A DNA stretch of 64,000 nucleotides, taken from positions 2,356,001 to 2,420,000 of the forward strand of contig NZ_CP136423.1 in NCBI RefSeq assembly GCF_034356035.1, written 5' to 3'. Each line of letters starts with the position of its first letter. Positions within the stretch are counted from its first letter, which is position 1. Positions 1-64,000 of the stretch are shown here, piece by piece. The notes beneath the pieces were generated by a model. That model saw only the letters and a program-made list of their open reading frames with translations, had not been told where the DNA came from and searched no databases. The DNA is from Blautia hydrogenotrophica DSM 10507. Lineage in GTDB: Bacteria > Bacillota > Clostridia > Lachnospirales > Lachnospiraceae. Position numbers and translations under genes: made by a program.

Positions 1-233
1 TATATATTATTAATTATAAAAGAACACTGATTAATAATTGCTGCACCTATATCAAAAGAGTTCTCCGATGATACTGCATCTTTGATAGCAAGAGAATTTC
101 CCCAGAGCTCCTTATTTGTTAATTTTATTTCCGTTTTGTCTTTTAGCGTAATATCAACATATTCCAAATAGTTCCGATTATCTTTATTTAATTCTTTTTT
201 GAAATCACTTGATAAATTAAGTATGATATTCAC
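1..233 (-). CDS. Phage minor structural (tail/baseplate) protein, N-terminal part
   Basis: An open frame on the minus strand runs off the left edge. It reads (V)NIILNLSSDFKKELNK and later contains LTNKELWGNSLAIKDAVSS and NSFDIGAAIINQ, a pattern I associate with Clostridia phage minor structural proteins that follow the distal tail gene. The likely start is GTG at 233, whose bases overlap the TGA of the upstream gene (230-232), a common translational coupling. An ATC or ATA a few codons on would be better spaced from the GAGAGG box, so the exact start is uncertain. Only about 75 residues are visible. Confidence 0.6.
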   Translation of the reverse strand, partial: MNIILNLSSDFKKELNKDNRNYLEYVDITLKDKTEIKLTNKELWGNSLAIKDAVSSENSFDIGAAIINQCSFIINNI

Positions 234-622
234 CTCTCAATAAAGTCGAAACTGACGCCTTCCATTCTCTGATTTCCTATCCACCAGCACTTAAAAGGCG
301 AACTTCTGTCTCCGACATAAAAAGTTCTTACTGCATGTTTGTTTCGATCTAATAAATCTGGATATTCAACTTCTATGTACTCTGGATTTACTGCTTGTAT
401 AATGTCACAAGCCGTATCCCAGTCTGGTGCGTTCCAACCGATACTGAGTTTTCTTTTCTGCCCCACCCGGTTCTTATGCATAATAGTATCGTCTGTCCGG
501 CCCGATTCCGATGCTGAAATGTCTTGCAAACCCCATGTAAATGACGAAGGACAGGGCATTGCTACCCCGTCCACTTTTAAGAATACATCTTTTATTTGTT
601 TAGTTAATTCCAATACAACCAT
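230..622 (-). CDS. Distal tail-region protein (DUF6711-like)
   Basis: A 130-residue protein in the position where siphophages carry the distal tail gene, directly before the minor structural protein at the left edge. It is rich in aromatic residues and beta-strand-like. I recognise similarity to the small DUF6711-type phage tail family, but this is from memory. Translation starts at ATG 622 behind AACGGAG. Its leader carries a hairpin shared with the major capsid and major tail genes, and a promoter-terminator module lies just upstream (669-751). About 9.4 kb of accessory genes separate it from the tape measure gene. Confidence 0.6.
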   Translation of the reverse strand: MVVLELTKQIKDVFLKVDGVAMPCPSSFTWGLQDISASESGRTDDTIMHKNRVGQKRKLSIGWNAPDWDTACDIIQAVNPEYIEVEYPDLLDRNKHAVRTFYVGDRSSPFKCWWIGNQRMEGVSFDFIER

Positions 623-635
623 CTCCGTTCTTTCT

Positions 636-664
636 GGTCAGCGACTAAATCCATTTATTAGCCG
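636..664 (-). promoter_or_regulatory. Conserved 5' UTR hairpin, copy 3 (short form)
   Basis: On the minus strand CGGCTA (664-659) pairs with TAGTCG (647-642) and is followed by CTGACC. The same hairpin-CTGACC block precedes the major tail gene (17854-17897) and the major capsid gene (28989-29039). This copy lacks the second hairpin and leads directly into the Shine-Dalgarno and ATG of the gene ending at 230. Confidence 0.6.
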
Positions 665-668
665 GAAA

Positions 669-696
669 AAAGCACCTGCTTTTCGGCAAGTGCTTT
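669..696 (-). terminator. Terminator of promoter-terminator module 1
   Basis: The arms AAAGCAC and GTGCTTT are joined by a C/A mismatch and a TGC/GCA inner stem, followed on the minus strand by a T run. The hairpin at 31909-31935 is nearly the same, including the mismatch. Confidence 0.75.
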
Positions 697-718
697 CTAT
701 ACATTACATATATTTTAT

Positions 719-751
719 ATTATACTTCATTTTTCAGTTCTGTAGGTACTC
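719..751 (-). promoter_or_regulatory. Late promoter-like element, module 1
   Basis: On the minus strand GAGTACC (751-745) lies exactly 20 nt upstream of TATAAT (724-719). The same spacing and box occur at 19176-19208 and 31963-31995. No good -35 box is present, so an activator binding GAGTACC is inferred. The terminator begins 22 nt after the -10 box. Confidence 0.6.
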
Positions 752-756
752 ACATT

Positions 757-975
757 TCACATATAGTCGTATGGTGTCCGTTCTTTTTTTATAGGTTTAT
801 ATACCAACTGCTTTTCCGCTTCCAATCTAGTCTTATATATTCTTCCTCTAGGAAGGCGTATTGCTCCCCCAGTCGGCAACAATACCGTATACAAATTCCC
901 AGTAATTGAACGTATCACAACCTCTGTCACCTTTCGGCGGTTTTCCACAATGTACACAATATCGCCTTTTTCCAT
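757..975 (-). CDS. Small basic hypothetical protein
   Basis: A 72-residue, lysine- and arginine-rich protein starting MEKGDIVYIVENRRKVTEVV. The first half resembles a small beta-barrel (KOW/SH3-like) pattern, but I cannot assign a family. It begins 3 nt after the fic stop codon and is probably cotranscribed with it. Its stop codon abuts the GAGTACC promoter element. Confidence 0.5.
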   Translation of the reverse strand: MEKGDIVYIVENRRKVTEVVIRSITGNLYTVLLPTGGAIRLPRGRIYKTRLEAEKQLVYKPIKKERTPYDYM

Positions 976-978
976 ATA

Positions 979-1713
979 TTATCCCTCAAAATACCTACAT
1001 TTTTCCCTATAATCCGACTGCTCCTGTAAGAATAAGTTGACCATCTTTTGGGTTGTTCCTTCTTCTCTATATTCTCTAAAAGCTTCCAGGTATCTATTTC
1101 TATTCCGGTCTTCAATAATGAGAGGCACCAAACCATTTCTCAAACATTCTCTGAAAACAATTAATCGGCCAGTTCTTCCGTTTCCATCTTGAAATGGATG
1201 GATACTTTCATATTTCATGTGAAACTCAGCTAAGACTTCTAAATTTACTTTCTGGGTGAAATACCAATCAAGTAATTCTGTCATTCTCTCCGCAACTTCT
1301 GAAGGTGAAACTGTTTGATACATTCCAATCATATTAGGACGTTTTTTATAATCTCCGATTGCATATCCATTTGCTCTATCCTCAAATACCCCTGACTTTA
1401 ATTCATAGTGAAATTCCTTGATTAATTCCTGGTTCAACGGCTGTTCTAAAGTATCTAGCATTTTATTGAACATCAGAAAATGCCCATTCATCTCTTCTAC
1501 ATCTTTCGCTCGATAATAATCGTTTGATTTAGGCAAATATCCTGTGTCAAACAAAGAAGCTGTTTGTTCTTCAGTCAATGTGCTGCCTTCGATCTTATTT
1601 GAATTATAAGCCAAAAGTTTTTGCGTATAAGCATACACCCCTGAACGGTCGGTTCTTGCTCTTTCTATTTTAAATCTATTTAACAAAAAAACTAAAAATT
1701 CAGAATTAGACAT
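979..1713 (-). CDS. Fic-domain protein (AMP/NMP transferase)
   Basis: The catalytic Fic loop HPFQDGNGRTGR is present near residue 195, with the histidine and phosphate-binding GNGR intact. An N-terminal SNKIEG motif matches the (S/T)xxxE(G/N) inhibitory helix, so it belongs to the self-inhibited class with the helix before the core. Such enzymes transfer AMP or another nucleotide to protein hydroxyls. The start is set at ATG 1713 (MSNSEFLVF), which has a GAAGG ribosome site; a longer frame to 1776 has none. It sits among tail genes as a lysogenic-conversion or defence-type cargo gene. Target unknown. Confidence 0.85.
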   Translation of the reverse strand: MSNSEFLVFLLNRFKIERARTDRSGVYAYTQKLLAYNSNKIEGSTLTEEQTASLFDTGYLPKSNDYYRAKDVEEMNGHFLMFNKMLDTLEQPLNQELIKEFHYELKSGVFEDRANGYAIGDYKKRPNMIGMYQTVSPSEVAERMTELLDWYFTQKVNLEVLAEFHMKYESIHPFQDGNGRTGRLIVFRECLRNGLVPLIIEDRNRNRYLEAFREYREEGTTQKMVNLFLQEQSDYREKCRYFEG

Positions 1714-1792
1714 ATGGCACCTTCTCTTTTCTATCTTAATACTCCTTGCATATAAAACAAAAAACATACGACGCATTTAGACAAAAAGCGTA

Positions 1793-1821
1793 TTGATTCA
1801 GACAAAAAATTTTGCTATGAT
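1793..1821 (+). promoter_or_regulatory. Promoter of the type I toxin mRNA
   Basis: TTGATT (1793-1798), a 17-nt spacer and TATGAT (1816-1821) on the plus strand. It faces away from fic and reads into the structured toxin transcript. Confidence 0.65.
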
Positions 1822-1828
1822 AAAGACG

Positions 1829-2099
1829 GGCGTTATCGTCGGGAGGGCGATGGCGGTTAGCCTTCCGCCAGGAAAACTGAATTTCCTGTTTACATAGAAA
1901 TCCTTTGGGAAATCTTATGTATTGGAGGGATGCTTCATGATTACGTATGATAGCCTATTTGCCTATACGGTAATGATAGCTACAATCATCAAGATTGTGT
2001 ACGATATAACGAAGAAGCACTAACCGCCCCTAGCAAAGGTATTAGTGCTCTTCAAGAGTAACTATTAATTTCTAGGCTAACCGTCAACGTGGTAACGCC
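1829..2099 (+). ncRNA. Toxin mRNA with paired 5' and 3' ends
   Basis: The transcript ends are complementary. GGCGTTA (1829-1835) pairs with TAACGCC (2093-2099), and CGGTTAGCC (1854-1862) pairs with GGCTAACCG (2075-2083), bringing the leader against the tail across the toxin ORF. A T run follows 2099, so the distal pairing doubles as a terminator. Long-distance end pairing that masks translation is typical of type I toxin mRNAs (hok- or txpA-like). The structure is read from the sequence; the function is inferred. Confidence 0.6.
1937..2023 (+). CDS. Type I toxin-like hydrophobic peptide
   Basis: A 28-residue ORF, MITYDSLFAYTVMIATIIKI followed by VYDITKKH, preceded by GGAGGG at 1924-1929. It has one hydrophobic helix and a positively charged tail, like the small putative holin-like toxins of Firmicutes prophages. 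These act in the inner face of the membrane and are silenced by an antisense RNA. A minus-strand promoter just downstream (2113-2141) would make such an RNA. Confidence 0.7.
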   Translation: MITYDSLFAYTVMIATIIKIVYDITKKH

Positions 2100-2112
2100 T
2101 TTTTACATCTCT

Positions 2113-2141
2113 AATATAACATCTTCTTCTTAAAAAATCAA
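2113..2141 (-). promoter_or_regulatory. Promoter for putative antisense antitoxin RNA
   Basis: On the minus strand TTGATT (2141-2136), a 17-nt spacer and TATATT (2118-2113). Transcription would start near 2106 and run through the 3' part of the toxin mRNA, including the segments used in its end pairing. No clear terminator for it was found. Confidence 0.6.
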
Positions 2142-2245
2142 CTAAGCAATTTCTAATAGATTGGCCGCCAGAATCCCAGCGGCCAAGGCCTTTAATTAAG
2201 CACCCCCCATTGCAATTTCAATTAGAATCTACATGGCGGTTTCCA

Positions 2246-2500
2246 TTACTGCATTTGTGCTCCCATTATCTCTCTTGAAATAGAATCATATCCTGTACGA
2301 ATATTATCAATATAATCCGTCAAAATTCCCAATTCAATCCCTATGCTTTGACGGTTATAAGCTAATATCGAATCATCTAAACTACTAGGTTCTGTACAGT
2401 CAAATCCATACTCCTCAATAATTTTCTCCGCCATATGTCGAGCCTTTTCTATATCCAATTCCAGATTATTAAGCACTTTTTCCGCTTCAAGCCTATTCAT
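2246..2500 (-). CDS. Hypothetical helical protein
   Basis: An 84-residue acidic, probably all-alpha protein (MNRLEAEKVLNNLELDIEKA). No family recognised. It follows the 2502-2780 gene without a gap and is likely translated from the same mRNA downstream of the antirepressor gene. Confidence 0.5.
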   Translation of the reverse strand: MNRLEAEKVLNNLELDIEKARHMAEKIIEEYGFDCTEPSSLDDSILAYNRQSIGIELGILTDYIDNIRTGYDSISREIMGAQMQ

Positions 2501-2501
2501 C

Positions 2502-2780
2502 TCACATTACCTCCTTAACCAATCCATTACTAAATCCCGTGATCTCTTCTGCATTATCTTTTAAATTTTCCAGCATCGTTTTGATTGCGGTTAGGGCTTC
2601 GCCTGCTTCCACCTGCGTAATACCTCCTTCTACTGTTGCATAATGCACTGCCTGAAACATGGATTTCACCTCACAGATTTCCCCGTAAAGTCCCTGAATT
2701 TTGTCATCCATCATGACAAGGTTTTTAGTTAAATCGGTAATTACTTCACTTGCTAAATTATTATTTTCTCTTGCGTTCAT
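2502..2780 (-). CDS. Hypothetical helical protein
   Basis: A 92-residue protein predicted from composition to be helical, starting MNARENNNLASEV. No family recognised. It lies between the antirepressor at 2805-3590 and the 84-residue gene, with short spacing on both sides. Confidence 0.5.
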   Translation of the reverse strand: MNARENNNLASEVITDLTKNLVMMDDKIQGLYGEICEVKSMFQAVHYATVEGGITQVEAGEALTAIKTMLENLKDNAEEITGFSNGLVKEVM

Positions 2781-2804
2781 AGTAAAATCCTCCGCTTATC
2801 ATAA

Positions 2805-3590
2805 TCAAATATCAAGAGTCATCTGGGAATTGCAATTTCTAATCCGCTCCTCCAGGAATACTGGCGGCTGATATTCTCTTGCAATCCGAAGAGCAATGTC
2901 CATCTGGCATCTTTTAATGTTTTTGTAAGAATTAACACCGAAATTATATTTCAGATTTCGATATGCGTCACTAAATGCCGTCTGGCTGATACTTTTGTTA
3001 TGATAAGCATTACTGTCCTTTCCACCGAGAACTTCTACCACTCTTTTCTTAACAGTGTGGGACAGTTCATCTGCATTCACTGGCAGGAGTGGTAAGTCCT
3101 GCTCAAACTTGTCCATGCGCTCGGCAAGGGTATCTACTTTCTGATACAGTTCTGTAGTACCCTGTGCGATAAGTTGAATCTGCTGTTGCAGAGTGGCAGG
3201 GTTTTCGGATTGTTTTTTCTCAATAAAGGCATTAGCGAGAATATCCTTTGCTTTTAGTTGGTAGTTGAGAAGTTTCTTGGCGAGTTCTGGGTGTTCATCT
3301 TCCATATTATTTGTAATAGAGATTTTTGCAAGCCACAAGGGAACAAAGTCAAGACGCAACGCATATACGGAATTTGAAGGGTCAAATATCCCTGCCGAGA
3401 ATTCTCGGCACCCCTTTGATAATGTCTTATCATCTTGCACTCTCTTCACTTGCCAGTCCCTTTGCTTTTTGTTCATATCCAATCCCCGGCAGAAAGCGTT
3501 AATTCCGACCCAAATATTGCCTTTGCTGTCCTTTGCCGCCAATATAGAATCTCCTAGAACATTGACATTTTTAATAATTAAATCATTCAT
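2805..3590 (-). CDS. Phage antirepressor (P22_AR_N plus ORF6C type)
   Basis: A 261-residue protein. The N-terminal part (about 1-110) follows the P22 antirepressor N-terminal pattern (GINAFCRGLDM, LDFVPLWLAKI). The C-terminal part (about 165-255) carries the ORF6C pattern, with HTVKKRVVEVLGGKDSNAY and a later RNLKYNFGVNSYKNI. Such proteins bind and inactivate phage repressors or control host-phage switching. It is one of four intact antirepressor-type genes in the window. Confidence 0.8.
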   Translation of the reverse strand: MNDLIIKNVNVLGDSILAAKDSKGNIWVGINAFCRGLDMNKKQRDWQVKRVQDDKTLSKGCREFSAGIFDPSNSVYALRLDFVPLWLAKISITNNMEDEHPELAKKLLNYQLKAKDILANAFIEKKQSENPATLQQQIQLIAQGTTELYQKVDTLAERMDKFEQDLPLLPVNADELSHTVKKRVVEVLGGKDSNAYHNKSISQTAFSDAYRNLKYNFGVNSYKNIKRCQMDIALRIAREYQPPVFLEERIRNCNSQMTLDI

Positions 3591-3711
3591 ATTAAAAATA
3601 CCTCCATTTTGAATTTGCCAAAATAGAGGTACAGTGCTATAATATTTATACCTCTATTTGTGGGGTGGGTATCCGGTAACTTTCTCAGGGTTTGGCGGAT
3701 ACCCTATTCTT

Positions 3712-3888
3712 TTAATTTTCGCCTAATTCTCTATCAACGATTTCTTCAAACCATTCAACCTTCGTCTTTCCTTGAGATTTAATACATTCTTCAAGTGCTT
3801 CGATTTTTTCACGTTTTAATGATACGTTGAATTGCTTAAATTCCTTTCTTCGTTCCCTAAAGTATTCGGCTCTGCTTTTGTTAGCCAC
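3712..3888 (-). CDS. RHH-type small regulator
   Basis: A 58-residue protein, VANKSRAEYFRERRKEFKQF then NVSLKREKIEALEECIKSQG. The strand-helix-helix layout (FNVSLKREKIEALEE) fits the Arc/MetJ ribbon-helix-helix fold. The start is placed at GTG 3888, 7 nt from AGGAGG; the upstream ATG is too close to that site. A palindrome covering its promoter (3909-3934) suggests autoregulation. Confidence 0.65.
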   Translation of the reverse strand: MANKSRAEYFRERRKEFKQFNVSLKREKIEALEECIKSQGKTKVEWFEEIVDRELGEN

Positions 3889-3908
3889 GGTCATCCCTCC
3901 TTTGTAGC

Positions 3909-3948
3909 TAACTACATTTAGTATAGTGTAGTTAACAACAAATGTCAA
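3909..3948 (-). promoter_or_regulatory. Promoter with palindromic operator
   Basis: Minus strand: TTGACA (3948-3943), a 17-nt spacer and TATACT (3925-3920). A perfect inverted repeat, TAACTACA (3909-3916) and TGTAGTTA (3927-3934), brackets the -10 box. It is likely the operator for the RHH protein just downstream. Confidence 0.75.
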
Positions 3949-4060
3949 TCCTTTTCTTTAGCAATTTTCTGGCTACGGTCATTCCGTTTTCGTCTATTCC
4001 AAGGGCGATCTCGATAGGTGTCTGGAAATTAGTTGTCTGAATAGACTGAATATTATCCAT
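3932..4060 (-). pseudogene. Truncated antirepressor N-terminus
   Basis: A 42-codon frame with a GGAG ribosome site reads MDNIQSIQTTNFQTPIEIAL and then GIDENGMTVARKLL. This matches the start of phage antirepressor or Rha-type proteins but ends abruptly inside the next promoter. It looks like the 5' remnant of a larger antirepressor cut off by insertion of the RHH cassette. It could also act as a leader peptide. Confidence 0.55.
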
Positions 4061-4179
4061 AAGATAAAACTCCTTTCAGTGTTTGACAACTACACCAAAG
4101 GGAGATATAATAAATATATCAACCGCTTCGGTGTGTTGTGATGATTGAGTAATCGTTCTGGTCGCCAAACTTGATACGG

Positions 4180-4359
4180 TTACTCTTTTTCTCTTTTTTC
4201 GTACTGAATTTCAATTCCTTGTCTAATAATCTTTGACCTATCAGAATTTTGTTCAGCGACCAGACAATCTAATTTATCAAGGGTCTCACTGTCCATTCTG
4301 ATTTGGATTCGTTTATCCTTTGGATTGTCTGTTAATTTTTGCCCCATTTTAGGTGACAC
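4180..4359 (-). CDS. CopG/Arc-like RHH regulator
   Basis: A 59-residue protein with KRIQIRMDSETLDKLDCLVA, a classic ribbon-helix-helix start (KRIQIRMDSETLDKL), ending in a lysine-rich tail. Start at GTG 4359 behind GGAGG; an internal ATG (M5) is an alternative. The upstream operator at 4381-4432 carries matched repeats, so it is probably autoregulated. Confidence 0.75.
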   Translation of the reverse strand: MSPKMGQKLTDNPKDKRIQIRMDSETLDKLDCLVAEQNSDRSKIIRQGIEIQYEKREKE

Positions 4360-4380
4360 TATATCGCCTCCTTTTAGTTT

Positions 4381-4432
4381 GTCAGTACATTTTGAACACT
4401 CTTAATATATCAAAATGTCAGTACAAAGTCAA
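4381..4432 (-). promoter_or_regulatory. Promoter with inverted and direct repeats
   Basis: Minus strand TTGACT (4432-4427), a 17-nt spacer and TATATT (4409-4404). ACATTTTGA (4387-4395) and TCAAAATGT (4410-4418) form a 9-bp inverted repeat around the -10 box, and GTCAGTAC occurs at 4381-4388 and 4417-4424. Likely operator of the RHH protein at 4180-4359. Confidence 0.7.
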
Positions 4433-4472
4433 GAGGCAAATTAAAAAAGGTGGAGAAAAATCTCCACCTTTA

Positions 4473-5306
4473 CTATGCAACCTCCACACAGTATGCTATC
4501 ATCATTTCCTTAATCACACCTATGTATATTTCTTTTAACCGTTTATCTGCCATGATTACAGTCAATTTGTTGATAGCATTAATCTGATTTTTTGTATATC
4601 CCTTTTCCTCTGCCCTTGCTATAGCGTTTCTGACCTTTTGGTCTAATCTACATCCGGCTTTTAATGTCAGACGGTCATAACTCTCATTTCTAGCCGCTGA
4701 ATATCTATTTCCAAAAGAGTATGAAAAATTTGAGCTTTCAGCAATCTTATTAATGCACTTGTTTATCCAATGAGTAGTGTCTTCTTCTGAATCAGAATTT
4801 GAGAAGGTGTCCTTTACATTTTGTAATACCTCTGTTTGCTTATTTGTCTTGTCCTCTAGTTTCTGAAGCTGTTCTGCCTGACGTTTCTGCTCTAACTCAG
4901 TCTTGGCTATGGACTCCGACATTGCAAGCATTAACTGTGTCTGTGGCGAAAGCTGGGTACGATCAATAATCTGCCGTTTGTATCGGTTTTCAATCTCAAT
5001 AAAATGTTTTCTAACCTTTTTACCAATTTCGTTTCTTTCCAGCATAGCTATTTCTTTTGCAATATCTAATTTCAAATAGTATTCAATAGATGTTGCGTTA
5101 TTGGCTTCCATTTTTTTGTGGAAGCGGGAAAAGTCCTTATCTGCAACAGCATCACTCTCAAAAATTCTTTTCTTTATCCATGTGGAAAAATCTTGTTTAC
5201 TTTCCAAAACACCATGCAACTCTCGACCGTCTACAATTTTCTCTCCCTTATCGGTCTCATATACTGGAACAATCTCATTGTCTACCATTGTCATATTATA
5301 TTCCAT
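4473..5306 (-). CDS. AntA-type phage antirepressor
   Basis: A 277-residue protein. Residues about 15-105 match the AntA/AntB domain (VDGRELHGVLESKQDFSTWI, then EYYLKLDIAKEIAMLERNE). A central coiled-coil segment (about 125-165) is followed by an ORF6C-like C-terminal half (YDRLTLKAGCRLDQKV). Antirepressors of this type interfere with a lysogenic repressor. It is transcribed away from the RHH genes as part of a regulatory cluster. Confidence 0.8.
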   Translation of the reverse strand: MEYNMTMVDNEIVPVYETDKGEKIVDGRELHGVLESKQDFSTWIKKRIFESDAVADKDFSRFHKKMEANNATSIEYYLKLDIAKEIAMLERNEIGKKVRKHFIEIENRYKRQIIDRTQLSPQTQLMLAMSESIAKTELEQKRQAEQLQKLEDKTNKQTEVLQNVKDTFSNSDSEEDTTHWINKCINKIAESSNFSYSFGNRYSAARNESYDRLTLKAGCRLDQKVRNAIARAEEKGYTKNQINAINKLTVIMADKRLKEIYIGVIKEMMIAYCVEVA

Positions 5307-5419
5307 AAAATTCCTCCTATTTTTAGTTGCGAGGAATATCCTGAAATGCTATACTTAATGTGAGGATATCCCTCTGATTTTTTGGTTAGAAGTTGTTCGC
5401 TTTGGTCGGGGAGCAACTT

Positions 5420-5893
5420 CTATTTTCTTATTTTTACGTACTCTCTATAATCCACACGATTATCCAGATAGGCTTTTACATCCTCTGATTCCCTATTGAT
5501 GTAAACATAAAAATTTTTTAAATACTCTTCCAATTCATCAGAAATATCTGAGTCAAACTCCTTCGTATAATCATCTATATCTTCATCGCCATGTACTACT
5601 GAATGAACAGAAACCGCCCCGTTAGTATCAATGTACTTCATCTCAACAAATAAACCGCCCATATCAAATGGGTCAAACTCTTCATATCCACTATCTAATT
5701 GACTCATAAAGTGTTCTAATACAGCCACTTGTAAAAAATAATCTTTATTATCCTGCAACAATTCCGTAATTGCTACATTTACAAGGTCGTTTTGGCTTCG
5801 GTCCGTAAGTTCTGCCAAGATTCCCAAATCTCTTTCTACTTTTTCGTCAATTCTAAAAGACTTTTGAACTACATATTTCTTTCTTACTTTCAT
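5420..5893 (-). CDS. RHH N-terminal regulator with acidic C-terminus
   Basis: A 157-residue protein. The first 50 residues (KSFRIDEKVERDLGILAELT) fit a ribbon-helix-helix domain and the rest is strongly acidic. Start at ATG 5893 (MKVRKKYVV) behind GGAGG; the longer frame to 5929 lacks a ribosome site. Possibly a repressor or antitoxin-like protein; partner unknown. Confidence 0.6.
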   Translation of the reverse strand: MKVRKKYVVQKSFRIDEKVERDLGILAELTDRSQNDLVNVAITELLQDNKDYFLQVAVLEHFMSQLDSGYEEFDPFDMGGLFVEMKYIDTNGAVSVHSVVHGDEDIDDYTKEFDSDISDELEEYLKNFYVYINRESEDVKAYLDNRVDYREYVKIRK

Positions 5894-6020
5894 TTTGCCT
5901 CCATAAAATAAGATTATTTTTAGTTGCATTTATATTTTATCACACTCACTATCGATGTCAATAAGTATTCAAAAAAAAGTGAGGACTTTTAATCCCCACT
6001 TCGATATAGTTGATTTTATT

Positions 6021-6170
6021 TCATGCTTTAAAAATCTTTCCGCATTTTCTGCATTGATATTTCGTAGAAAACAGCCCATGTCCAATAATTTGAACATCTG
6101 CACTTCTGCATAGCAAAGATGGACACTTTATTTTTCCTGATATTTTATCAATCGTTCTCCTTTTTTTCAT
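6021..6170 (-). CDS. Small zinc-ribbon protein
   Basis: A 49-residue ORF, MKKRRTIDKISGKIKCPSLL then CRSADVQIIGHG and YQCRKCGKIFKA. Two cysteine pairs suggest a treble-clef or zinc-ribbon fold. It lies 23 nt after the membrane protein gene at 6194-7633 on the same strand. Confidence 0.55.
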   Translation of the reverse strand: MKKRRTIDKISGKIKCPSLLCRSADVQIIGHGLFSTKYQCRKCGKIFKA

Positions 6171-6193
6171 TTGTTTTATCCTTCCTCCTTTTT

Positions 6194-7633
6194 CTAATTT
6201 AATTCAATATATGTTCCAGATGACTGTCCATCAACATTCACATACAAAATTTCATACGATAATGCTGCTAAATCTGTTACCCTAAACTCTACCGTCCATT
6301 GGCTTCGGACTTGCCCTCCGAAAGAGTTAGTTGCATCTACATATCCTTGCACAGCTATAACATTACCACTTTTAGCGAATCCAATTTCATCAGTACCCCA
6401 TGGAAATTTTGCAGAAGTCGGATTTTTCAAATATTGCATTACAATATCTTGTGCAATGACATAGTAACTTGTTCTATCTTCATCTTTTACAAACGTTTCA
6501 TTCATCTGCTGTTTTGTCGTAACTACCGTCCCTTCTTCATAGAACGTATAGTCCCCACTCCATATCCTATATACATCATCACTCGCTACAACCAATACAG
6601 AAATGTCGTCACAATATACATTCCACACCGAGTCCCCTACATTGTCTTTTCCAACAAACTCTACTTTTTCAAATCCTAGATCAGAAGTAATAATAGTATA
6701 CAGTTTATTTGCGATATCCGCTGACAAATATTTCGAAGAATCTTCCACAAATTGTTCTTTTGACGATAAACTCTCTTTTTCTAATTTACTAGAATTGTCA
6801 CTTTCATCTTTAGAATCCTTTTCTACTACTTCTTGCATAACGATTGGTGATGATTCGGATTTTTCCGTTCCCAGATCATCAGGATCTACTTTGCAAAATA
6901 ATTCATTCGCTTCTATGCCTTTTCTTCCAAATTGACACATTTTATTCCATTGTTCATTTGTTCCGCCATAGTATATCTTTTCAATATTATGTAAATATCC
7001 CCAAAATTCATCTTCTACATCCTCTAATGTAGATGGTAAAAAAATATATTTTATATCAGAACTATTAAATGTTGGATTATCTAAATGCTTCGTGCCTTCT
7101 GGAATTACAACGCTAATTGCATCGCAAAACATAAATGTAGCATCTTCAAACGATACAACTTTTTTTCCGTTATAAGAAGAATTCACACGAATTTTATCTT
7201 CATTACCTTCGTATCTTTTAATATGTATATCGTCACCATTTATATAATAATCAAAATCATCTAAATTTGTATATCCATCGAGCCATATATCCTCTTGGTC
7301 TAAATTGCTTTTATTATCTGAATTTGTTTCATGTTTTGACACTACCCAAATTAATAACAATATAACTACAAATATTGGCCACTTCTTTCTGCGATGCCAA
7401 AAAGAATTCCTTTCAAGATTAGGCTCATTCATTTTTTTGTTTTTATATGTGCCATAATGGTATCCGCAAAAAGGGCAAATCGAAATATCCCTTTGAATAA
7501 GACGTCCACATTTATAACATTTCATCATGTTTTCATCTCTACTACTTTTGGAAATAGTTCTACCACAAATTGGGCATTCTTCAGCTCTCTCGCTTATTTC
7601 AGTTCCACAACCTGGACACTTTATTAAAGCCAT
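6194..7633 (-). CDS. Zinc-ribbon membrane-anchored protein with LRR-like repeat
   Basis: A 479-residue protein. It begins with two zinc ribbons (CPGCGTEISERAEECPICG and CYKCGRLIQRDISICPFCG), followed by a single membrane helix near residues 86-103 (WPIFVVILLLIWVVSKH). The outside portion has a BspA-like leucine-rich stretch (about 145-230: VVSFEDATFMFCDAISVVIP, YIFLPSTLEDVED) and a C-terminal globular domain. The zinc ribbons would be cytoplasmic. Likely a lysogenic-conversion surface protein; superinfection exclusion is one possibility. No phage structural role is evident. Confidence 0.65.
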   Translation of the reverse strand: MALIKCPGCGTEISERAEECPICGRTISKSSRDENMMKCYKCGRLIQRDISICPFCGYHYGTYKNKKMNEPNLERNSFWHRRKKWPIFVVILLLIWVVSKHETNSDNKSNLDQEDIWLDGYTNLDDFDYYINGDDIHIKRYEGNEDKIRVNSSYNGKKVVSFEDATFMFCDAISVVIPEGTKHLDNPTFNSSDIKYIFLPSTLEDVEDEFWGYLHNIEKIYYGGTNEQWNKMCQFGRKGIEANELFCKVDPDDLGTEKSESSPIVMQEVVEKDSKDESDNSSKLEKESLSSKEQFVEDSSKYLSADIANKLYTIITSDLGFEKVEFVGKDNVGDSVWNVYCDDISVLVVASDDVYRIWSGDYTFYEEGTVVTTKQQMNETFVKDEDRTSYYVIAQDIVMQYLKNPTSAKFPWGTDEIGFAKSGNVIAVQGYVDATNSFGGQVRSQWTVEFRVTDLAALSYEILYVNVDGQSSGTYIELN

Positions 7634-7838
7634 TTCTCTTCCTCCCTTCTCTACAAATTATACCATTAAATCCATTTAAGCGAAAGAAAATTCATGAAAA
7701 AGTAATAAAAGTATTCAGCAAATTCCTGATTTTGATTGCAATAGTTTTTTTAAAATTCTCACGATACCCTTTTATACTCGGTAAAATTCTGCAAACTTTT
7801 TAAGAGACTTTTAATGATATTTCCATACACATTTGTAT

Positions 7839-7878
7839 TATACGTATTGACAAAACACGTATAGTATGGTATTATAAT
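7839..7878 (+). promoter_or_regulatory. hicAB promoter and operator
   Basis: TTGACA (7847-7852) with TATTAT 17 nt downstream (7870-7875), or TATAAT at 7873-7878. The inverted repeat TATACGT (7839-7845) and ACGTATA (7857-7863) overlaps the -35 region, as expected for HicB autorepression. Confidence 0.7.
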
Positions 7879-7899
7879 AGTGCAAGGAGGAAAAGTAAG

Positions 7900-8091
7900 A
7901 TGCCAATAAAACCAAAAGAGATGGAAAAACTAATCCTTGCAGACGGATGGATTTTCAAAAGCCAGGAAGGCTCACATAGACACTATACACATCCGATAAA
8001 GCCTGAAAAAGTCACAATCCCTTTTCATCAGGGAAAAGATTTGACCAAGAAAACAGAAAATTCCATCAAAAAGCAGGCGGGGCTTAAATAG
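7900..8091 (+). CDS. hicA: HicA toxin (mRNA interferase)
   Basis: A 63-residue double-stranded-RNA-binding-fold toxin. It carries the HicA pattern LILADGWIFKSQEGSHRHYT followed by a conserved basic region, with the catalytic histidine in SHRHY. Ribosome site AAGGAGG at 7884-7890. HicA cleaves mRNA and is neutralised by HicB encoded 39 nt downstream. The pair is plus-strand, opposite to the tail genes. Confidence 0.9.
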   Translation: MPIKPKEMEKLILADGWIFKSQEGSHRHYTHPIKPEKVTIPFHQGKDLTKKTENSIKKQAGLK

Positions 8092-8130
8092 CCCCAATGC
8101 CTGTATTATCATAATAGGAGGTATATTCAT

Positions 8131-8562
8131 ATGTTATCAATTTATCCAGCTTGTTTTTTTCAAGAAGAAAACGGCGGCTATTCTGTCGTTTTTCCAGATT
8201 TAAATTATCTTGCCACACAAGGAGATGATTTTGAAAATGCTATGGAAATGGCTATTGAATGTTTAGCCGGATATCTTCATACTTGCAAAATGGACGGAGA
8301 AAGTGTACCCAGTCCTTCTAAACTATCTGATATTGACCCGAATGTTATCGCAAAAGAGTTAGACCCAGAAGCGCCAGAATGTGAATCTTTCGTTAATATG
8401 GTATCTGTAGACGTTGCTTCCTATGCAAAAGAACATTTTGAAAAATCTGTCAAAAAAACTCTTACTATTCCTGCATGGCTTAATACTGCTGCATTAGAAA
8501 AAAATGTGAATTTTTCCAAGATTCTCCAAGAAGCATTAAAGAAAGAGCTTCACTTGGGATAA
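8131..8562 (+). CDS. hicB: HicB antitoxin
   Basis: A 143-residue HicB. The N-terminal RNase-H-like fold (YSVVFPDLNYLATQGDDFEN) binds HicA and the C-terminal region (SVKKTLTIPAWLNTAALEKN) is a ribbon-helix-helix DNA-binding domain. It likely represses the promoter at 7839-7878. Confidence 0.9.
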   Translation: MLSIYPACFFQEENGGYSVVFPDLNYLATQGDDFENAMEMAIECLAGYLHTCKMDGESVPSPSKLSDIDPNVIAKELDPEAPECESFVNMVSVDVASYAKEHFEKSVKKTLTIPAWLNTAALEKNVNFSKILQEALKKELHLG

Positions 8563-8669
8563 AATAATTTCGGATGATTAAAACGTGGACAAATAAAAAA
8601 TAATTCTAAATTCGTTTTTTATTGCGAAGGTAAGGAAGGGTTCAACGAATCACTATAGGAGGTGTTATT

Positions 8670-9497
8670 ATCAGTAATTTACTTCTTGACGAACATCCTT
8701 TACAGGTTATGCCAACTTTGGCAACCATTATAGGATTGAATGAATCCATCATATTACAGCAAGTGCATTATTGGCTTAAAATTAAAGAAAAAAGTAAGCA
8801 GGATTATATTGACGGTCATTACTGGGTATATAATACCTACGAACAATGGCAGGAGCAATTCCCATTTTTTTCTATCAGGACATTGCGCCGGACATTTACG
8901 TCATTAGAAAAAATGGGACTTCTTTTGACTGGAAATTATAACAAAGTCAAATTCGACCAAACAAAATGGTACACCATTGACTATGGAACTTACGAAAATA
9001 TCATTTCTTCATATGGCCAAATTGGCCACACAATAAGGTCAAATTGGACGATTGGAAAAGGACAAAATGACCAAACCTATACCATAGACTACACAGAGAC
9101 TACTACAAAGACTACAGATATATTAAATGGCGCAACGCCAAAGCGTAGCGCTGTCTTCGATTGGTCTATTTTAGAAAAACAAATTATAAATTCCTGTAAT
9201 AAAGTAGCAGCTGATGATCCGCAGCCTTACATAGACATCATAGAATACTATTATCAATCGTACATAAATACCTTCCATGAAGAGCATCCTCGCTTATCCA
9301 AGAAATCTATGGACAGTGTTGTTTCTGCTATTCAATGCGGTACTGATCTAATGAGAGATGATCGACTGGATGTTGATATGTACCGTGATATGATTGATAA
9401 GCATTTCCAGACACAATATCAAAACTGCGATTATAGCATTTGCCACTTTATGACAGAAGGGATTTGTAACAATCGTTTTCATGAATCATGTTACTGA
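8670..9497 (+). CDS. Winged-helix replication-organizer-like phage protein
   Basis: The N-terminus reads ISNLLLDEHPLQVMPTLATI, then GLNESIILQQVHYWL and a TYEQWQEQFPFFS helix-turn-helix-like stretch. I recognise this start from many Firmicutes phage and plasmid replication or helix-turn-helix proteins that begin MSNLLLDE. The reading frame puts the start at ATC 8670, 7 nt after AGGAGG (8657-8662). An ATG at 8709 has no ribosome site and would remove the conserved start. C-terminal half unassigned. Confidence 0.6.
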   Translation: MSNLLLDEHPLQVMPTLATIIGLNESIILQQVHYWLKIKEKSKQDYIDGHYWVYNTYEQWQEQFPFFSIRTLRRTFTSLEKMGLLLTGNYNKVKFDQTKWYTIDYGTYENIISSYGQIGHTIRSNWTIGKGQNDQTYTIDYTETTTKTTDILNGATPKRSAVFDWSILEKQIINSCNKVAADDPQPYIDIIEYYYQSYINTFHEEHPRLSKKSMDSVVSAIQCGTDLMRDDRLDVDMYRDMIDKHFQTQYQNCDYSICHFMTEGICNNRFHESCY

Positions 9498-9505
9498 CGT
9501 AAAAA

Positions 9506-9531
9506 TTCCCCGGCTTATAAAAGCCGGGGAA
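9506..9531. terminator. Bidirectional terminator
   Basis: A perfect hairpin with arms CCCCGGCTT and AAGCCGGGG, flanked by A/T-rich sequence. It lies between the convergent plus-strand gene ending at 9497 and relE ending at 9549. Confidence 0.85.
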
Positions 9532-9548
9532 ACTTACATATCATAAAC

Positions 9549-9803
9549 TTATCTTCTATGTCCAACGGACAAAGCAAGAATAATTAGCTCAGAATCCTCT
9601 ATCTGGCAAATAAGACGATAATCTCCTATTCGGTATCTCCATTGACCGCTACGGTTTGCCGTCAATCCTTTACCATACTGGCGTGGATTTTCAGTCCCGA
9701 CAAGATTCTTATCTATCCATGATCTAATAATCTTCTGTGTGTATTTATCCAATTTCTTGAATTCTCGCTTAAACCGGTCGGATAACTCAACATTGTATTT
9801 CAT
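9549..9803 (-). CDS. relE: RelE-family toxin
   Basis: An 84-residue RelE/ParE fold protein (MKYNVELSDRFKREFKKLDK; later GKGLTANRSGQWRYRIGDYR and LALSVGHRR). The basic residues and C-terminal histidine-arginine are typical of ribosome-dependent mRNA interferases. It overlaps the antitoxin gene by 17 nt. Confidence 0.9.
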   Translation of the reverse strand: MKYNVELSDRFKREFKKLDKYTQKIIRSWIDKNLVGTENPRQYGKGLTANRSGQWRYRIGDYRLICQIEDSELIILALSVGHRR

Positions 9804-10020
9804 CGTCTAACTCCCTCCAAAAATCAGCGATAGGAGTAGATTTACAGCCACTATCCAAGTATTCTTTGTAAGCTTCATCTGCTACAACAATATCGTACTC
9901 ATCCTCGATTCTCTCAAATAATGCCCTTTTAAAAGCCTCGCCAACAGACAATGAATGAAGTTTTGCATAACTCTCGGCAAGAGATTTTTCTTCTGGGGTA
10001 AGTCTAATTGAAAAGCTCAT
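9787..10020 (-). CDS. relB: RelB/DinJ-like antitoxin
   Basis: A 77-residue protein, MSFSIRLTPEEKSLAESYAK, with a ribbon-helix-helix N-terminus and an acidic tail that would bind RelE. Start placed at ATG 10020 behind AAGGAGA. Promoter upstream: TTGACG, 18-nt spacer, TACAAT (10075-10046). Confidence 0.85.
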   Translation of the reverse strand: MSFSIRLTPEEKSLAESYAKLHSLSVGEAFKRALFERIEDEYDIVVADEAYKEYLDSGCKSTPIADFWRELDDEIQC

Positions 10021-10045
10021 AAACTCATCTCCTTTCTTGTAATAC

Positions 10046-10075
10046 ATTGTACTACAAAAAAGAGATTTTCGTCAA
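10046..10075 (-). promoter_or_regulatory. relBE promoter
   Basis: TTGACG (10075-10070), an 18-nt spacer and TACAAT (10051-10046) on the minus strand. TTGTA/TACAA half-sites overlap the -10 box, consistent with autoregulation by the antitoxin. Confidence 0.65.
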
Positions 10076-10089
10076 GGCTTTCAAAAAAA

Positions 10090-13000
10090 TTACCAAGCTA
10101 CCGAAGGATTAAACCTGTAATCTATGCTGTCCTGCCCCTTTTGTACTGCCCTAGCTAAAACTTCGTTATCTTCAGTATATAATGTTGCGTATACATTAAT
10201 AGGCGGCTGATTCTGATTATTATTCATCATAGCCATTGCTACACCTCTTGCTACGGCCTCTGTTAAAATTCTTTCATCCATGCCTACAGATGCATTAGCT
10301 AAGATACTATCTGCGATCATCCCCATAGTCCGTTTATTTTCCAATGGCAAAACCGCCTCATTGCCAGCTTCACCTATTCCTGCAATCGTGGCCCTAGTAA
10401 AAAGTCCACCAGTTTTATACCAATCAATAGAAAAATCAGGAATTGGTATCTCCCAGTCTCCTACACTGACATAATTCCAATCCCAGTTCACATGCGGGAG
10501 CGGAATATATAAATTAGAAAAAGCATCTTGAATGGAATTCGCGCTATTTTGTGCAGAGTTCTCACCCTCACTGAATTTGTCGGAAAGATTATTCATTGTG
10601 TCGCTAATCATGTCTATCAAGGAGCTTCCTATATTTTCTATTCTGCTGGTAGGTTCATCGGCCTTTGCATCAATACCTTTCGCCAACCCTTCAGATACAT
10701 TTTCGCCATATCCTTCAAATACCCTAGAAGGTGAATTAATTTCAAGCATTCCAGCAAACGGTAACATGATTCCATTATGAGCTAAATCTTCCATTTGGTT
10801 TTCAGTTTCAGATTTTAACTCTTCTATTTTTTCGTTATATCCTTTTACAGACAAAGCTGCATAACCGGAATATTTTTCCTTCAATTCTTCATCTAAATTT
10901 ATTCCATCCAAGAACACTCTTTTTAATGAATCAAAAACTGTATCCCCAGTATCATTCAGTCCACTCTTATATCCATCGATCGTTTGTGTTCCGTTATTGT
11001 ATGCGATTGTAACTCCCTCTGGTAAAATAGCGCTAATTTTGTCTATGGTAGCAGCACTAATCGCCAAGTCCGTACCTTCGCCATTTTGACTCATGCCCGA
11101 AGCATACTGTTGTATTGTCCACTGTCCATTTTGATATGTAAGAATACTTCCTTGGGGAAGAATGCTGTTGATCTTTGCGATAGTAGCGTTGTTTAAGGTT
11201 TCCCCTAATGTGAGTGCCCCTTCGTTAATTCCAGCTTCATATTGCTGAACAGTGAATTTTCCATTATCATATCCCAACGTATAGCCTTCAGGAAGCTTGT
11301 CTCTTAACGCTTGGAGCAATGTGGTATCTAACGTGGTTTTGAAATTCTCTGTTCCTTCTGTAATACCATTTCCAAAACTTGCAAGTACGCCATTTCCTAA
11401 ATCATAATATCCTTGTCCGTTCTCAGGATATAAGCCTGATTGAATTCCAGCATAAATGCCAAGAGCTTTTTCCCCAGTTACCTGTTCCCATCCATTGAGT
11501 CCCTGAATCCAAATACCTTTTGCCTTATCTATTTCGCTCGCCGCATTTATAATATTATTTCCAATTTTGATAGAATTCTCGCTAACCTTATCGCTTGTTT
11601 CAGTAAAAGAATATCCTGCTGATTCCATTGCTGCTATCACTTTATTAGACAATTTATCAACATTAATTCCTGTTTGCTCTGTTGCTTCATAAATTGCATT
11701 TTGAAATTCTTCTGAAGAAACCCCTGCTTCTTCTAATGTAGAATTCACTTCGGTCAAAACATCATCAAAAGTTTTTGTCCCATTATTAATATCATTCACA
11801 CCATTAGCTAATTTATAGAATTGGTCTAATGTAATGTCTCCGCTTTCTACAAATTTAGATAATGCTCTTTCTATGACTGTAAAAGCAGTAGTGGCTTCTA
11901 TTGTTTCTTTTCTGGTTCCAGAAATAACATCCTTCAATTTTCCAAATAAATCAACTGCTAAAGCCGCGCCTCCGGCTTTTGCTAAAGACCCACCAATAGA
12001 AAAAGCTCTATTAATAAATGTTCCTATACTTTGCCCTAAGCTCCCTGTAGAACTCCTGGACATAAACCGTGTTCCCATAAGGGAAACTATTTTTCCGATA
12101 AGACTTCCTATTCCTGTTATATTCGCTATTTTTACCGCAATAAAAGCTTTTCCTAGAAACGCTGCTATTTTCCCAGCCATTCCAGATTCTTCTAATCCAT
12201 CAAATAGTCCCCCTAAAGTTTCTACAATTATGGATATAACCGTTCCTAAGTGTTTAAGCCAGTCGATCTCTCCTAGAAATTCCCCAATGCCCCTTCCTAA
12301 CTCTTCCCAATCTGTATCTTGTGCTATTTGAAGCAAAGCTCCCAGGAAGTCGCCAATAAACTGATTTAACGCTTGTCCATTCTCAGGCCAGTTGAAATTA
12401 TGAATGGCATTATTTATTCCTGTAGATATATTTGTAGCGAGATCGTCCCATTCTACTTCATCCGTAAAACTTTTAAGGGTTGAAAATGCTCCGTTAATTC
12501 CGGTTACTAAAGTAGTTCCAATTTCGCCAAAATCAATCTTCTCGAATATACCATTGACAGCTTCTCCTAATGAAGTCCCTAACTCATCCCAGCCCGTAAT
12601 ACCTGCTCCGTCTTCCTTAGACATCTCCTGCACAAATCCAGAAAGCATGTCCCAAGAAATCATAAAGTAATTTCCTAAAAGATTACCCAGGTTCCCCCAG
12701 TCTATTTCTTTGATTGCGCCACGTAACCCTGTGGCAATCTTTGTCCCAATATTGGTAAAATCAATTCCTCCATCCCCAATAAGAAGATTCAAGGTATTTA
12801 CGATTGTATTGACTCCGGCCCCAATGGTTCTCCCCATTAAATTCCAGTCAATATTATCAACTAGGCTATTAAAAGTTCTGGTAAAAGCTGTTACAAATGC
12901 GGTTATCTTAGGTCCGACGTTATTCCAATTAATAACATCGTAAATCTTCTTCAGTCCTTTGTTAATTTCCCCTGCAATGATCTTTCCAAGTTCTTCCCAG

Positions 13001-13731
13001 TCCTCTTTTTCGGCTGCCTTTCTCATTCTTTCGGCTAACTCAGAAATATATTTTTCTACCGGGGTATCCTTGAAAATATCACTCGGAACCAGTTCGCCAT
13101 TTCCTAAGCTATTGTTAATACCGTCGCTAATATCCCCTAAATCCCCAACGCTGGAATCCAGCGAAGAGGTATCAATCGACGATAACTGATTCAATTCATC
13201 AAACGATAAAACTGATAATGCTTTCTTTAAATCCTGGGCGCTTTCTGTCGCATCGTCTAAACCAGATGAAGCATCCTCTCCCGCGCCTGCAAGATCATCA
13301 AGTCCAACAGATGCATCCCCAACGCCTGCAAGATCATTTACAATACCAGACTGGCCGCCAGGTGATTCATATCCTGTCAAAACATAGAGAAAATTCCGAA
13401 ACGCTTTTGCTACCTCTTGGAGTTTGGCCAAGAGCGCATTTAAGCCTTGTATAACCGGCAATATTACAGCTATGAAACCTTGTCCCATGGTTGCTGATAA
13501 AGATTGAAAGTTCAGTTTTAATAATCGGAATTGGTTTGCAAAGCTTTGTGAAGTCCTGGCCCAGTCTCCTTGTTGGTCAGATGTAACAGACATTAAATAA
13601 TTGTACCGCAGCATTACCTTCTCAGCTTGCGACATGGACATATACGATTTTGTGATTCCATTTGCTAAAGCATATGCCTCCAAGGATGCCACAGTCATAT
13701 CTACGCCAAGCTGCCGCAAAGGTTCGATTTC
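10090..13731 (-). CDS. Tape measure protein, exon 2
   Basis: The second exon encodes about 1,213 residues and starts at EIEPLRQLGVDMTVASLEAY, which continues the exon 1 ending KIRAGIAG. It contains about nine tandem helical motifs of the type (D/W)xxLGxxI (DWGNLGNLL, GWDELGTSL, EWDDLATNI), then hydrophobic stretches and three repeats around LPEGYTLGYDNGKFTVQQYE. The tape measure sets tail length and lines the tube. Combined length with exon 1 is about 1,713 residues. Confidence 0.85.
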   Translation of the reverse strand, partial: EIEPLRQLGVDMTVASLEAYALANGITKSYMSMSQAEKVMLRYNYLMSVTSDQQGDWARTSQSFANQFRLLKLNFQSLSATMGQGFIAVILPVIQGLNALLAKLQEVAKAFRNFLYVLTGYESPGGQSGIVNDLAGVGDASVGLDDLAGAGEDASSGLDDATESAQDLKKALSVLSFDELNQLSSIDTSSLDSSVGDLGDISDGINNSLGNGELVPSDIFKDTPVEKYISELAERMRKAAEKEDWEELGKIIAGEINKGLKKIYDVINWNNVGPKITAFVTAFTRTFNSLVDNIDWNLMGRTIGAGVNTIVNTLNLLIGDGGIDFTNIGTKIATGLRGAIKEIDWGNLGNLLGNYFMISWDMLSGFVQEMSKEDGAGITGWDELGTSLGEAVNGIFEKIDFGEIGTTLVTGINGAFSTLKSFTDEVEWDDLATNISTGINNAIHNFNWPENGQALNQFIGDFLGALLQIAQDTDWEELGRGIGEFLGEIDWLKHLGTVISIIVETLGGLFDGLEESGMAGKIAAFLGKAFIAVKIANITGIGSLIGKIVSLMGTRFMSRSSTGSLGQSIGTFINRAFSIGGSLAKAGGAALAVDLFGKLKDVISGTRKETIEATTAFTVIERALSKFVESGDITLDQFYKLANGVNDINNGTKTFDDVLTEVNSTLEEAGVSSEEFQNAIYEATEQTGINVDKLSNKVIAAMESAGYSFTETSDKVSENSIKIGNNIINAASEIDKAKGIWIQGLNGWEQVTGEKALGIYAGIQSGLYPENGQGYYDLGNGVLASFGNGITEGTENFKTTLDTTLLQALRDKLPEGYTLGYDNGKFTVQQYEAGINEGALTLGETLNNATIAKINSILPQGSILTYQNGQWTIQQYASGMSQNGEGTDLAISAATIDKISAILPEGVTIAYNNGTQTIDGYKSGLNDTGDTVFDSLKRVFLDGINLDEELKEKYSGYAALSVKGYNEKIEELKSETENQMEDLAHNGIMLPFAGMLEINSPSRVFEGYGENVSEGLAKGIDAKADEPTSRIENIGSSLIDMISDTMNNLSDKFSEGENSAQNSANSIQDAFSNLYIPLPHVNWDWNYVSVGDWEIPIPDFSIDWYKTGGLFTRATIAGIGEAGNEAVLPLENKRTMGMIADSILANASVGMDERILTEAVARGVAMAMMNNNQNQPPINVYATLYTEDNEVLARAVQKGQDSIDYRFNPSVAW

Positions 13732-14873
13732 CAATTATGTTACCGCACCGGCTTTTTATCCGATGCTTCCGGGAGTTTCCTCGCATTACGGGATGTTGCT
13801 TCATCCCCGGTTCAGCGTACATTTTCAACCATAAAATAAAATATCTCGTATATTTACCTATTATGGTTGTCAACCACTCTTGGGAGTATTATATTTTTTC
13901 AACTCCTACGCGTTACGGTGGCAATCAGCCTTTCGCAATCTGATCGCTTACCTCGGTATTAGCATGTTGATAATCTTCAAAATACATCCACCGGTATCCG
14001 CCTGCATGTTTTCTTTCTCCCCTGCACACAAGTGCTATGTGTGACCTTTGAGCATTATTGCTTTTTGCAGCTTCTGTTACCGTATCATATATTTTGATTT
14101 CATTGGTATTCTCGGATATTCTAACAACTTTTCTACTAACAGGACTATCTGCTCCTTTTAAAAGCCCCGTTCTATTCTTGCTCATTAACTCTAAAGACTT
14201 TTTACTGTGATGTTTTCCGTAAAACGGATTACCGCTCCCAAGCATTTCAAGTCTATATCTTCTTTTTAAATATTCTGGACATTTCGTTCCTTTATGAGCC
14301 TCCGATATTTTTCTTTTAGACTCATCGGATAAATGTTTTCCATACATAGGATTTTTCTCTCCCGAAAAAGCCAAGGAAAGCTTTTTCTTCTCTTCATCTG
14401 ATAAATGCTTTCCATACATATGATTTTTCGGTCCTACCATTAATCCCTTTCTGGATTCTGACATTTTTCGCTTCGCTTCTTCCGAATGTTTTTTCCCACG
14501 CATAGGAGCGATTGTGTCAATCGAAATATTATAGCAAAAATCACTGTTTACATATTTTTCGATGTATAATTGCTCTCGATCACTTAGTTCCTCTACTTTG
14601 CATTCTTCAACTATCTCAAAAGAAAAATTTTCTTCTCCATACTTATTCCAAGCACGTTGTAGATACTTATTATGGTGTTTCTGTATGCGAAGTTCCCTTT
14701 TGTGGTCATACCATCTACGAGAGATATTTTGCGATGAGCCAATATAAAATTTTCCATTAACGTTGTTAGTTATCTTATAAATACCCGATATATTTTTCAT
14801 TTTATCAATTTAGCTTTTACCGATTTTGGTCGATTTTCTATGCCGCCTTACAGCGACAAGGGGCAAATTGTCT
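13732..14873 (-). other. Group I intron in the tape measure gene
   Basis: Exon 1 ends GCGGGT and the intron begins AGACAATTT. The IGS GCCC just inside pairs with exon GGGT, giving the U-G wobble that marks a group I 5' splice site. The intron ends ATAATTG, with a terminal G, and splicing at G 13732 restores the frame GIAG-EIEPL. Hairpins near the 3' end (GCATCGG with CCGGTGC; GGGATG with CATCCC) resemble P9-type stems. The intron carries a GIY-YIG endonuclease gene. I did not trace the full P3-P8 core. Confidence 0.75.
13925..14800 (-). CDS. GIY-YIG homing endonuclease with NUMOD3 repeats
   Basis: A 291-residue protein. Residues 1-90 are a GIY-YIG nuclease ([20 protein letters not shown], with a downstream arginine and glutamate in REQLYIEKY). 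Several NUMOD3-like DNA-binding motifs follow ([32 protein letters not shown]), and a NUMOD1-like C-terminus ([16 protein letters not shown]). It would cut an intronless tape measure allele and spread the intron. Confidence 0.9.
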
Positions 14874-16373
14874 ACCCGCTATTCCTGCACGAATCTTGTA
14901 AAATGCTGCATCTGTGTCAATATTATAAAATGATGCCAAATCGCCTGCTAATCCAGCCAAAGTTGTAGACATTTCTGCTGCCGAATCTGTTGCTACACCA
15001 GATGCTTTTAACATAGACATCATGGTTCCCGAGTATTGTTTTGCAGCCAATTCCGAAAGTCCAAATTGTTCTGTAGCTGTAGAAGCAAATTCATAAGCCT
15101 GATTTGCCATGCTACCAAACGCAACATTAACCACGTTCTCCACTTCTGTAATATTAGAACCTAGCATGGTAGCTTGTTTGGCCCAATTATAAAGTCCTGT
15201 TGCCCCTCTATAAAGAAGTGCTGTGGATAATAAATTTTTCAAACTTAACGTAGCCTTATTTACAGAAGAACTAGAATTTCCCAACTGCTTAAAAGCATTT
15301 ACAATCGCAGAAACGGATTTCTTTACAACATTTCCAGCTTTTGTAGACAGATTAGTTAATTTACTAAATGCAGTTTGTACACCGCTTGTTGACGAGCCAA
15401 CTCTATTCCCGGCACTGGCCAACCTGGACAATGCTTCCACCATGCGCAGTGTGTTACTGCTAATACGCGGCGCGTTTTTCATCACATTGAAAAAATTCAA
15501 AGTTTCGTATGCAAGAACTCCCAACCCTAAAGAAGTTTTTGTGGCCTTGTCACCGGCATTCGCCAGTCGTGCGATTGATGAAACAAATTCATTCGTTGAT
15601 TTCGATATGTTTCTGGCTTTTGACATATCACGAATCATTTTGCTAAGAGCTCTTGATAATTCCGGTAATTTATCGGATACTACCGTGATTTTATTTCCAG
15701 CATTAGAAAGCCTAGCCAAAGATGCTACAAATCTATTAATGCTGTTTGACACATCCGGCATCGTGCTTAACGCACTAATCGACTTTGTGATCTTATCAAA
15801 ATCCGATGGATTGAATTTCGAAAAATCCGCTTTAAACAAACGATTTAGTGCATTAATAACATTGTTTAAATTCCGATCACTAAATGTTATTTTCGAAAGC
15901 ACTTCCATGGATTCAGATATTTTTTTCAGTCCTTCCGCAACCTCCGGCATGTTTTCTGTTTTGATATCTGAAAATTTTTTTGCTGCATTCGCCAAAGAAC
16001 TTAAATTTTTTGTATCTATTTTGGGAACCTGGATATTTTCTATCCCCTCCATAGATTTAATAGCAGAGGCCATATTCCGTATTGGTTCTATCCCGGCATT
16101 AAGTTTAGCGAAATCCACTTTACTTAATGCTGCCATCTCCTTAGCCAATCCTGATACTTTGGGTACTGATATTTTTAAACCATTCAAAGCCCTGAGAGAA
16201 CTTGCAAGAGTATTTACATTTCTTGAAAAATTCCCCACAGCCACCGTGTTCATACCTTTAAATGACTTGTTGACTTTGTCTAAAGTCCTCGCTAATGATT
16301 CCAGTGATTTTTGCGCTTTGTTTGCATCGGCGGATATTCTTATATCCAGATTATCAATGTTTCCACTTCCCAT
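14874..16373 (-). CDS. Tape measure protein, exon 1
   Basis: 500 residues beginning MGSGNIDNLDIRISADANKA; start at ATG 16373 behind AGGAGG. Long amphipathic helices with repeated LARLSNAGNK-like units are typical of tail tape measures. Without splicing the frame would add 13 residues (RQFAPCRCKAA tail) and stop at 14838. Confidence 0.85.
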
Positions 16374-16431
16374 ATACCTACCTCCTAATTTTTTGAGGTT
16401 AATGATTATCATCTCGTTGATAACCAACAAA

Positions 16432-16455
16432 AGGGCGGGGTTCTTGCCCCGCCCT
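16432..16455 (-). terminator. Terminator before tape measure gene
   Basis: AGGGCGGGG and CCCCGCCCT pair around a 6-nt loop, followed by TTTTG on the minus strand. It lies between the tail chaperone frames and tape measure, so read-through probably limits tape measure level. Confidence 0.7.
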
Positions 16456-16854
16456 ATCTCTTCTCGAGTCTGGCATTAGTCTGCCTTACTCTTAATGTCA
16501 TGTAAAGTAACTCCTGATTCATTTCTTCTTCTGATTTATTGTTATTCTTCGCTATCTCTTTAATTGTTTTAGTGTTTTCTAATAAAGGATTTTCTGGGTA
16601 CTTTGCTTTTTTATTAAAAGCCGCAACTACCGCGTTCATTACATATGCACCAGTAAGCCAAGACTGATGCTCTATGCATTTACTCTGATAATCCTTTTCC
16701 ATGTAAAACGCATCAATGTATAATTTAACTTCCCTCAATGTAGAATGAAAAAATGTTTTCTTCGTCATTCCACATCGAATCGCTTGTGGGTATAATTCTT
16801 CAAGAATTACTGACCTGAAACTTTTCTTAGATGATCTTGTGGAACTTTCGGCAC
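16454..16854 (-). CDS. Tail assembly chaperone, T part made by -1 frameshift
   Basis: The -1 frame relative to the upstream chaperone gene is open from the A6 run at 16855-16860 to the stop at 16454. It reads SAESSTRSSKKSFRSVILEE then LYPQAIRCGMTKKTFFHST. An ATG at 16768 lies inside this frame without a ribosome site, and the residues before it look like the conserved T-domain start, so the product is most likely a G-T fusion as in phage lambda. Confidence 0.7.
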
Positions 16855-17280
16855 TTTTTTCACTTTCTTCTGACCGGCAGCTATAATCCTGTCTAGTCCC
16901 ACCAATTTGAAAAAATCGTCTTCTCCCATTTGCTCAATACATATCTCCAAGATACCGTAAAAGTTTCCTATATCATCTTCAGCATGTTCTTTTGCATATT
17001 GCGCTAACAGTCGTTTTGCAGTCTGGATATCTGGCACTCTCCCATCTCCATCTGCGTGAGTTCCATGTGCTTCCATGAGTCCAGCGTAAAAAATTGTCAA
17101 TGCGGTCTGTGGTATATTCGAAACGCCATCTAAAAGTTTCTCTATATCCTTTTCGTTTTCTGCTTGTCCCATATTCGTTAGAAATTTAGATAACTTCGCC
17201 ACACAATCCGAATATAGTGCCGCTTCTATCGTGTACTCTAATTTATAATCTTCTCCACCAATTGTTAGAATTTTATACAT
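16807..17280 (-). CDS. Tail assembly chaperone (G-like)
   Basis: A 157-residue protein (MYKILTIGGEDYKLEYTIEA) between major tail protein and tape measure, the usual place for the lambda gpG counterpart. It ends with a lysine-rich VKKVPKV stretch encoded over GAAAAAA, a plausible -1 slippery site. The zero-frame product ends at 16807 and the shifted product continues in the 16454 frame. Confidence 0.75.
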   Translation of the reverse strand: MYKILTIGGEDYKLEYTIEAALYSDCVAKLSKFLTNMGQAENEKDIEKLLDGVSNIPQTALTIFYAGLMEAHGTHADGDGRVPDIQTAKRLLAQYAKEHAEDDIGNFYGILEICIEQMGEDDFFKLVGLDRIIAAGQKKVKKVPKVPQDHLRKVSGQ

Positions 17281-17356
17281 GCGTTATCCTCCCTTTAAAA
17301 TATCAATTCGCTTTCATCATCCTTGCTTCTCTTGTCAAGCGATAAACGAGAGAAGC

Positions 17357-17839
17357 TCATGATTCCCCCGCTGTCGGTTTAATCGGTGTGTCAGGCCCCT
17401 TATAATCGTTAATCGTTAACGTCATTTCTACTGCCAATAATCCATTTTGGTCAAATTCAGGCTGCGGAATTGTAGTGGGTGGCTCTGCAACAACATAAAA
17501 TGCTTTTTGCAAAGTAGGAATAAAAGTTTCAAACCACGTGGACTTTCCACCTGTTTTTCCTGTTTTGTATGCTTCGATTAACGCTTCCCACTCTTCTAAT
17601 GTTTCGTCAGTAACATTTACTGTTACCGTGAATGTTCCACCTGTACTTCCTCGACCAGCAACTGTTTTTTCTACTTTATCTTCCAGTGCAGAGGCATCAA
17701 TCGTTTCAACATCAATAGAAATTCCACCGATCTGATTAATTCTTGTCAATAATGTAAATTTTTCTGGCTTTGTTCCTGCCACAGTTTCTACTCCATAACC
17801 GAATAATACGCCTAGTGTACTAACACCTGGTGCTGCCAT
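17357..17839 (-). CDS. Major tail (tube) protein
   Basis: A 160-residue protein with the beta-rich, threonine- and valine-rich composition of phage tail tube subunits (TFTVTVNVTDETLEEWEAL, then VEMTLTINDYKG). It lies directly upstream of the tail chaperones. Start ATG 17839 behind GAAAGGAG. The 5' UTR carries the two-hairpin element shared with the major capsid gene. Confidence 0.8.
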   Translation of the reverse strand: MAAPGVSTLGVLFGYGVETVAGTKPEKFTLLTRINQIGGISIDVETIDASALEDKVEKTVAGRGSTGGTFTVTVNVTDETLEEWEALIEAYKTGKTGGKSTWFETFIPTLQKAFYVVAEPPTTIPQPEFDQNGLLAVEMTLTINDYKGPDTPIKPTAGES

Positions 17840-17853
17840 ATTTTCTCCTTTCT

Positions 17854-17897
17854 ACCGCTAACTTTATGCGGTCAGCGACTACCTGTCTGGTAGTCGG
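17854..17897 (-). promoter_or_regulatory. Two-hairpin 5' UTR element, copy 2 (major tail)
   Basis: Minus strand: CGACTA (17896-17891) pairs with TAGTCG (17881-17876), then CTG and a second hairpin ACCGC (17872-17868) with GCGGT (17858-17854), then GAAAGGAG. The capsid copy has ACCCC/GGGGT in the second stem, a compensatory change that supports a real RNA structure. Confidence 0.75.
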
Positions 17898-17907
17898 TAA
17901 TAAAAAA

Positions 17908-17936
17908 ATAGCTCAATACAATTTGCATTAAGCTAT
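17908..17936 (-). terminator. Terminator at the end of the Rha gene
   Basis: ATAGCT (17908-17913) and AGCTAT (17931-17936) form a stem with an AT-rich loop, followed on the minus strand by seven T residues. Confidence 0.6.
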
Positions 17937-18626
17937 CATTTTCTTGGATTCTGTTTCAATAAATTCTTTTATCTCTTTGTAGCCCCAGCCACAGTTTATA
18001 AGGCTACTTACAAGCATTTCCATGCCCTGAACTTGGGATAATGATTCCCCAGTAAAATAGTCTCTTAAATTTTCTTTCGGTTTCACCCCAAATTCTTCCT
18101 CTAATTCTTTTGCTGTTTTCCCGAACAAAGTTCGATAAATCAAATTAGTATAATTAGGATAAGCAAATCGCTTATGTGGACTGTCGGATATTTTCATCTT
18201 AATTGTATCGGTTAAGATATGACGAATTACAACGCCTTTATCTCTTTCAATCTGCCATTGCTGTCGTTCTGTGTAAATACGTTTGAGTTCGGACTCCATG
18301 GAATTAAAGGCTTCAATATATTTTTCCTTGTAAAACATTGCTTTCGGGTCTGTAAATCCCATAACAAGTAATACAAAGCCGTCTTTATCCATAATTATAC
18401 ATGGTTGCCTTTTCCCTCTTTCGTCCACGTATTCTGACGGTGAATAATGTTCACCGCGAAATTTTTCGCTGCATTTTAAATCGCGAATGGCTCTTAGAAC
18501 AGCTTTGTGTTCTCTTGTATATTGCCTTCCGCTTTCTTCATCATAGTAGGTAAATGTTTCTGCTATTCTCAGGCTTGTTGTAACTAACTTTTCCTCATAT
18601 CTTTTCCCAACAATTTCTACTAACAT
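17928..18626 (-). CDS. Rha-family phage regulator
   Basis: A 232-residue protein with the Rha pattern: VTTSLRIAETFTYYDEES, REHKAVLRAIRDLKCSEKF, then CIIMDKDGFVLLVMGFTDPK and KEKYIEAFNSME. Rha proteins are lambdoid-type regulators that interfere with phage growth in some hosts. It is inserted between holin and major tail genes and is flanked by its own terminators (18686-18719 and 17908-17936), so it behaves as an independent cargo gene. Confidence 0.85.
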   Translation of the reverse strand: MLVEIVGKRYEEKLVTTSLRIAETFTYYDEESGRQYTREHKAVLRAIRDLKCSEKFRGEHYSPSEYVDERGKRQPCIIMDKDGFVLLVMGFTDPKAMFYKEKYIEAFNSMESELKRIYTERQQWQIERDKGVVIRHILTDTIKMKISDSPHKRFAYPNYTNLIYRTLFGKTAKELEEEFGVKPKENLRDYFTGESLSQVQGMEMLVSSLINCGWGYKEIKEFIETESKKMIA

Positions 18627-18685
18627 AAACTCAATCTCCTTTTCTGGTTTATTTGTTTAATCCTCTCGATTTCGATAGGTTTAAA

Positions 18686-18719
18686 AATAACCACCGCCCG
18701 ATAAGGAACAGTGGTTATT
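18686..18719 (-). terminator. Terminator between holin and Rha gene
   Basis: AATAACCAC (18686-18694) pairs with GTGGTTATT (18711-18719), followed on the minus strand by TTTTTAAA. Confidence 0.7.
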
Positions 18720-18869
18720 CATTGTCTTACATATTCTAAAAAATCTCAAAATATTGAACCATGAAATTGTTAGTTCAAAATCAGTTAAATATTTGAACTA
18801 TTCAAAAATTCTAAACAGTTGCACTCTAACCCTCATGCTGGGAGATAGATTTAGGATCACCAAACCTTT

Positions 18870-19100
18870 CTATTTCGTCTCTTTGTTGTCAATGGCCTGA
18901 TTCTTTCTGCTGTACGTCGCCGCACTAATTCCCAAAAGAACTCCCAGGAAAGTATCAACCGCCGTAATAGTTCCAACGATCTCTTCTCCATAAGGAAATC
19001 CCCAAATTCCAGCAAGGGCAAAATACAATGTACCCAATGCGGGAAGTGCAATTTGAGCGACATATTTCAAAATATTGTAAACTTTATCGTTGATCTGCAT
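18870..19100 (-). CDS. Phage holin (r1t/phi LC3 type)
   Basis: A 76-residue membrane protein with two hydrophobic helices (about 13-32, IALPALGTLYFALAGIWGF, and about 40-60, VGTITAVDTFLGVLLGI) and a lysine-rich tail. It would form membrane lesions for endolysin release. Its location inside the head-tail gene block is unusual, since lysis genes normally follow the tail. A promoter-terminator module (19128-19208) precedes it. Confidence 0.75.
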   Translation of the reverse strand: MQINDKVYNILKYVAQIALPALGTLYFALAGIWGFPYGEEIVGTITAVDTFLGVLLGISAATYSRKNQAIDNKETK

Positions 19101-19127
19101 TTGTGTTCCTCCTTTCTGCGCAAAAAA

Positions 19128-19151
19128 AGGAACCTTGTTTCCAAGATTCCT
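19128..19151 (-). terminator. Terminator of promoter-terminator module 2
   Basis: AGGAAcCTTG and CAAGaTTCCT form a stem with a C/A mismatch and TTTC loop, followed by seven T residues on the minus strand. The mismatch position parallels the other two modules. Confidence 0.75.
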
Positions 19152-19175
19152 CTTTTCTTATTCCTTCTATCTTAT

Positions 19176-19208
19176 ATTATAATTCATATTTAAACCTTGT
19201 AGGTACTC
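19176..19208 (-). promoter_or_regulatory. Late promoter-like element, module 2
   Basis: GAGTACC (19208-19202) lies exactly 20 nt from TATAAT (19181-19176) on the minus strand. It overlaps the stop codon of the tail completion gene and reads into the terminator at 19151 and then the holin gene. Confidence 0.65.
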
Positions 19209-19599
19209 ATATTTCCAAAGAATCCCCATAGCCAACAATTCTTGTATACCTACTCGTAAGGCGTTTGATTGACGGGTCTGTGGACTGAATTAATTCCGGC
19301 CCCATACTTCTTCTGAATCCCATACTGGTAAGACAAGCATGTGATAAATCATCAATCTCATATGCTTGTGTTAAAGCTCTCTGCCCTTTCGTGTAAATAT
19401 CAATCTGTGCCGTCGGTGTTACCGCAGCCTCATCTCCCTTTAAATCCCAATCGCTACCCGGAATACCTGTAAAGTACATTGTGGCGTAAGGTAATTTTGT
19501 AACCGTAGCACTGTTTTCCATTGAGTATCCGGTTACTTTATCCTTTATTGCGTCAGTCCATTGAGAATAAATTGTGTTTATCATTTCTAAGATTGTCAT
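19207..19599 (-). CDS. Tail completion/terminator protein
   Basis: A 130-residue protein (MTILEMINTIYSQWTDAIKD; later AQIDIYTKGQRALTQAYEID) in the position of the tail terminator, after HK97-gp10-like protein and before the tail tube. The YTKG...A..I pattern matches phage tail terminator proteins known to me. Confidence 0.65.
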   Translation of the reverse strand: MTILEMINTIYSQWTDAIKDKVTGYSMENSATVTKLPYATMYFTGIPGSDWDLKGDEAAVTPTAQIDIYTKGQRALTQAYEIDDLSHACLTSMGFRRSMGPELIQSTDPSIKRLTSRYTRIVGYGDSLEI

Positions 19600-20034
19600 T
19601 TAATTACCGCCATCTCCTTTTTTGGTATATGTTGGTTTAAAAAGTTCTTTCCCTCTAACCCCTCTTTTATATCTATTCATAATTGTTTTTCTCCCAATTC
19701 CAGTTTCCCTTTCCCAATCGCATAGTCTTTTTGTAATTCCTTCCACTTCTATAAATGTGTTATTCTTTTGTGGTTTGTAAATCTTATCCTTTGAAATCAA
19801 ATCTGAGACTGTGTATATTCCTTTTTTGTATCTTATATACCTTGTACGCAGTGTTGACATAGAAATTCCGTATTCTTTTTCTATGTCTTTTAAAGTCTTT
19901 TCTTCTCCATCAATAACAACTTTTCTTGTGACTCTTTTATTATAGTTCTGCGTTTCGCAATCGGCCCATCTACAATTTTCCGGACAATAGTTTCCATTTA
20001 CATCAATTCGATCTATAGTCTTATTCTCAAAAAA
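19600..20034 (-). pseudogene. Remnant of an HNH homing endonuclease
   Basis: The frame from 20034 reads FFENKTIDRIDVNGNYCPEN then CRWADCETQNYNKR. This is the C-terminal half of the phage HNH family (IDRIDVNGNYCPENCRWA motif) without its catalytic N-terminus; a stop codon lies just upstream. The following part (residues about 59-144) is a DNA-binding region with SMSTLRTRYIRYKKG and a second GIGRKTIMNRYKRG repeat. It could still be translated from ATG 19860 as an 86-residue fragment. Confidence 0.6.
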
Positions 20035-20036
20035 CT

Positions 20037-20105
20037 ATGATACCGATTAGCAAAATACTGGATATGGCGATTAAAGATTTTATCAATAAAAATGTGGAAA
20101 AATAA
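20037..20105 (+). pseudogene. C-terminal fragment of a small RHH gene
   Basis: MIPISKILDMAIKDFINKNV on the plus strand matches the end of the RHH proteins at 35824-35985 (IPISKLLDKAIDMYLKSVGK) and 45899-46060. The N-terminal half is missing. With the truncated HNH gene next to it, this marks the scar of a lost mobile cassette between two morphogenesis genes. Confidence 0.5.
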
Positions 20106-20648
20106 TCAGCCAAATATCTCTTTCGCCACTTCATTAACACTTTTCATTATTTCGACTGATGCACGATACACAGGCATTTTTGCCTGAACGCCGAAAGTGT
20201 GATGAACTTTTCCATCATCTCCATAGTAATACCACCCTGTTGGGCTTTCCCAGTTATCATACGGCGGATTTTGCTGTGGAGCATTTGATGGATATGTGCC
20301 AGGACCATAGCCCAACTCCGCCACTTTTGGATTTTTTGTACCACTGTAGCGAATACCGCTTCCAAATTCCAGAAATAAAATGTACGGGCCAGAAATTATT
20401 ATCTTTGCCCGTACTATATTTCCACTGGTATCAATTTCATAACTGACTTTAGTAGAGGGCTGATAATCCTCTAGTTTTCCTTCTCTAAGTACTGTATTCG
20501 CGACCTGAACGCCAATTTCCGATAACCGCCTACAAATCTCCTCGCATTTCCTCGACAAATCATTCTTATACTGTTCTATCTGCCGGATTGCCTGTTGTAA
20601 CGATTTTCCGCCATCAAGGAGATTGATTTTCATTGTTTTTCGTACCAT
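20106..20648 (-). CDS. HK97-gp10-like head-tail joining protein
   Basis: A 180-residue protein with the gp10 pattern (LRRLSEIG-like region CRRLSEIGVQVANTVLREG, then IISGPYILFLEFGSG and a C-terminal KMPVYRASVEIM). It connects head and tail. Start taken at ATG 20648 overlapping the upstream stop (TAATG); ATG 20675 is an alternative. Confidence 0.75.
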   Translation of the reverse strand: MVRKTMKINLLDGGKSLQQAIRQIEQYKNDLSRKCEEICRRLSEIGVQVANTVLREGKLEDYQPSTKVSYEIDTSGNIVRAKIIISGPYILFLEFGSGIRYSGTKNPKVAELGYGPGTYPSNAPQQNPPYDNWESPTGWYYYGDDGKVHHTFGVQAKMPVYRASVEIMKSVNEVAKEIFG

Positions 20649-20854
20649 TACTGTTTCTTCACTTTCATATTCCACGCTTTAATTTGTTTATTTAATGGTT
20701 CAGAAGATAGTAGCCATGTATCCGGTCTCATTTTACATTTTCTTGTATGATGTGCGTTTATATATGGTTTATCAAATAAAATATCTATGTATGCTCTACC
20801 ACCACAATATTTGCATGGTTCTAAGTGAATTTTTTCGTTAATAACGACCATCAT
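20648..20854 (-). CDS. Lar-like restriction alleviation protein
   Basis: A 68-residue protein with LEPCKYCGGRAYIDILFDKP, the cysteine pattern of the Lar family, and a second cysteine later (TRKCKMRP). Lar proteins reduce host restriction. The sequence is short, so another small zinc-ribbon role is possible. It overlaps both neighbours by a few nucleotides. Confidence 0.55.
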   Translation of the reverse strand: MMVVINEKIHLEPCKYCGGRAYIDILFDKPYINAHHTRKCKMRPDTWLLSSEPLNKQIKAWNMKVKKQ

Positions 20855-21255
20855 TGATTCCCTCCCACTTTGCTTATCCCATACCTCGCCACGCTTCCCT
20901 TTTTCGTGTCCAAAATCTTAACCAGCCGATAATCTGGCGGCGTAACTGGCGTATATCCATCTTCCTCCATAACCAGATTTCCAGTCTCATCCAACTCAGG
21001 CTCTACATCAACAAATACCCCCATTCCCTCAACTGGATTGAAAGGCTTACTTTTAGATTTATAATGAGTAACATATCGGTCATAGTTAGGTACAATCCCA
21101 GCCGCTATTTCCTCCGGTGTGCCGCTAGTTGCGCTTACGGTTTGTTTGCGCATTTCCGGCTTTCCATATTTTATTATATTATCTATTCCCTCGTGGATTT
21201 CTTCTATCGTAACCCACCATACTTTTTGTCTATCTCTTACTGGACTTCTATGCAT
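20851..21255 (-). CDS. Head closure/head-tail connector protein
   Basis: A 134-residue protein in the SPP1 gp16-like position between capsid-proximal genes and gp10. It reads VVWVTIEEIHEGIDNIIKYG-like at the N-terminus and GVFVDVEPELDETGNLV in the middle, typical of stopper proteins with an OB-like fold. Assignment rests mainly on order. Confidence 0.55.
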   Translation of the reverse strand: MHRSPVRDRQKVWWVTIEEIHEGIDNIIKYGKPEMRKQTVSATSGTPEEIAAGIVPNYDRYVTHYKSKSKPFNPVEGMGVFVDVEPELDETGNLVMEEDGYTPVTPPDYRLVKILDTKKGSVARYGISKVGGNQ

Positions 21256-21265
21256 ACATTACCTC

Positions 21266-21652
21266 CTACGCAACAAGTTTTTCCATATGATAAGGAACAA
21301 CATGAATCGCCTGTTCTCCTAATACCGAATAGGCTATACCAAATATCTGTCGTCCATAATCAGCAAGCAGGTTCGCACAAAATTCTTCCATTTCAATCCA
21401 GAATCGTTTCTTGCACATTCTATGAATTTCATTCACAAGTCCATAAGAGAACATTACGCAATGTCCAAGCTCATGAATAAGCACATGATTTAAAAACTCT
21501 CCTTTAAGACGATCTGATAGATAAATCGTCATAGTTTCTGGGTCGGTTACTGCACAGGTCAAAACATTTGTCCTGTCCACCAAAATAGGATTGCTTGGAT
21601 TCGTCCACTGTACATTCCAATGAATCCCATTTATATAAAATTCATCTATCAT
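21266..21652 (-). CDS. HExxH zinc metalloprotease-like protein
   Basis: A 128-residue protein with LIHELGHCVMFSYG, the HExxH zinc motif, and a downstream EEFCANLLADYG glutamate helix, resembling ImmA/IrrE or SprT-like minimal proteases. A paralogue lies at 21868-22230. ImmA proteins cleave phage repressors, so a switch role is possible but not shown. Confidence 0.7.
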   Translation of the reverse strand: MIDEFYINGIHWNVQWTNPSNPILVDRTNVLTCAVTDPETMTIYLSDRLKGEFLNHVLIHELGHCVMFSYGLVNEIHRMCKKRFWIEMEEFCANLLADYGRQIFGIAYSVLGEQAIHVVPYHMEKLVA

Positions 21653-21667
21653 GGTATCACCACCTTA

Positions 21668-21695
21668 TTGACAATTAAACTATTTCTGATATAAT
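21668..21695 (+). promoter_or_regulatory. Consensus promoter for a small RNA
   Basis: TTGACA (21668-21673), a 16-nt spacer and TATAAT (21690-21695) on the plus strand, opposite to all surrounding genes. Confidence 0.75.
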
Positions 21696-21701
21696 CAATA
21701 T

Positions 21702-21797
21702 AAATAACAGGGAACGCAAAGCCGTCAGTAGACCCTTGAAAAGTTGAAATTCCTTTCCATGTAAAACGTCGGGCAAGAGCCTATAGGCTCTTTTTTA
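21702..21797 (+). ncRNA. Candidate small RNA
   Basis: A roughly 95-nt transcript is predicted between the consensus promoter and a strong terminator, AAGAGCC (21775-21781) with GGCTCTT (21786-21792) and a T run. No ribosome site or ORF is inside. It contains ACGCAAAGCC and AAAACGTCGGGC. The first resembles part of the c-di-GMP-I riboswitch core, but the rest of that fold is missing. Probably a phage regulatory RNA. Confidence 0.6.
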
Positions 21798-21867
21798 TTT
21801 TCTATTTAAAGAAATGCCACGATTATTTTAATAACCGTGATGCTTCCTGTTTCTTATTAAAAAATGC

Positions 21868-22230
21868 TTAAAGAATATCCAGTTCTTGAAATACCTTGAA
21901 GATTTTTGGAGACTGGATTGCATAGAAATCTATCATTTCTTCTCCCATAGCCCACGGAACATCAGCGCAAAAGCTATTTTGCCACAAACCACTCTCGAAC
22001 ATGAACGCATGTAGAATTTCGTGACGAATAACCCTCTTTCTATGTTCTTCTCTGCTTTCGTATCCGAATTTCTGTTCTTTCACTTCTTCATCCGTGTATA
22101 GGCGGACGTGGATTTTCTTAACTGTCGGGTCGCAATATCCATCACAATCAGCAAATGCCTTGTCCTGTTCTATCGTCTGAAAAATAATGTTCCATTCCGT
22201 TCCCAAAATATTTACTTTACAGTCCTGCAT
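21868..22230 (-). CDS. HExxH zinc metalloprotease-like protein (paralogue)
   Basis: A 120-residue protein with RHEILHAFMFESG (HExxH) and EEMIDFYAIQSP as the probable third zinc ligand helix. Start at ATG 22230 behind GGAGG. It resembles the 21266-21652 protein in length and motif order, and the small RNA gene lies between them. Confidence 0.7.
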   Translation of the reverse strand: MQDCKVNILGTEWNIIFQTIEQDKAFADCDGYCDPTVKKIHVRLYTDEEVKEQKFGYESREEHRKRVIRHEILHAFMFESGLWQNSFCADVPWAMGEEMIDFYAIQSPKIFKVFQELDIL

Positions 22231-22241
22231 AGCTCCTCCTG

Positions 22242-22925
22242 TCAAATGCTCCGAATCAGTTCTTTTACATCCTCATACATATCTTTATAGGGAATGTCTG
22301 TTTTCAATAAATTTTCCAGTCGCATATCAATCAGCGTTTCCAAAGACTTCAACCGCAAAAGTGTTTTCTGGTCTAAATCATCTCTTCTCCCGGCTTCGAT
22401 TCCCAAACAGTTCTGAACCAGCTTCGTGAAATTCTGGTAGTACATATCTGCATGGGTGCTGCCCTGCGATTTTGCGTACTCCACATATTTCTTGATTGTG
22501 TCCGTTTCCATCCGGCGTACTTTCTTTGTCTCTTCTCTGGTCTTTAACCGCTCTTCTCCTTTTCCGTCCAGAACATAGAATCCATTTACACGGATTTGCT
22601 TTAATACCTTTGTTACCCATTTTGTAAACAGCTTGGCTTCTGGTTTGTTGCTTCTGAACGCCATATTATAAACAGCTTCTTCAGATACAAATGTTTCTCC
22701 GTAATTGTTCAATGGTGAATTAAAATTCCGGGTGTAGAAAACTCCGACACCCGAAATCATTTCATTAGTAAATTTCTTCTTTTCTGAACGATCAATATTT
22801 CTTAGTGTATCACGAATATTTGCGATCCCTAATTCTTCTCCAACATCAATCGCACTAAACCATATTTCGCTCCTGTTTTTACTACAAATTATTCTTACAT
22901 TACGTTCTTCAAAAATACTTACCAT
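22242..22925 (-). CDS. Bro-N domain antirepressor
   Basis: A 227-residue protein with an N-terminal Bro domain (EIWFSAIDVGEELGIANIRD, then NFNSPLNNYGETFVSEEAVY and LFTKWVTKVLKQIR). The C-terminal half is helical and unassigned. Bro-N proteins bind DNA and often act as antirepressors. It ends 11 nt before the metalloprotease gene. Confidence 0.85.
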   Translation of the reverse strand: MVSIFEERNVRIICSKNRSEIWFSAIDVGEELGIANIRDTLRNIDRSEKKKFTNEMISGVGVFYTRNFNSPLNNYGETFVSEEAVYNMAFRSNKPEAKLFTKWVTKVLKQIRVNGFYVLDGKGEERLKTREETKKVRRMETDTIKKYVEYAKSQGSTHADMYYQNFTKLVQNCLGIEAGRRDDLDQKTLLRLKSLETLIDMRLENLLKTDIPYKDMYEDVKELIRSI

Positions 22926-22962
22926 GCTACCACATCTCCTTTATAATTAAATTTTGTAATCA

Positions 22963-22998
22963 AAAAGAGCTAAACTCTCATAGAAAGCCAGCCCTTTT
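22963..22998 (-). terminator. Terminator upstream of the Bro gene
   Basis: AAAAGAGCT (22963-22971) pairs with AGCCCTTTT (22990-22998) with one G-U, followed by T residues on the minus strand. It separates the 23017-23346 gene from the Bro gene. Confidence 0.55.
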
Positions 22999-23016
22999 CA
23001 TCTTTTCTTTTTCAAC

Positions 23017-23346
23017 TCAAAATCTCTGTATCGTCTTTCCATTACTGTTTAAAAGGTAAATCGTTGTATTTCCTGAAAAAATCAAAGTCTTATTATTATG
23101 AGAAATTTCTCCATCTAAAAGCACAGCCACCTTAACCGCCTTTTCAGCATTAAGTCTTTCTTCATCGGACATTACTCCATCCATATCAAAGTACATCTTA
23201 TTCTCTGGGTTTACTTCTAAATTCAAAACCTCTAACAAATCGTCTTTTGAGATTTTTGGCATTTCAGATAAATCCACCTTAGATAACGAAATACTTTCCG
23301 CTTCTTGATAAATTTTTTTGTTACCCTTGCTAATCTGTAAAATCAT
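23017..23346 (-). CDS. Hypothetical protein
   Basis: A 109-residue protein, MILQISKGNKKIYQEAESIS, with KMYFDMDGVMSDEERLNAEK in the middle. No family recognised. It is flanked by hairpins (23385-23416 upstream, 22963-22998 downstream) and may be an independent cargo cistron. Confidence 0.5.
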   Translation of the reverse strand: MILQISKGNKKIYQEAESISLSKVDLSEMPKISKDDLLEVLNLEVNPENKMYFDMDGVMSDEERLNAEKAVKVAVLLDGEISHNNKTLIFSGNTTIYLLNSNGKTIQRF

Positions 23347-23384
23347 CTTTATTCCTACCTTTCTATCTTTCTTTTTATATTCAA

Positions 23385-23416
23385 AAGAGCCTGTTGCTCT
23401 AAAGCAACAAGCCCTT
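23385..23416 (-). terminator. Terminator hairpin
   Basis: AAGAGC...GTTGCTC and its partner with GCAAC...GCCCTT form a long stem with a short loop, followed by TTTTGAATAT on the minus strand. Confidence 0.55.
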
Positions 23417-23428
23417 CTGTTTCCTTAT

Positions 23429-24193
23429 TTACATACTCTGGACAAATTTAACCATATCCTGCTTCAATGCCTGCCATGCCGCCGGATCAGCGTCAGCCTT
23501 TACCTCGCTGAAAGAATCCATAAAGTCTTTCGCATAACGTTTCATGTATTCCTCCATGTGCTTTTTATCCTCTGGATTTTTGGACTCTGTATAGTGGCGT
23601 CTATACTCAGACATGCGATCATAAGATTCGCCGTATCTGGAAGGTCTGTTCATACCATCATATCCATATCTGCCATTATCGGAACCGCCTCCGGTATTCG
23701 ACATATTTCCACTGTAGTTTCCGTTTCTTCCGCTTGTATAACCCATACGATAGCCAGTCATCGGATAAGGGATTTCATCGTACATTCCATCATACTCATC
23801 CATCTCCGGCATTATATGAAGATACGGGGTATATCCAGCGGAACGTCCTCGACCAGAGCGATGGACAAACCGTCCATTTGCTGCACGTCCTCTATAACCA
23901 TATCTACCATTTCCCATCACTCCAAAATCCGGGTTTGAATCGTATTCCTCTAACATTCTCTCTGTCAGCTCGCCTTCATGGATTTTGTTCGGAATTTTAA
24001 TCTCCTTCATGTACTCAGTTTCCAGACAAGCTTTCATGGTTTCCGCCACAAAGTATTTCATCTGCATAGCATCTTTCAAAACATCTACAGCCTCGCCAAA
24101 ACATTTCCGATCAATGTGATCGTACCCCTTCGCTGCCATGCACTCAATATCCTGTTTAGCAATATCTTCAATCTTCTTAATCAATTCATGCAT
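23429..24193 (-). CDS. Hypothetical protein with Gly/Arg/Tyr-rich middle
   Basis: A 254-residue protein (start ATG 24193 behind AGGAGG). Both ends are helical (MHELIKKIEDIAKQDIECMA; DPAAWQALKQDMVKFVQSM), but the middle (about 95-185) is low-complexity and rich in glycine, arginine, tyrosine and methionine. No enzyme motif is visible. It is part of a run of low-complexity phage proteins (23.4-26.5 kb) between connector and head-closure genes. Confidence 0.55.
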   Translation of the reverse strand: MHELIKKIEDIAKQDIECMAAKGYDHIDRKCFGEAVDVLKDAMQMKYFVAETMKACLETEYMKEIKIPNKIHEGELTERMLEEYDSNPDFGVMGNGRYGYRGRAANGRFVHRSGRGRSAGYTPYLHIMPEMDEYDGMYDEIPYPMTGYRMGYTSGRNGNYSGNMSNTGGGSDNGRYGYDGMNRPSRYGESYDRMSEYRRHYTESKNPEDKKHMEEYMKRYAKDFMDSFSEVKADADPAAWQALKQDMVKFVQSM

Positions 24194-24204
24194 ACCGACA
24201 CCTC

Positions 24205-24624
24205 CTAGCACTCACGCTCTACAATAAGCGTTAAATTTTCAACTTCGATTGCCTGGGTGTTGGGATTGGTTATTGCCAAGTTTACCTGGCACTTCCCAGC
24301 GCAAACAATTTCTTCAAAAGAGACATTAAAGAAATTTTCTACTGCTGCCGGAGTAACCGTTGCAAGGGATGTCTGTAACACCTCTCCATTTAATGATAAT
24401 CCAAGCGAAATCGCTCCAACTGTTCCGCCAGTTGGAATAGCTATATTTGCCTTTCCATATACTCTATATCTCGCAGGATTACAGTCGTTTCCGCTATTTG
24501 CCACACAAACCAGACCAGAACCTGCACGATGATTTACACATCTACTTTTAACAGGATCTTCTAACAACACTGCATTCTGCCCAGCCGCTATCCTCTGAAC
24601 AAACGGGCTTGTAAATTCAGCCAT
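24205..24624 (-). CDS. Hypothetical beta-rich phage protein
   Basis: A 139-residue protein, MAEFTSPFVQRIAAGQNAVL, with several cysteines (RCVNHRAGSGLVCVANSG, EIVCAGKCQVN). The pattern of paired strands suggests a beta-sandwich, for example a virion decoration or host-surface protein. Start ATG 24624 behind AAAGGAG. Confidence 0.5.
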   Translation of the reverse strand: MAEFTSPFVQRIAAGQNAVLLEDPVKSRCVNHRAGSGLVCVANSGNDCNPARYRVYGKANIAIPTGGTVGAISLGLSLNGEVLQTSLATVTPAAVENFFNVSFEEIVCAGKCQVNLAITNPNTQAIEVENLTLIVEREC

Positions 24625-24649
24625 ATTCTTTATCTCCTTTCCAATGAAG

Positions 24650-24682
24650 AAAAGGGATAAACTTACCACGTCTACCCCTTTT
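24650..24682 (-). terminator. Terminator hairpin
   Basis: AAAAGGG (24650-24656) pairs with CCCTTTT (24676-24682), followed by TTTTC on the minus strand. It separates the 24699 and 24205 genes. Confidence 0.55.
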
Positions 24683-24698
24683 CGTTATTTTCGCAAGA

Positions 24699-24938
24699 CT
24701 ACTTAGGTGTAGATATGGAACTTTGCGTTTCCAACATGCTTATTATTTTTTTGTTCTGTCTGATAATCGTTTCCAGATATTTAGAATTTTGTTTCTGTAA
24801 TTCCTCAATAATATCAGTATTACTTGCATCGTCCGCAGCCCACAAGAATGTCATAAGCTGCAAAACTGTGTCATAAATCTGGAGATTATCAAACAACTGC
24901 TGATTTCTCATTAGCAGCCGCAAGTCCCGCATCCGCAC
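24699..24938 (-). CDS. Small helical hypothetical protein
   Basis: A 79-residue protein starting MRMRDLRLLMRNQQLFDNLQ. Overlaps the end of the 24911-25630 gene by 28 nt, so probably coupled to it. No family recognised. Confidence 0.45.
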   Translation of the reverse strand: MRMRDLRLLMRNQQLFDNLQIYDTVLQLMTFLWAADDASNTDIIEELQKQNSKYLETIIRQNKKIISMLETQSSISTPK

Positions 24939-25630
24939 CCTGTATAAGCGTATGGGTTAGGAACCGTATAAGCCGGAATAGGAGCCGGGCTGCGTAAAGC
25001 ATTAACGATATTCGTCGTCTGATTTGCGTTAGCAAGCTGAAGCTGCGCGGACTGAAGTTCAGTCTGGAGAGAAGAAATCTTGTCCTGAGTAATCAGGTCA
25101 ACGATTCTCTGTGTTCCTGCGTTCTGTGCATCAATCACATCTCTAAATCCATTGCAAAGCTGACTCTGGAGAGCGTTTGCGTTCTGATTCATGGTGTTCT
25201 GTAAGCTATTGGTCTGCATTGCGATATTATAGGAAATTTCGCCCTGCCCCTGTTTTAAATCACAGCAGCAATTTGCCATCTGTGTTGCAATAGAGTTAAA
25301 TCCCTGCTGCACACCATTAAATCCGTTACACAAAGACTGTTCGATTCCAAACTGTCCATCACGGATTCCTGTCAGGCGATCGTTGAACCCCTGTCCCTGG
25401 AAACCCTCAAACATTTCGGCTCTGGTTAAAGCACCATTCGCGGAAGGTGTATTAAATCCACCACCATTTCCACCCCAGCCTCCGCCGAAGCCTCCCCAGC
25501 CGAACAGGCAGAACAGAAGAATAATCCAAATCCATTCTCCGCCCCATCCAAAGCCATCATTACAGCCACGGTTATTAGTGTTGCCAGTTAAAACTGCAAC
25601 ATCACTCGCTGATAATCCCTCACTCATCAT
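24911..25630 (-). CDS. Gly-rich membrane-associated phage protein
   Basis: A 239-residue protein with WIWIILLFCLFGWGGFGGGW near residues 33-52, a membrane-like tryptophan- and glycine-rich stretch, then a long glutamine/asparagine-rich coiled-coil region and a cysteine-rich end (GCGCGTCGC). I have seen this architecture in Clostridia phages and genomes without known function. Confidence 0.6.
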   Translation of the reverse strand: MMSEGLSASDVAVLTGNTNNRGCNDGFGWGGEWIWIILLFCLFGWGGFGGGWGGNGGGFNTPSANGALTRAEMFEGFQGQGFNDRLTGIRDGQFGIEQSLCNGFNGVQQGFNSIATQMANCCCDLKQGQGEISYNIAMQTNSLQNTMNQNANALQSQLCNGFRDVIDAQNAGTQRIVDLITQDKISSLQTELQSAQLQLANANQTTNIVNALRSPAPIPAYTVPNPYAYTGCGCGTCGC

Positions 25631-25709
25631 AGAGATTACCTCCTTATTGATTTTTATATTTACAAAATCAAAAGTTCCGCGGCTCTTTTAATTGTTGTAG
25701 CGATTTAAT

Positions 25710-25961
25710 TTATTTCATTCCAAACTGATTTTTTATCTGATTCATCATTTGATCTATATCAACATTCTTTTCTTTCCCAAGATTCCTACAAAGCTGTTCT
25801 AAGCCTTTGGAATCTCCTTTTTCCATCATCTGTAAAGCATTTGACATCACAGGATTATTTCCGGCCTGTTGTTTCATCATGTTTATAAGCATTTGACGAG
25901 GGTTTCCTCCATTTTTCATCATTTGCATAAGTTGCATCGGGTTAAATTGCATATTCATCAT
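25710..25961 (-). CDS. Met/Gln-rich small hypothetical protein
   Basis: An 83-residue protein, MMNMQFNPMQLMQMMKNGGN, unusually rich in methionine. The last 4 nt overlap the preceding gene's end (ATGA type). Unknown function; part of the low-complexity cluster. Confidence 0.5.
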   Translation of the reverse strand: MMNMQFNPMQLMQMMKNGGNPRQMLINMMKQQAGNNPVMSNALQMMEKGDSKGLEQLCRNLGKEKNVDIDQMMNQIKNQFGMK

Positions 25962-26467
25962 TTCTGATTACCTCCCCTCTGCACTTTAGGAGATTCTATC
26001 GGTGTAATCATCTGTTTAATCTCAGATAGTTCTCCGCCAATTCCCTGTAATATCTCTGCTTTAACTTGTCCAAGCATAGAATTAAGCATCTGAATATCAA
26101 CATACGATTGATCTTCCTTTTGCTTTTCATCTTCCGGCTGAACTGCCTTATATGTAATAATCTGACTTGTTCCATCTGCCATAAGCCTTTTTACATATAC
26201 TTCTGACAAATCGGATTTTGGATAAAAGGTAGGCTGGCCGCTCATGTCAACATTCTTCGCCTTTACCACGTCCAGGCCATCCACAATTTCTCCATTCAGA
26301 CCAGGAGTTTGAGCCTGCTGAACAGGTTGGTTATATAACTGTTGCTGATTATACTGTGTCTGCATCTGAGCCAATCTGTCATATTGCGGTTGTAAAGGAT
26401 TATACTGTTGATATCCTCCATACTGTGGCTGATATCCGAAGTTTTGATATGTCGGAAATGGTTGCAT
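25958..26467 (-). CDS. Gln/Tyr-rich hypothetical protein
   Basis: A 169-residue protein whose first 60 residues are glutamine-, tyrosine- and proline-rich (YQPQYGGYQQYNPLQPQYDR). The second half contains SEVYVKRLMADGTSQIITYK and a helical C-terminus. No family recognised; it is coupled to 25710-25961. Confidence 0.5.
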   Translation of the reverse strand: MQPFPTYQNFGYQPQYGGYQQYNPLQPQYDRLAQMQTQYNQQQLYNQPVQQAQTPGLNGEIVDGLDVVKAKNVDMSGQPTFYPKSDLSEVYVKRLMADGTSQIITYKAVQPEDEKQKEDQSYVDIQMLNSMLGQVKAEILQGIGGELSEIKQMITPIESPKVQRGGNQK

Positions 26468-26561
26468 AACGTTTTCCTCCCCTGTCTTTATGATTTAATT
26501 TTAAATGACGGGACCGTTATTCACCATTCCATAAAACTGTCACATTTCTATCACCAATATG

Positions 26562-26813
26562 TCATTTCCAATTTTCTGAAATTCCTCTATAATATTTAGG
26601 TGCTGTTTTGATGATCTTTGTTTTCATCGTTCGATTTATTCTGTTAATAGTGCTAACGCTACAATTCATTTTTTCTGCTACTTCTTCCAATGGAATTTTA
26701 CTATTTCTATACAAAAAGAGGGAGCGCTCCCTTTCATCAAAGTTTGCCTCCCTCAAATAAAAATCAATTTCTTCTTTTATAAATTCCTTATAAAAATTTC
26801 TTTTTAAATCCAT
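26562..26813 (-). CDS. Sigma-70 region-4-like helix-turn-helix protein
   Basis: An 83-residue protein with ERERSLFLYRNSKIPLEEVA followed by EKMNCSVSTINRINRTMKTK, a helix-turn-helix resembling sigma region 4. It may regulate late genes; target unknown. Confidence 0.55.
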   Translation of the reverse strand: MDLKRNFYKEFIKEEIDFYLREANFDERERSLFLYRNSKIPLEEVAEKMNCSVSTINRINRTMKTKIIKTAPKYYRGISENWK

Positions 26814-26842
26814 TCCACTTCCCTCCCTGAAATGGAATCTAG

Positions 26843-27154
26843 CTACATCGGAAAAACACCGCTTGCGATAAATCCTATTAACGCTCCGATTATTCCTGTC
26901 AAAACACTTGTAGCAATCGTTTCATATCTTTTCCCAGGTTTTTCCATAAGAACCTTAACATTACCGCTGATTTCGTCTAATTTCTCATTAATGTGCTCCC
27001 TGTCGCTTTTAGAAGAAATCATGTCTTTCTCAACATCTTCCAGTCGATTAAAAAACTCTTTATGATCTTTAGAGTTCTTATCTCTAAATTCCTTAAAATC
27101 TTCTTCGATTTTTTTTAATCGGTGTTCATTCACGCAATTATTTTCACATCCCAT
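26843..27154 (-). CDS. XhlA-like membrane protein
   Basis: A 103-residue protein with an N-terminal coiled coil (about 10-70) and a C-terminal membrane helix (SVLTGIIGALIGFIASGVF). This layout matches haemolysin XhlA-type phage proteins that assist holins. It is far from the endolysin, which is not in the window. Confidence 0.7.
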   Translation of the reverse strand: MGCENNCVNEHRLKKIEEDFKEFRDKNSKDHKEFFNRLEDVEKDMISSKSDREHINEKLDEISGNVKVLMEKPGKRYETIATSVLTGIIGALIGFIASGVFPM

Positions 27155-27285
27155 TTAAACACCTCTTCTTTTTCTTCTCTCCCTTTTTTAATTTTGCCAA
27201 CTCCCCAACCACACTCATTGTTGGCACCCTGCGATTAAAGCGGGAGGGAATTACCTTAACCACGCACCGGCTTTTACTGCAAAAA

Positions 27286-27624
27286 CTATAAAATTCTTGC
27301 TATTGGAATAACATTGTGCAAAGAATAAATCTCCGATTCACTTTCCCAAGATCGGTTTGTACTATTTTCAGAATGAGAACCTTGAAATTCATATCCTTGT
27401 TTTATGGCCCAATATAAAGACAAATCCAAGAGACAAGAATAATACTTGTCCATATCCTTCTCAATCATAATTTGGGGATAAGCGCTAGGATAGTTCCTTT
27501 TATTTTTAAAAGATTTTATTGAACGTTTGATGCAAAAGAGCAGAGTAGATTCCTGCTCTTCCTCATAATCATCTCCAAAATAATTTTTCAAATCTTGAAG
27601 TATTTCCAACTCCACTCTGCTCAC
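27286..27624 (-). CDS. Head-tail connector (gp6-like)
   Basis: A 112-residue protein with LEILQDLKNYFGDDYEEEQE and a helical core, fitting the HK97 gp6/SPP1 gp15 DNA-packaging connector position directly downstream of the capsid gene. It begins 6 nt after the preceding gene. Confidence 0.65.
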   Translation of the reverse strand: MSRVELEILQDLKNYFGDDYEEEQESTLLFCIKRSIKSFKNKRNYPSAYPQIMIEKDMDKYYSCLLDLSLYWAIKQGYEFQGSHSENSTNRSWESESEIYSLHNVIPIARIL

Positions 27625-27630
27625 CTGCCT

Positions 27631-27894
27631 TTATATTTGTTGGGAAAGAAATTCCCCAATCACTTCATCTTTAATAACTTTAGTAATCATAATTCCATTA
27701 TCTTCCGCCAACTTTCTTATATCCTTGACGGTCATTGCGCTCAAATCCTCGTATGTATATTTCTCGTCAGAACCTTCAAACGCAATATCCGTATCATCAA
27801 AAGGCATTATCTGCTCTTCTTTTTCGTCATTTGGAACTTCTTCTTCGGCGAGGTACAAAACCCCGCCGAACTTTACTTTATGGTCATACTTCAT
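27631..27894 (-). CDS. Small head-region protein with HeH/Rho-N-like helix pair
   Basis: An 87-residue protein. The C-terminal half (YTYEDLSAMTVKDIRKLAED) has the short two-helix motif found in capsid-associated proteins of Firmicutes phages. Function unknown. Confidence 0.5.
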   Translation of the reverse strand: MKYDHKVKFGGVLYLAEEEVPNDEKEEQIMPFDDTDIAFEGSDEKYTYEDLSAMTVKDIRKLAEDNGIMITKVIKDEVIGEFLSQQI

Positions 27895-27907
27895 AGCTTG
27901 ACCTCCG

Positions 27908-28975
27908 TTATTTCACTTTGATTACATAGATAGCATCCATTCCCTCGAAGGATGGCAAACAAATCTGTGAAGCCGTGGTAGACACCAGCACAGGCGGACC
28001 ATAATCTGTTTTCTTTGCAATCGCAATACCATTCTTCACGATAGATACATCTACTGTAGAATCTCCCAGCAGCGTTCTTTCCTCTGGTGTTGTGCCGTAA
28101 TATGTATTACCCAGGACTCCATCACCGATAATAGTTACATAATCATCAGGGAAGAAGTTCTTGTCCGTGCCATCAAAATCTGTATATCTCTTATCGTTTT
28201 TGATAAGCTGAAGCTCTGTTTTTAATTCAAACAAGTCCCTAGTTCCCTTTGCATCCAGATATGCATTTTTTACACCAGAAGCGGTAATCATTGCGTTCAT
28301 CATCTGCTCATTGTCAATCAGATAATTAAACGTTTTCGTAGTCATCATCGCAAATCTAGGTTTAAAACCAAGATTTGCCAGATATGCGGTACCCTCTGCG
28401 ATATCACTCAATGGCTTTGCTGTTTCTGGTTTGTCCCAAGTATCCGTTCCAGTCAGTTCTACATAATGTTCCGATTTCCATGTTCCATCCTCGTCATATT
28501 TATAGTTGTAAATTGTGTTGTCTGCCATTCCAACAGAAATCTGCATAGTGCCATTGATAGGTGCCAGTAGATTCATTCTCATCTTCTCAGCAGAAATATC
28601 AGCGCCAAGGGTCAATTCTGCTGCATCATCAAAAATGTGTCTAAGCACATCCTGGACATAAGGGTCATTGGAATCCTGCGCTCTCTGAATCTCCAGCATG
28701 TCAGTCTCGTCAATCTGCATCGACTCCCTAAATAAGGGCATTTGCTCTTTTGTTGCCTTAAATCCGCCTCTGGTGCGAATGGTAGCCATAGAATCAAATG
28801 CGGACGGTTTCAGGGCAACGCCAAGCCCTTTTCTAATCTTAATCCATTTCAAATCAACTCCGGTCTTTTTAATTGCCGGAAAAAATACTTCCCCATAATA
28901 GGGAAGATTGCTACTCGGGTCATTTGTAATGTAAGCGGCGATTGCTTTCGCCGTAAAAACATCAGATAACTTCAT
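27908..28975 (-). CDS. Major capsid protein (E family)
   Basis: A 355-residue protein starting MKLSDVFTAKAIAAYITNDP; start ATG 28975 behind AAAGGAG. It matches the lambda-E-type major capsid family seen in Clostridia phages (GEVFFPAIKKTGVDLKWIK, later FFPDDYVTIIGDGVLGNTYY). It forms the icosahedral shell with the decoration and scaffold proteins encoded just upstream. Its leader carries the two-hairpin RNA element. Confidence 0.85.
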   Translation of the reverse strand: MKLSDVFTAKAIAAYITNDPSSNLPYYGEVFFPAIKKTGVDLKWIKIRKGLGVALKPSAFDSMATIRTRGGFKATKEQMPLFRESMQIDETDMLEIQRAQDSNDPYVQDVLRHIFDDAAELTLGADISAEKMRMNLLAPINGTMQISVGMADNTIYNYKYDEDGTWKSEHYVELTGTDTWDKPETAKPLSDIAEGTAYLANLGFKPRFAMMTTKTFNYLIDNEQMMNAMITASGVKNAYLDAKGTRDLFELKTELQLIKNDKRYTDFDGTDKNFFPDDYVTIIGDGVLGNTYYGTTPEERTLLGDSTVDVSIVKNGIAIAKKTDYGPPVLVSTTASQICLPSFEGMDAIYVIKVK

Positions 28976-28988
28976 TTTTCTCCTTTCC

Positions 28989-29039
28989 ACCCCGTAAACT
29001 TTTAGGGGTCAGCAACTAACTTCAAATTTTATTAGTCGG
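28989..29039 (-). promoter_or_regulatory. Two-hairpin 5' UTR element, copy 1 (major capsid)
   Basis: Minus strand: CGACTA (29038-29033) pairs with TAGTTG (29018-29013), then CTG, then ACCCC (29009-29005) with GGGGT (28993-28989), then GAAAGGAG and ATG. Both stems are kept relative to the major tail copy by compensatory or G-U changes. Confidence 0.75.
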
Positions 29040-29047
29040 CAAATTTA

Positions 29048-29473
29048 TTAAGCGCCTCCTCCGCTGGCTGCGTCTGGAATAGTCCCAACAACTCCGGGTT
29101 CCTCAAATACAATGCGGCAGCCAGCATTTACCAAAGCCGCTACCAGTTTTGCATCATATGTGCATCCGCTATTGTCCTGTGCCCTTTTCGTATGTATGTA
29201 AGCTTTTTTCAAAAGTGCCCCCTGTGGCCTGGATTCATAAGTATCCCGATAAAGAATTCCTACTGCTCCAGTAAACGGTGTGGTTTTCTGCGGCTTACCG
29301 TTCTTATCAACGGGTGTTCCAGCCTTCACCACTTTTTCTCCTGTCACCTTATTTGTATCCGTGACACTAGTAAAATCAATCGTCATTGCGATCGCTTCTT
29401 TTTCCTTACGATTTAAAATCGTGGGCTCGGAAACATAAGTTAAGGTATCAACTTTCATATCTCCTCTTGCCAT
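29048..29473 (-). CDS. Capsid decoration protein
   Basis: A 141-residue protein between scaffold and major capsid, the usual place of a decoration protein. It has a beta-rich pattern with TPFTGAVGILYRDTYESRPQ and a glycine-rich C-terminus (ASGGGA). The assignment follows gene order and lambda-gpD-like length. Confidence 0.6.
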   Translation of the reverse strand: MARGDMKVDTLTYVSEPTILNRKEKEAIAMTIDFTSVTDTNKVTGEKVVKAGTPVDKNGKPQKTTPFTGAVGILYRDTYESRPQGALLKKAYIHTKRAQDNSGCTYDAKLVAALVNAGCRIVFEEPGVVGTIPDAASGGGA

Positions 29474-29486
29474 TTGCTCATCCTCC

Positions 29487-30083
29487 TTATAGCAATCTTT
29501 TTAATAAATCTTCATTGATTCCACGCCCGGCCTTTTGCGATGCCAGATTTGTAGCAAACTGGATAGAGGCCTCATCCTTGCTTGTAGCCCCGCTGCCGGC
29601 CTTAATATCCGGGTTATCCTTCAAATATGTTTGAAGTGCATCCTCACCGGACTGCTTTTTTACTGCCTGTACAAATTTTCCTAAAGCAGAGAAAAACTTA
29701 TCTGTATCAGTCAACTCTCCAGTTAATTCGGACAATGACTCTGCTGTCTTTTCATCCATGCCAATTCCCATATACCGCTTGCTGTAGTCCATCGTTCGGA
29801 ATTTGGATTCAAGTTCCTGGATTCTGGCATCTTTGGCTTCATCGGCGGCTTTCTTTGCCTCTGCCTCTTGTTCCTCGGCTGTCATTTTAGCTTTTAACTG
29901 CTTTTTAGCATTGGAAAGCTCAGAAGAAGCTGTATCAAATGAATTTTTCAATTTAGCCTTTTCTGCCCGTTCCTTCGCCAGTTCAGCCATCAGTTCTTCT
30001 ACCGTTGGTGTATCATGCCCTGGGGTTTCGATGACCTGACTTTCAGTTTCAGCCATTGTTGTTGATTCAATGTTCTCCGCCAT
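29487..30083 (-). CDS. Capsid scaffold protein
   Basis: A 198-residue, strongly helical and charged protein (coiled coil about 30-95, EELMAELAKERAEKAKLKNS) between portal and capsid genes. This composition and location are typical of phage scaffolds. Confidence 0.75.
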   Translation of the reverse strand: MAENIESTTMAETESQVIETPGHDTPTVEELMAELAKERAEKAKLKNSFDTASSELSNAKKQLKAKMTAEEQEAEAKKAADEAKDARIQELESKFRTMDYSKRYMGIGMDEKTAESLSELTGELTDTDKFFSALGKFVQAVKKQSGEDALQTYLKDNPDIKAGSGATSKDEASIQFATNLASQKAGRGINEDLLKRLL

Positions 30084-30196
30084 ATAAATTCCTACCTTTC
30101 TGCGATTATAGACTTCTCTGTCTTCCTTATTTTGCGTTTTACGGTTTCTCTACCGTTTGCGATATTTGTATAGCCCCTTCTCTGGGGCATATAAAA

Positions 30197-30216
30197 ACAG
30201 CCGGTTTCCCGACTGT
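30197..30216 (-). terminator. Terminator between portal and scaffold genes
   Basis: ACAG-C-CGG and CCG-A-CTGT pair around a TTT loop, with a C/A mismatch like those in the promoter-terminator modules, followed by TTTTTATAT on the minus strand. Confidence 0.65.
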
Positions 30217-30218
30217 AA

Positions 30219-31748
30219 TTAAACTATTTGCTTTGAATTATTTGTTTGCATCCCATCTACACCAGGGCTATTTTCTGTCTGGTCTGATTCATCCTGTGTC
30301 AGCCGTTCTGGTGCTTCATTTTCCTTATCCTTGTCAAACAAAGACTTCTGGTATGCTTCCATAGTATCCTTGCTATCAAGCCATACTTGCTCAATATCCG
30401 GCCACACGCCGCCGCCCATCTGTAACGCCCATCTAGGATGTACGCCTATATTGACTGCCGCTGCGCTTGCATTTATTTTACTATTCAAGTCATAATTTTT
30501 CTGTCTGACGAAGTGGATATTAATATCAGTATGATGAATTTTCCTCAAAGGATTATCCGATGGCAATTTATCTGTTGACGCAAAACTTATTGCCCGCAAT
30601 ATCAATTTTAGTTCTTCTCTGGCTGCGCCCTGTACAAGCTGTTCTTCCCTAGCCGCGTCAACTGCTGTAGCGTTCCATCCCGACATAGTGTCCGTGGCTA
30701 TCCCGGTACTTCCTCCTCCTTCGGATGAGTATTGCATTGGAACAAAACACCTTTTCAAAATCTCATTGCGTGTCGTTGTGATATTCTCTAAAACCGGAGC
30801 CGAATCCAATGTGCTCGACAAAGGAGCTATCTTTGCGTCTTTCCCTTCTGCGCTATACGTTTTCACCCATTGTCCGCTCTTAGGAGTAACCTCCTCTCCC
30901 GTTTCTGGGTTTACTGGAAAGTCCGTGTTATGCGCCCACCAGATTTCTTGCGTTCGCTGCACTGCATCATTCGCTACGCTTGACACCAAGGAATTGAGGT
31001 TGTCCATAAGGTCAATTTGCCGCTCAAAGCAACCTGTCCTATCAACCGCGCGTTCATATTCCACAACTGGAATCATGCCCAGCAGATTTGCCCGGATATC
31101 TACAATTTTCCCTGCCTCAATCTCAAACCGCTGCTTGTCAGTAAAACAGGTAAACAAATTCTTTGTCCCACTTTTAACATAGGTGACACCCAAAACCTTC
31201 TTTTGCCCGACACCATTATGATAGACACAAAAGGCAAATCTGGAATCCAAAGTGTTGACATTTACATAGGAACTCTGAATTTTTTCATCTTCCCATTCTG
31301 TTTTAACACCAATCAACCTATGCCCTATACCTGTTTTTTCCACAAAATCTGCTAATTTCTGATTTTCTGCACCTATGCAAATTCCATTCAGCATCATTTC
31401 ATTTAAAGCTGAAATCCCGGAACTGTCTATATCCTCATCTGTATCATGCGGTTCTTGATTTCCTCTCTGCGTATAAATAGGAGGAATCCCCCAAAAATAT
31501 CCCTTCTTAAACTCTGTCACATAGTTAGCCATATTGTCGGTAGTTTGGATATTTATTTCTGGGCGCACAATTTTATGGTATGGTAATGGCTGCACACCAA
31601 TTTCATAATCTATAAGAAATTGCATTTCGCAGGCGTTTATCCGATGCTTAGAATATGCTTTTTGAAGAACAGGAATAATATTTTTTTCTGTTATTTGTTT
31701 TTCATCTGTTAATATCTTTCTTCTTCCTGCAAGTTTCATTCTTACCAC
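30219..31748 (-). CDS. Portal protein (SPP1 gp6 type)
   Basis: A 509-residue protein downstream of terminase. It shows the SPP1-type portal pattern: YKYHKIVRPEINIQ-like N-terminus (LPYHKIVRPEINIQTTDNMA), VVEYERAVDRTGCFERQIDL and NSLVSSVANDAVQRTQEIWW in the middle, and an acidic C-terminus. It is the DNA entry channel and nucleates capsid assembly. Confidence 0.85.
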   Translation of the reverse strand: MVRMKLAGRRKILTDEKQITEKNIIPVLQKAYSKHRINACEMQFLIDYEIGVQPLPYHKIVRPEINIQTTDNMANYVTEFKKGYFWGIPPIYTQRGNQEPHDTDEDIDSSGISALNEMMLNGICIGAENQKLADFVEKTGIGHRLIGVKTEWEDEKIQSSYVNVNTLDSRFAFCVYHNGVGQKKVLGVTYVKSGTKNLFTCFTDKQRFEIEAGKIVDIRANLLGMIPVVEYERAVDRTGCFERQIDLMDNLNSLVSSVANDAVQRTQEIWWAHNTDFPVNPETGEEVTPKSGQWVKTYSAEGKDAKIAPLSSTLDSAPVLENITTTRNEILKRCFVPMQYSSEGGGSTGIATDTMSGWNATAVDAAREEQLVQGAAREELKLILRAISFASTDKLPSDNPLRKIHHTDINIHFVRQKNYDLNSKINASAAAVNIGVHPRWALQMGGGVWPDIEQVWLDSKDTMEAYQKSLFDKDKENEAPERLTQDESDQTENSPGVDGMQTNNSKQIV

Positions 31749-31751
31749 CCA

Positions 31752-31904
31752 TTATGTTTTTACATACTTTCCGCCAAATTGGACCCCGGAACCCGACACA
31801 CGCTTTTCAAATTTGGTTGGTATGTCTACCCATTTCTTTCCTTTTATTCTTCTATAATCTTTCAATCTGTTTTCTCTTGTTTTTTCCACTTTTACAATTT
31901 CCAA
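31752..31904 (-). CDS. Small basic hypothetical protein
   Basis: A frame open from 31964 passes through a terminator hairpin, so translation probably starts later. TTG 31904 gives 50 residues, LEIVKVEKTRENRLKDYRRI, ending GSGVQFGGKYVKT. It ends 3 nt before the portal start. Reality as a gene is uncertain. Confidence 0.4.
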   Translation of the reverse strand: MEIVKVEKTRENRLKDYRRIKGKKWVDIPTKFEKRVSGSGVQFGGKYVKT

Positions 31905-31908
31905 CAAA

Positions 31909-31935
31909 AAAGCACCTGGACTCGCCAAGTGCTTT
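31909..31935 (-). terminator. Terminator of promoter-terminator module 3
   Basis: AAAGCAC and GTGCTTT pair with a C/A mismatch and TGG/CCA inner stem, followed by six T residues on the minus strand. Nearly identical to 669-696, more than 31 kb away. Confidence 0.75.
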
Positions 31936-31962
31936 CTTTTATTTGTAATATTTGATAATATC

Positions 31963-31995
31963 ATTATACCATCATTTTAAACATCGTTGGTACTC
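31963..31995 (-). promoter_or_regulatory. Late promoter-like element, module 3
   Basis: GAGTACC (31995-31989) lies exactly 20 nt from TATAAT (31968-31963) on the minus strand, just after the stop codon of the ArpU/RinA-like gene and before the terminator and portal operon. Confidence 0.65.
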
Positions 31996-31999
31996 ATTT

Positions 32000-32413
32000 T
32001 TATGTATCTTTTCGTTGATTCAACAAAAAGAAAAAATACCGCCTATAATCATAAAAAGCTGACCGACTGATCGGTATTTCTGAAATATCTCTAAGATACC
32101 AGAACGGTTGCTCATAACATGCCGATTTAATGATTTCATTCCATAATTCCCCTGCCGCATCCTTAGCTGTCTTTTCTATCAAGTCCACTTTTTTTTGCAA
32201 AAACACTCGTTTCAATGCAAGATCGGCTGTCTTATTACTTATATTATTTTTACTTCCATAAGAAACATTACCTATTTGTTGGCTTTTTACAGTATTCACA
32301 TTATATGCCAATTCTTCCTTCCATTCTGGATATTGCTCACAAAATCCGCAAAGTTCTTTATAACGCTTACTAGAAATTCCGTAATTTTTTAAACTTGATT
32401 TTCTTTTATCCAT
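32000..32413 (-). CDS. ArpU/RinA-like late transcriptional regulator
   Basis: A 137-residue protein ending ISRSAFYDYRRYFFFLLN. The SRxxFYxxRRxFFxxL signature is typical of ArpU/RinA-type phage late activators. It lies directly upstream of a GAGTACC promoter module, so it is a candidate to act there. It has no zinc or enzymatic motifs. Confidence 0.6.
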   Translation of the reverse strand: MDKRKSSLKNYGISSKRYKELCGFCEQYPEWKEELAYNVNTVKSQQIGNVSYGSKNNISNKTADLALKRVFLQKKVDLIEKTAKDAAGELWNEIIKSACYEQPFWYLRDISEIPISRSAFYDYRRYFFFLLNQRKDT

Positions 32414-32431
32414 CTATATCACTCCTCTTAA

Positions 32432-34141
32432 TCAAATCGGACTATTGATTATTGTTGTTGGTTTTTGCACTGGCCTTGCTACATATTCTGCAAGCATTGC
32501 CAGAGAGTCTGGCCCATCATCATGTGGCGGCTTAACTTTGACTGTATATGTAACCACATTTTCCATGAACAAACCATAGTCTGATTTTGGCGTATATAAA
32601 CTTGGGTCTAAAAATATACAGTGTTTTTTAATCCAATCAGAATTGACTAATATTTTGGTTTCTTTGTTCGCTTGTGTTCTCTCAGGCTCGATCTGTGCTC
32701 GACATTTTCCATCTATCAATTTTTGAACATTATGCGCGACTCTGCCTCCTGCACTATTTGATTCAAACCTTATCTTATGGGGATTGTGTCGAATCAAAAT
32801 ATTAGCGGATTTCATATCCAATGTGTCATAATCTGTTGTGTCATCAAATACTACATCCGGTATAAAAAAATCTTCTCCAAATTGATATGCAATCGGTAAA
32901 GATTCAAAATCCGCTCCTGTATCCTTTGTATCGCACACCGCCCATATAGCATCAGGCGTCCGCTCTGGCATAATAATAAACTCTGTCTGCTTTTCCGGTA
33001 CTTGCTCCCGATTGAAGAAAAAGCGGCGCAGTTCATCTGTAGGAAATAGTAATCCCTCTCGCTCAATCGGCTGTTGCTGATACAGGCATTTAAAGGATAG
33101 ATCATCCATAGATTCCTTAGCGTCCATGAAGTATTTCTTTGAAAATCCATTCACCGCAAACATGAAGTTACTCTCGCCATCTTCGTTCAAAGCCGGAACC
33201 GCAATAAATCTGGCTTTGGGATTTCCTTCATATAGCTGTTGTAGTTTTCCAATCGGGTCATGGACAGACCATCTTGTGGCAATATAGATTTCTTTACACC
33301 CTTCAAGTCGTCTGGAACGAAGATCATTCACAACCTTTGTCCAAAGTGTTTCCAGGCGTGACTTGTTCAGTGCTTCTTCAATTCCAGATACCAAGTCATC
33401 TGCTGTCAAAAAACGATTACATCTTGTGGCTCCCGTCAACGAACCATCTATGGAACGAAAAGTCCATGTTTTAAATCGCCCATTCCTTTCGAGGTTTACT
33501 GTGGTTTCCTTAGCATTTGTTCCAGTCAGCTTTACATTAGGAAATATTTCATGCCATGTATACTCTACCGGGTCATTTATAATTTCCAATACGCCATCAT
33601 AAAGGGAACGGGTCAAAATGCTACTATGCGCTGAGGATAGGTTAAAATCATTTGGGAACCATCCACCAACAAGGGATAAGAAAAAATCTTCCAGAGTTGA
33701 TTTACCACAACCCGGTGGAACGCTCAAAGCAAAAATATCAAGTTTATCATCCATCAAATCCTGTAATGACTGGATAATTTGGTGCTTTATAAAAACCTCT
33801 CGGCGCGGCTCATAAAATCGTTCCTTGGGAACTCTATTTTTTTCCAGATATAGAAGTCCGCTATCCACTTGATAATTTTGAGCTTCCAACAATAACAATT
33901 TATAGTACAAATCATTAAACTTTCCGCTTCCCGTCTGCCCTGCTACATAGTCAGCCATCTTGTGTGTGTACTGGCTGATCTTCATAGCATAATCACGAAT
34001 TTCTTTATCCTCAAAACCTAAATCTTGCTTCATATTCAAAAGAAGCTGCCAGCTATCTATTTGGTTTTGGTATTGTGTCATGTCGTCTTTTAAGATTTCC
34101 GAAAAAATTTTTTTGTACCATTCAAGCGTTCCTTCTCGCAA
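32432..34141 (-). CDS. terL: Terminase large subunit
   Basis: A 569-residue packaging motor. The Walker A motif is VPPGCGKSTLEDFFLSL near residue 140, followed by an ATPase core (GATRCNRFLTADDLVSGIEE) and a C-terminal nuclease region with acidic residues (IWAVCDTKDTGADFESL; PPHDDGPDSLAML). It starts at TTG 34141, 10 nt from AAGGAGG. The TnpB element lies just upstream. Confidence 0.9.
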   Translation of the reverse strand: MREGTLEWYKKIFSEILKDDMTQYQNQIDSWQLLLNMKQDLGFEDKEIRDYAMKISQYTHKMADYVAGQTGSGKFNDLYYKLLLLEAQNYQVDSGLLYLEKNRVPKERFYEPRREVFIKHQIIQSLQDLMDDKLDIFALSVPPGCGKSTLEDFFLSLVGGWFPNDFNLSSAHSSILTRSLYDGVLEIINDPVEYTWHEIFPNVKLTGTNAKETTVNLERNGRFKTWTFRSIDGSLTGATRCNRFLTADDLVSGIEEALNKSRLETLWTKVVNDLRSRRLEGCKEIYIATRWSVHDPIGKLQQLYEGNPKARFIAVPALNEDGESNFMFAVNGFSKKYFMDAKESMDDLSFKCLYQQQPIEREGLLFPTDELRRFFFNREQVPEKQTEFIIMPERTPDAIWAVCDTKDTGADFESLPIAYQFGEDFFIPDVVFDDTTDYDTLDMKSANILIRHNPHKIRFESNSAGGRVAHNVQKLIDGKCRAQIEPERTQANKETKILVNSDWIKKHCIFLDPSLYTPKSDYGLFMENVVTYTVKVKPPHDDGPDSLAMLAEYVARPVQKPTTIINSPI

Positions 34142-34319
34142 AACAAAAGAGCCTCCTTCCCTACTTAGTAAGAAATTTGGCTCTCAAATGGCTCTCATTT
34201 TACTATTTCATCTTATTTTACTTAACTTCTATTTCTATTTACATAGAAGATTTTGCTTGTTTTACATTTTTTCATCTCGATTCTGTGAATATAAAAATTT
34301 TTCAATCTCCGCTTACGCT

Positions 34320-34506
34320 TGGCTGCTACTCAAAATATGAACAAAGATATCCATATCGAGATATTGAAAGTTCTTGCGAACATTTCTTACTGCTTCTCTG
34401 TATATGCTTTCGCCCTGAGTAAATACAGATACTACTCACAAGTTCTTGTACACTCCACAGTCGTCAATTCCCGACTAGCCATCGGTACATACCTGCAAAT
34501 GCTTGT
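34320..34506 (-). ncRNA. Probable omega RNA/right end of the TnpB element
   Basis: The 3' flank of tnpB on the minus strand runs from the stop codon through GTACCGATGGCTAGTCGGGA and ends near GAACTTTCAATATC. TnpB nucleases use an RNA made from this position as guide scaffold, and the following phage DNA supplies the guide. Exact end not defined. Confidence 0.5.
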
Positions 34507-35706
34507 TTATGCTACTTTGTAGGATGTGGCATCTCTTAAATTAAGACTTGCATTATAATCTCTATCTGCATGATATCCACATTCGCACACATATTCTCTG
34601 TCAGAAAGTTTTAAGTCTTTCCTGATACAACCACATTCATGGCAAAGTTTACTGGATGGATACCATCTGTCTACAATTCTCAATTCAATTCCATATTCTT
34701 TGCATTTTGCTTCCAATTTCACTCTAAATTCATAAAATTTTTGTGATGCAACAGCCTTCGAAAGATGCCTGTTCTTCATCATACCTGATACATTCAAATC
34801 TTCAACAGCGATATAAGATGGTTTGGTTTTCACAATCTCAGCTATTGTTTTATTGATGTAGTCAGTGCGGATATTGTCTATCCTGCAATAAAGCCTTTTC
34901 ACCTTTAATATTTGTTTTTGAATATTTTCTCTGGAAGACTCTCCTTTCTTATTATTCTTCTTTAAACTTTCGTATTTCCTAGAAAGACACCGTTGTTCTC
35001 GTTTTAGTTGTTTTTCTAATTTTTTTACCTTATTTGTTTTATTGATGTTTTTCTTTACAAGCCCATTGCTTATAACCGCAAAATTTTTAACACCAAGGTC
35101 AATTCCAAATCCAAAATCTTGTAATTGTAGTCTTTCTCTTTCTGGTTGCTCAACCAAGACTGATACATAATATCGTCCAGCTCTACAAGAAACAGTACCA
35201 CTCTTGATAATGTAAGTATTTGAATCCCAAGGAATATATCCCTTTTCTTTTAATCTAACCCATCCGAGTGTCGATATTTTGATTCGGTGTCTTTCGCATG
35301 TTATTATTGTCTGAGAATTTGTTTTCACAAAATACATTTTTACATCCGATTTTCCTTTCTTCTTGAATTTAGGAAAACCGGACTGTCCTTTGAAGAATCT
35401 CTTAAAAGATCTTTCGGAATTCATAATGCTTTGTTTTACCGATTTTGTGCTAACCTCTTTTATCCATACATACTCTGGATTCTCTTTTAAATAAACATTA
35501 TTTAGCCATTTTGAGAACTCCATTCCAGATACAAATTTCTTCTCTTTTTCATAAACTTCTTTGTTGCGGGCAAGATAAAAGTTGTATACAAAACGGCAAG
35601 TGCCAATTGTTTTATTGATTTTATGTATTTGTTCCATAGTTGGATTGATTTCCGTCTTGTAACTCTTTAGCATCCTTTCTTGGTCTCCCTTATCTTCTTC
35701 ATTCAT
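34507..35706 (-). CDS. tnpB: TnpB RNA-guided nuclease (IS200/IS605/IS607 family)
   Basis: A 399-residue TnpB. All RuvC residues are present: GIDLGVKNFAV (D), IAVEDLNVSGMM (E), DRDYNASLNL (D), with a CHECG...CECG zinc finger between. No transposase (TnpA) gene is adjacent, so it is not self-mobile on its own. A divergent RHH gene shares its promoter region (35733-35799). ATG 35673 (MLKSYKTEINPT) is an alternative start and matches the usual TnpB beginning. Confidence 0.9.
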   Translation of the reverse strand: MNEEDKGDQERMLKSYKTEINPTMEQIHKINKTIGTCRFVYNFYLARNKEVYEKEKKFVSGMEFSKWLNNVYLKENPEYVWIKEVSTKSVKQSIMNSERSFKRFFKGQSGFPKFKKKGKSDVKMYFVKTNSQTIITCERHRIKISTLGWVRLKEKGYIPWDSNTYIIKSGTVSCRAGRYYVSVLVEQPERERLQLQDFGFGIDLGVKNFAVISNGLVKKNINKTNKVKKLEKQLKREQRCLSRKYESLKKNNKKGESSRENIQKQILKVKRLYCRIDNIRTDYINKTIAEIVKTKPSYIAVEDLNVSGMMKNRHLSKAVASQKFYEFRVKLEAKCKEYGIELRIVDRWYPSSKLCHECGCIRKDLKLSDREYVCECGYHADRDYNASLNLRDATSYKVA

Positions 35707-35732
35707 TAAACCACATTCCTTTTAGAATACTA

Positions 35733-35799
35733 CTTTCAACTGCTTGTAGTATATCATATTTAAAACTGAATTGCAAGTAGTTGAAAGATATGATATAAT
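35733..35799. promoter_or_regulatory. Divergent promoters sharing a palindromic -35
   Basis: TTGCAA (35771-35776) is its own reverse complement and serves both directions: plus-strand -10 TATAAT at 35794-35799 and minus-strand -10 TATACT at 35753-35748, each with a 17-nt spacer. Inverted arms CTTTCAACTGCTTG (35733-35746) and CAAGTAGTTGAAAG (35774-35787) are a likely RHH operator. Confidence 0.75.
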
Positions 35800-35823
35800 T
35801 ATCAAATCAAAGGAGGATTCTAT

Positions 35824-35985
35824 ATGCAAGAAAATCGTGGTTTAAAAAATCGCATAGCAATATCTAACGCTATTGATAAAGAACTATATTCTCGTTTAAA
35901 ATCTTATTCGGAAGAAACATCTATTCCCATAAGCAAATTACTTGATAAAGCTATTGATATGTATTTAAAGTCCGTTGGAAAATAA
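35824..35985 (+). CDS. RHH protein paired with TnpB
   Basis: A 53-residue protein, MQENRGLKNRIAISNAIDKE with IPISKLLDKAIDMYLKSVGK at the end. It is a ribbon-helix-helix type and 60-70% identical to the protein at 45899-46060 beside the serine recombinase. It is probably the repressor of the divergent promoter region. Confidence 0.75.
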   Translation: MQENRGLKNRIAISNAIDKELYSRLKSYSEETSIPISKLLDKAIDMYLKSVGK

Positions 35986-36031
35986 CGGGCTTTTATCTTT
36001 TCCTCCCAACTTGTAAGAAATCCTTACAGGT

Positions 36032-36271
36032 TCATTCACTCACATACAATGTTCCATCTGCGTTCAATCTTGGCGTGATGCCTTCAGATGTTGAAATGTA
36101 CCATACTCCCGTTTCTTCATCTTTAAATGTATATACAAAGCAAGAACCATCATTTAATATGCCATACCAAGATGTGTTTTCTTGGTTTTCTAGTCTATTT
36201 CCTTTTATGCACCCCGTCAATCCAAAGCAGATTGCCAAAATCAGTACAATTCCTATCACTTTCTTGTTCAT
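36032..36271 (-). CDS. Putative lipoprotein
   Basis: A 79-residue protein with a signal sequence and lipobox (MNKKVIGIVLILAICFGLTG followed by C). The mature part is about 58 residues. Prophage lipoproteins often block superinfection. It overlaps the next gene upstream by 4 nt. Confidence 0.7.
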   Translation of the reverse strand: MNKKVIGIVLILAICFGLTGCIKGNRLENQENTSWYGILNDGSCFVYTFKDEETGVWYISTSEGITPRLNADGTLYVSE

Positions 36272-36525
36272 ACATTCACCTCAAAAATCTCCCGGCAATT
36301 TGATCCCTTGCACTTAAACTTCTGCCCTGTGATATGCGCTCCGGGCGTTAATGGAAAGTTCTTCTTTCCGCAGAAAGGACAACAAATATAATCTTTTCCA
36401 GTTTTATAATCCCTCTGTATGTACGCCTGTCCGTTATGAGGTAATGGTCTATTCATAAATTGTTCAAAACTATCGCTTCCCACCATTTCATGTGTCATAC
36501 CATCTATAATTTCAGTCATGCTCAT
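36268..36525 (-). CDS. Zinc-ribbon protein (Com-like)
   Basis: An 85-residue protein with YICCPFCGKKNFPLTPGAHI and GQKFKCKGSNC, a C4 zinc ribbon. The start is uncertain (ATG 36525 or 36519, GTG 36552); an overlap with the previous small gene suggests coupling. Confidence 0.6.
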   Translation of the reverse strand: MSMTEIIDGMTHEMVGSDSFEQFMNRPLPHNGQAYIQRDYKTGKDYICCPFCGKKNFPLTPGAHITGQKFKCKGSNCREIFEVNV

Positions 36526-36688
36526 ACTTCTGCTTTCTCTCCTTTTTTTCACGTTTATAAGTCTTCTGCCGCTTCATTCTTTTGCACTGATTGCAATTAT
36601 TCCGATTTTTACAATCCCAGCAATTATCGCTATCCCACCAATACCATCTTGCTGGCTGTGGCCTTGGTTTACGTTTTGCTTTTCCCAT
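36512..36688 (-). CDS. Small Cys/Trp-rich basic protein
   Basis: A 58-residue ORF, MGKAKRKPRPQPARWYWWDS with CWDCKNRNNCNQCKR, a four-cysteine zinc motif, and a strongly basic end. Overlaps both neighbouring genes. Unknown function. Confidence 0.55.
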   Translation of the reverse strand: MGKAKRKPRPQPARWYWWDSDNCWDCKNRNNCNQCKRMKRQKTYKREKKERKQKYEHD

Positions 36689-36839
36689 TTATTTTCTTCT
36701 CCACTCGTCTATAATTACACAAAACCTGTTTTGCAAATCTTCCTCCGTTCAATGTTTGATATGTAATTAGAATTTCTTTTTGACAGTTTCTCAAATCACT
36801 ATGTTGTATGTAACACTGATTAATAACCGGCGACACCAT
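36669..36839 (-). CDS. Small hypothetical protein
   Basis: A 56-residue ORF, MVSPVINQCYIQHSDLRNCQ, with a good GAGGAG site. It starts 30 nt after the 3' hairpin of the structured RNA region, so the RNA could be the leader of this operon. Confidence 0.55.
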   Translation of the reverse strand: MVSPVINQCYIQHSDLRNCQKEILITYQTLNGGRFAKQVLCNYRRVEKKINGKSKT

Positions 36840-36867
36840 CTAATTCTCCTCATTTATCTCTTTAAAT

Positions 36868-37462
36868 ATCGCCCCACCGTAGCGATAGTGAGGCGGCTTG
36901 GCGTAATGAAATGAGTGCTGTCTACAACAATGCACCCGATCTGGCAGGGGAGAATCGAACTCCCCATTTCTGTCCCCGGAAGCCATCCCCTTGAATGGCT
37001 TCTATTTACCAAGTATTATTAGCCTGCGGATGAGCGTTTCGTCCATTGAAACCTCTGCCAGAACCTTTGAAAGAAAATAAACAAATTTCCTCAGATTGCA
37101 GTTCTAAGGAATGGATAGGTGGGATTTGATACCCACACGCACACCCCGAATCTAATATAACCCCTTAGTATAATTCAGGGTTACTGCTATGGCCTTTTTG
37201 ACTGCCCTGCAGTCGGCTTACGCTGTTCTCCCTATGTATGCTTGCCCTTAGCGTCTACTTCCGCCACTATCCATGCCCATTTTTGTCCACAAGGGCTGTG
37301 TGGGGCTAATCAACATCTGGCATTTGCCTGTCTGTGCGGCCACGTACCGAACTTTGAATGTTGAATCAGAACTATGCGTACAACGAAACAGCAATCCACG
37401 CAATTCATAAAATGGAATACAAATCAATCCTCACGTTTCATGCCATTTGTACATTGCCGCAA
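36868..37462 (-). ncRNA. Large structured RNA (ROOL/GOLLD-like candidate)
   Basis: About 595 nt without ORFs directly downstream of tRNA-Pro. Stems seen on the minus strand: ATGGATAG/CTATCCAT (37274-37267 with 37118-37111, about 150 nt apart), TCAACAT-type 7-bp stem (37364-37358 with 37316-37310), GACTGC/GCAGTC, TAACCC/GGGTTA, CCACA/TGTGG, and end pairing TGAAA-TGAG (37440-37430) with CTCATTTCA (36915-36907). A 3' hairpin CGCCTCAC/GTGGGGCG is at 36870-36895. Size, phage context and tRNA neighbours fit ROOL or GOLLD RNAs. Family not verified. Confidence 0.65.
36941..37061 (-). other. tRNA-like domain inside the large RNA
   Basis: CTGGCAG (37061-37055) pairs with CTGCCAG (36947-36941). Next comes a D-arm-like GTTTC-loop-GAAAC with GG in the loop, a long hairpin GAAGCCAT/ATGGCTTC, and a canonical T-arm (GGGAG-TTCGATT-CTCCC). 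No acceptable anticodon arm exists, so it is not a translating tRNA. Confidence 0.6.
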
Positions 37463-37536
37463 CCGGAATGGCCGGATTTGAACCGACGATCTCCTAATCC
37501 CAAATTAGGCGCGTTACCAAACTACGCTACATCCCG
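37463..37536 (-). tRNA. tRNA-Pro (TGG)
   Basis: Acceptor CGGGATG/CATTCCG, D-arm GCGTAGTTTGGTAACGC, anticodon arm CCTAA-TTTGGGA-TTAGG (TGG), T-arm CGG-TTCAAAT-CCG. No encoded CCA. Confidence 0.9.
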
Positions 37537-37540
37537 GAAC

Positions 37541-38024
37541 CGACAAGGTAAGAAAAGTTGGCTTTTACTCGGATTTCTTTTCAAACGATGCCGGTATATA
37601 ATATCGCCTATCACGGTTATGCAATCCGCAGACTGCATAGGTTGATTTTCACCTCAAACGCATATTTTATCATCATCTGCGTCGAATGCTCCTTGTGCAC
37701 TTGGTACATGAGCTAAAACCAGTAATCGTCATACGAAAACCGGATTCCTTTTCTGCACTTGGCAGATAGATTAAAGACTGAGCATGATAAAATACCCCCG
37801 CACTTTACCGAAAAACATATCTCCTGGTGGCCAAACCCATTTGATATTTTCCCTCCAGGCAACATTATACGCGCCTTAGTTCCTGGATCTCAGTCTTATC
37901 AGCAACCATTCACGGCTTATTGCGCCGCCGATGTACCGGCCATCTGAATTGCTGTAATTTACGTATAGAGCACTAGTTTCTGTTTGCCATTCCGCGAATT
38001 GGTATCTGCACAAGTCTCCATACG
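37541..38024 (-). ncRNA. Second structured gene-free region
   Basis: About 480 nt between tRNA-Thr and tRNA-Pro without ORFs. On the minus strand AAGACTGAG (37897-37889) pairs with CTCAGTCTT (37782-37774), enclosing CCAGG/CCTGG and CCTGG/CCAGG stems. Two further hairpins show the same loop CCAAGTGC (near 37754 and 37700), complementary to ACTTG near the 5' end, which could form kissing contacts. It may be a separate RNA, or the variable half of one large RNA interrupted by tRNA-Pro. Confidence 0.5.
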
Positions 38025-38026
38025 AA

Positions 38027-38098
38027 AGCCGATAATCGGACTCGAACCAATAGCATCTACATTACAAGTGTAGCGTTCTACCATTGAACTATATCGGC
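38027..38098 (-). tRNA. tRNA-Thr (TGT)
   Basis: Acceptor GCCGATA/TATCGGC, D-arm GTTC-AATGGTA-GAAC, anticodon arm CTACA-CTTGTAA-TGTAG (TGT), T-arm ATTGG-TTCGAGT-CCGAT. Confidence 0.95.
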
Positions 38099-38292
38099 GT
38101 ATTCCCTTATAAAACCACCATGCAATTAACGTGTCGCAGGTACCACAGACTTACGGCGTTTTGCATCTCATACTTCCGGGAATCTTCCAGAATCACCGAC
38201 TACTGCTCCTCACGACCTTTGGTCTTATCTCTCTAGAAAAGTTTTTTCACAGGATTTCGTAGCAGGTATACCCATCCTGCTAAGTGGTAAAA

Positions 38293-38375
38293 TCGAGACG
38301 GGCGGATTCGAACCGCCGTCTTCTGTACATAGTTGTATCCGGCTTTCAGTGCTCTGCCAATTTAGCTACGTCTCG
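38293..38375 (-). tRNA. tRNA-like gene without a normal anticodon arm
   Basis: Acceptor CGAGACG/CGTCTCG is perfect, the D-arm (GCTAAATTGGCAGAGC) and T-arm (GGCGG-TTCGAAT-CCGCC) are normal. The 32 nt between them do not make a 7-nt anticodon loop; the best fold is CTGAA/TACAG with a 17-nt loop. Probably a degenerate tRNA or tRNA mimic. Confidence 0.6.
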
Positions 38376-38434
38376 TGGTTCCTACCATAGCCGCTGCCGT
38401 ACCTGACAGCCAAAGGGTACTAGCTATGGCGGAA

Positions 38435-38508
38435 TGGATCATGTAGGACTCGAACCTACGACCTTCTGCTTATGAGGCAACGGCTCTCACCATCTGAGCT
38501 AATGATCC
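38435..38508 (-). tRNA. tRNA-Met or Ile2 (CAT)
   Basis: Acceptor GGATCAT/ATGATCC, D-arm GCTCAGATGGTGAGAGC, anticodon loop CTCATAA (CAT), T-arm GTAGG-TTCGAGT-CCTAC. CAT can be elongator Met or lysidine-modified Ile; not decided. Confidence 0.9.
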
Positions 38509-38644
38509 GTAACGGGATTTCTCCCGTTTTTGCATTATTTATCGTGCTGCTTTAGGCACCATGCGGTATTTAGAATCGTATCGCCTTACCGCCAATCTAC
38601 ACGCTGTTCTTTTATTTTACGTCCTCAAACAGTAGTCGGACAAA

Positions 38645-38697
38645 ACCACCCGGAGCATTTGAATCTCCTTTTGTCACAGCCTTGCGCCGTAGGTGGT
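38645..38697 (-). other. Short acceptor-plus-T-arm element
   Basis: ACCACCT pairs with GGGTGGT over 7 bp (with G-U), and a T-arm-like GGAG-ATTCAAAT-GCTCC lies inside. Only about 20 nt remain for other arms, so this is a tRNA remnant or minimal mimic. Confidence 0.35.
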
Positions 38698-38730
38698 GGA
38701 GAAAGTTTCTATGCCAAAATCAGAAACCAA

Positions 38731-38819
38731 CTGGGCTAGCTGGATTCGAACCAGCGTAAAGAGCGTTCCTTCTCTTCCGGGGTCAAAGCCCGGTGCCTTA
38801 ACCGCTTGGCGATAGCCCA
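38731..38819 (-). tRNA. tRNA-Gln (TTG) with a long variable arm
   Basis: The acceptor (TGGGCTA/TAGCCCA), D-arm, anticodon arm CCGGG-CTTTGAC-CCCGG (TTG) and T-arm GCTGG-TTCGAAT-CCAGC closely follow Bacillus-type tRNA-Gln. The variable region is 21 nt with an AAGAG/CTCTT hairpin, a class II arm that bacterial Gln tRNAs lack. Confidence 0.85.
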
Positions 38820-38828
38820 AAATAAGCC

Positions 38829-38990
38829 TTATATCCACATTAGAGCAATACTCGCTATATAACTGAAAAACATTATTCCGAATCCTAAAATAGAGGCTTT
38901 ATTATCTTCCCAGGACAATCCATTCATAAAATATATCAGGCAAAAAACCATTAAAACATCAATGAATGATATTAAATACCTAAACCACAT
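38829..38990 (-). CDS. Small two-helix membrane protein
   Basis: A 53-residue ORF, MWFRYLISFIDVLMVFCLIY and ILGFGIMFFSYIASIALMWI, two hydrophobic helices. Starts 10 nt after the next upstream gene's stop; good AGGTG site. Unknown role. Confidence 0.55.
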   Translation of the reverse strand: MWFRYLISFIDVLMVFCLIYFMNGLSWEDNKASILGFGIMFFSYIASIALMWI

Positions 38991-38999
38991 ATCTTGCAC

Positions 39000-39215
39000 C
39001 TAATCCTTTTTTACTGTCACGCTGAAAATACTCTTCAAAATGCAAATTATCAACCATATTCCTGTAGCAATCGCCCAACTGAACTTCCACCCAAAACACA
39101 TAGTAATCAGTTTTATAATCCCGCAGGTAACGATCCAGCTTATTCCATACAACACTACTAAAAGTCCAATTACTACTACTGCTATAATTCCACCCTGCTT
39201 AATTTTTTCTTTCAT
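39000..39215 (-). CDS. Small membrane protein
   Basis: A 71-residue protein with two hydrophobic segments (IIAVVVIGLLVVLYGISWIV; WAIATGIWLIICILKSIFSV). Neighbour of another two-helix protein, together a possible membrane pair. Confidence 0.55.
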   Translation of the reverse strand: MKEKIKQGGIIAVVVIGLLVVLYGISWIVTCGIIKLITMCFGWKFSWAIATGIWLIICILKSIFSVTVKKD

Positions 39216-39216
39216 A

Positions 39217-39591
39217 TCATTCCTCCCCTATAATCCTGTTTAAAATAATTTCCGGCATTTTATCAATATATGTACCTTCTGGAATTTCATTTAATGCACT
39301 ATATATGCTCGCCGAGAATGCTCTATAAAGATCTTCGTGTTCCAGAAGTTCTTCTCTAAGGATTCGGCAAGCATTCTGGATTGTAAAAGGAGTATCCAAG
39401 AAATTTACATCTGCCTGTCCTTCAAAATCAATACCGCTCATTTGCTCAATATTTAATGTGACGCTAGGAATCTCCAGCGGATTTATCTGAAAATCAAGGT
39501 GTGTGATTTTTTCAATCTGCTTTCCATCTACAAATACTCTATGTATGTGTTTATCATTCTTATCCTGCTCAATCTTCACGTTTGCTAACAT
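39217..39591 (-). CDS. Hypothetical protein
   Basis: A 124-residue acidic protein (MLANVKIEQDKNDKHIHRVF; THLDFQINPLEIPSVTLNIE), probably a beta sandwich followed by helices. No family recognised. Overlaps the upstream gene by one nucleotide. Confidence 0.5.
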   Translation of the reverse strand: MLANVKIEQDKNDKHIHRVFVDGKQIEKITHLDFQINPLEIPSVTLNIEQMSGIDFEGQADVNFLDTPFTIQNACRILREELLEHEDLYRAFSASIYSALNEIPEGTYIDKMPEIILNRIIGEE

Positions 39592-39818
39592 TACGTCTCA
39601 TCCACTTCCTTTTCAACTTTTACCGAACAATATGTACGTTTTCTATCCTGTGCTATAATTTGGCAACCACACATCGGACAATCAAAGGAATCAAACAAGC
39701 TCTCCTCATTATTTGCTCCAAAAGCCGTTGCAAGTCTGATTTTCCCATTATCCCAGCAAATATAATGCCTCTCTTTTACTGGCGGAAATTCTGTTCCGCA
39801 AATTTTACATTTTAACAT
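39591..39818 (-). CDS. Small zinc-finger protein
   Basis: A 75-residue protein with MLKCKICGTEFPPVKERHYI and FDCPMCGCQII, two CxxC knuckles. Start ATG 39818 behind GGAGG. Confidence 0.55.
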   Translation of the reverse strand: MLKCKICGTEFPPVKERHYICWDNGKIRLATAFGANNEESLFDSFDCPMCGCQIIAQDRKRTYCSVKVEKEVDET

Positions 39819-39819
39819 T

Positions 39820-39879
39820 TCAATCCTCCAAATTCCTACAAATCTCAATAACAACATCGCCTTTTTCAAATTTTCTCAT
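39820..39879 (-). CDS. Tiny ORF with strong ribosome site
   Basis: A 19-residue frame, MRKFEKGDVVIEICRNLED, preceded by GGAAGGAGA. Ends just before the next start, so it may only couple translation. Confidence 0.3.
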   Translation of the reverse strand: MRKFEKGDVVIEICRNLED

Positions 39880-39914
39880 TTCCCTATCTCCTTCCAAATC
39901 ACGCAAATATTTGG

Positions 39915-40064
39915 CTATACTTTATAAATCTTAGTCCTTCCACATTTAGAGCACATTTTCATAATTATATATCCCCTGCTATCTTTTACTGAGTTTATCC
40001 TTTTCCATTCATGTTTACAAAAAATCGTCTTTAAAGGATTTTTTAATTTAAACTTCTCTCGCAT
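39915..40064 (-). CDS. Small zinc-binding protein
   Basis: A 49-residue ORF, MREKFKLKNPLKTIFCKHEW with CSKCGRTKIYKV, with three cysteines and a histidine. Overlaps the end of the upstream gene by 17 nt. Confidence 0.5.
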   Translation of the reverse strand: MREKFKLKNPLKTIFCKHEWKRINSVKDSRGYIIMKMCSKCGRTKIYKV

Positions 40065-40260
40065 AAAAACTATCAATCCTCTTTATCGGACAGAAGTAAA
40101 CGACAGAATCCTTTTTATACAAAATAAGATATTTGCCTTTGATCTCTGCTCTGTCCGCACAAATAGTCATTCCTGTATTTTCTCCCGTGTCGTCCAATAG
40201 CTTTTTAAACCAAATCACATATTTTGTTTCAACTGGTTTTATTATCATTTCCCCGACCAT
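40048..40260 (-). CDS. Hypothetical protein
   Basis: A 70-residue protein (MVGEMIIKPVETKYVIWFKK), beta-rich, overlapping genes on both sides. Unknown function; early-region operon member. Confidence 0.45.
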   Translation of the reverse strand: MVGEMIIKPVETKYVIWFKKLLDDTGENTGMTICADRAEIKGKYLILYKKDSVVYFCPIKRIDSFYAREV

Positions 40261-40615
40261 TTAGCATTTCCTCACCAAGCATTACACGAATTAGATCGTT
40301 CATATCATCTATTTCTTTTGCCCCAATCTTTGTTCTTGAAATACATAACTTATGAAACCCATGTTCTTCCCATCTTGCATAACCCGTAAATATGTAGTAA
40401 TCAAATGGGAGTCTTTGGAATAATCCTGAATAACTTAAAGTTTCTGATACACATATCAAACGAGCGTTTTTTGTTTTTATTGACATAGCACGTTTATTAA
40501 TATCAAAAATTATCCCTTTCTCAAATAAATCATTTGCCAAGTCATTCAGAAATTGATTACATTCTTTGAATGTGTCTGCTGCAAAAAGAATATTTTTTAT
40601 TCTGCCTTTATCCAT
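40229..40615 (-). CDS. Hypothetical protein
   Basis: A 128-residue protein, MDKGRIKNILFAADTFKECN, with AMSIKTKNARLICVSETLSY and DYYIFTGYARWEEHG. The alternating beta/alpha pattern is compatible with an NTPase-like fold, but no Walker motif is visible. Unknown function. Confidence 0.45.
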   Translation of the reverse strand: MDKGRIKNILFAADTFKECNQFLNDLANDLFEKGIIFDINKRAMSIKTKNARLICVSETLSYSGLFQRLPFDYYIFTGYARWEEHGFHKLCISRTKIGAKEIDDMNDLIRVMLGEEMLNGRGNDNKTS

Positions 40616-40634
40616 GTTATCAACCCCATTTACA

Positions 40635-40877
40635 TCACCTGCGTTTTTCTTTTAATGACTTCTCCGCTTCCTCCACTGTGTCAAACCAATTTATTACATC
40701 TGTACAAAACTTTGTATTTCTTCCGAGATAAGATTCTGTAACAACCATTGTTTTCCATCCAGACACATAATCTTCCAGAAACACATTTACAACTTTATGT
40801 TCTATTACTTTTCCATACATAATTGACGCTTCATATAAAACATCTCCAACTTGGATTTTAAATTTCTCTTTCCTCAT
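40635..40877 (-). CDS. Hypothetical protein
   Basis: An 80-residue protein (MRKEKFKIQVGDVLYEASIM) with a small beta-barrel-like start and a charged helical end. Start at ATG 40877. Confidence 0.45.
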   Translation of the reverse strand: MRKEKFKIQVGDVLYEASIMYGKVIEHKVVNVFLEDYVSGWKTMVVTESYLGRNTKFCTDVINWFDTVEEAEKSLKEKRR

Positions 40878-40900
40878 AATTTTCCTCCTATACAATCCAT

Positions 40901-40978
40901 CTATTCAACTGCTTTGCCACCGTCCAGATTTATTTCTATCAATTTTCCGATCGTGACGGCTGAGATACATTTCATCAT
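40901..40978 (-). CDS. Tiny ORF
   Basis: A 25-residue frame MMKCISAVTIGKLIEINLDG that overlaps the preceding stop (ATGA). Low support. Confidence 0.25.
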   Translation of the reverse strand: MMKCISAVTIGKLIEINLDGGKAVE

Positions 40979-41190
40979 AACTCCTCTAACTCTATTTTCA
41001 GTTCTGCAATTTTATCTGATATATAGTTTTGAATTAATACTACAAGTTCTGGATAATCTTTTAAATATAACTCTTCTTTCTCTGCCACTAACCATACTGT
41101 GCTATTCGAAATAAACATTCGTCCAAAATAGTCAAGTTTATCCAATTTAAATCTGATCTCATTTGCCTTTTCCAACTGTTCAATCGTCAT
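40975..41190 (-). CDS. Hypothetical helical protein
   Basis: A 71-residue protein, MTIEQLEKANEIRFKLDKLD, mostly helical. Unknown function. Confidence 0.45.
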   Translation of the reverse strand: MTIEQLEKANEIRFKLDKLDYFGRMFISNSTVWLVAEKEELYLKDYPELVVLIQNYISDKIAELKIELEEL

Positions 41191-41206
41191 ACTATTTCAC
41201 CCTTTA

Positions 41207-41377
41207 TCACTCTTCCAATTTACCACCATTATTTTCGCCTTTTTCGTATTTATCACAATATTTGCCATCCTTTGTACAGAATACACATTCATTCGCTTGG
41301 CAATACCAGCACTCTCCAAATCCAGTTGGAACAACGATTAAGTCCGAGTAATTCTTACATGTTTCACATTTTTTCAA
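41207..41377 (-). CDS. Cys-rich small protein
   Basis: A 56-residue protein with eight cysteines (CETCKNYSDLIVVP, CWYCQANECVFC, CDKYEKGE). Start at TTG 41377, 9 nt after GGAGG, overlapping the previous gene by 14 nt. Likely two zinc knuckles. Confidence 0.55.
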   Translation of the reverse strand: MKKCETCKNYSDLIVVPTGFGECWYCQANECVFCTKDGKYCDKYEKGENNGGKLEE

Positions 41378-41549
41378 AGTCTATCACCTCCTGCTCTGCC
41401 GCCAGTTCCCGCTTATCGTTCTTGTGCGTCCGATTTCCTAGACACCAATCACATGTTCCATGATTTCGGCAGCCTTTAGCTATAGATTTTGCTCCAGTAT
41501 ACGGTTTGCGATGTTCTTTGCCTGACTTGATAGATTTGTTAAGGCTCAT
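41364..41549 (-). CDS. Small basic zinc-knuckle protein
   Basis: A 61-residue protein with CRNHGTCDWCLGNRTH, a three-cysteine/histidine cluster. Part of a cluster of cysteine-rich genes between 36.3 and 42.6 kb. Confidence 0.5.
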   Translation of the reverse strand: MSLNKSIKSGKEHRKPYTGAKSIAKGCRNHGTCDWCLGNRTHKNDKRELAAEQEVIDFEKM

Positions 41550-41944
41550 GGTTGCTCTCCAATTTTAAATAATCTATCAAGCCACTTTGAAGCTATTTCA
41601 TTCGCCCGATCTGCTGTCATATTTGGTACAGAATCATAAATCATCATTGCAAGATTAGATTCCCAAACATCATATATTTCGCCTTTTATATCTCTTGTTT
41701 TTCTCATTTCTTTTTGCATAATTTTAAAAGCAAGTGCAAATGGGTTTTTCAAATCTTCTGTTTTAAAGACAACTTTTGTCTCTCTTGGCTCTATTGGATC
41801 ACAATCTTCGCAATGTCGAACTAAGATAAAATGTTCCGGAGAATGACACTCACATTCAAATGGGTATCTAAAATAAGTTCTCTCAAGTGGTACATTATCT
41901 TTTCCACAGCATTCACATCTTCCAACTTCAATTTCCCCACACAT
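41546..41944 (-). CDS. Zinc-finger hypothetical protein
   Basis: A 132-residue protein starting MCGEIEVGRCECCGKDNVPL; cysteine pairs CECC, CECH and CEDC suggest a binuclear zinc site, followed by a helical C-terminus. Start ATG 41944 behind GGAGG. Confidence 0.5.
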   Translation of the reverse strand: MCGEIEVGRCECCGKDNVPLERTYFRYPFECECHSPEHFILVRHCEDCDPIEPRETKVVFKTEDLKNPFALAFKIMQKEMRKTRDIKGEIYDVWESNLAMMIYDSVPNMTADRANEIASKWLDRLFKIGEQP

Positions 41945-42293
41945 TATTTTCCTCCATTTCCGGGAACGCATATTCACTCATGGCATTGTCTGCAAATCGT
42001 ATCTGTGCTGGCTCTACCTCATGGATTGTGCCGTCCTCGTATTCAACAAGGGCAAACGTGGCCGAAATCTGTCCCGCATGATAACCGCCATAACACAGTG
42101 GCTCTTCAACAAGTTCAGACCGGAAATTCCAACAGTGAAATAACGCTTTTATATTCTTTTCTGGTTCAATCACCTTATCATACACATTCAGCTCATCGCC
42201 TCTCTTACGATAATTCTGCCGTTTTTCTGGAATATGTACGATACACGGTCTGAATTCTCTTTCGATTATGATTTTTCCGTCTAATGCTGACAT
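41928..42293 (-). CDS. Hypothetical protein
   Basis: A 121-residue protein (MSALDGKIIIEREFRPCIVH) with YGGYHAGQISATFALVEYED in the centre. No family recognised. Overlaps the next gene by 17 nt. Confidence 0.45.
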   Translation of the reverse strand: MSALDGKIIIEREFRPCIVHIPEKRQNYRKRGDELNVYDKVIEPEKNIKALFHCWNFRSELVEEPLCYGGYHAGQISATFALVEYEDGTIHEVEPAQIRFADNAMSEYAFPEMEENNVWGN

Positions 42294-42306
42294 ATTTTCA
42301 CCTCAA

Positions 42307-42564
42307 TCATAAGTGTCTAAATGGCGTTGCAATAATATCAAGTATCTGCAATATCAGCAGAGGTACAAAAGCTACAATCACTCTCAGGACATATAAAACA
42401 TCTCTCTTGTTTGGTGTCTCTGGATGCTTTGTTATGCAATGCACAATCCATCGAACCTCTCTCCACCACTCAATCAGCACCTGATTATACCAATGTCCTT
42501 TTAGAACGAATTCTTTTCCGCATTTATCGCAATGGAATGATAATTTTGAAATTTCTAGAATCAT
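42307..42564 (-). CDS. Zinc-ribbon protein with C-terminal membrane helix
   Basis: An 85-residue protein with FHCDKCGKEFVLKGHWYNQV and a hydrophobic end (VLYVLRVIVAFVPLLILQIL). Directly downstream of the Ro-like gene (8-nt overlap region), so a possible partner. Confidence 0.5.
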   Translation of the reverse strand: MILEISKLSFHCDKCGKEFVLKGHWYNQVLIEWWREVRWIVHCITKHPETPNKRDVLYVLRVIVAFVPLLILQILDIIATPFRHL

Positions 42565-42571
42565 ATCTACC

Positions 42572-44026
42572 TCAAATCTGAATCGCCTGATAGCGGTCAC
42601 TGTTCAGGACGGAATACATCATTTCAACCGGTGTCTTATCCACGCAACCGATCAGGTTTTTAAATGTGCTTACGGACTGTCCAGAAACAAGCTGCACACC
42701 CTTTCGGTTCTTATCTGCCAGAAATACATCATGCCTGCTATTAACATTCCAGAAAACTACATTCGGGATTTTATACCCATGTTCCTTATATACTCTGGAA
42801 ACATAATCGTAGAAATTCTCTCTATGTTTCTGGTTTGTGCAGCAATCAATCTCCATATCTGAAATGATAATGAGAGATTTCGGCATTTCTTCCTGTGAAC
42901 AATGATTTTCAATCGCCACATCCAGAATCTTCATCAGGGCAGCTTCAAGGTCTGTATTCATCTGCCAACTTGCTCTTGAAATGAAGTTGATTTTTTGAGT
43001 TATGGTATTTCCTTTTATCTCCACGAACTTCGGGCGACCAGAGAATGTCATAAACAGATTATGGTATGCACCTTTGTTTCGCTCTGCGAAGTACATTGCC
43101 AGTCCAATAGAGGTTGCCATCGGTCTGCCATACATGGAGCCTGACACATCCGCCATAACCACTGCGTTTACATCTCCATCAACGTAGTTTGGCAGATTAT
43201 CCCATTGAGCCTCCAGAACCTTGCTATTCTCACTGTGATACAAAATTTTCTCAACAATGTCATACGGATAAAGAGTGGCTGCATTGATTTTCTGTTCGCC
43301 AGAGGAAACTTTGTTTATATATTCTTCAAAACGTTCCTGATCGTGACGAGCAAATGCCTTTCGGTAATTCATCATTGCCCTGGATGGAACCGCCGGATAA
43401 TTAATGGTATCCCACTGGCGGGCCGACATGCGCTGCTCCACAACATCAATATGCTTTCTCAGGCGATTACAAAGACGTTTATAGTCATATACGGACATTC
43501 CTAACTTCTTTGCCGTATAAATTCCCAGTTTCCGAGTGTTCGGGCTAGAAGCATCAGCCTTTTTGAGCCATTTAGCGAGAAGGGAAGACGACTCTTCATT
43601 CTTCATCAATACTTTATCTTTTAAAAGTTGATACTTTACATCATCCCACATATTATCCTCTAATTTCGTTCCGACGAGAGAATAAACGTCGTCCCAGCGT
43701 CCGTATTCTGGTATTTTATCTATGTTCTTTCTTAATTCTTCTGTATGCTTATTTGCTATGTATGTCAAAAGAACACGGAACACACGGCGCTCGCCTAAAC
43801 CTCCATGAATGTCTCTGGCATAGAACAGGCAACGCATAGCGCCTAACGAGTCTTCCTGAAATGCCAGCTCAAATTTCTTGACAATCTCATCCTCTGATCT
43901 GGTACGCATGGCACCGATAGTCGCAAACATATCCAGCAAAGCAGAATCCGTAGTATTCTTTGCGTCTGCTCCGTTCTCGGTCTTTGTCCACTTGCTTTCT
44001 TCTCTCATTACATCTGAAAAATTCAT
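42572..44026 (-). CDS. Ro60-like protein (TROVE/DUF2828 plus vWA)
   Basis: A 484-residue protein. Residues about 20-265 form a helical-repeat region with the DUF2828/TROVE pattern (RCLFYARDIHGGLGERRVFR, SSLLAKWLKKADASS, YKRLCNRLRKHID). Residues about 295-470 are a von Willebrand A domain with an intact MIDAS: DVSGS, the threonine in NTDLEAAL and the aspartate in IISDMEID. This is the architecture of Ro60/Rsr, a ring protein that binds Y RNAs and misfolded RNA. Two Y-RNA-like elements lie just upstream on the same strand. The TROVE assignment comes from memory of DUF2828 similarity and needs a profile search. Confidence 0.75.
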   Translation of the reverse strand: MNFSDVMREESKWTKTENGADAKNTTDSALLDMFATIGAMRTRSEDEIVKKFELAFQEDSLGAMRCLFYARDIHGGLGERRVFRVLLTYIANKHTEELRKNIDKIPEYGRWDDVYSLVGTKLEDNMWDDVKYQLLKDKVLMKNEESSSLLAKWLKKADASSPNTRKLGIYTAKKLGMSVYDYKRLCNRLRKHIDVVEQRMSARQWDTINYPAVPSRAMMNYRKAFARHDQERFEEYINKVSSGEQKINAATLYPYDIVEKILYHSENSKVLEAQWDNLPNYVDGDVNAVVMADVSGSMYGRPMATSIGLAMYFAERNKGAYHNLFMTFSGRPKFVEIKGNTITQKINFISRASWQMNTDLEAALMKILDVAIENHCSQEEMPKSLIIISDMEIDCCTNQKHRENFYDYVSRVYKEHGYKIPNVVFWNVNSRHDVFLADKNRKGVQLVSGQSVSTFKNLIGCVDKTPVEMMYSVLNSDRYQAIQI

Positions 44027-44043
44027 AAAAATCTCCTTTCATT

Positions 44044-44140
44044 ACGCCAATTTCCCTTGACCACTAGGGCATATCCTCCACGGATACGATTGGAGTTGAA
44101 CCAATATGCTTTTTTAAGCGAATAAATTGCTGTTTGGCGT
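44044..44140 (-). ncRNA. YrlA-like Y RNA, copy 2
   Basis: Minus-strand order: closing strand ACGCCAA (44140-44134), hairpin GCTTAAAAAAGC, T-arm ATTGG-TTCAACT-CCAAT (44105-44089), acceptor-like hairpin CGTATCC-GTGGA-GGATATG (44088-44070), D-arm CCC-TAGTGGTCAA-GGG with GG in the loop (44069-44054), closing strand TTGGCGT (44050-44044). This is a tRNA fold permuted so that the acceptor is closed by a loop and the ends pair where the anticodon stem would be, as in bacterial YrlA. It ends 18 nt before the Ro-like start codon. Confidence 0.8.
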
Positions 44141-44166
44141 TACATAGGTTTTTAGTTGTTTTTACA

Positions 44167-44252
44167 GTACGCATATTTCACGGAATCGAACCGTATTTTC
44201 TTTGTTTTGCATACAAATCATTTGCCATTAAGTCATTGCTGTTGCTGCGTAC
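44167..44252 (-). tRNA. tRNA-Cys-like (GCA), degenerate
   Basis: Outer 7-bp stem GTACGCA/TGCGTAC, anticodon arm TTTGT-ATGCAAA-ACAAA (GCA) and T-arm TACGG-TTCGATT-CCGTG. The D region has nine extra nt and five extra nt separate T-arm and acceptor, so it is unlikely to be fully functional. Confidence 0.5.
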
Positions 44253-44266
44253 CTCTGTTTTTTACA

Positions 44267-44370
44267 GTTCTCAAAATATAAATAGATTGCCCTACCAGCT
44301 GGGCGACATTCCATTTCAGGAATGATTGGACTTGAACCAATGACACATCTTCATTCTGCTGTATGAGAAC
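44267..44370 (-). ncRNA. YrlA-like Y RNA, copy 1
   Basis: Minus-strand order: closing strand GTTCTCA (44370-44364), AGAT pairing with ATCT near the core, T-arm ATTGG-TTCAAGT-CCAAT (44341-44325), acceptor-like hairpin CATTCC-TGAAAT-GGAATG (44324-44307), D-arm GCCC-AGCTGGTA-GGGC (44304-44289), closing strand TGAGAAC (44273-44267). Same permuted layout as copy 2 although the stem sequences differ, so the structure, not the sequence, is conserved. Confidence 0.8.
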
Positions 44371-44375
44371 CAAAA

Positions 44376-44448
44376 CGGGAACAGAAGGACTTGAACCTTC
44401 GACAACATGATTAACAGTCATGTGCTCTCCTGGCTGAGCTATATTCCC
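44376..44448 (-). tRNA. tRNA-Asn (GTT)
   Basis: Acceptor GGGAATA/TGTTCCC, D-arm GCTC-AGCCAGGA-GAGC, anticodon arm CATGA-CTGTTAA-TCATG (GTT), T-arm GAAGG-TTCAAGT-CCTTC. It lies 5 nt upstream of Y RNA copy 1, probably one transcript. Confidence 0.95.
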
Positions 44449-44617
44449 AAACATTTCCTGTTTTTTCGCTTTTATAATCCCAAATTATACGCTTAATAGA
44501 TTGCAGTTCAGGAAACATAATACATTACGCCATAGGTTTTATGATTAGGGGTCATATCCAAAATTGCGGTTGACGTAACTCGTTTTTTGTTTTTGGAATT
44601 TTTTCGGATTGCCCGAT

Positions 44618-44663
44618 TTTATCTTTTGTGGAATTATTCACCCGAATGGGCTTTATCTTTTGT
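44618..44663 (+). repeat. Two direct repeats of TTTATCTTTTGT
   Basis: TTTATCTTTTGT occurs at 44618-44629 and 44652-44663 (34 bp apart) in the roughly 270-nt gene-free stretch between tRNA-Asn and the 44721 gene. Possibly an operator. Nothing else was found there except a weak TATAAT near 44484. Confidence 0.4.
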
Positions 44664-44720
44664 AAGTGAATTAGAATTTATCTGATGTGTTTGCCGGTAG
44701 GCGAAAATTGTGGTAAAATT

Positions 44721-45182
44721 TTATGACACTATTTCGATAGGACAGCCGAATCGCTGTTCAATTTCTTCCAGAGTAACTTTTCTTGGTTTAGGAAGCCGTG
44801 TTTCAGTCTTAATGTTACCTCCATCAACTGTTTTCGCAAAAGCGGAACCGGAATACTCATTGTCATTTTCATCTGCATAAATTCTAAGTATACTATACCC
44901 ATGCGCTCGACAGAATCTAGTTGAACGATCTAAAATCTCTTTGAGTTCCCTATTTTCATCACCGAATGCGTCTGCATAGTCAATAACTGCTTCATTTGCC
45001 GATATATTCTCTGGAAATGATACCGCCTTATATGGAAAGCCTGTGAATTTAAAAATTCGGTTTCCAATTAAAGCGGCAATGCCTTTCGGAAGATGATAGC
45101 CTTGCGCTACTGCAATTCTCAATAGCCTATTACTCTGTTCATCGGACTCAGTTCTGAAATATTTATTTGATAAATCAATCAT
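44721..45182 (-). CDS. Hypothetical protein downstream of the serine recombinase
   Basis: A 153-residue protein starting MIDLSNKYFRTESDEQSNRL and ending KVTLEEIEQRFGCPIEIVS. The start (ATG 45182) overlaps the recombinase stop, so the two are coupled. No family recognised. Confidence 0.55.
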   Translation of the reverse strand: MIDLSNKYFRTESDEQSNRLLRIAVAQGYHLPKGIAALIGNRIFKFTGFPYKAVSFPENISANEAVIDYADAFGDENRELKEILDRSTRFCRAHGYSILRIYADENDNEYSGSAFAKTVDGGNIKTETRLPKPRKVTLEEIEQRFGCPIEIVS

Positions 45183-45774
45183 TATTCGCTTCCTCCCGTT
45201 CTTTAATAATTTTGTCAAGTGTCGGTCTTGATACACCAATATTTACTGCAAATTGAAACTTTGTAATTTCTCCATTTCTGTATCTTACAAGATTTTCAGT
45301 AAATAATTGCTCGTCAATCCTTTTCGATTTTCCCCCTTTGTATTTCCCCTGTGTTTTCGCAATGGCGATACCCTCACGCTGTCTACGTTTTATGTTGTCA
45401 CGCTCTTTTGCAGAAACATAAGATAATATCTGGAGTACCAAATCTGCTATAAAGGTTCCGTCCAAATCTCTTGAAATTGTTGTATTAAGGAGCGGCATAT
45501 CTTGAACAATTACATCTGCCTTGATCTCTTTTGTGATAATCCTCCATTGTTCAAGAATTTCCTCGTAGTTTCTTCCAAGCCTGTCTATTGAATGAAGTAC
45601 AAGGACATCTCCATGTTTTAGGCTAGAAATCATTTTCTTGTACTCTGGACGGTTGAAGTCTTTTCCTGACTGCTTATCTATATATATTTTCTCCACGCCT
45701 TCTTCCTGCATAGCTTTAATCTGCCTTGCCACATTCTGGTCTGCTGCTGATACTCTGACATAGCCAATCTTCAT
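45175..45774 (-). CDS. Serine recombinase (resolvase/invertase)
   Basis: A 199-residue small serine recombinase. The catalytic serine is in GYVRVSAADQNVARQ; SIDRLGRNYEEI and SAKERDNIKRRQREGIAIAK complete the domain, and the end (GVSRPTLDKIIKERE) is a helix-turn-helix. It is too short to be a large phage integrase; a cassette resolvase or invertase is more likely. Divergent from an RHH gene as in the TnpB locus. Confidence 0.9.
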   Translation of the reverse strand: MKIGYVRVSAADQNVARQIKAMQEEGVEKIYIDKQSGKDFNRPEYKKMISSLKHGDVLVLHSIDRLGRNYEEILEQWRIITKEIKADVIVQDMPLLNTTISRDLDGTFIADLVLQILSYVSAKERDNIKRRQREGIAIAKTQGKYKGGKSKRIDEQLFTENLVRYRNGEITKFQFAVNIGVSRPTLDKIIKEREEANND

Positions 45775-45898
45775 AAAAACATCTCCTTTAAGTTTATTTC
45801 AACTACTTTCAATTATATCATTTTTGAAAATAAAATCAAGTATTTATTGAAATAAATTGAAAGATATAATATACTTTTTTCAAAAGGAGGTGTATCTT

Positions 45899-46060
45899 AT
45901 GACTACAAACAGAGGTCTTAAAAACAGAACCGCTATATCTACTGCCATTGACAAGGAATTGTATCAAAAACTAAAGGATTATTCTGATAAAACTGGAATA
46001 CCATTAAGCAAATTATTTGATAAAGCTATTGCAATGTATCTTGAGTCTGTTGATAAATAA
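45899..46060 (+). CDS. RHH protein paired with the serine recombinase
   Basis: A 53-residue protein, MTTNRGLKNRTAISTAIDKE, ending IPLSKLFDKAIAMYLESVDK, close to the TnpB partner at 35824-35985. Start ATG 45899 behind AAAGGAGG. Likely repressor of the shared divergent promoter with ATTGAAAGATATAAT (near 45855-45870). Confidence 0.75.
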   Translation: MTTNRGLKNRTAISTAIDKELYQKLKDYSDKTGIPLSKLFDKAIAMYLESVDK

Positions 46061-46301
46061 CAGGCTCTTTTTTATTTTTCGGGAAAAATGGAATCCAGTA
46101 TTCTTAAAACGGTCTTTTTTCTTTTTGGGGCGGATTTAGAGGTCATTTGGGCGGTGCGGCTGATCTGTTTTAGACCCCGTCCCATCTGTCAAGCTGTCAA
46201 TGCTCCCCTCTGCCGTATTCTTTAGCACTATTTTTATTGTCATATTGCACAAAAATAAATCAATATCTAACTGTAAAATCAAAGTGTACCCTGTTTTTAC
46301 A

Positions 46302-46358
46302 TTGTAACAATCAATATATAGCATTATAAATCTGATTTAAACTATATATTGTGTTACA
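46302..46358 (-). repeat. AT-rich inverted repeat
   Basis: TGTAACA-ATCA-ATATATAG and CTATATAT-TGTG-TTACA arms flank about 20 nt just after the 46360-46989 gene. The rest of 46061-46300 shows no clear gene. Possibly a terminator or a protein-binding palindrome. Confidence 0.45.
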
Positions 46359-46359
46359 T

Positions 46360-46989
46360 TTATAAATCTTCCGGTAGTTCTGGCTTTTCAACTTGTCCTA
46401 TCTTATGCCGTGCCGCTATGTCTGCTGCGATCTGCTCCGGCTGCTGGCCATTTACGATCTCTACACGTTGCGGTGTCTCTGTATAACCGTAATTAGCTTT
46501 TAGGGCAAATATGCACCCCACAGAGTTCCGTTCCGTGGCTCCGTCGACCAAACTAGACTCACATTCTGCCAGCCATTTTTTGACCGTTTGAGAGTGTGCA
46601 GAGCTTGCCCCGTCCTCTCCGGCCCTGAATTCCCCGCGCCTCCAAGTATCAATAGTCCTATTATCAATGCCTATCAAAAGACTAAAATTTAATATAGTCG
46701 GACGTTTATTATACTTATAACAAAGCTCTGTATATACCTCCCAGATATTATTTAATAACTCTATATCTCCCGTATCTAAGTTAGTATTAGCATTATACTT
46801 TACTTTATCTTTTTTACCAGGCTTAAATAAATGCTTATAGATATACTTAATCATGCCAGTAAATAAACTAGGATTATTATTTATGCTATCCTCCTTTTCT
46901 GGTAACTGACTTATATATTCGTCAGCATAATACTTTATATCATGCTCATATACTTCTATTCCGTTTTCCGCCTTTATTGCATTACTCAT
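46360..46989 (-). CDS. Helix-turn-helix phage protein, terminase small subunit-like
   Basis: A 209-residue protein. Its middle has NFSLLIGIDNRTIDTWRRGE, a helix-turn-helix, and later VGCIFALKANYGYTETPQRV, a segment common in small terminases and phage DNA-binding proteins. It is 12 kb from TerL, so the terminase role is uncertain. Its leader carries an attenuator-like hairpin (47041-47107). Confidence 0.45.
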   Translation of the reverse strand: MSNAIKAENGIEVYEHDIKYYADEYISQLPEKEDSINNNPSLFTGMIKYIYKHLFKPGKKDKVKYNANTNLDTGDIELLNNIWEVYTELCYKYNKRPTILNFSLLIGIDNRTIDTWRRGEFRAGEDGASSAHSQTVKKWLAECESSLVDGATERNSVGCIFALKANYGYTETPQRVEIVNGQQPEQIAADIAARHKIGQVEKPELPEDL

Positions 46990-47040
46990 AACCTCACCTA
47001 CTTTATCACGTTAATTTGATATATTTAAAATTAAATAAAA

Positions 47041-47107
47041 AAAGAGCTTTGACAAGCTGCCCGTGTCCGATCTTTTCAGGACTCCAAAGGCGCTCTACTA
47101 GCTCTTT
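47041..47107 (-). promoter_or_regulatory. Attenuator-like leader hairpin
   Basis: In the leader of the 46360-46989 gene, AAAGAGCT (47041-47048) and AGCTCTTT (47100-47107) close a 50-nt structured loop, and the minus strand continues with a T run. It is a terminator-shaped element between promoter (47138-47166) and start codon, so transcription is probably attenuated. Confidence 0.55.
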
Positions 47108-47137
47108 ATGCGACCTCACATTATTTAGATACTTTAT

Positions 47138-47166
47138 TTTTTACCACATTTTCTTTTTTATGTCAA
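47138..47166 (-). promoter_or_regulatory. Promoter of the 46360-46989 gene
   Basis: TTGACA (47166-47161), a 17-nt spacer and TAAAAA (47143-47138) on the minus strand. Confidence 0.6.
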
Positions 47167-47199
47167 TACCTAAGTTACAATATCTTGTAATACTGTATC

Positions 47200-47345
47200 A
47201 TATAAATCAATATATAGTATATAATATATATACACGCGCGCACGCGTTATTATATATATAATAAATATCTCAGGGGCTTAGAATCTATAGAAGTAGTATA
47301 TATTATATAAAAAGTCAATAGTAATAATATATAAATATAGGGGGG
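47200..47345. other. AT-rich segment with alternating CGCG tract
   Basis: Almost pure A/T, interrupted by ACACGCGCGCACGCG near 47232-47247, an alternating purine-pyrimidine run embedded in TATA-type repeats. No gene. Could be a DNA-unwinding or protein-binding site. Confidence 0.4.
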
Positions 47346-47372
47346 TAAAAATCGTTATTTTATACAATAAAA

Positions 47373-47395
47373 AGGCAGACTTCTCCTGTCTGCCT
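47373..47395 (-). terminator. Terminator
   Basis: AGGCAGAC (47373-47380) and GTCTGCCT (47388-47395) with a 7-nt loop, followed by TTTTTATTG on the minus strand. Confidence 0.75.
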
Positions 47396-47597
47396 TGCTT
47401 ATTACTTTAAATTTTCAGTGTGCTACTACTCCTATGAGTTCCTCGCCCCGTCGATAGATGTAGGATATCATATCAGGCGTTATTGTGTCAAGCCTGAATC
47501 ATATACCAACAAAAACAACTATTTGTCTGATAATTTTAGCGCTAAAATTAACTTGTAAATAAATACATCAAAAATAGAAGACAACCATGCCCCCTAT

Positions 47598-47813
47598 TTA
47601 TAGCTCCATGTCACTTAAAAAATCATCATCAATATCATGACAGTCCATATCTTTAATATCCTGCAACGAATACCCTAAATGAATTAGTGCAATATTAAAT
47701 TCTTTTGAGTCAAGTTTTGGCATATCAAAAAAAGATAAATTTTCAGCCGCTTTATCCAGTGCCATTTTTTCGGCCGCCTCGCAAATCGTTTTTGCTTTAG
47801 TTTTAAGTGGCAT
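47598..47813 (-). CDS. Hypothetical helical protein
   Basis: A 71-residue protein, MPLKTKAKTICEAAEKMALD, helical with an acidic end (DIDDDFLSDMEL). Overlaps the 47803 gene. Unknown function. Confidence 0.45.
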   Translation of the reverse strand: MPLKTKAKTICEAAEKMALDKAAENLSFFDMPKLDSKEFNIALIHLGYSLQDIKDMDCHDIDDDFLSDMEL

Positions 47814-48045
47814 AGGTATAGACTCTCTCCGCATATTCGGCGCCCTTTTTGATGCAGGCATATTTTGTGATGCCGTCTTTTACGTATGTTAAAACATCCG
47901 TATCGAGAATTGGCAAATCAGTCCATGCTATACCATTTTCTTTCAGCTCTTGTCTAAAATTATTATTTTTAAATGTATCTATTATCTGATACACTACATT
48001 AACACCGTAATGTGTATATTTTTCGATCATTTTATGTGTACACAT
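47803..48045 (-). CDS. Hypothetical protein
   Basis: An 80-residue protein, MCTHKMIEKYTHYGVNVVYQ, with TDLPILDTDVLTYVKDGITK. Overlaps the small ORF upstream. Unknown function. Confidence 0.45.
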   Translation of the reverse strand: MCTHKMIEKYTHYGVNVVYQIIDTFKNNNFRQELKENGIAWTDLPILDTDVLTYVKDGITKYACIKKGAEYAERVYTYAT

Positions 48046-48136
48046 TCATTTTTTCTGAGTTCAGGACTCCATAATTACAATAAAGATCTATCGTTGTACC
48101 TTTTCTGTAATTCTCAATCGTTTCTATCGTTTTCAT
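48032..48136 (-). CDS. Small ORF
   Basis: A 34-residue frame, MKTIETIENYRKGTTIDLYC, behind GGGGAAAA. Overlaps the next gene's start by 14 nt. Weak support. Confidence 0.35.
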   Translation of the reverse strand: MKTIETIENYRKGTTIDLYCNYGVLNSEKMNVYT

Positions 48137-48199
48137 TGTTTTTCCCCTTTTCATAATTTCATGTGGGGAGCGGTGGCAAGCCCGCCCTCCCTGATTACC

Positions 48200-48364
48200 T
48201 TATTTCTGGTCTTTTGCTGTCGCTATTTTATCTAAGAGTTCTACAATTTCTTCAGTGCTGTACTGTTTCTTTTCCCCTTGTGTAAAAATCAATCTCAATT
48301 CGTACAGCGTGGACATTTTAACTGTCTGCATTTCTTTTTCTGTCATTTCCCTTACTTCCTCCAT
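48200..48364 (-). CDS. Small hypothetical protein
   Basis: A 54-residue ORF, MEEVREMTEKEMQTVKMSTL, behind AAAGGAG. Helical; unknown function. Confidence 0.5.
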   Translation of the reverse strand: MEEVREMTEKEMQTVKMSTLYELRLIFTQGEKKQYSTEEIVELLDKIATAKDQK

Positions 48365-48469
48365 TCTGGTTTACTCCTTTCTTTCTGCTAAGGTCTTGCC
48401 CTTCCTTAAACTGTCTTTATTATATCATATTAGTGTTTAATTGTCAATAGTTATCTAAAAAATTAGTGT

Positions 48470-48667
48470 TTATTTTTTCATCTTTTCTAATCTGTCTAAT
48501 TCCGTTAAAATTAGCGTTTTTGCAAAATCGGACCGCTTAAACCCTAAAGCATCTATTCTGTCATTTGTACCTTCTGGCAAAATTATATTTATTCTGTCTC
48601 TTTTTGCCATAGTTGCCTTGACTCTTGCCCGGTTTAATTCTGGATCAATTTTCTTCTTATCTGCCAT
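48470..48667 (-). CDS. RHH protein of the DUF4160/DUF2442 operon
   Basis: A 65-residue protein with KRDRINIILPEGTNDRIDAL, a ribbon-helix-helix start, and a basic N-terminus. It overlaps the DUF2442 stop by one base. TTAGYGYTTAAT repeats at both ends of the operon are likely its operators. Confidence 0.75.
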   Translation of the reverse strand: MADKKKIDPELNRARVKATMAKRDRINIILPEGTNDRIDALGFKRSDFAKTLILTELDRLEKMKK

Positions 48668-48918
48668 TATTCAACCTCTTTCCCGTATTCATATATTGTG
48701 TCACTTGCTAGATCAATATATTCATTCCAAAAAACGCACGTTCGACTTTCGTCAAGCTGTGCTTGTTCAAAAAGTCCTTGTATTGTTTCCAAATCCTTAT
48801 ACTGTTCTATGCTGTCTATATCTTCTTTTACATTATACAAGCATTCTTTCCCATCATCAAAAATAACATATAAAATATAATTTTCATGTGGTTTTACGCT
48901 CTTTATTCTTGGTATCAT
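48667..48918 (-). CDS. DUF2442 protein
   Basis: An 83-residue protein, MIPRIKSVKPHENYILYVIF with DDGKECLYNVKEDIDSI, the DUF2442 pattern. This family is typically encoded next to DUF4160 and is suspected to form a toxin-antitoxin-like pair. Confidence 0.8.
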   Translation of the reverse strand: MIPRIKSVKPHENYILYVIFDDGKECLYNVKEDIDSIEQYKDLETIQGLFEQAQLDESRTCVFWNEYIDLASDTIYEYGKEVE

Positions 48919-48946
48919 TTCGCCACCTCCCACGGGAAAAAGCCGC

Positions 48947-49198
48947 TTATAACGGCGGCAGTTTCCTTAATTTTTGAGTTTCCCACATTTTTAAAAGTTC
49001 TTCTTGATTCTTATAAAGCCATTCCTTTATAAGCTCCTGCGCTTTCTTTGGTAAGTCTCCCTCTGTCATTTCCATGCTCTGCAAGTCAAAAATTCCGACA
49101 TACTCGCCATATAAAGCATGTATATGACTTGGTTCATGTTCTTTTGGCTTGAAGAACATCTTTATTACTATTCCGTAAAATCTGCTTATTTCTGGCAT
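48947..49198 (-). CDS. DUF4160 protein
   Basis: An 83-residue protein starting MPEISRFYGIVIKMFFKPKE, followed by HEPSHIHALYGEYVGIFDLQ, a clear DUF4160 signature with conserved histidines. First gene of the operon; start ATG 49198 behind GGGAG. Confidence 0.85.
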   Translation of the reverse strand: MPEISRFYGIVIKMFFKPKEHEPSHIHALYGEYVGIFDLQSMEMTEGDLPKKAQELIKEWLYKNQEELLKMWETQKLRKLPPL

Positions 49199-49228
49199 TT
49201 CGTTCACTCCCTTTCTGTTTGTGCCTAT

Positions 49229-49345
49229 ATTATAATATATTAGTGTTTAATAGTCAAGCATTAGCGTTTAATAAAAGCGCACAATTTTCAGCCTAATATT
49301 AGTGTTTAATTTGTTAGTTATTACATATTGAATTAGCGCTTAATT
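49229..49345. promoter_or_regulatory. Divergent promoters with TTAGYGYTTAAT repeat array
   Basis: Minus-strand promoter TTGACT (49257-49252), 17 nt, TATAAT (49234-49229). Plus-strand promoter TTGAAT, 16 nt, TATAAT near 49329-49356. ATTAGTGTTTAAT-type repeats occur near 49239, 49261, 49297 and 49333, with further copies at 48428 and 48465 at the operon's far end. Likely cooperative RHH operators. Confidence 0.7.
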
Positions 49346-49414
49346 ATGCTATAATATAATCATCAAAGGAACACAAAAACAATCATTAAAAGCCAAACAA
49401 TAGGAGGTAGAAAG

Positions 49415-49624
49415 ATGTTAAAATCTGTATATGTTGGGAAAATGGTAAACGGAACAATTCAAATCTGTAAAGTACTTGATAGCGATATTGCTACCGGTTC
49501 ATCAACTGTTTTTAACCGCGCAACGAAAAAAGTGGAAACTTTAAAATACAATGAAAAACATACACTTAATCAAAATATTAGAAAACTTGCTGAAGATACA
49601 CCAGAATTTGACTGCGGACATTAA
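49415..49624 (+). CDS. Hypothetical protein
   Basis: A 69-residue protein (MLKSVYVGKMVNGTIQICKV) behind ATAGGAGG. Divergent from the DUF4160 operon. Ends at a small hairpin GCCGGAC/GTCCGGC (49625-49640). Confidence 0.5.
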   Translation: MLKSVYVGKMVNGTIQICKVLDSDIATGSSTVFNRATKKVETLKYNEKHTLNQNIRKLAEDTPEFDCGH

Positions 49625-49793
49625 GCCGGACACGTCCGGCCCTCTAATGCAGCCGAAGCTAGTCGCAAGCCTGGAAAAATGCAGAGCGGAGGAACAAACA
49701 AAAAAGCCGCTGAACGGCCTGAGTAGCTAAACCAGCGGCACCAATCAAAAAGAAAGGAAAACCCATTATAACAGGGTGAAAAGGTAAAAATCA

Positions 49794-49925
49794 ATGTTAA
49801 AGTTACAATTTGCACCAGATCAAAAGCTTCAGAAAGCTTTAAAAAAGCGGGAAAAGTCAATGAAGAAAATTGAAAAGAGCTTTCGAGAACTGGACAAGAT
49901 CACAGCGAAACTTTTATTAAAATGA
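49794..49925 (+). CDS. Small basic helical ORF
   Basis: A 43-residue frame, MLKLQFAPDQKLQKALKKRE then KSMKKIEKSFRELDK. Ribosome site weak (AAGGTAAAA). The neighbouring 49640-49790 sequence has short hairpins but no gene. Confidence 0.45.
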   Translation: MLKLQFAPDQKLQKALKKREKSMKKIEKSFRELDKITAKLLLK

Positions 49926-50135
49926 AAGTCTTAGAACTCTTTTCCTATTTCCCAGCCAACAAATAAAAAGTCACGCCTCCTGGATGGCTTGTGTGGTCTT
50001 CTTTTTCGCACGGTTGCGGAATTGTGTATAGACGACGCGATGGGAAAATGATTATTGTGACAGGTGTGCAAGGGGATTTTATTTGTGACTAGCCACATAA
50101 CCGCCAACCATTACCTTGAAATTATTGGAAAATAA

Positions 50136-50178
50136 GCACGCTGGAGCCATTGCGGGCGGTTCGATTCCGTCCGGTGCC
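50136..50178 (+). other. T-arm-like hairpin element A
   Basis: GCAC closes with GTGC around CTGGAGC and a T-arm GGGCGG-TTCGATT-CCGTCC. The D-loop-like CTGGNGC and the T-arm order repeat at 50854-50894. Confidence 0.45.
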
Positions 50179-50223
50179 TTTTGTATATCCTAGCTCCCAG
50201 GGAAAAGGGAAGAAAGTGAAAAT

Positions 50224-50481
50224 ATGAGTCGCGAAAAAATTGAAAATACAATTTTTGCTTTAAAAATGGCATTGTGGCATATTTCAGACAGCAGGACTGC
50301 TGAAAACCTGGCCGGTGATCTATCGTGGTATATATGGACGGGCCGCGCATCATGTGATTATATCCGCGCTTTTTGTTGTCTATCAAAATACCGCATTAAT
50401 ACACTCGCACGAAAAATATTAGATTGTGGTTGTACGGATGATGTTATAGCTGCGTCTAAAAAATATTTAAAAATTTCATAG
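50224..50481 (+). CDS. Hypothetical protein
   Basis: An 85-residue protein (MSREKIENTIFALKMALWHI) with CDYIRAFCCLSKYR. Helical; no family recognised. Confidence 0.5.
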   Translation: MSREKIENTIFALKMALWHISDSRTAENLAGDLSWYIWTGRASCDYIRAFCCLSKYRINTLARKILDCGCTDDVIAASKKYLKIS

Positions 50482-50549
50482 TAACCGACTTTCCTGGCAT
50501 TGCGCCAGGATTGTTCATGTGATAAAATTAAAAAATGGAGGTTTCCAGA

Positions 50550-50828
50550 ATGGAAATAAAAAAGAATGGTAATAACATAAATATTTATGATGAGGAAAAG
50601 CTAACCTTACATATAGACAGACGCGACGATATATTCACAGCCATAAATGACAGCGTAAAAATATCGGCAAAAATTGAAAAAATAAGCGATACAACAACAA
50701 AATTTTCTGATGTATCGCTAAAAAGAATGAATTTATCCGGTAAAATGTTAAAAAATACATCTCAAAAATGGACGCGACATTATACAGCATGGCTTGAAAG
50801 TGTGTGTCGTGAATATGGTTTACTTTAG
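50550..50828 (+). CDS. Hypothetical protein
   Basis: A 92-residue protein, MEIKKNGNNINIYDEEKLTL, beta-rich at first. Start ATG 50550 behind TGGAGG. A terminator follows directly. Confidence 0.5.
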   Translation: MEIKKNGNNINIYDEEKLTLHIDRRDDIFTAINDSVKISAKIEKISDTTTKFSDVSLKRMNLSGKMLKNTSQKWTRHYTAWLESVCREYGLL

Positions 50829-50849
50829 GCAGGTTTTCCCCTGCCTTTT
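50827..50849 (+). terminator. Terminator
   Basis: AGGCAGG (50827-50833) and CCTGCCT (50840-50846) followed by TTTTT. Confidence 0.85.
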
Positions 50850-50853
50850 TCCT

Positions 50854-50894
50854 GTGCTCTGGTGCTTTTTAGCTGGTTCAATTCCGGCCGGCAC
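50854..50894 (+). other. T-arm-like hairpin element B
   Basis: GTGC closes with GCAC around CTGGTGC and a T-arm GCTGG-TTCAATT-CCGGC. It is a compensated version of element A, with outer pairs swapped. Confidence 0.45.
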
Positions 50895-51016
50895 GGTTCT
50901 ACAAGCGTGTATTCCCTATTTTGAGATGTTTAAAACGCAATCACCGGAAAGCAACGTTACATTTCAAAAACGCTATATAAGGCAAATTAAAACGACATGG
51001 ACCATAAAAATGTACA

Positions 51017-51077
51017 TTGACAACCATATATTACAATGCTATGCTATAAGTGTTTAAAGGGCTTTTAGCCGTTTTTT
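51017..51077 (+). promoter_or_regulatory. Promoter followed by short hairpin
   Basis: TTGACA (51017-51022), 17-nt spacer, TATGCT (51040-51045), then GGGC-TTTTA-GCC and a T6 run by 51077. The transcript would be very short unless read through. No gene was found between 50895 and 51361. Confidence 0.45.
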
Positions 51078-51310
51078 GATCGCATAGGTAGGTTATAATG
51101 TCCAAACGAGTTACAAACGATTTTAGAGCCGTTTAACGTGTTCAGCATAAGTTTTGGAGTACGTAAAGAATGCGCTGTTCTGTTTATCGTTTCAGTTTAG
51201 AACAAGAATCGGCCTGATATATAAAAAATATCGAAATTAAAAAACGGGCAAAAAACCTACAGGAGAAAAAGCACCTTATAGATCAAATTTTGTACAATAG
51301 CGCCTATATG

Positions 51311-51325
51311 TATACACAGTGTATA
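51311..51325. promoter_or_regulatory. Perfect palindrome
   Basis: TATACACAGTGTATA, a 15-bp palindrome near the start of the attR-proximal minus-strand genes; a candidate repressor or recombination-directionality binding site. Confidence 0.4.
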
Positions 51326-51361
51326 AACTTGAGCTGTCAATTTGCACAAAAATCGAAAAAT

Positions 51362-51484
51362 TTATTTTGTCAATATTCTATCCTTAATCATTTGCTCTAA
51401 CTGACGACGTGTTTTTTCGGATCTTTCTTCTTGCTCTTTCCTTCTTCGTTTATATCGCTCATTATTCTCACTACTTGTCCCCAT
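51362..51484 (-). CDS. Small charged protein
   Basis: A 40-residue ORF, MGTSSENNERYKRRRKEQEE, basic then acidic, overlapping the DUF4417 stop by 14 nt. Unknown function. Confidence 0.45.
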   Translation of the reverse strand: MGTSSENNERYKRRRKEQEERSEKTRRQLEQMIKDRILTK

Positions 51485-52145
51485 ATTTATCCTTTCCGAA
51501 TCTTTCATTCATTCTTTGATTTCTTGCTTTAAGATTTATAACTTTTGTTAAATCCCTCAATTCATCTGGCAGCCTCCCCACAACTATAATTCTTGTTGGT
51601 TCTAATTTGCTACACATCTGATAAAAACCGTCACAAAATTCTTCTCTAGCTCTTTTAGACCTTATTCTTCCGTTTGTACTGCAACATACTGTACTATATT
51701 TAGGAATCCCATCTAAAAGCCATTTTCGCCCCTCATACGGGACAATATTTACATTTGGGATAACTTTAATGCCCTGTAAAGTTAAATACCAATCTAAGGC
51801 CATGCTTCGGTACTTATTCCACATCTGCATAACAAGCGGCATCTGTGTATCAATGGAAAAATCAAGACCACAAATTGATTCAAAACATTTAAGATGTTCT
51901 ATATATCTATCTGGTGCTGAGTACAAACGTTCAAATTTTTCATCGTCCACAAAGAAATTCACATTCAATCGTTTATGTCCCTTCAATTTTCTCGATAAGC
52001 TTTCGGAAAAATCTACGGTGTTAGATGGTACGGTTTGTACCATCGGAAGTATTGGATACCCCATTTTCGTCAATTCTGCTCCATAGATCAAAAATTCTTT
52101 CATCACATCATTTACTGTTGAATATCTCGTATATCGTTCAGCCAT
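51471..52145 (-). CDS. DUF4417 phage protein
   Basis: A 224-residue protein, start ATG 52145 behind GGAGGA. It contains VNFFVDDEKFERLYSAPDRY, LKCFESICGLDFSIDTQMPL and MALDWYLTLQGIKVIPNVNI, the pattern of DUF4417 proteins often found at prophage ends. Function unknown. Confidence 0.7.
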   Translation of the reverse strand: MAERYTRYSTVNDVMKEFLIYGAELTKMGYPILPMVQTVPSNTVDFSESLSRKLKGHKRLNVNFFVDDEKFERLYSAPDRYIEHLKCFESICGLDFSIDTQMPLVMQMWNKYRSMALDWYLTLQGIKVIPNVNIVPYEGRKWLLDGIPKYSTVCCSTNGRIRSKRAREEFCDGFYQMCSKLEPTRIIVVGRLPDELRDLTKVINLKARNQRMNERFGKDKYGDK

Positions 52146-52248
52146 AGAAAATCCTCCCATAATGCAAAAAATCACCGCAAAATTCCTTTGCGATGTCATA
52201 TATTCAGGATTTCCTCCTCTTATCTTTAACTTAAATCGAACATATGTC

Positions 52249-52280
52249 TGATTACCTTTTTGATTACCTTTTGATTACCT
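52249..52280 (+). repeat. Three direct repeats, putative integrase arm sites
   Basis: TGATTACCTTTT at 52249, TGATTACCTTT at 52261 and TGATTACCT at 52272. The 11-12 bp period puts them on one face of the helix, 40-70 bp from the tmRNA-derived junction, as expected for tyrosine-integrase arm-type sites. Confidence 0.7.
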
Positions 52281-52319
52281 CATACAAAAAACCCTTGTTT
52301 TATAGGTATTTCCAGATAT

Positions 52320-52348
52320 GGACGCGGGTTCGATTCCCGCCAGGTCCA
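52320..52348 (+). other. attR: displaced tmRNA 3' end
   Basis: GGACGCGGGTTCGATTCCCG followed by CCAGGTCCA is a T-arm and acceptor end with the GGAC lead typical of ssrA. No upstream tmRNA body exists here, and smpB is next door. This is the target 3' end separated from ssrA by prophage insertion. A tRNA target is the alternative. Confidence 0.7.
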
Positions 52349-52361
52349 TTTGCAATAGCAA

Positions 52362-52401
52362 GAGGCTGTGAAAAAACGTAATTTCGTTTTCTCACAGCCT
52401 C
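52362..52401. terminator. Hairpin downstream of ssrA end and smpB
   Basis: GAGGCTGTGA (52362-52371) pairs with TCACAGCCTC (52392-52401). It separates the convergent ssrA fragment and smpB; no strong T run. Confidence 0.55.
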
Positions 52402-52431
52402 TCGTGCGTTTCATCTTATTCGGTCTGCTTC

Positions 52432-52899
52432 CTAAAGATTCTTTATTTTAAATTCCCTCTGTGCTTCTCTTTTCTGATCTTTCTTTGCAATGTCCTGTCT
52501 CTTGTCGTAGAGCTTCTTTCCTCTGGCCAGTCCCACTTCCACTTTCACCAAGCTCCCCTTGAAATACACTTTTAGAGGAACCAGCGTGTAGCCTTTCTGC
52601 GCAATTTTGCCCTCCAATTTTTGAATTTCATACCGGTGAAGCAAAAGTTTCTTTACTCTCAGAGGATCTTTGTTAAAAATATTTCCCTTTTCGTAGGGGC
52701 TGACATGCATTCCATACACATATACTTCCCCCTTTTCTATTCGGATAAACGCTTCCTTGATACTGCACTTTCCGTTTCTGAGAGACTTCACTTCTGTGCC
52801 AAACAGCTCCACACCTGCCTCATAAGTATCGTCAATGAAATAATCGTGAAACGCCTTTTTATTGTTGGCAATCAACCTTATACTTTCTTTTTTTCCCAT
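52432..52899 (-). CDS. smpB: SmpB, tmRNA-binding protein
   Basis: A 155-residue SmpB ([40 protein letters not shown]; typical basic tail). It delivers tmRNA to stalled ribosomes. It is 12 nt downstream of rnr on the same strand, in the host part. Confidence 0.97.
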
Positions 52900-52911
52900 A
52901 CCTATCTTCCT

Positions 52912-55116
52912 CTATATCCTGTCTCGCTCTTTCGTACTTTCATCCTCGTCATCTCTGTCTGACTGCACCACAAAATCCACCGTTTTCATCACGCAGTCCG
53001 CATCTGCCACCCTCACCGTGACCCTATCTCCTAGAGCATAAGTCTTCTTTGTCAGTTCGCCGACCAATTCCTGTTTCTGTGAATCATACACAAAGTAATC
53101 TCTCCGAAGTGAATTGACATGAACTAGTCCTTCTACCGTGTTTGGCAGCTCCACATAAAATCCCCATCCTGTGACGCCACTGATGACCCCCTGATAAATC
53201 TCTCCGATGTGATAAGACATATACTCTGCTTTCTTCATTTTTTCCACTTCACGCTCAGCTTCCTCTGCACGCCGTTCTGTCACACTGGACTGTCTGGCAA
53301 CCTCGTCTAAAATCCGCCGGTAATGCTGTTGTCTCTCCTGGCTTAATCTCCCCCGCAGATGTTCTTTGATAATGCGGTGTATCTGTAGATCCGGGTAACG
53401 GCGAATTGGCGAGGTAAAATGACAGTAGTATTCTGCCGCCAGGCCAAAATGCCCGCTACACTGAGTCGTATACTGCGCCTGCTTCATACTGCGCAGTATC
53501 ATACGGCTAATCTGCGCTTCTTTGGGACTTCCCTGGATATATTTCATTATTTTCTGCACTTCTCCAGGTGTGACTTCCGCATGTGCTTTTTGAACTGGTA
53601 TTTTTTGACTCCGCAGCAATGTCAACAGTACCTCCATCTTCTCCGAATCAGGTCTGTCATGCGTGCGGTAGACAAACGGAAGCTCTCGGCAACAGAACTC
53701 TTTTGCCACAGTCTCATTGGCCAGAAGCATAAAATCTTCGATCAGCCTTGTGGCCGTATTGGTTTCATGGGGAACAATGTCAATCGGACGTCCAGAACGG
53801 CTGAGTAAAATCTTACTCTCAGGAAAATCAAAATCAACCGCTCCTCGCCTTTTTCTCTCCTTCCGAATCAAGCCAGACAGTTTCTCCATCTTTTGGAACA
53901 TCGGGACGAGTTCCTCATACCGTTCCAAAAGTTCAGGTGAATCTCCTGCCAAAATGTCTCGCACATCCGAATAGTTCATCCGTTCCTTTACCTGTATCAC
54001 AGTCTCAGCAATCCTATGATGAATCACCTTTCCATTTTTGTCAAGATCCATCAAACAGCTGAGAGCTAAACGCTCCTGCCCTTGATTCAAAGAACAGATA
54101 CCATTGGACAGTCTAGGCGGCAACATGGGAATCACTCGATCTGCCAGATACACGCTGGTCCCTCTTTTCTGAGCCTCCACATCCAGAGCACTTCCCTCCT
54201 GTACATAGTTGGTCACATCGGCAATGTGAACCCCCAGATGGTATCCCTCCTCATCCCAGGTAAGTGAGACTCCGTCATCCAAATCCTTGGCATCTTCCCC
54301 GTCAATTGTCACAATCGTCCAGCTTCTCAAATCCAGTCGTCCTGCGTAGTCTCCACCTAACACGTGATCTGGGATACGCCAGGCCTGTTTTTGAACTTTC
54401 GGCGGAAATTCGGTGGGAATTCCATGACTTTTCACAACTGCTAGAATGTCCACACCTGGCTCACGAATATTTCCCAATATTTCTGTTATTTTTCCCTCTG
54501 GACTTTTTTTCTTGCTGCCATAGTGAACAAGCTGCACTACAACTTTATCGCCGTGGCGTGCACCGTTGGTATTCTCCTGAGGAATAAAAATGTCTTTTGA
54601 GAACTTCAAATTATCTGGAATTACAAAACCGTATTTCTTACTCTTTTCAAAAGTTCCCACCACTTCTGTCAGCGTATGTTCCAGAATTTTAACCACTTCT
54701 CCTTGCATACGCCGTCCGCCCGATGCTTTCTCTTTTAAGCGAATCCGAACGCGGTCCTGGTGCACAGCCTGTTTGGTATCCTCCTCTGAAATGTAAACAT
54801 CCTCCTGACCTTCGATTTCCACGAACCCAAATCCTTTTGGATGCCCGACGAAAATCCCTTCTATATATGCATTTTTCTTATCTTTTTCTTTTTTCTTACT
54901 TTTTGCCCTCTCAGCAGCCTCGTAGCGGCCTCTGCGGTCTGTAACGATCTTCCCCTCTTCCACAAGGGCATCTAAGACCGGATAGAGCTCCTTTCTCCTG
55001 CCCTTGGGAAGCTCGAAAATCATTGCGATCTCCTTCGCCCTCATAGGCTTATACTGTGGATGCAGCAACAGACTCAACACTACTTTTTTTCTTTTTTCCA
55101 GTTTTTCTCTTTTCAC
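52912..55116 (-). CDS. rnr: Ribonuclease R
   Basis: A 734-residue 3'-5' exoribonuclease: N-terminal cold-shock domains, RNB domain with catalytic IDGEDAKDLDDGVSLTW, and a C-terminal S1 domain (GVISGVTGWGFYVELPNTVE). It degrades structured RNA and acts with SmpB-tmRNA in mRNA decay. Operon order secG-rnr-smpB is conserved in Firmicutes. Confidence 0.97.
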   Translation of the reverse strand: MKREKLEKRKKVVLSLLLHPQYKPMRAKEIAMIFELPKGRRKELYPVLDALVEEGKIVTDRRGRYEAAERAKSKKKEKDKKNAYIEGIFVGHPKGFGFVEIEGQEDVYISEEDTKQAVHQDRVRIRLKEKASGGRRMQGEVVKILEHTLTEVVGTFEKSKKYGFVIPDNLKFSKDIFIPQENTNGARHGDKVVVQLVHYGSKKKSPEGKITEILGNIREPGVDILAVVKSHGIPTEFPPKVQKQAWRIPDHVLGGDYAGRLDLRSWTIVTIDGEDAKDLDDGVSLTWDEEGYHLGVHIADVTNYVQEGSALDVEAQKRGTSVYLADRVIPMLPPRLSNGICSLNQGQERLALSCLMDLDKNGKVIHHRIAETVIQVKERMNYSDVRDILAGDSPELLERYEELVPMFQKMEKLSGLIRKERKRRGAVDFDFPESKILLSRSGRPIDIVPHETNTATRLIEDFMLLANETVAKEFCCRELPFVYRTHDRPDSEKMEVLLTLLRSQKIPVQKAHAEVTPGEVQKIMKYIQGSPKEAQISRMILRSMKQAQYTTQCSGHFGLAAEYYCHFTSPIRRYPDLQIHRIIKEHLRGRLSQERQQHYRRILDEVARQSSVTERRAEEAEREVEKMKKAEYMSYHIGEIYQGVISGVTGWGFYVELPNTVEGLVHVNSLRRDYFVYDSQKQELVGELTKKTYALGDRVTVRVADADCVMKTVDFVVQSDRDDEDESTKERDRI

Positions 55117-55230
55117 TGATAACTCCTAATCTCATTTTTTTGAAACTGATCATTTTCAATCCAACCTGCGATATATGATTCCAAAATAAGGAAAAACACC
55201 CTTGCATTTCATACAAGAGTGTTTCGCGTC

Positions 55231-55470
55231 TTACCAAAACTTCATGTTCAAAACTAAAGCTAACACAAAAAACAGAGCACCTAAAATTCTGGTCGCCTTT
55301 ATCAGTCCGCCTTCCATGGAACGGCCCTTATTCCTGCCCCAGTACGTGTCCGCAGCTCCTGCGATCACTCCCAGTCCCTGCTGTTTACCTTCTTGCATTA
55401 AAACAATAACTGTCAAAACGATACAGTCAAGAAAAAATATCACTGTCAAAATCATTTTCAGAATTTCCAC
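55231..55470 (-). CDS. secG: SecG translocase subunit
   Basis: A 79-residue protein with two membrane helices (MILTVIFFLDCIVLTVIVLM and ATRILGALFFVLALVLN) and the conserved QEGKQQGLG loop. Starts at GTG 55470 behind GGAGG. Confidence 0.9.
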   Translation of the reverse strand: MEILKMILTVIFFLDCIVLTVIVLMQEGKQQGLGVIAGAADTYWGRNKGRSMEGGLIKATRILGALFFVLALVLNMKFW

Positions 55471-55561
55471 GATGACACCTCCTAATCAATCGTGATTCAT
55501 TGTATCACAAAGGTGTCAGGTTTTCAACACAAATATTATGGTTTTTCAATCACACTTCAGC

Positions 55562-55609
55562 CATACAGTGTACGGGAAGCATAAAACACACTTGTATGTT
55601 TTTGCGAGC
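55562..55609 (+). repeat. 48-bp repeat, left copy flanking eno
   Basis: Starts CATACAGTGTACGGGAAGCA and ends GTTTTTGCGAGC. It is an inverted match, 43 of 48 bases by eye, to 57157-57204, so the two bracket eno. Between it and eno no gene was found. Confidence 0.75.
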
Positions 55610-55716
55610 GGACATCTGTACGAACTAAGTGTCTTTAAAGAGTAAAACAGTGGTGTCAGCCACGATAAGCATGCAGTGCGGTTTTACGAATGGCGCTGAC
55701 GGAACTGTTACGTTTT

Positions 55717-57072
<1,356 letters not shown>

Positions 57073-57156
57073 TTATTGTTATGAAAGTATTGTGTCCGAA
57101 TTTAAAACTAAGTATGCAAAACTTTCTTTCCTAGCACTCAGCTCATACAGCCATCT

Positions 57157-57204
57157 GCTCGCAAAAACTTACAAGTATGCTTATTGCTTCCCGTACACTG
57201 TATG
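57157..57204 (-). repeat. 48-bp repeat, right copy upstream of eno
   Basis: Reverse complement of the 55562-55609 repeat with about five mismatches, about 100 bp upstream of the eno start codon. Confidence 0.75.
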
Positions 57205-57246
57205 TCTGAACTTGGGATATCTCTTACACTTTAACGCTGAAAATAG

Positions 57247-57275
57247 TTGAAATTTTTGTAAAAAAAGTGTAAAAT
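57247..57275 (+). promoter_or_regulatory. nhaC promoter
   Basis: TTGAAA (57247-57252), a 17-nt spacer and TAAAAT (57270-57275), about 180 nt before the nhaC ribosome site AGGAGG. The leader between shows no other gene. Confidence 0.6.
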
Positions 57276-57452
57276 GAATACTATCATACACACAATAAAA
57301 TAATTTCACCTAGCTATTCCGAACTATGATATCTCAAGCAACTTATTTACATGTCATATCAAAAATTTCCCCAAAATTTTTTTGATGGACGTTGTTGGAA
57401 CGGAGTTCTAATTTCTCCATTCCAGAGGAATTGAATCATAGGAGGAAACGCT

Positions 57453-58890
57453 ATGAAAACTACCCCCCCCCCGAAAAAATCACCGTACCCCATCTGCTTT
57501 GTTTTCCCTGATCACACTTGCCTGTATCATCGGAACATTGATCGCCGGCATCCTGGTATTCGGTTTGGATGAGCACGTGCTTTTAGTCTGCTGTGTGGCG
57601 ATCATTGGAGTGGCCTGCGTAATCCTGGGATATTCCTGGGATGAGATCTTGGACGGTATGGTCAAAGGAACAATAAAGGCTATGCCTGCACTTTTCTTCT
57701 TTTTCCTGATCGGTATGGCAATCGGTGCTTGGGTACAATGCGGCACACTACCCGCTTTGATTTACTATGGATTGGACATTCTTTCCCCTGGTTGGTTCTT
57801 ACCTGCGACTTTGATTATCACTTCGCTGACCTCCATCAGTACAGGAAGTTCCTGGACTACTGCCGGAACCGTCGGCGTCGTACTTTTAGGAATCGGCACT
57901 ACCATGGGCCTCCCTCAGCCATTGATCGCAGGTTGTATTCTGTCAGGAGCATATTTTGGAGACAAAATGTCCCCTTTGTCCGATACTACAAACCTGGCTC
58001 CGGCTATCGCGGGAACAGATGTATTTAAACATATCGGCGCAATGATGTATACGGCAGTCCCTGTCTATCTCATCTGCCTGGTCATATATTCCATCATAGG
58101 GTTTCAATATACGAACGTAGAGCTGGACATTGAAGGAATCGCTGAGATTCAAGCCGCAATCAGTGGCACCTTTACGGTCTCACCAATAGTTCTAATTCCG
58201 CTAATCGTGGTATTAATTCTCAGTATCTGTAAATTCCCCGCAATTCCATCTCTGCTGATTGGTATCATCGTATCCTATCCTATTGCAGCTATTTACCAAG
58301 GAGCACATATTTCTTCCTTCTTTGATGTGCTAAATAATGGAAACGTATACTCCACAGGAGTCGAAATCGTAGACGAACTACTCAACCGTGGAGGTATGCA
58401 AGAAATGATGTGGACCTTCTCTTTAGGTATTTTAGCTCTCATCCTAGGCGGCCTAATTACCATGAGCGGAATCTTAAAGGTTTTGATCGGAAAAATCATC
58501 ACACGCTTACCATCTCGCCGGTTACTTCCTGCCTGTACTATCTTTACGGGAGTCGCAGGTTGTGCCTGTCTTGGCGAACAGTACATGAGCATTGTACTGA
58601 CGGGAGAATTGTACAAAGACGTCTACCCGGAAAATGGCCTGAAACGCCAGATGCTCTCCCGCTGTGTGGAGGAAAGTGCCACCGTCACAGCACCTTTATT
58701 CCCTTGGACTACCTGCGGAGCTTTCATGTATGCATCACTGGGTATTTCACCGTTTGTGTTCGCCCCTTACGCATTCGTGAACTGGCTGACCCCTCTGGTC
58801 GGTATTCTGTTGCCACTGACCGGTCTTACTCTCCTAACTGAGAATGCAGACGAACAGGTACACCTTTTCAAAAGAAAGAAGACCACTTAA
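57453..58890 (+). CDS. nhaC: NhaC-type Na+/H+ antiporter, start out of frame at a C10 tract
   Basis: The main frame (from TTG 57499) encodes about 11 membrane helices with the NhaC signature YFGDKMSPLSDTTNLAPAIA. The natural start is ATG 57453, 7 nt after AGGAGG. Between them lies a run of ten C residues (57463-57472); with ten, the ATG frame does not meet the antiporter frame. With nine C residues it would read MKTTPPPRKNHRTPSALFSL. Either the gene is phase-variable and off in this state, or the run was mis-sequenced. Confidence 0.85.
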
Positions 58891-58905
58891 TATTACATAG
58901 TAAAA

Positions 58906-58938
58906 CTGCAAAGCCGACCGCACATCAGCGGTCGGCTT
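58906..58938 (+). terminator. Terminator after nhaC
   Basis: AAGCCGACCGC and GCGGTCGGCTT pair around ACATCA, followed by TTAATT. Confidence 0.85.
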
Positions 58939-59198
58939 CTTAATTATCATATGTTATAATAAGTGTATACTTTATAAAATTCAGTTTTTCACTTTCCCCT
59001 CCTTACTTTTTTTGATCTTAAAGAAGTTCTACTACTTTTGTTTGTGTTATCACTATTTTTCCTGTATGATAGTACGGTACCTTTAGCGGACAAAGACACA
59101 CATCCTTGTGGATCATGGATTTCCACGATCTGCCTTTTGTCTGTTTTTGTCCATTGAGGGTTTCTATAAAAACCATACAAAAGAAAGGAGACTTTTAT

Positions 59199-60605
59199 AT
59201 GTTTCAAGACTTTCTGACCTGGCTGAACGATTTTATGTACACCTACATTTTAATTTTCCTTCTGGTTGGCTGCGGACTTTACTATTCCATCCGCACACGT
59301 TTTGTTCAGGTACGTAAAATTAAAGACGTTCTTTCTATCTTAAAAGAAAAAGCGAATTCTGACGGCAGCGATACGAAACAGGTATCCTCCTTCCAGGCCT
59401 TGATGATCTCGACCGCGTCCCGTGTCGGCACCGGCAACATTGCTGGAATTGCCACTGCAATTGCCGCTGGAGGACCGGGAGCAGTCTTTTGGATGTGGCT
59501 TATGGCAGTCATCGGCGGTTCCTCTGCTTTCGCAGAATCTACTCTGGCTCAGATTTACAAAGTCAAAGACGGAGCCGATTTCCGCGGAGGGCCTTCCTAC
59601 TATATCGAGCGTGCTCTACACAGTCGAAAATTGGGAATTCTCTTCTCCATCGCTCTTATCGCATGTTTCTCTTACGGATTTAACGGCCTACAGTCTTACA
59701 ACATTTCTTCCGCTTTGCCTTACTACATCGCGAACTATAATGACACCATATGGCCAGCCGTCATCGGTCTGATTTTAGCTGTCCTCACAGGTCTTGTCAT
59801 TTTTGGTGGAGTTCACAGAATTGGTTTCATCACCTCTGTCATCGTGCCGATTATGGCCACCTGTTACATTTTATTGGGACTTTTTGTTACTCTCACCAAT
59901 ATCACACAACTTCCCGGAGTGTTCGCCCTGATCTTCAGTGAAGCCTTGAATCCCAAAGCTATCGCCGGCGGTTTCGCGGGCAGCGCTGTAGTCATAGGTA
60001 TTAAACGAGGACTCTTTTCCAACGAAGCAGGTATGGGTTCCGCACCTAATGCAGCCGCCTCAGCTTTGGTTTCCCACCCTGCAAAACAAGGACTGGTTCA
60101 GACTTTATCAGTATTTATCGATACTTTGGTCATCTGCTCCACCACAGCCATGATGCTGCTGATCTCCCAGGTACCCGGAGAATCTGGTGTTCTAGATGGA
60201 ATTCCTTATGTACAGGAAGCCGTAAAGAGCAGTATTGGAGAAGTTGGAATTCATTTCATCACCTTGGCGATCTTTTTCTTTGCCTTCTCTAGCCTTGTGG
60301 GAAATTATTATTACGCAGAGTCCAATATTCGTTTCATCAAAGACAATAAAATCGTATTAAACGTATTTCGCTGTACTTGTCTGATTGCTATTTTCCTCGG
60401 TGCACAGGCCGATTTCTCTACCGTGTGGAACCTAGCTGATATCCTGATGGGCTTTATGGCTATCATTAATATCTTCGCGATTTTGGCACTGAGCAACATC
60501 GTCATCCGAACTTTGAAAAATTATGAAACTCAGAAAAAAGCAGGAAAAGACCCCGTGTTCAAAGCATCCGACATTGGTCTAGACAATACAGACTGCTGGA
60601 AATAA
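59199..60605 (+). CDS. Alanine/glycine:cation symporter (AGCS family)
   Basis: A 468-residue membrane transporter with about 11 helices and the AGCS motif ASRVGTGNIAGIATAIAAGG followed by PGAVFWMWL. Start ATG 59199 behind AAAGGAG; the longer frame to 59106 lacks a ribosome site. Imports small amino acids with sodium or protons. Confidence 0.92.
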   Translation: MFQDFLTWLNDFMYTYILIFLLVGCGLYYSIRTRFVQVRKIKDVLSILKEKANSDGSDTKQVSSFQALMISTASRVGTGNIAGIATAIAAGGPGAVFWMWLMAVIGGSSAFAESTLAQIYKVKDGADFRGGPSYYIERALHSRKLGILFSIALIACFSYGFNGLQSYNISSALPYYIANYNDTIWPAVIGLILAVLTGLVIFGGVHRIGFITSVIVPIMATCYILLGLFVTLTNITQLPGVFALIFSEALNPKAIAGGFAGSAVVIGIKRGLFSNEAGMGSAPNAAASALVSHPAKQGLVQTLSVFIDTLVICSTTAMMLLISQVPGESGVLDGIPYVQEAVKSSIGEVGIHFITLAIFFFAFSSLVGNYYYAESNIRFIKDNKIVLNVFRCTCLIAIFLGAQADFSTVWNLADILMGFMAIINIFAILALSNIVIRTLKNYETQKKAGKDPVFKASDIGLDNTDCWK

Positions 60606-60638
60606 CCATTTTCCTTCTTCTGCAAAGGAGGTTGTGCC

Positions 60639-60776
60639 ATGGGAATTCTAGGAATTCTAATTTCCATCACTTTGGTCGTACTTGCTGTTTATCTAAAAGG
60701 TAAGGCTTGGAATGGCTTTGTGGATGATATCAACCACAAAAAGCTCAAAGACAGCAACGATGAAACAGCCAAGTAA
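60639..60776 (+). CDS. Small single-helix membrane protein
   Basis: A 45-residue ORF, MGILGILISITLVVLAVYLK with a charged end, behind AAAGGAGG, 33 nt after the AGCS gene. Probably a small accessory subunit or regulator of the transporter. Confidence 0.6.
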   Translation: MGILGILISITLVVLAVYLKGKAWNGFVDDINHKKLKDSNDETAK

Positions 60777-60793
60777 GCCTATTGGAATACAGT

Positions 60794-60838
60794 AAAGGGC
60801 GTCCCCAAAGCCATTCTATGACTTTGGGAATGCCCTTC
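60794..60838. terminator. Bidirectional terminator
   Basis: AGGGC...CCCAAAG and CTTTGGG...GCCCT form a long stem between the convergent transporter operon and htrA. Confidence 0.75.
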
Positions 60839-60859
60839 TCCTTTTATCATTTTTATCTG

Positions 60860-62305
60860 TCACCAAAGTCCATCGCCTTGGAATCCTTGAAAATTCTCCT
60901 GAAAGCTGTTTTCACCTTCCTGTTCGGAATTCGTCTCCTCAGTCTTATCCGCCGCATCCAAAGTGATCTGCAAATCTTTCTCCTGATATTCTCCGTTATC
61001 AGCCACAGACACGGTTAGGTTCACCGTCTCACCCGCCGCATAGTAGGCAAGCTGGGCTTTCAAATCAGACATAGACTTCACACTAGTACCGTCGAATTTC
61101 GTGATAATCATGCCTTCTTTCAGTCCTGCTTTCTCCGCCGCACTGCCCTCATTTACCTCAGCGACATAAGCACCCTGAGGCATTCCGTAAGTCTCTGCCG
61201 TCTCGCTGTCTACATCCACACCTTTGATTCCTATAGAAGATGCCTGATCTTCGGAAACCTTCTCTCTCGTTGTACGGCTCATCAAATCCTCCATAATCGG
61301 CTGAGCCACCGATACCGGGATGGCATATCCCATGCCCTCCACCTCAGTGGATGCAAGTTTCGCCGAATTGATACCCACCAGCTGTCCCTGCATATTCAAA
61401 AGGGCTCCGCCGCTGTTTCCAGGATTGATCGCCGCATCCGTCTGAATCAAATTACAGGAAGCTTCATCTAGCTGCCGATCCACTGCGCTGACAATCCCTG
61501 TCGTCACAGACTGGCCGTATCCCAGGGCATTTCCGATGGCGACCACCTGTTCACCCACTTGGAGGTTCTCTGAATCACCCAACTGAATTGCCTTGATCTC
61601 AGACATTGTGTCATCAGAGATCTCTTCCAGCTTCACAGCCACAACCGCCAAATCATTATCTGCATCCGTTCCTTTGATAGCCGCCTCATACACTTCATTG
61701 TCCACGAAAGCTACTGACAAGGTATCCGCATTCTCTACCACATGATTATTAGTCACAATCAAAAGCTCCGTATCATTTTGCCCTACAATAATGCCAGAAC
61801 CAGCGCTCTCCACTTCCTGTTCCTGCATCTGACCGCCCATTCCGAACATATCGAAATAATTTTGAACTTCCTGCACTGATTTATTGGTAATCGATACAAT
61901 AGAAGGCATCGTTGCGCTGGCAATGTCGGAGACATCCAAAGACTGTCCTTTTATATTTCCATCTTTAGTGTCTGCGGCTGTCTGAAGCGTAGGTGTACTT
62001 GAAACAACTTTCTCGGCCTCTGAGGAATCTTGTGCAATCCGGTTCACCGCCACGAATGATACCCCTGCCGCACCTCCGAGCAGCACTCCACTCAGCGCCA
62101 GAGCAGCCGCTCTTTTTAACAGTCTTTTATGATTTTCTTTTAAATAAGGTTTTTTCCCTTTCTTCGGTTTTCCCAGCTCAGGGCCTGTTTCCGAAGAATT
62201 CCGCGCCCCCTTTTCGTATTCTCTCTCAAAATTTTCCCCCTCTGTCTCGTTGGCTTGATATACATTTTGATTCGTCTGCTGAATCTCATAACGCTCGTCA
62301 CTCAT
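60860..62305 (-). CDS. htrA: HtrA/DegP-like serine protease
   Basis: A 481-residue envelope protease. N-terminal cytoplasmic region, one membrane helix near 70-88 (AAALALSGVLLGGAAGVSFV), a trypsin-like domain with the triad IVTNNHVV (H), DADNDLAVVAV (D) and INPGNSGGALL (S), a PDZ domain (about 355-440), and an acidic tail. Start ATG 62305, 7 nt from AGGAGG. Confidence 0.93.
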   Translation of the reverse strand: MSDERYEIQQTNQNVYQANETEGENFEREYEKGARNSSETGPELGKPKKGKKPYLKENHKRLLKRAAALALSGVLLGGAAGVSFVAVNRIAQDSSEAEKVVSSTPTLQTAADTKDGNIKGQSLDVSDIASATMPSIVSITNKSVQEVQNYFDMFGMGGQMQEQEVESAGSGIIVGQNDTELLIVTNNHVVENADTLSVAFVDNEVYEAAIKGTDADNDLAVVAVKLEEISDDTMSEIKAIQLGDSENLQVGEQVVAIGNALGYGQSVTTGIVSAVDRQLDEASCNLIQTDAAINPGNSGGALLNMQGQLVGINSAKLASTEVEGMGYAIPVSVAQPIMEDLMSRTTREKVSEDQASSIGIKGVDVDSETAETYGMPQGAYVAEVNEGSAAEKAGLKEGMIITKFDGTSVKSMSDLKAQLAYYAAGETVNLTVSVADNGEYQEKDLQITLDAADKTEETNSEQEGENSFQENFQGFQGDGLW

Positions 62306-62499
62306 GTTCATTCCTCCTAATCTTTCTCTCTTTCTTTAATTGTATCTTGATTGCTGTACTTTTTTCCTTTCTTGCGTTTGAGTATATAAAAAATATGTGA
62401 TGAAATCGTTATAAAAATATGTTCATTTCGTGAAACTGTGACTTTCCTTTTTTTCTCACACAAGGTATACTATCAATGAAAATAGGAGGTTTAAAATAT

Positions 62500-64000
62500 A
62501 TGAACACATCGACACAACTACGAAGCCAACTAGCTTCCATACACCGAAAGAGTTATCCTGCCTACAAGTCACTGAAAGGCAGCTATGATTTCCAGCGTTA
62601 CATTTTTCATATCGAGCACGTTCAAGGAGACCCTTTTGCCTCTCCTTCCAATGTCCGTGTCTTTGTCCCTCACAGCAAGGCTGGTTTTCCAGAAGAATAC
62701 TATCAGACTGCACACACAAGAGTTGCTCTGCAGGATTATCTCATCCGCCGCATGGAAAAAGAATTGTCTCCCCATAGCTTCCAGGCAAAGGGTTCTGGAA
62801 AGAGCGGAATTCTCAGGATTACTCATTGCGGACAGGAAATTCTCGAACGGACGGCCTGCAAAATTGACAGACAGGGAATTCATGTACGTTTTGAAATCGG
62901 ATTTCCCGCCAATGGAAGAACGATCAATGCACCAGAACTGGAGAAAATCTTTTTTTCTATTCTCCCAGACTGTGTTTTTCACGCTCTCTACTACAAAAAT
63001 CAAAATCCCGACACAGTTCTTCAAGTTTTCGAGCTGGCCGAAGATCAATACTTCATTCGACAGGAGTTGTCACGTTTAGGTCTCACCGCATTTGTGGCGG
63101 ATGGAGCCATCTTGCCCAGGCAAAGCGGTGTCAGCGACCTCCCTATGAAGAACTGTATTCCGTTTTCCTCTCCTGAGTCTTTGAGGATTCAGCTTCAGCT
63201 CCCCCACAAAGGAGCCTTGACAGGAATGGGGCTCCCTCGTGGCATCACACTGATTGTCGGAGGAGGCTACCACGGAAAATCCACTCTGCTCCAAGCTCTG
63301 GAAATGGGGGTCTACAATCACAGAAAAGGAGACGGACGCGAGTACGTTATCACAGACTCCACTGCCTTAAAAATCCGAGCAGAAGATGGGCGCCACATTC
63401 AGCAGGTGGACATCTCCCTGTTTATCAATGATTTGCCCAACCAAAAAGACACTCGGGCTTTTACCTCTCTGGACGCCAGCGGCAGCACCTCTCAGGCCGC
63501 CAATATCGCAGAAGGACTCTACGGGGGTAGTCGTCTATTTTTGATCGACGAAGATACCTCCGCCACGAATTTCATGGTCCGCGACAAGATGATGCAGACC
63601 CTAATCCGCAGGGAAAAAGAACCAATCACCCCGTTTTTGGAACGAATCCGGGAAATCTATGAACATTCCGGCTGTTCCACAATCCTTGTGGCCGGCAGTT
63701 CCGGCGCCTTCTTCCACAAGGCCGACACCGTGATACAGATGGATTCCTATCGACCTATAGACATCACAAAAGCTGCAAAAGAACTGTGTCAGAAATATCC
63801 GCTCCTTCCAACTGAAAAACCACCTTACCACGCTCCCAAGGATAAGCGAATTGTCCTCCCCCACAATGACAGACACAGCCGCCATGGCAGTCGAGGGCCT
63901 GAACGCGCAAAGTTAAAAGTGCTCTCAAAGGATGCTTTCTCCATCAACCGTGAGACCGTAGATCTTCGCTATGTAGAACAACTGGCTGATGTGGAACAGA
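62500..64000 (+). CDS. ABC-class ATPase (PF09818 type), partial
   Basis: A frame from ATG 62500 (ATAGGAGG site) continues off the right edge, more than 500 residues. N-terminus MNTSTQLRSQLASIHRKSYP; Walker A is IVGGGYHGKSTLLQALE; a later SRLFLIDEDTSATNFMVRD fits Walker B with the D-loop. This matches the predicted soluble ABC-class ATPase family of unknown substrate. Confidence 0.85.
   Translation, partial: MNTSTQLRSQLASIHRKSYPAYKSLKGSYDFQRYIFHIEHVQGDPFASPSNVRVFVPHSKAGFPEEYYQTAHTRVALQDYLIRRMEKELSPHSFQAKGSGKSGILRITHCGQEILERTACKIDRQGIHVRFEIGFPANGRTINAPELEKIFFSILPDCVFHALYYKNQNPDTVLQVFELAEDQYFIRQELSRLGLTAFVADGAILPRQSGVSDLPMKNCIPFSSPESLRIQLQLPHKGALTGMGLPRGITLIVGGGYHGKSTLLQALEMGVYNHRKGDGREYVITDSTALKIRAEDGRHIQQVDISLFINDLPNQKDTRAFTSLDASGSTSQAANIAEGLYGGSRLFLIDEDTSATNFMVRDKMMQTLIRREKEPITPFLERIREIYEHSGCSTILVAGSSGAFFHKADTVIQMDSYRPIDITKAAKELCQKYPLLPTEKPPYHAPKDKRIVLPHNDRHSRHGSRGPERAKLKVLSKDAFSINRETVDLRYVEQLADVEQ

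Follow-up and report, generated by a model that had tools for sequence, protein, structure and literature searches.

A prophage DUF2828 protein with a predicted Ro60 fold adjoins predicted modular RNAs that carry parts of tRNA

Results

A DUF2828 gene is preceded by four predicted RNAs in a prophage

The window (the whole 64-kb stretch of DNA that was analysed) holds genes for the small and large terminase subunits, portal, major head protein and tape measure, in agreement with the prophage setting given by the first-pass annotation, as well as an enolase gene that looks like host chromosome (Table 1). An intact open reading frame for a 484-residue protein lies downstream of a cluster of predicted RNAs and on the same strand. 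The annotation had placed two RNAs of the YrlA type, folded as circularly permuted tRNAs, ahead of a Ro-like gene. Both strands of the window were scanned for a T-arm, closed acceptor hairpin, D-arm and closing stem in that order, and these two RNAs were the only matches (Y1, 44266-44371, and Y2, 44044-44140, minus strand); the cluster, however, contains four predicted RNAs, RNA-A and RNA-C having been overlooked. The same prophage encodes a DUF4417 protein (Pfam, 1.3e-35; PHROG 940 nuclease, 1.5e-33) and three antirepressor-like proteins (AntA, BRO and P22_AR/ORF6C). Elsewhere in the window, a RAGATH-18 RNA (Rfam, 62.2 bits) and a TnpB/OrfB_IS605-like gene share a strand, the RNA lying 45 nt 3' of the gene; it may serve as the guide for this TnpB or overlap with that guide.

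Table 1. Features of the window discussed in the text
Feature	Position	Strand	Description or basis
Antirepressor-like genes (three)	4473-5306; 22242-22925; 2805-3590 (-)		
RAGATH-18 RNA	34387-34461	-	Rfam match
TnpB/OrfB_IS605-like gene	34507-35706	-	RAGATH-18 RNA downstream
DUF2828/DUF7788 (PHROG 850) protein, 484 aa	42572-44026	-	Pfam and PHROG matches, AF2 model
Gap from Y2 to start codon, 17 nt	44027-44043	-	AAGGAG ribosome-binding site
Y2	44044-44140	-	ACGCCAA/TTGGCGT stem; ACAGCAA at 44127-44133; permuted tRNA body
RNA-C	44165-44253	-	GTACGCA/TGCGTAC stem; 3 nt; ACAGCAA at 44236-44242; tRNA-Cys-like body
Y1	44265-44372	-	GTTCTCA/TGAGAAC stem; ACAGCAG at 44356-44362; permuted tRNA body
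tRNA-Asn (GUU), canonical	44376-44448	-	Cluster neighbour without module
RNA-A	44523-44579	-	TTACGTCA/TGGCGTAA stem; ACCGCAA at 44564-44570; anticodon-arm mimic
Terminase small subunit	46360-46989		Prophage marker
DUF4417 protein	51471-52199	-	Pfam and PHROG matches
Enolase gene	55717-57063		

The four RNAs share one plan: a strand of 7-9 nt, 0-3 nt, an ACAGCAA-type motif (exact in Y2 and RNA-C), cargo and the complementary strand. In Y2 the cargo consists of a T-arm, a closed acceptor hairpin and a D-arm, whose stem changes from CCCT/AGGG to CCTT/AAGG in the related locus L002, a compensatory change; its fold has a z of -2.78, and 2 of 200 shuffles were equally good. Y1 (z -1.65; 13/200) is preserved with paired changes in L002 and in a second related locus, L009, and its centroid matches the drawn structure while the minimum-energy fold deviates near the 5' end. 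RNA-C carries an anticodon loop (AUGCAAA) and a T-arm without an acceptor; the anticodon GCA, the stem and the T-arm are all preserved in L009, the tRNA match (44179-44235) is weak at 19.7 bits and below the gathering score, and the fold is weak as well, with the tRNA-like structure 1.6 kcal/mol above the minimum and a z of +0.43. RNA-A (z -1.60; 11/200) is a hairpin with a 5-bp stem and a 7-nt loop, CCCCUAA, having C33 in place of the usual U33; its counterpart in L002 has the stem TTACAGC/GCTGTAA, the motif ACAGCGA and a Lys-UUU-type loop, CUUUUAA. Comparison with relatives revealed paired changes in the stems of RNA-A, Y1 and Y2 and in the T-stem of RNA-C. By themselves, the folding statistics of the four RNAs are modest.

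The permuted YrlA order with paired ends is found in Y1 and Y2 and not in RNA-A or RNA-C. In the covariance-model search proposed by the first-pass annotation, Y1 (44267-44370) matched Rfam YrlA with 43.3 bits (E 1.4e-7), which is below the gathering score of 69; none of the four RNAs reached that score, Y2, RNA-A and RNA-C had no YrlA match, and no match to Y2 was listed in the Rfam search at E ≤ 10. The YrlA consensus AUGCuuggGgaaCUA aligns where Y1 has AUACAGCAG and more. Y1 and Y2 are YrlA-like tRNA mimics, as proposed, but belong to a larger modular class whose shared element does not occur in the YrlA consensus of that Rfam alignment. The gap between Y2 and the start codon, given earlier as 18 nt, measures 17 nt, and GGCGTAATGAAAGGAG within it is retained in the loci L009, L002, L088 and L089.

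The protein has a predicted Ro60 fold

The PHROG 850 profile matched the 484-residue protein over its full length (residues 1-480, E 6.9e-154), and the Pfam families matched were DUF2828 and DUF7788. None of 30 sequences matched PF05731 (TROVE) at E ≤ 10, and one matched the Ro60 vWA profile PF25045 (E 0.12). When solved structures were searched by sequence with the protein or its profile, no Ro60 was returned, the best profile match being a vWA protein (E 0.0063). With no sequence-profile match in the prophage protein or in the 30 sequences, the TROVE label was dropped. The AF2 model (pLDDT 87.9, pTM 0.86) nonetheless has the helical ring and vWA domain of Ro60, and Ro60 chains ranked top in both structure comparisons. 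The same full-length fold is predicted as in the Ro60/TROVE structures (PDB 1yvr, 2i91, 2nvo and 9l5y, the last from Thermus phage phiLo), although the protein is only 8 to 16% identical to them in structural alignments. The MIDAS residues D293, S295, S297, T358 and D390, reported as intact by the first-pass annotation, are invariant in 30 aligned sequences. That annotation had staked its Ro60/Rsr architecture on profile similarity to TROVE/Ro60; by sequence there is none, and we retain a Ro60-like reading because the predicted fold answers this point. At least 7986 DUF2828 relatives exist, the closest with an organism name coming from Blautia, which points to a probable Blautia relative as the host, and a tblastn search with the protein matched 681 of 50,697 annotated phage records.

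A stem and ACAGCAA element recurs beside DUF2828 genes

DUF2828 loci were taken from viral contigs and species genomes, with two fetches supplying the best 80 of more matches, and removal of identical loci left 145. Among these matches, the 500 nt immediately ahead of the gene contained ACAGCAA 173 times on the gene strand (2.53 per kb) and never on the opposite strand; the density was 0.04-0.15 per kb farther than 1.5 kb upstream and 0.67 per kb in the first 500 nt downstream. A 3' partner score of at least 6 was obtained for 78.7% of 244 motifs compared to 23.5% of 1072 random positions, and swapping partners among loci lowered the paired fraction from 78.8% to 21.9%. Counting both topologies of the module (the open form, described above, and a hairpin form, described below), a module lies no farther than 2.5 kb from the gene in 111 of the 145 loci (among the matches listed), and 46 of 68 protein clusters include such a locus. 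The 256 detections on the gene strand (167 open and 89 hairpin) reduce to 245 distinct motifs, 11 being both open and hairpin, and 2 lie on the opposite strand; as a control, 1661 strand-kb of 101 loci gave 32 open-form modules. In 23 of 89 loci, the open-form RNA nearest upstream of the gene comes to within 40 nt of the assumed start, and one of these RNAs overlaps it.

The pattern of stem, motif and partner, applied with no information on proteins, identified 43 viral loci, and the same pattern with a scrambled motif identified none. DUF2828 was encoded within the fetched stretch at 5 of the 43 loci. When these loci and four partner-bearing AAGGCACGNACAGCAA-pattern loci were merged by contig, 44 whole records resulted, of which 22 encode DUF2828, as do 14 of the 15 that are at least 60 kb long; the protein search given above, with 681 matches among 50,697 annotated phage records, serves as comparison. 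The element recurs in trans to DUF2828 as well as beside it. TROVE was sought in 8 of the 22 records lacking DUF2828 and was found in none. Three short contigs (L172, L229 and L234) contain module RNAs with a full partner stem 5' of terminase or other structural phage genes, and have no DUF2828 match.

As a stand-alone pattern, AAGGCACGNACAGCAA gave 118 loci that were judged mostly chance, and it was set aside. Among 119 AAGGCACGNACAGCAA matches, the exact 3' partner CGTGCCT was present in 5 and DUF2828 lay in the fetched stretch of 10, the two groups having no member in common; all four of the DUF2828-bearing matches that were inspected had GTGCCTTG downstream. Used as a control, records with AAGGCACGNACAGCAA only encoded DUF2828 in 6 of 45 cases, and in 4 of 9 that were at least 60 kb; these 45 came from 80 listed of the 118 loci after subtraction of 7 with DUF2828, 6 with the partner and 22 that were mostly short. 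This control is biased towards the favored reading, and its remaining records may include true modules. Because it is not clean, we prefer the scrambled-motif control.

Some predicted open-form RNAs carry parts of tRNA

Distinct open-form RNAs numbered 228 (179 upstream of the gene, 33 found from the RNA pattern and 16 from six phages). Part of their cargo is of tRNA identity: a T-arm was present in 71 (0.1% of shuffles), a canonical anticodon arm in 43 (14 of 2280 shuffles) and a complete permuted tRNA core in 20 (0 of 1140 shuffles). Cargo anticodons were varied, the most common being Lys UUU, partly due to related phages. This anticodon accounted for 16 of 43 canonical cargo arms versus 26 of 601 tRNAs, an excess that we discounted as it shrinks once related phages are merged (7/48 versus 6/196). 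U36 occurred in 35 of 65 mimics versus 75 of 196 ordinary tRNAs (Fisher p 0.030 for a comparison chosen post hoc), and the skew in open-form RNAs alone had a p of 0.14. Decoys of anticodon nucleases would be expected to show a skew in their anticodons, and the one seen here is weak.

Hairpin modules lie within five-armed tRNAs

In the hairpin form of the element, the 3' strand comes first and is followed by a short loop, the 5' strand and ACAGCAA, so that it corresponds to the open module closed at its other end. A finder for canonical tRNAs, applied to the 145 loci (among the matches listed) and seven phage stretches, returned 530 structures, of which 77 were at least 95 nt long and contained the motif; two of these (185-188 nt) look like artefacts. 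Among 71 distinct long tRNAs of 95-135 nt, 39 have an anticodon arm with U33 at the expected place. A split of the anticodon stem after its second pair, with the module between nucleotides 28 and 29, fits 28 tRNAs compared to 0.66 expected from shuffles, and alternative split points fit 3 to 11. We aligned 26 sequences chosen by their tRNA helices, the module hairpin playing no part in the choice. In this alignment, 95.0% of cells are paired in the proposed structure, the covariation is 0.834 (0.244 in shuffles; at most 0.246 when slid), and changes on both sides affect 5 of 6 module-hairpin pairs and both outer anticodon-stem pairs. Cronobacter phage S13 (L330) has features of 121 and 113 nt (5857-5977 and 5987-6099) annotated as tRNA-Ser and tRNA-OTHER. 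The two share the hairpin and a UUCAGCA insert, and on sequence grounds are five-armed tRNA-like RNAs recorded as tRNAs.

Modules in isolated phages

The module adjoins the gene or lies within 3 kb of it in Bacillus phage FADO, Listeria phages A511 and CKA15, Mycobacterium phage Miley16 and Campylobacter phage CP30A; it is also near the gene, beside or among tRNA genes, in Escherichia phage tootiki and Cronobacter phage S13. In Vibrio phage V09, the first scan gave no module near the gene, and the tRNA cluster contains a strong stem with the variant UCAGCAA. No YrlA match at the gathering score was obtained in the window or in 12 such loci, and sub-threshold matches were seen in L001, L002, L012 and L032. 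Locus L001, on a contig from a related phage, also has a Type II hammerhead ribozyme match (26-92, minus strand; 48.1 bits, above the gathering score).

The authors of the CKA15 study suggested Y RNAs 5' of its Ro-like gene, and described positions 26236-26727 as a hyper-transcribed region, the most transcribed non-coding region of the phage (PMC12282133). We rejected this region as the module array; the array is at 25.3-25.6 kb, and the region is some 0.7 kb upstream of it. In Listeria phage A511 (L327), a ROOL match at 2498-3049 (87.5 bits, E 2.5e-16; gathering score 99.1) occupies the place of that CKA15 region (98.6% identical over 700 nt); ROOL was not listed at E ≤ 1e-4 in a direct scan of the CKA15 locus.

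Discussion

Annotated Ro-like phage proteins, one deposited phage Ro60 structure (9l5y) and mycobacteriophage Y RNAs are already known. Y RNAs in bacteria and mycobacteriophages are attributed to Chen 2014 by PMC12282133, TROVE has been noted in a small subset of jumbo phages (PMC7824862), and Vibrio phage pir03 has a Ro60-like protein (PMC7765460). The "RNA-binding protein" or "Ro-like RNA binding protein" of phage annotation (PHROG 850) is the same family as the protein described here, but no Y RNA is annotated in the nine phage records inspected. Our RNAs resemble the bacterial Rsr/YrlA system (RF02553) in pairing a protein of Ro60 fold, here predicted, with nearby RNA that has a closing stem and a permuted tRNA body. 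They differ in having the stem and ACAGCAA element in place of YrlA sequence, in cargo that includes anticodon arms, acceptor-less tRNA bodies and five-armed tRNAs, and in the presence of several RNAs per locus. The ACAGCAA element extends the Ro/Y RNA theme, as do the five-armed tRNAs and the RNAs that carry an anticodon arm or lack an acceptor, and we found no report of any of them in the open-licence PMC literature searched.

The explanation that we favor, and rate somewhat better than even, is that the DUF2828 protein docks on the stem and ACAGCAA and presents pieces of tRNA, most likely as decoys for tRNA-acting enzymes. From two grounds only, the linkage and the Ro60 fold, we infer production of the RNAs and binding of the element by the protein; with less certainty, the targets would be anticodon nucleases that act in anti-phage defence. 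In known systems, Y RNAs are held by Rsr proteins at their basal stem (PMC8394870), and the DUF2828 ring likely grips the stem and motif in the present case, leaving a tRNA surface (the elbow, the anticodon arm or both) on display. Such surfaces would most likely serve to decoy host tRNA-acting enzymes, and we place anticodon nucleases first because tRNA cutting is common in anti-phage defence and phage tRNAs that resist anticodon nucleases are an established strategy (PMC12409363). Both topologies would retain the surfaces by which tRNAs are recognized and leave the RNA unlikely to function in translation: the open module would close the ends of the RNA around its cargo, and the hairpin would interrupt the anticodon stem of a tRNA that is canonical in other respects, usually between nucleotides 28 and 29, so that the loop is kept while translation should be spoiled. 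The idea parallels the tRNAs of T5 acting against PARIS as a tRNA-based counter to tRNA-cutting defence; those of T5 are working tRNAs, whereas the module RNAs would be protein-bound mimics. A competitive-inhibitor role has been raised for YrlA (PMC7790460).

Several results count against this explanation. The strict detector found no module within 2.5 kb in 34 of the 145 loci and 22 of the 68 clusters; the false negatives of that detector include L002, in which the motifs vary. No convincing module was seen near the gene of Salmonella phage SE_PL, and L208, a 75.7-kb contig with at least two modules, has no DUF2828 or TROVE match. The U33 anticodon arm is missing from the expected place in 32 of the 71 module-bearing long tRNAs. 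Much of the RNA class is left unexplained because the rules used identified no T-arm and no anticodon arm in 121 of the 228 open-form cargoes. In Salmonella, no YrlA fragments were seen when tRNAs were cut (PMC7790460).

The Deinococcus-type Rsr-Y RNA-PNPase assembly is the characterized bacterial Ro machine (PMC8394870, PMC12282133), and by this precedent an RNA could use its tRNA-like domain to tether PNPase or another nuclease to the Ro ring, redirecting decay during infection, a role that the YrlA-like bodies of Y1 and Y2 would suit. We regard the tether as unlikely, although a serious competitor, given that anticodon arms on their own and entire tRNA bodies complete with anticodon are frequent as cargo and that one enzyme would not require so many different tRNA parts. 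More doubtful is a platform for tRNA repair, on which the particle would hold cut tRNA halves or recruit an RNA ligase and kinase. A "tRNA splicing ligase" is encoded 1.3 kb 3' of the gene in A511 and CKA15, a further RNA ligase lies beyond it in CKA15, SE_PL has an RNA ligase just upstream, and mycobacteriophage LeBron encodes an RNA ligase and kinase along with its Ro-like protein, gp53, which is toxic when overexpressed (PMC13148394); however, no ligase or kinase was found among the 29 window ORFs that were scanned with one or more of the profile libraries, and the cargo looks like tRNA parts rather than guides complementary to tRNA halves.

The protein may bind its own leader, as the first-pass annotation suggested. 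The closeness of the last RNA to the start codon noted above, including the 17 nt in the window, is what would be expected if the element mainly let the protein control its own translation, the tRNA-like parts being by-products. The location of modules far from the gene in many contigs, evident in the rise in DUF2828 from the fetched stretches to the whole records, makes such a leader improbable. That the RNAs are debris, left by the breakage and rearrangement of tRNA genes in a phage tRNA array and sharing no function, would fit the many modules that sit within tRNA arrays, but is hardly credible in view of the common element, the stem covariation (including that of the five-armed alignment) and the preferred insertion site.

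Beyond the decoy explanation favored here lies a broader version to which we give rather low credence, in which a modular RNP found in many tailed phages with unrelated hosts combines a Ro60-type ring with chosen tRNA parts and five-armed tRNAs, loaded by way of the single stem and ACAGCAA element, as a decoy array against tRNA-cutting defence; in some phages it would travel in the virion and enter together with the genome. Virion delivery is suggested by the CKA15 Ro-like protein, which was detected in purified particles with 20 peptides and 57.1% coverage (PMC12282133).

If the decoy explanation is correct, DUF2828 would gain a role open to experiment and an RNA as its partner, and a class of RNA that current models miss or label as tRNA would be exposed. 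One exchangeable element that shows different tRNA parts, including an extra-armed tRNA with a preferred insertion site, is unexpected. The long-standing question of the role of Y RNAs in bacteria and phages would become directly testable in Escherichia coli K-12 with phage tootiki, and would be tied to the recent discovery that tRNA cutting is frequent among anti-phage defences.
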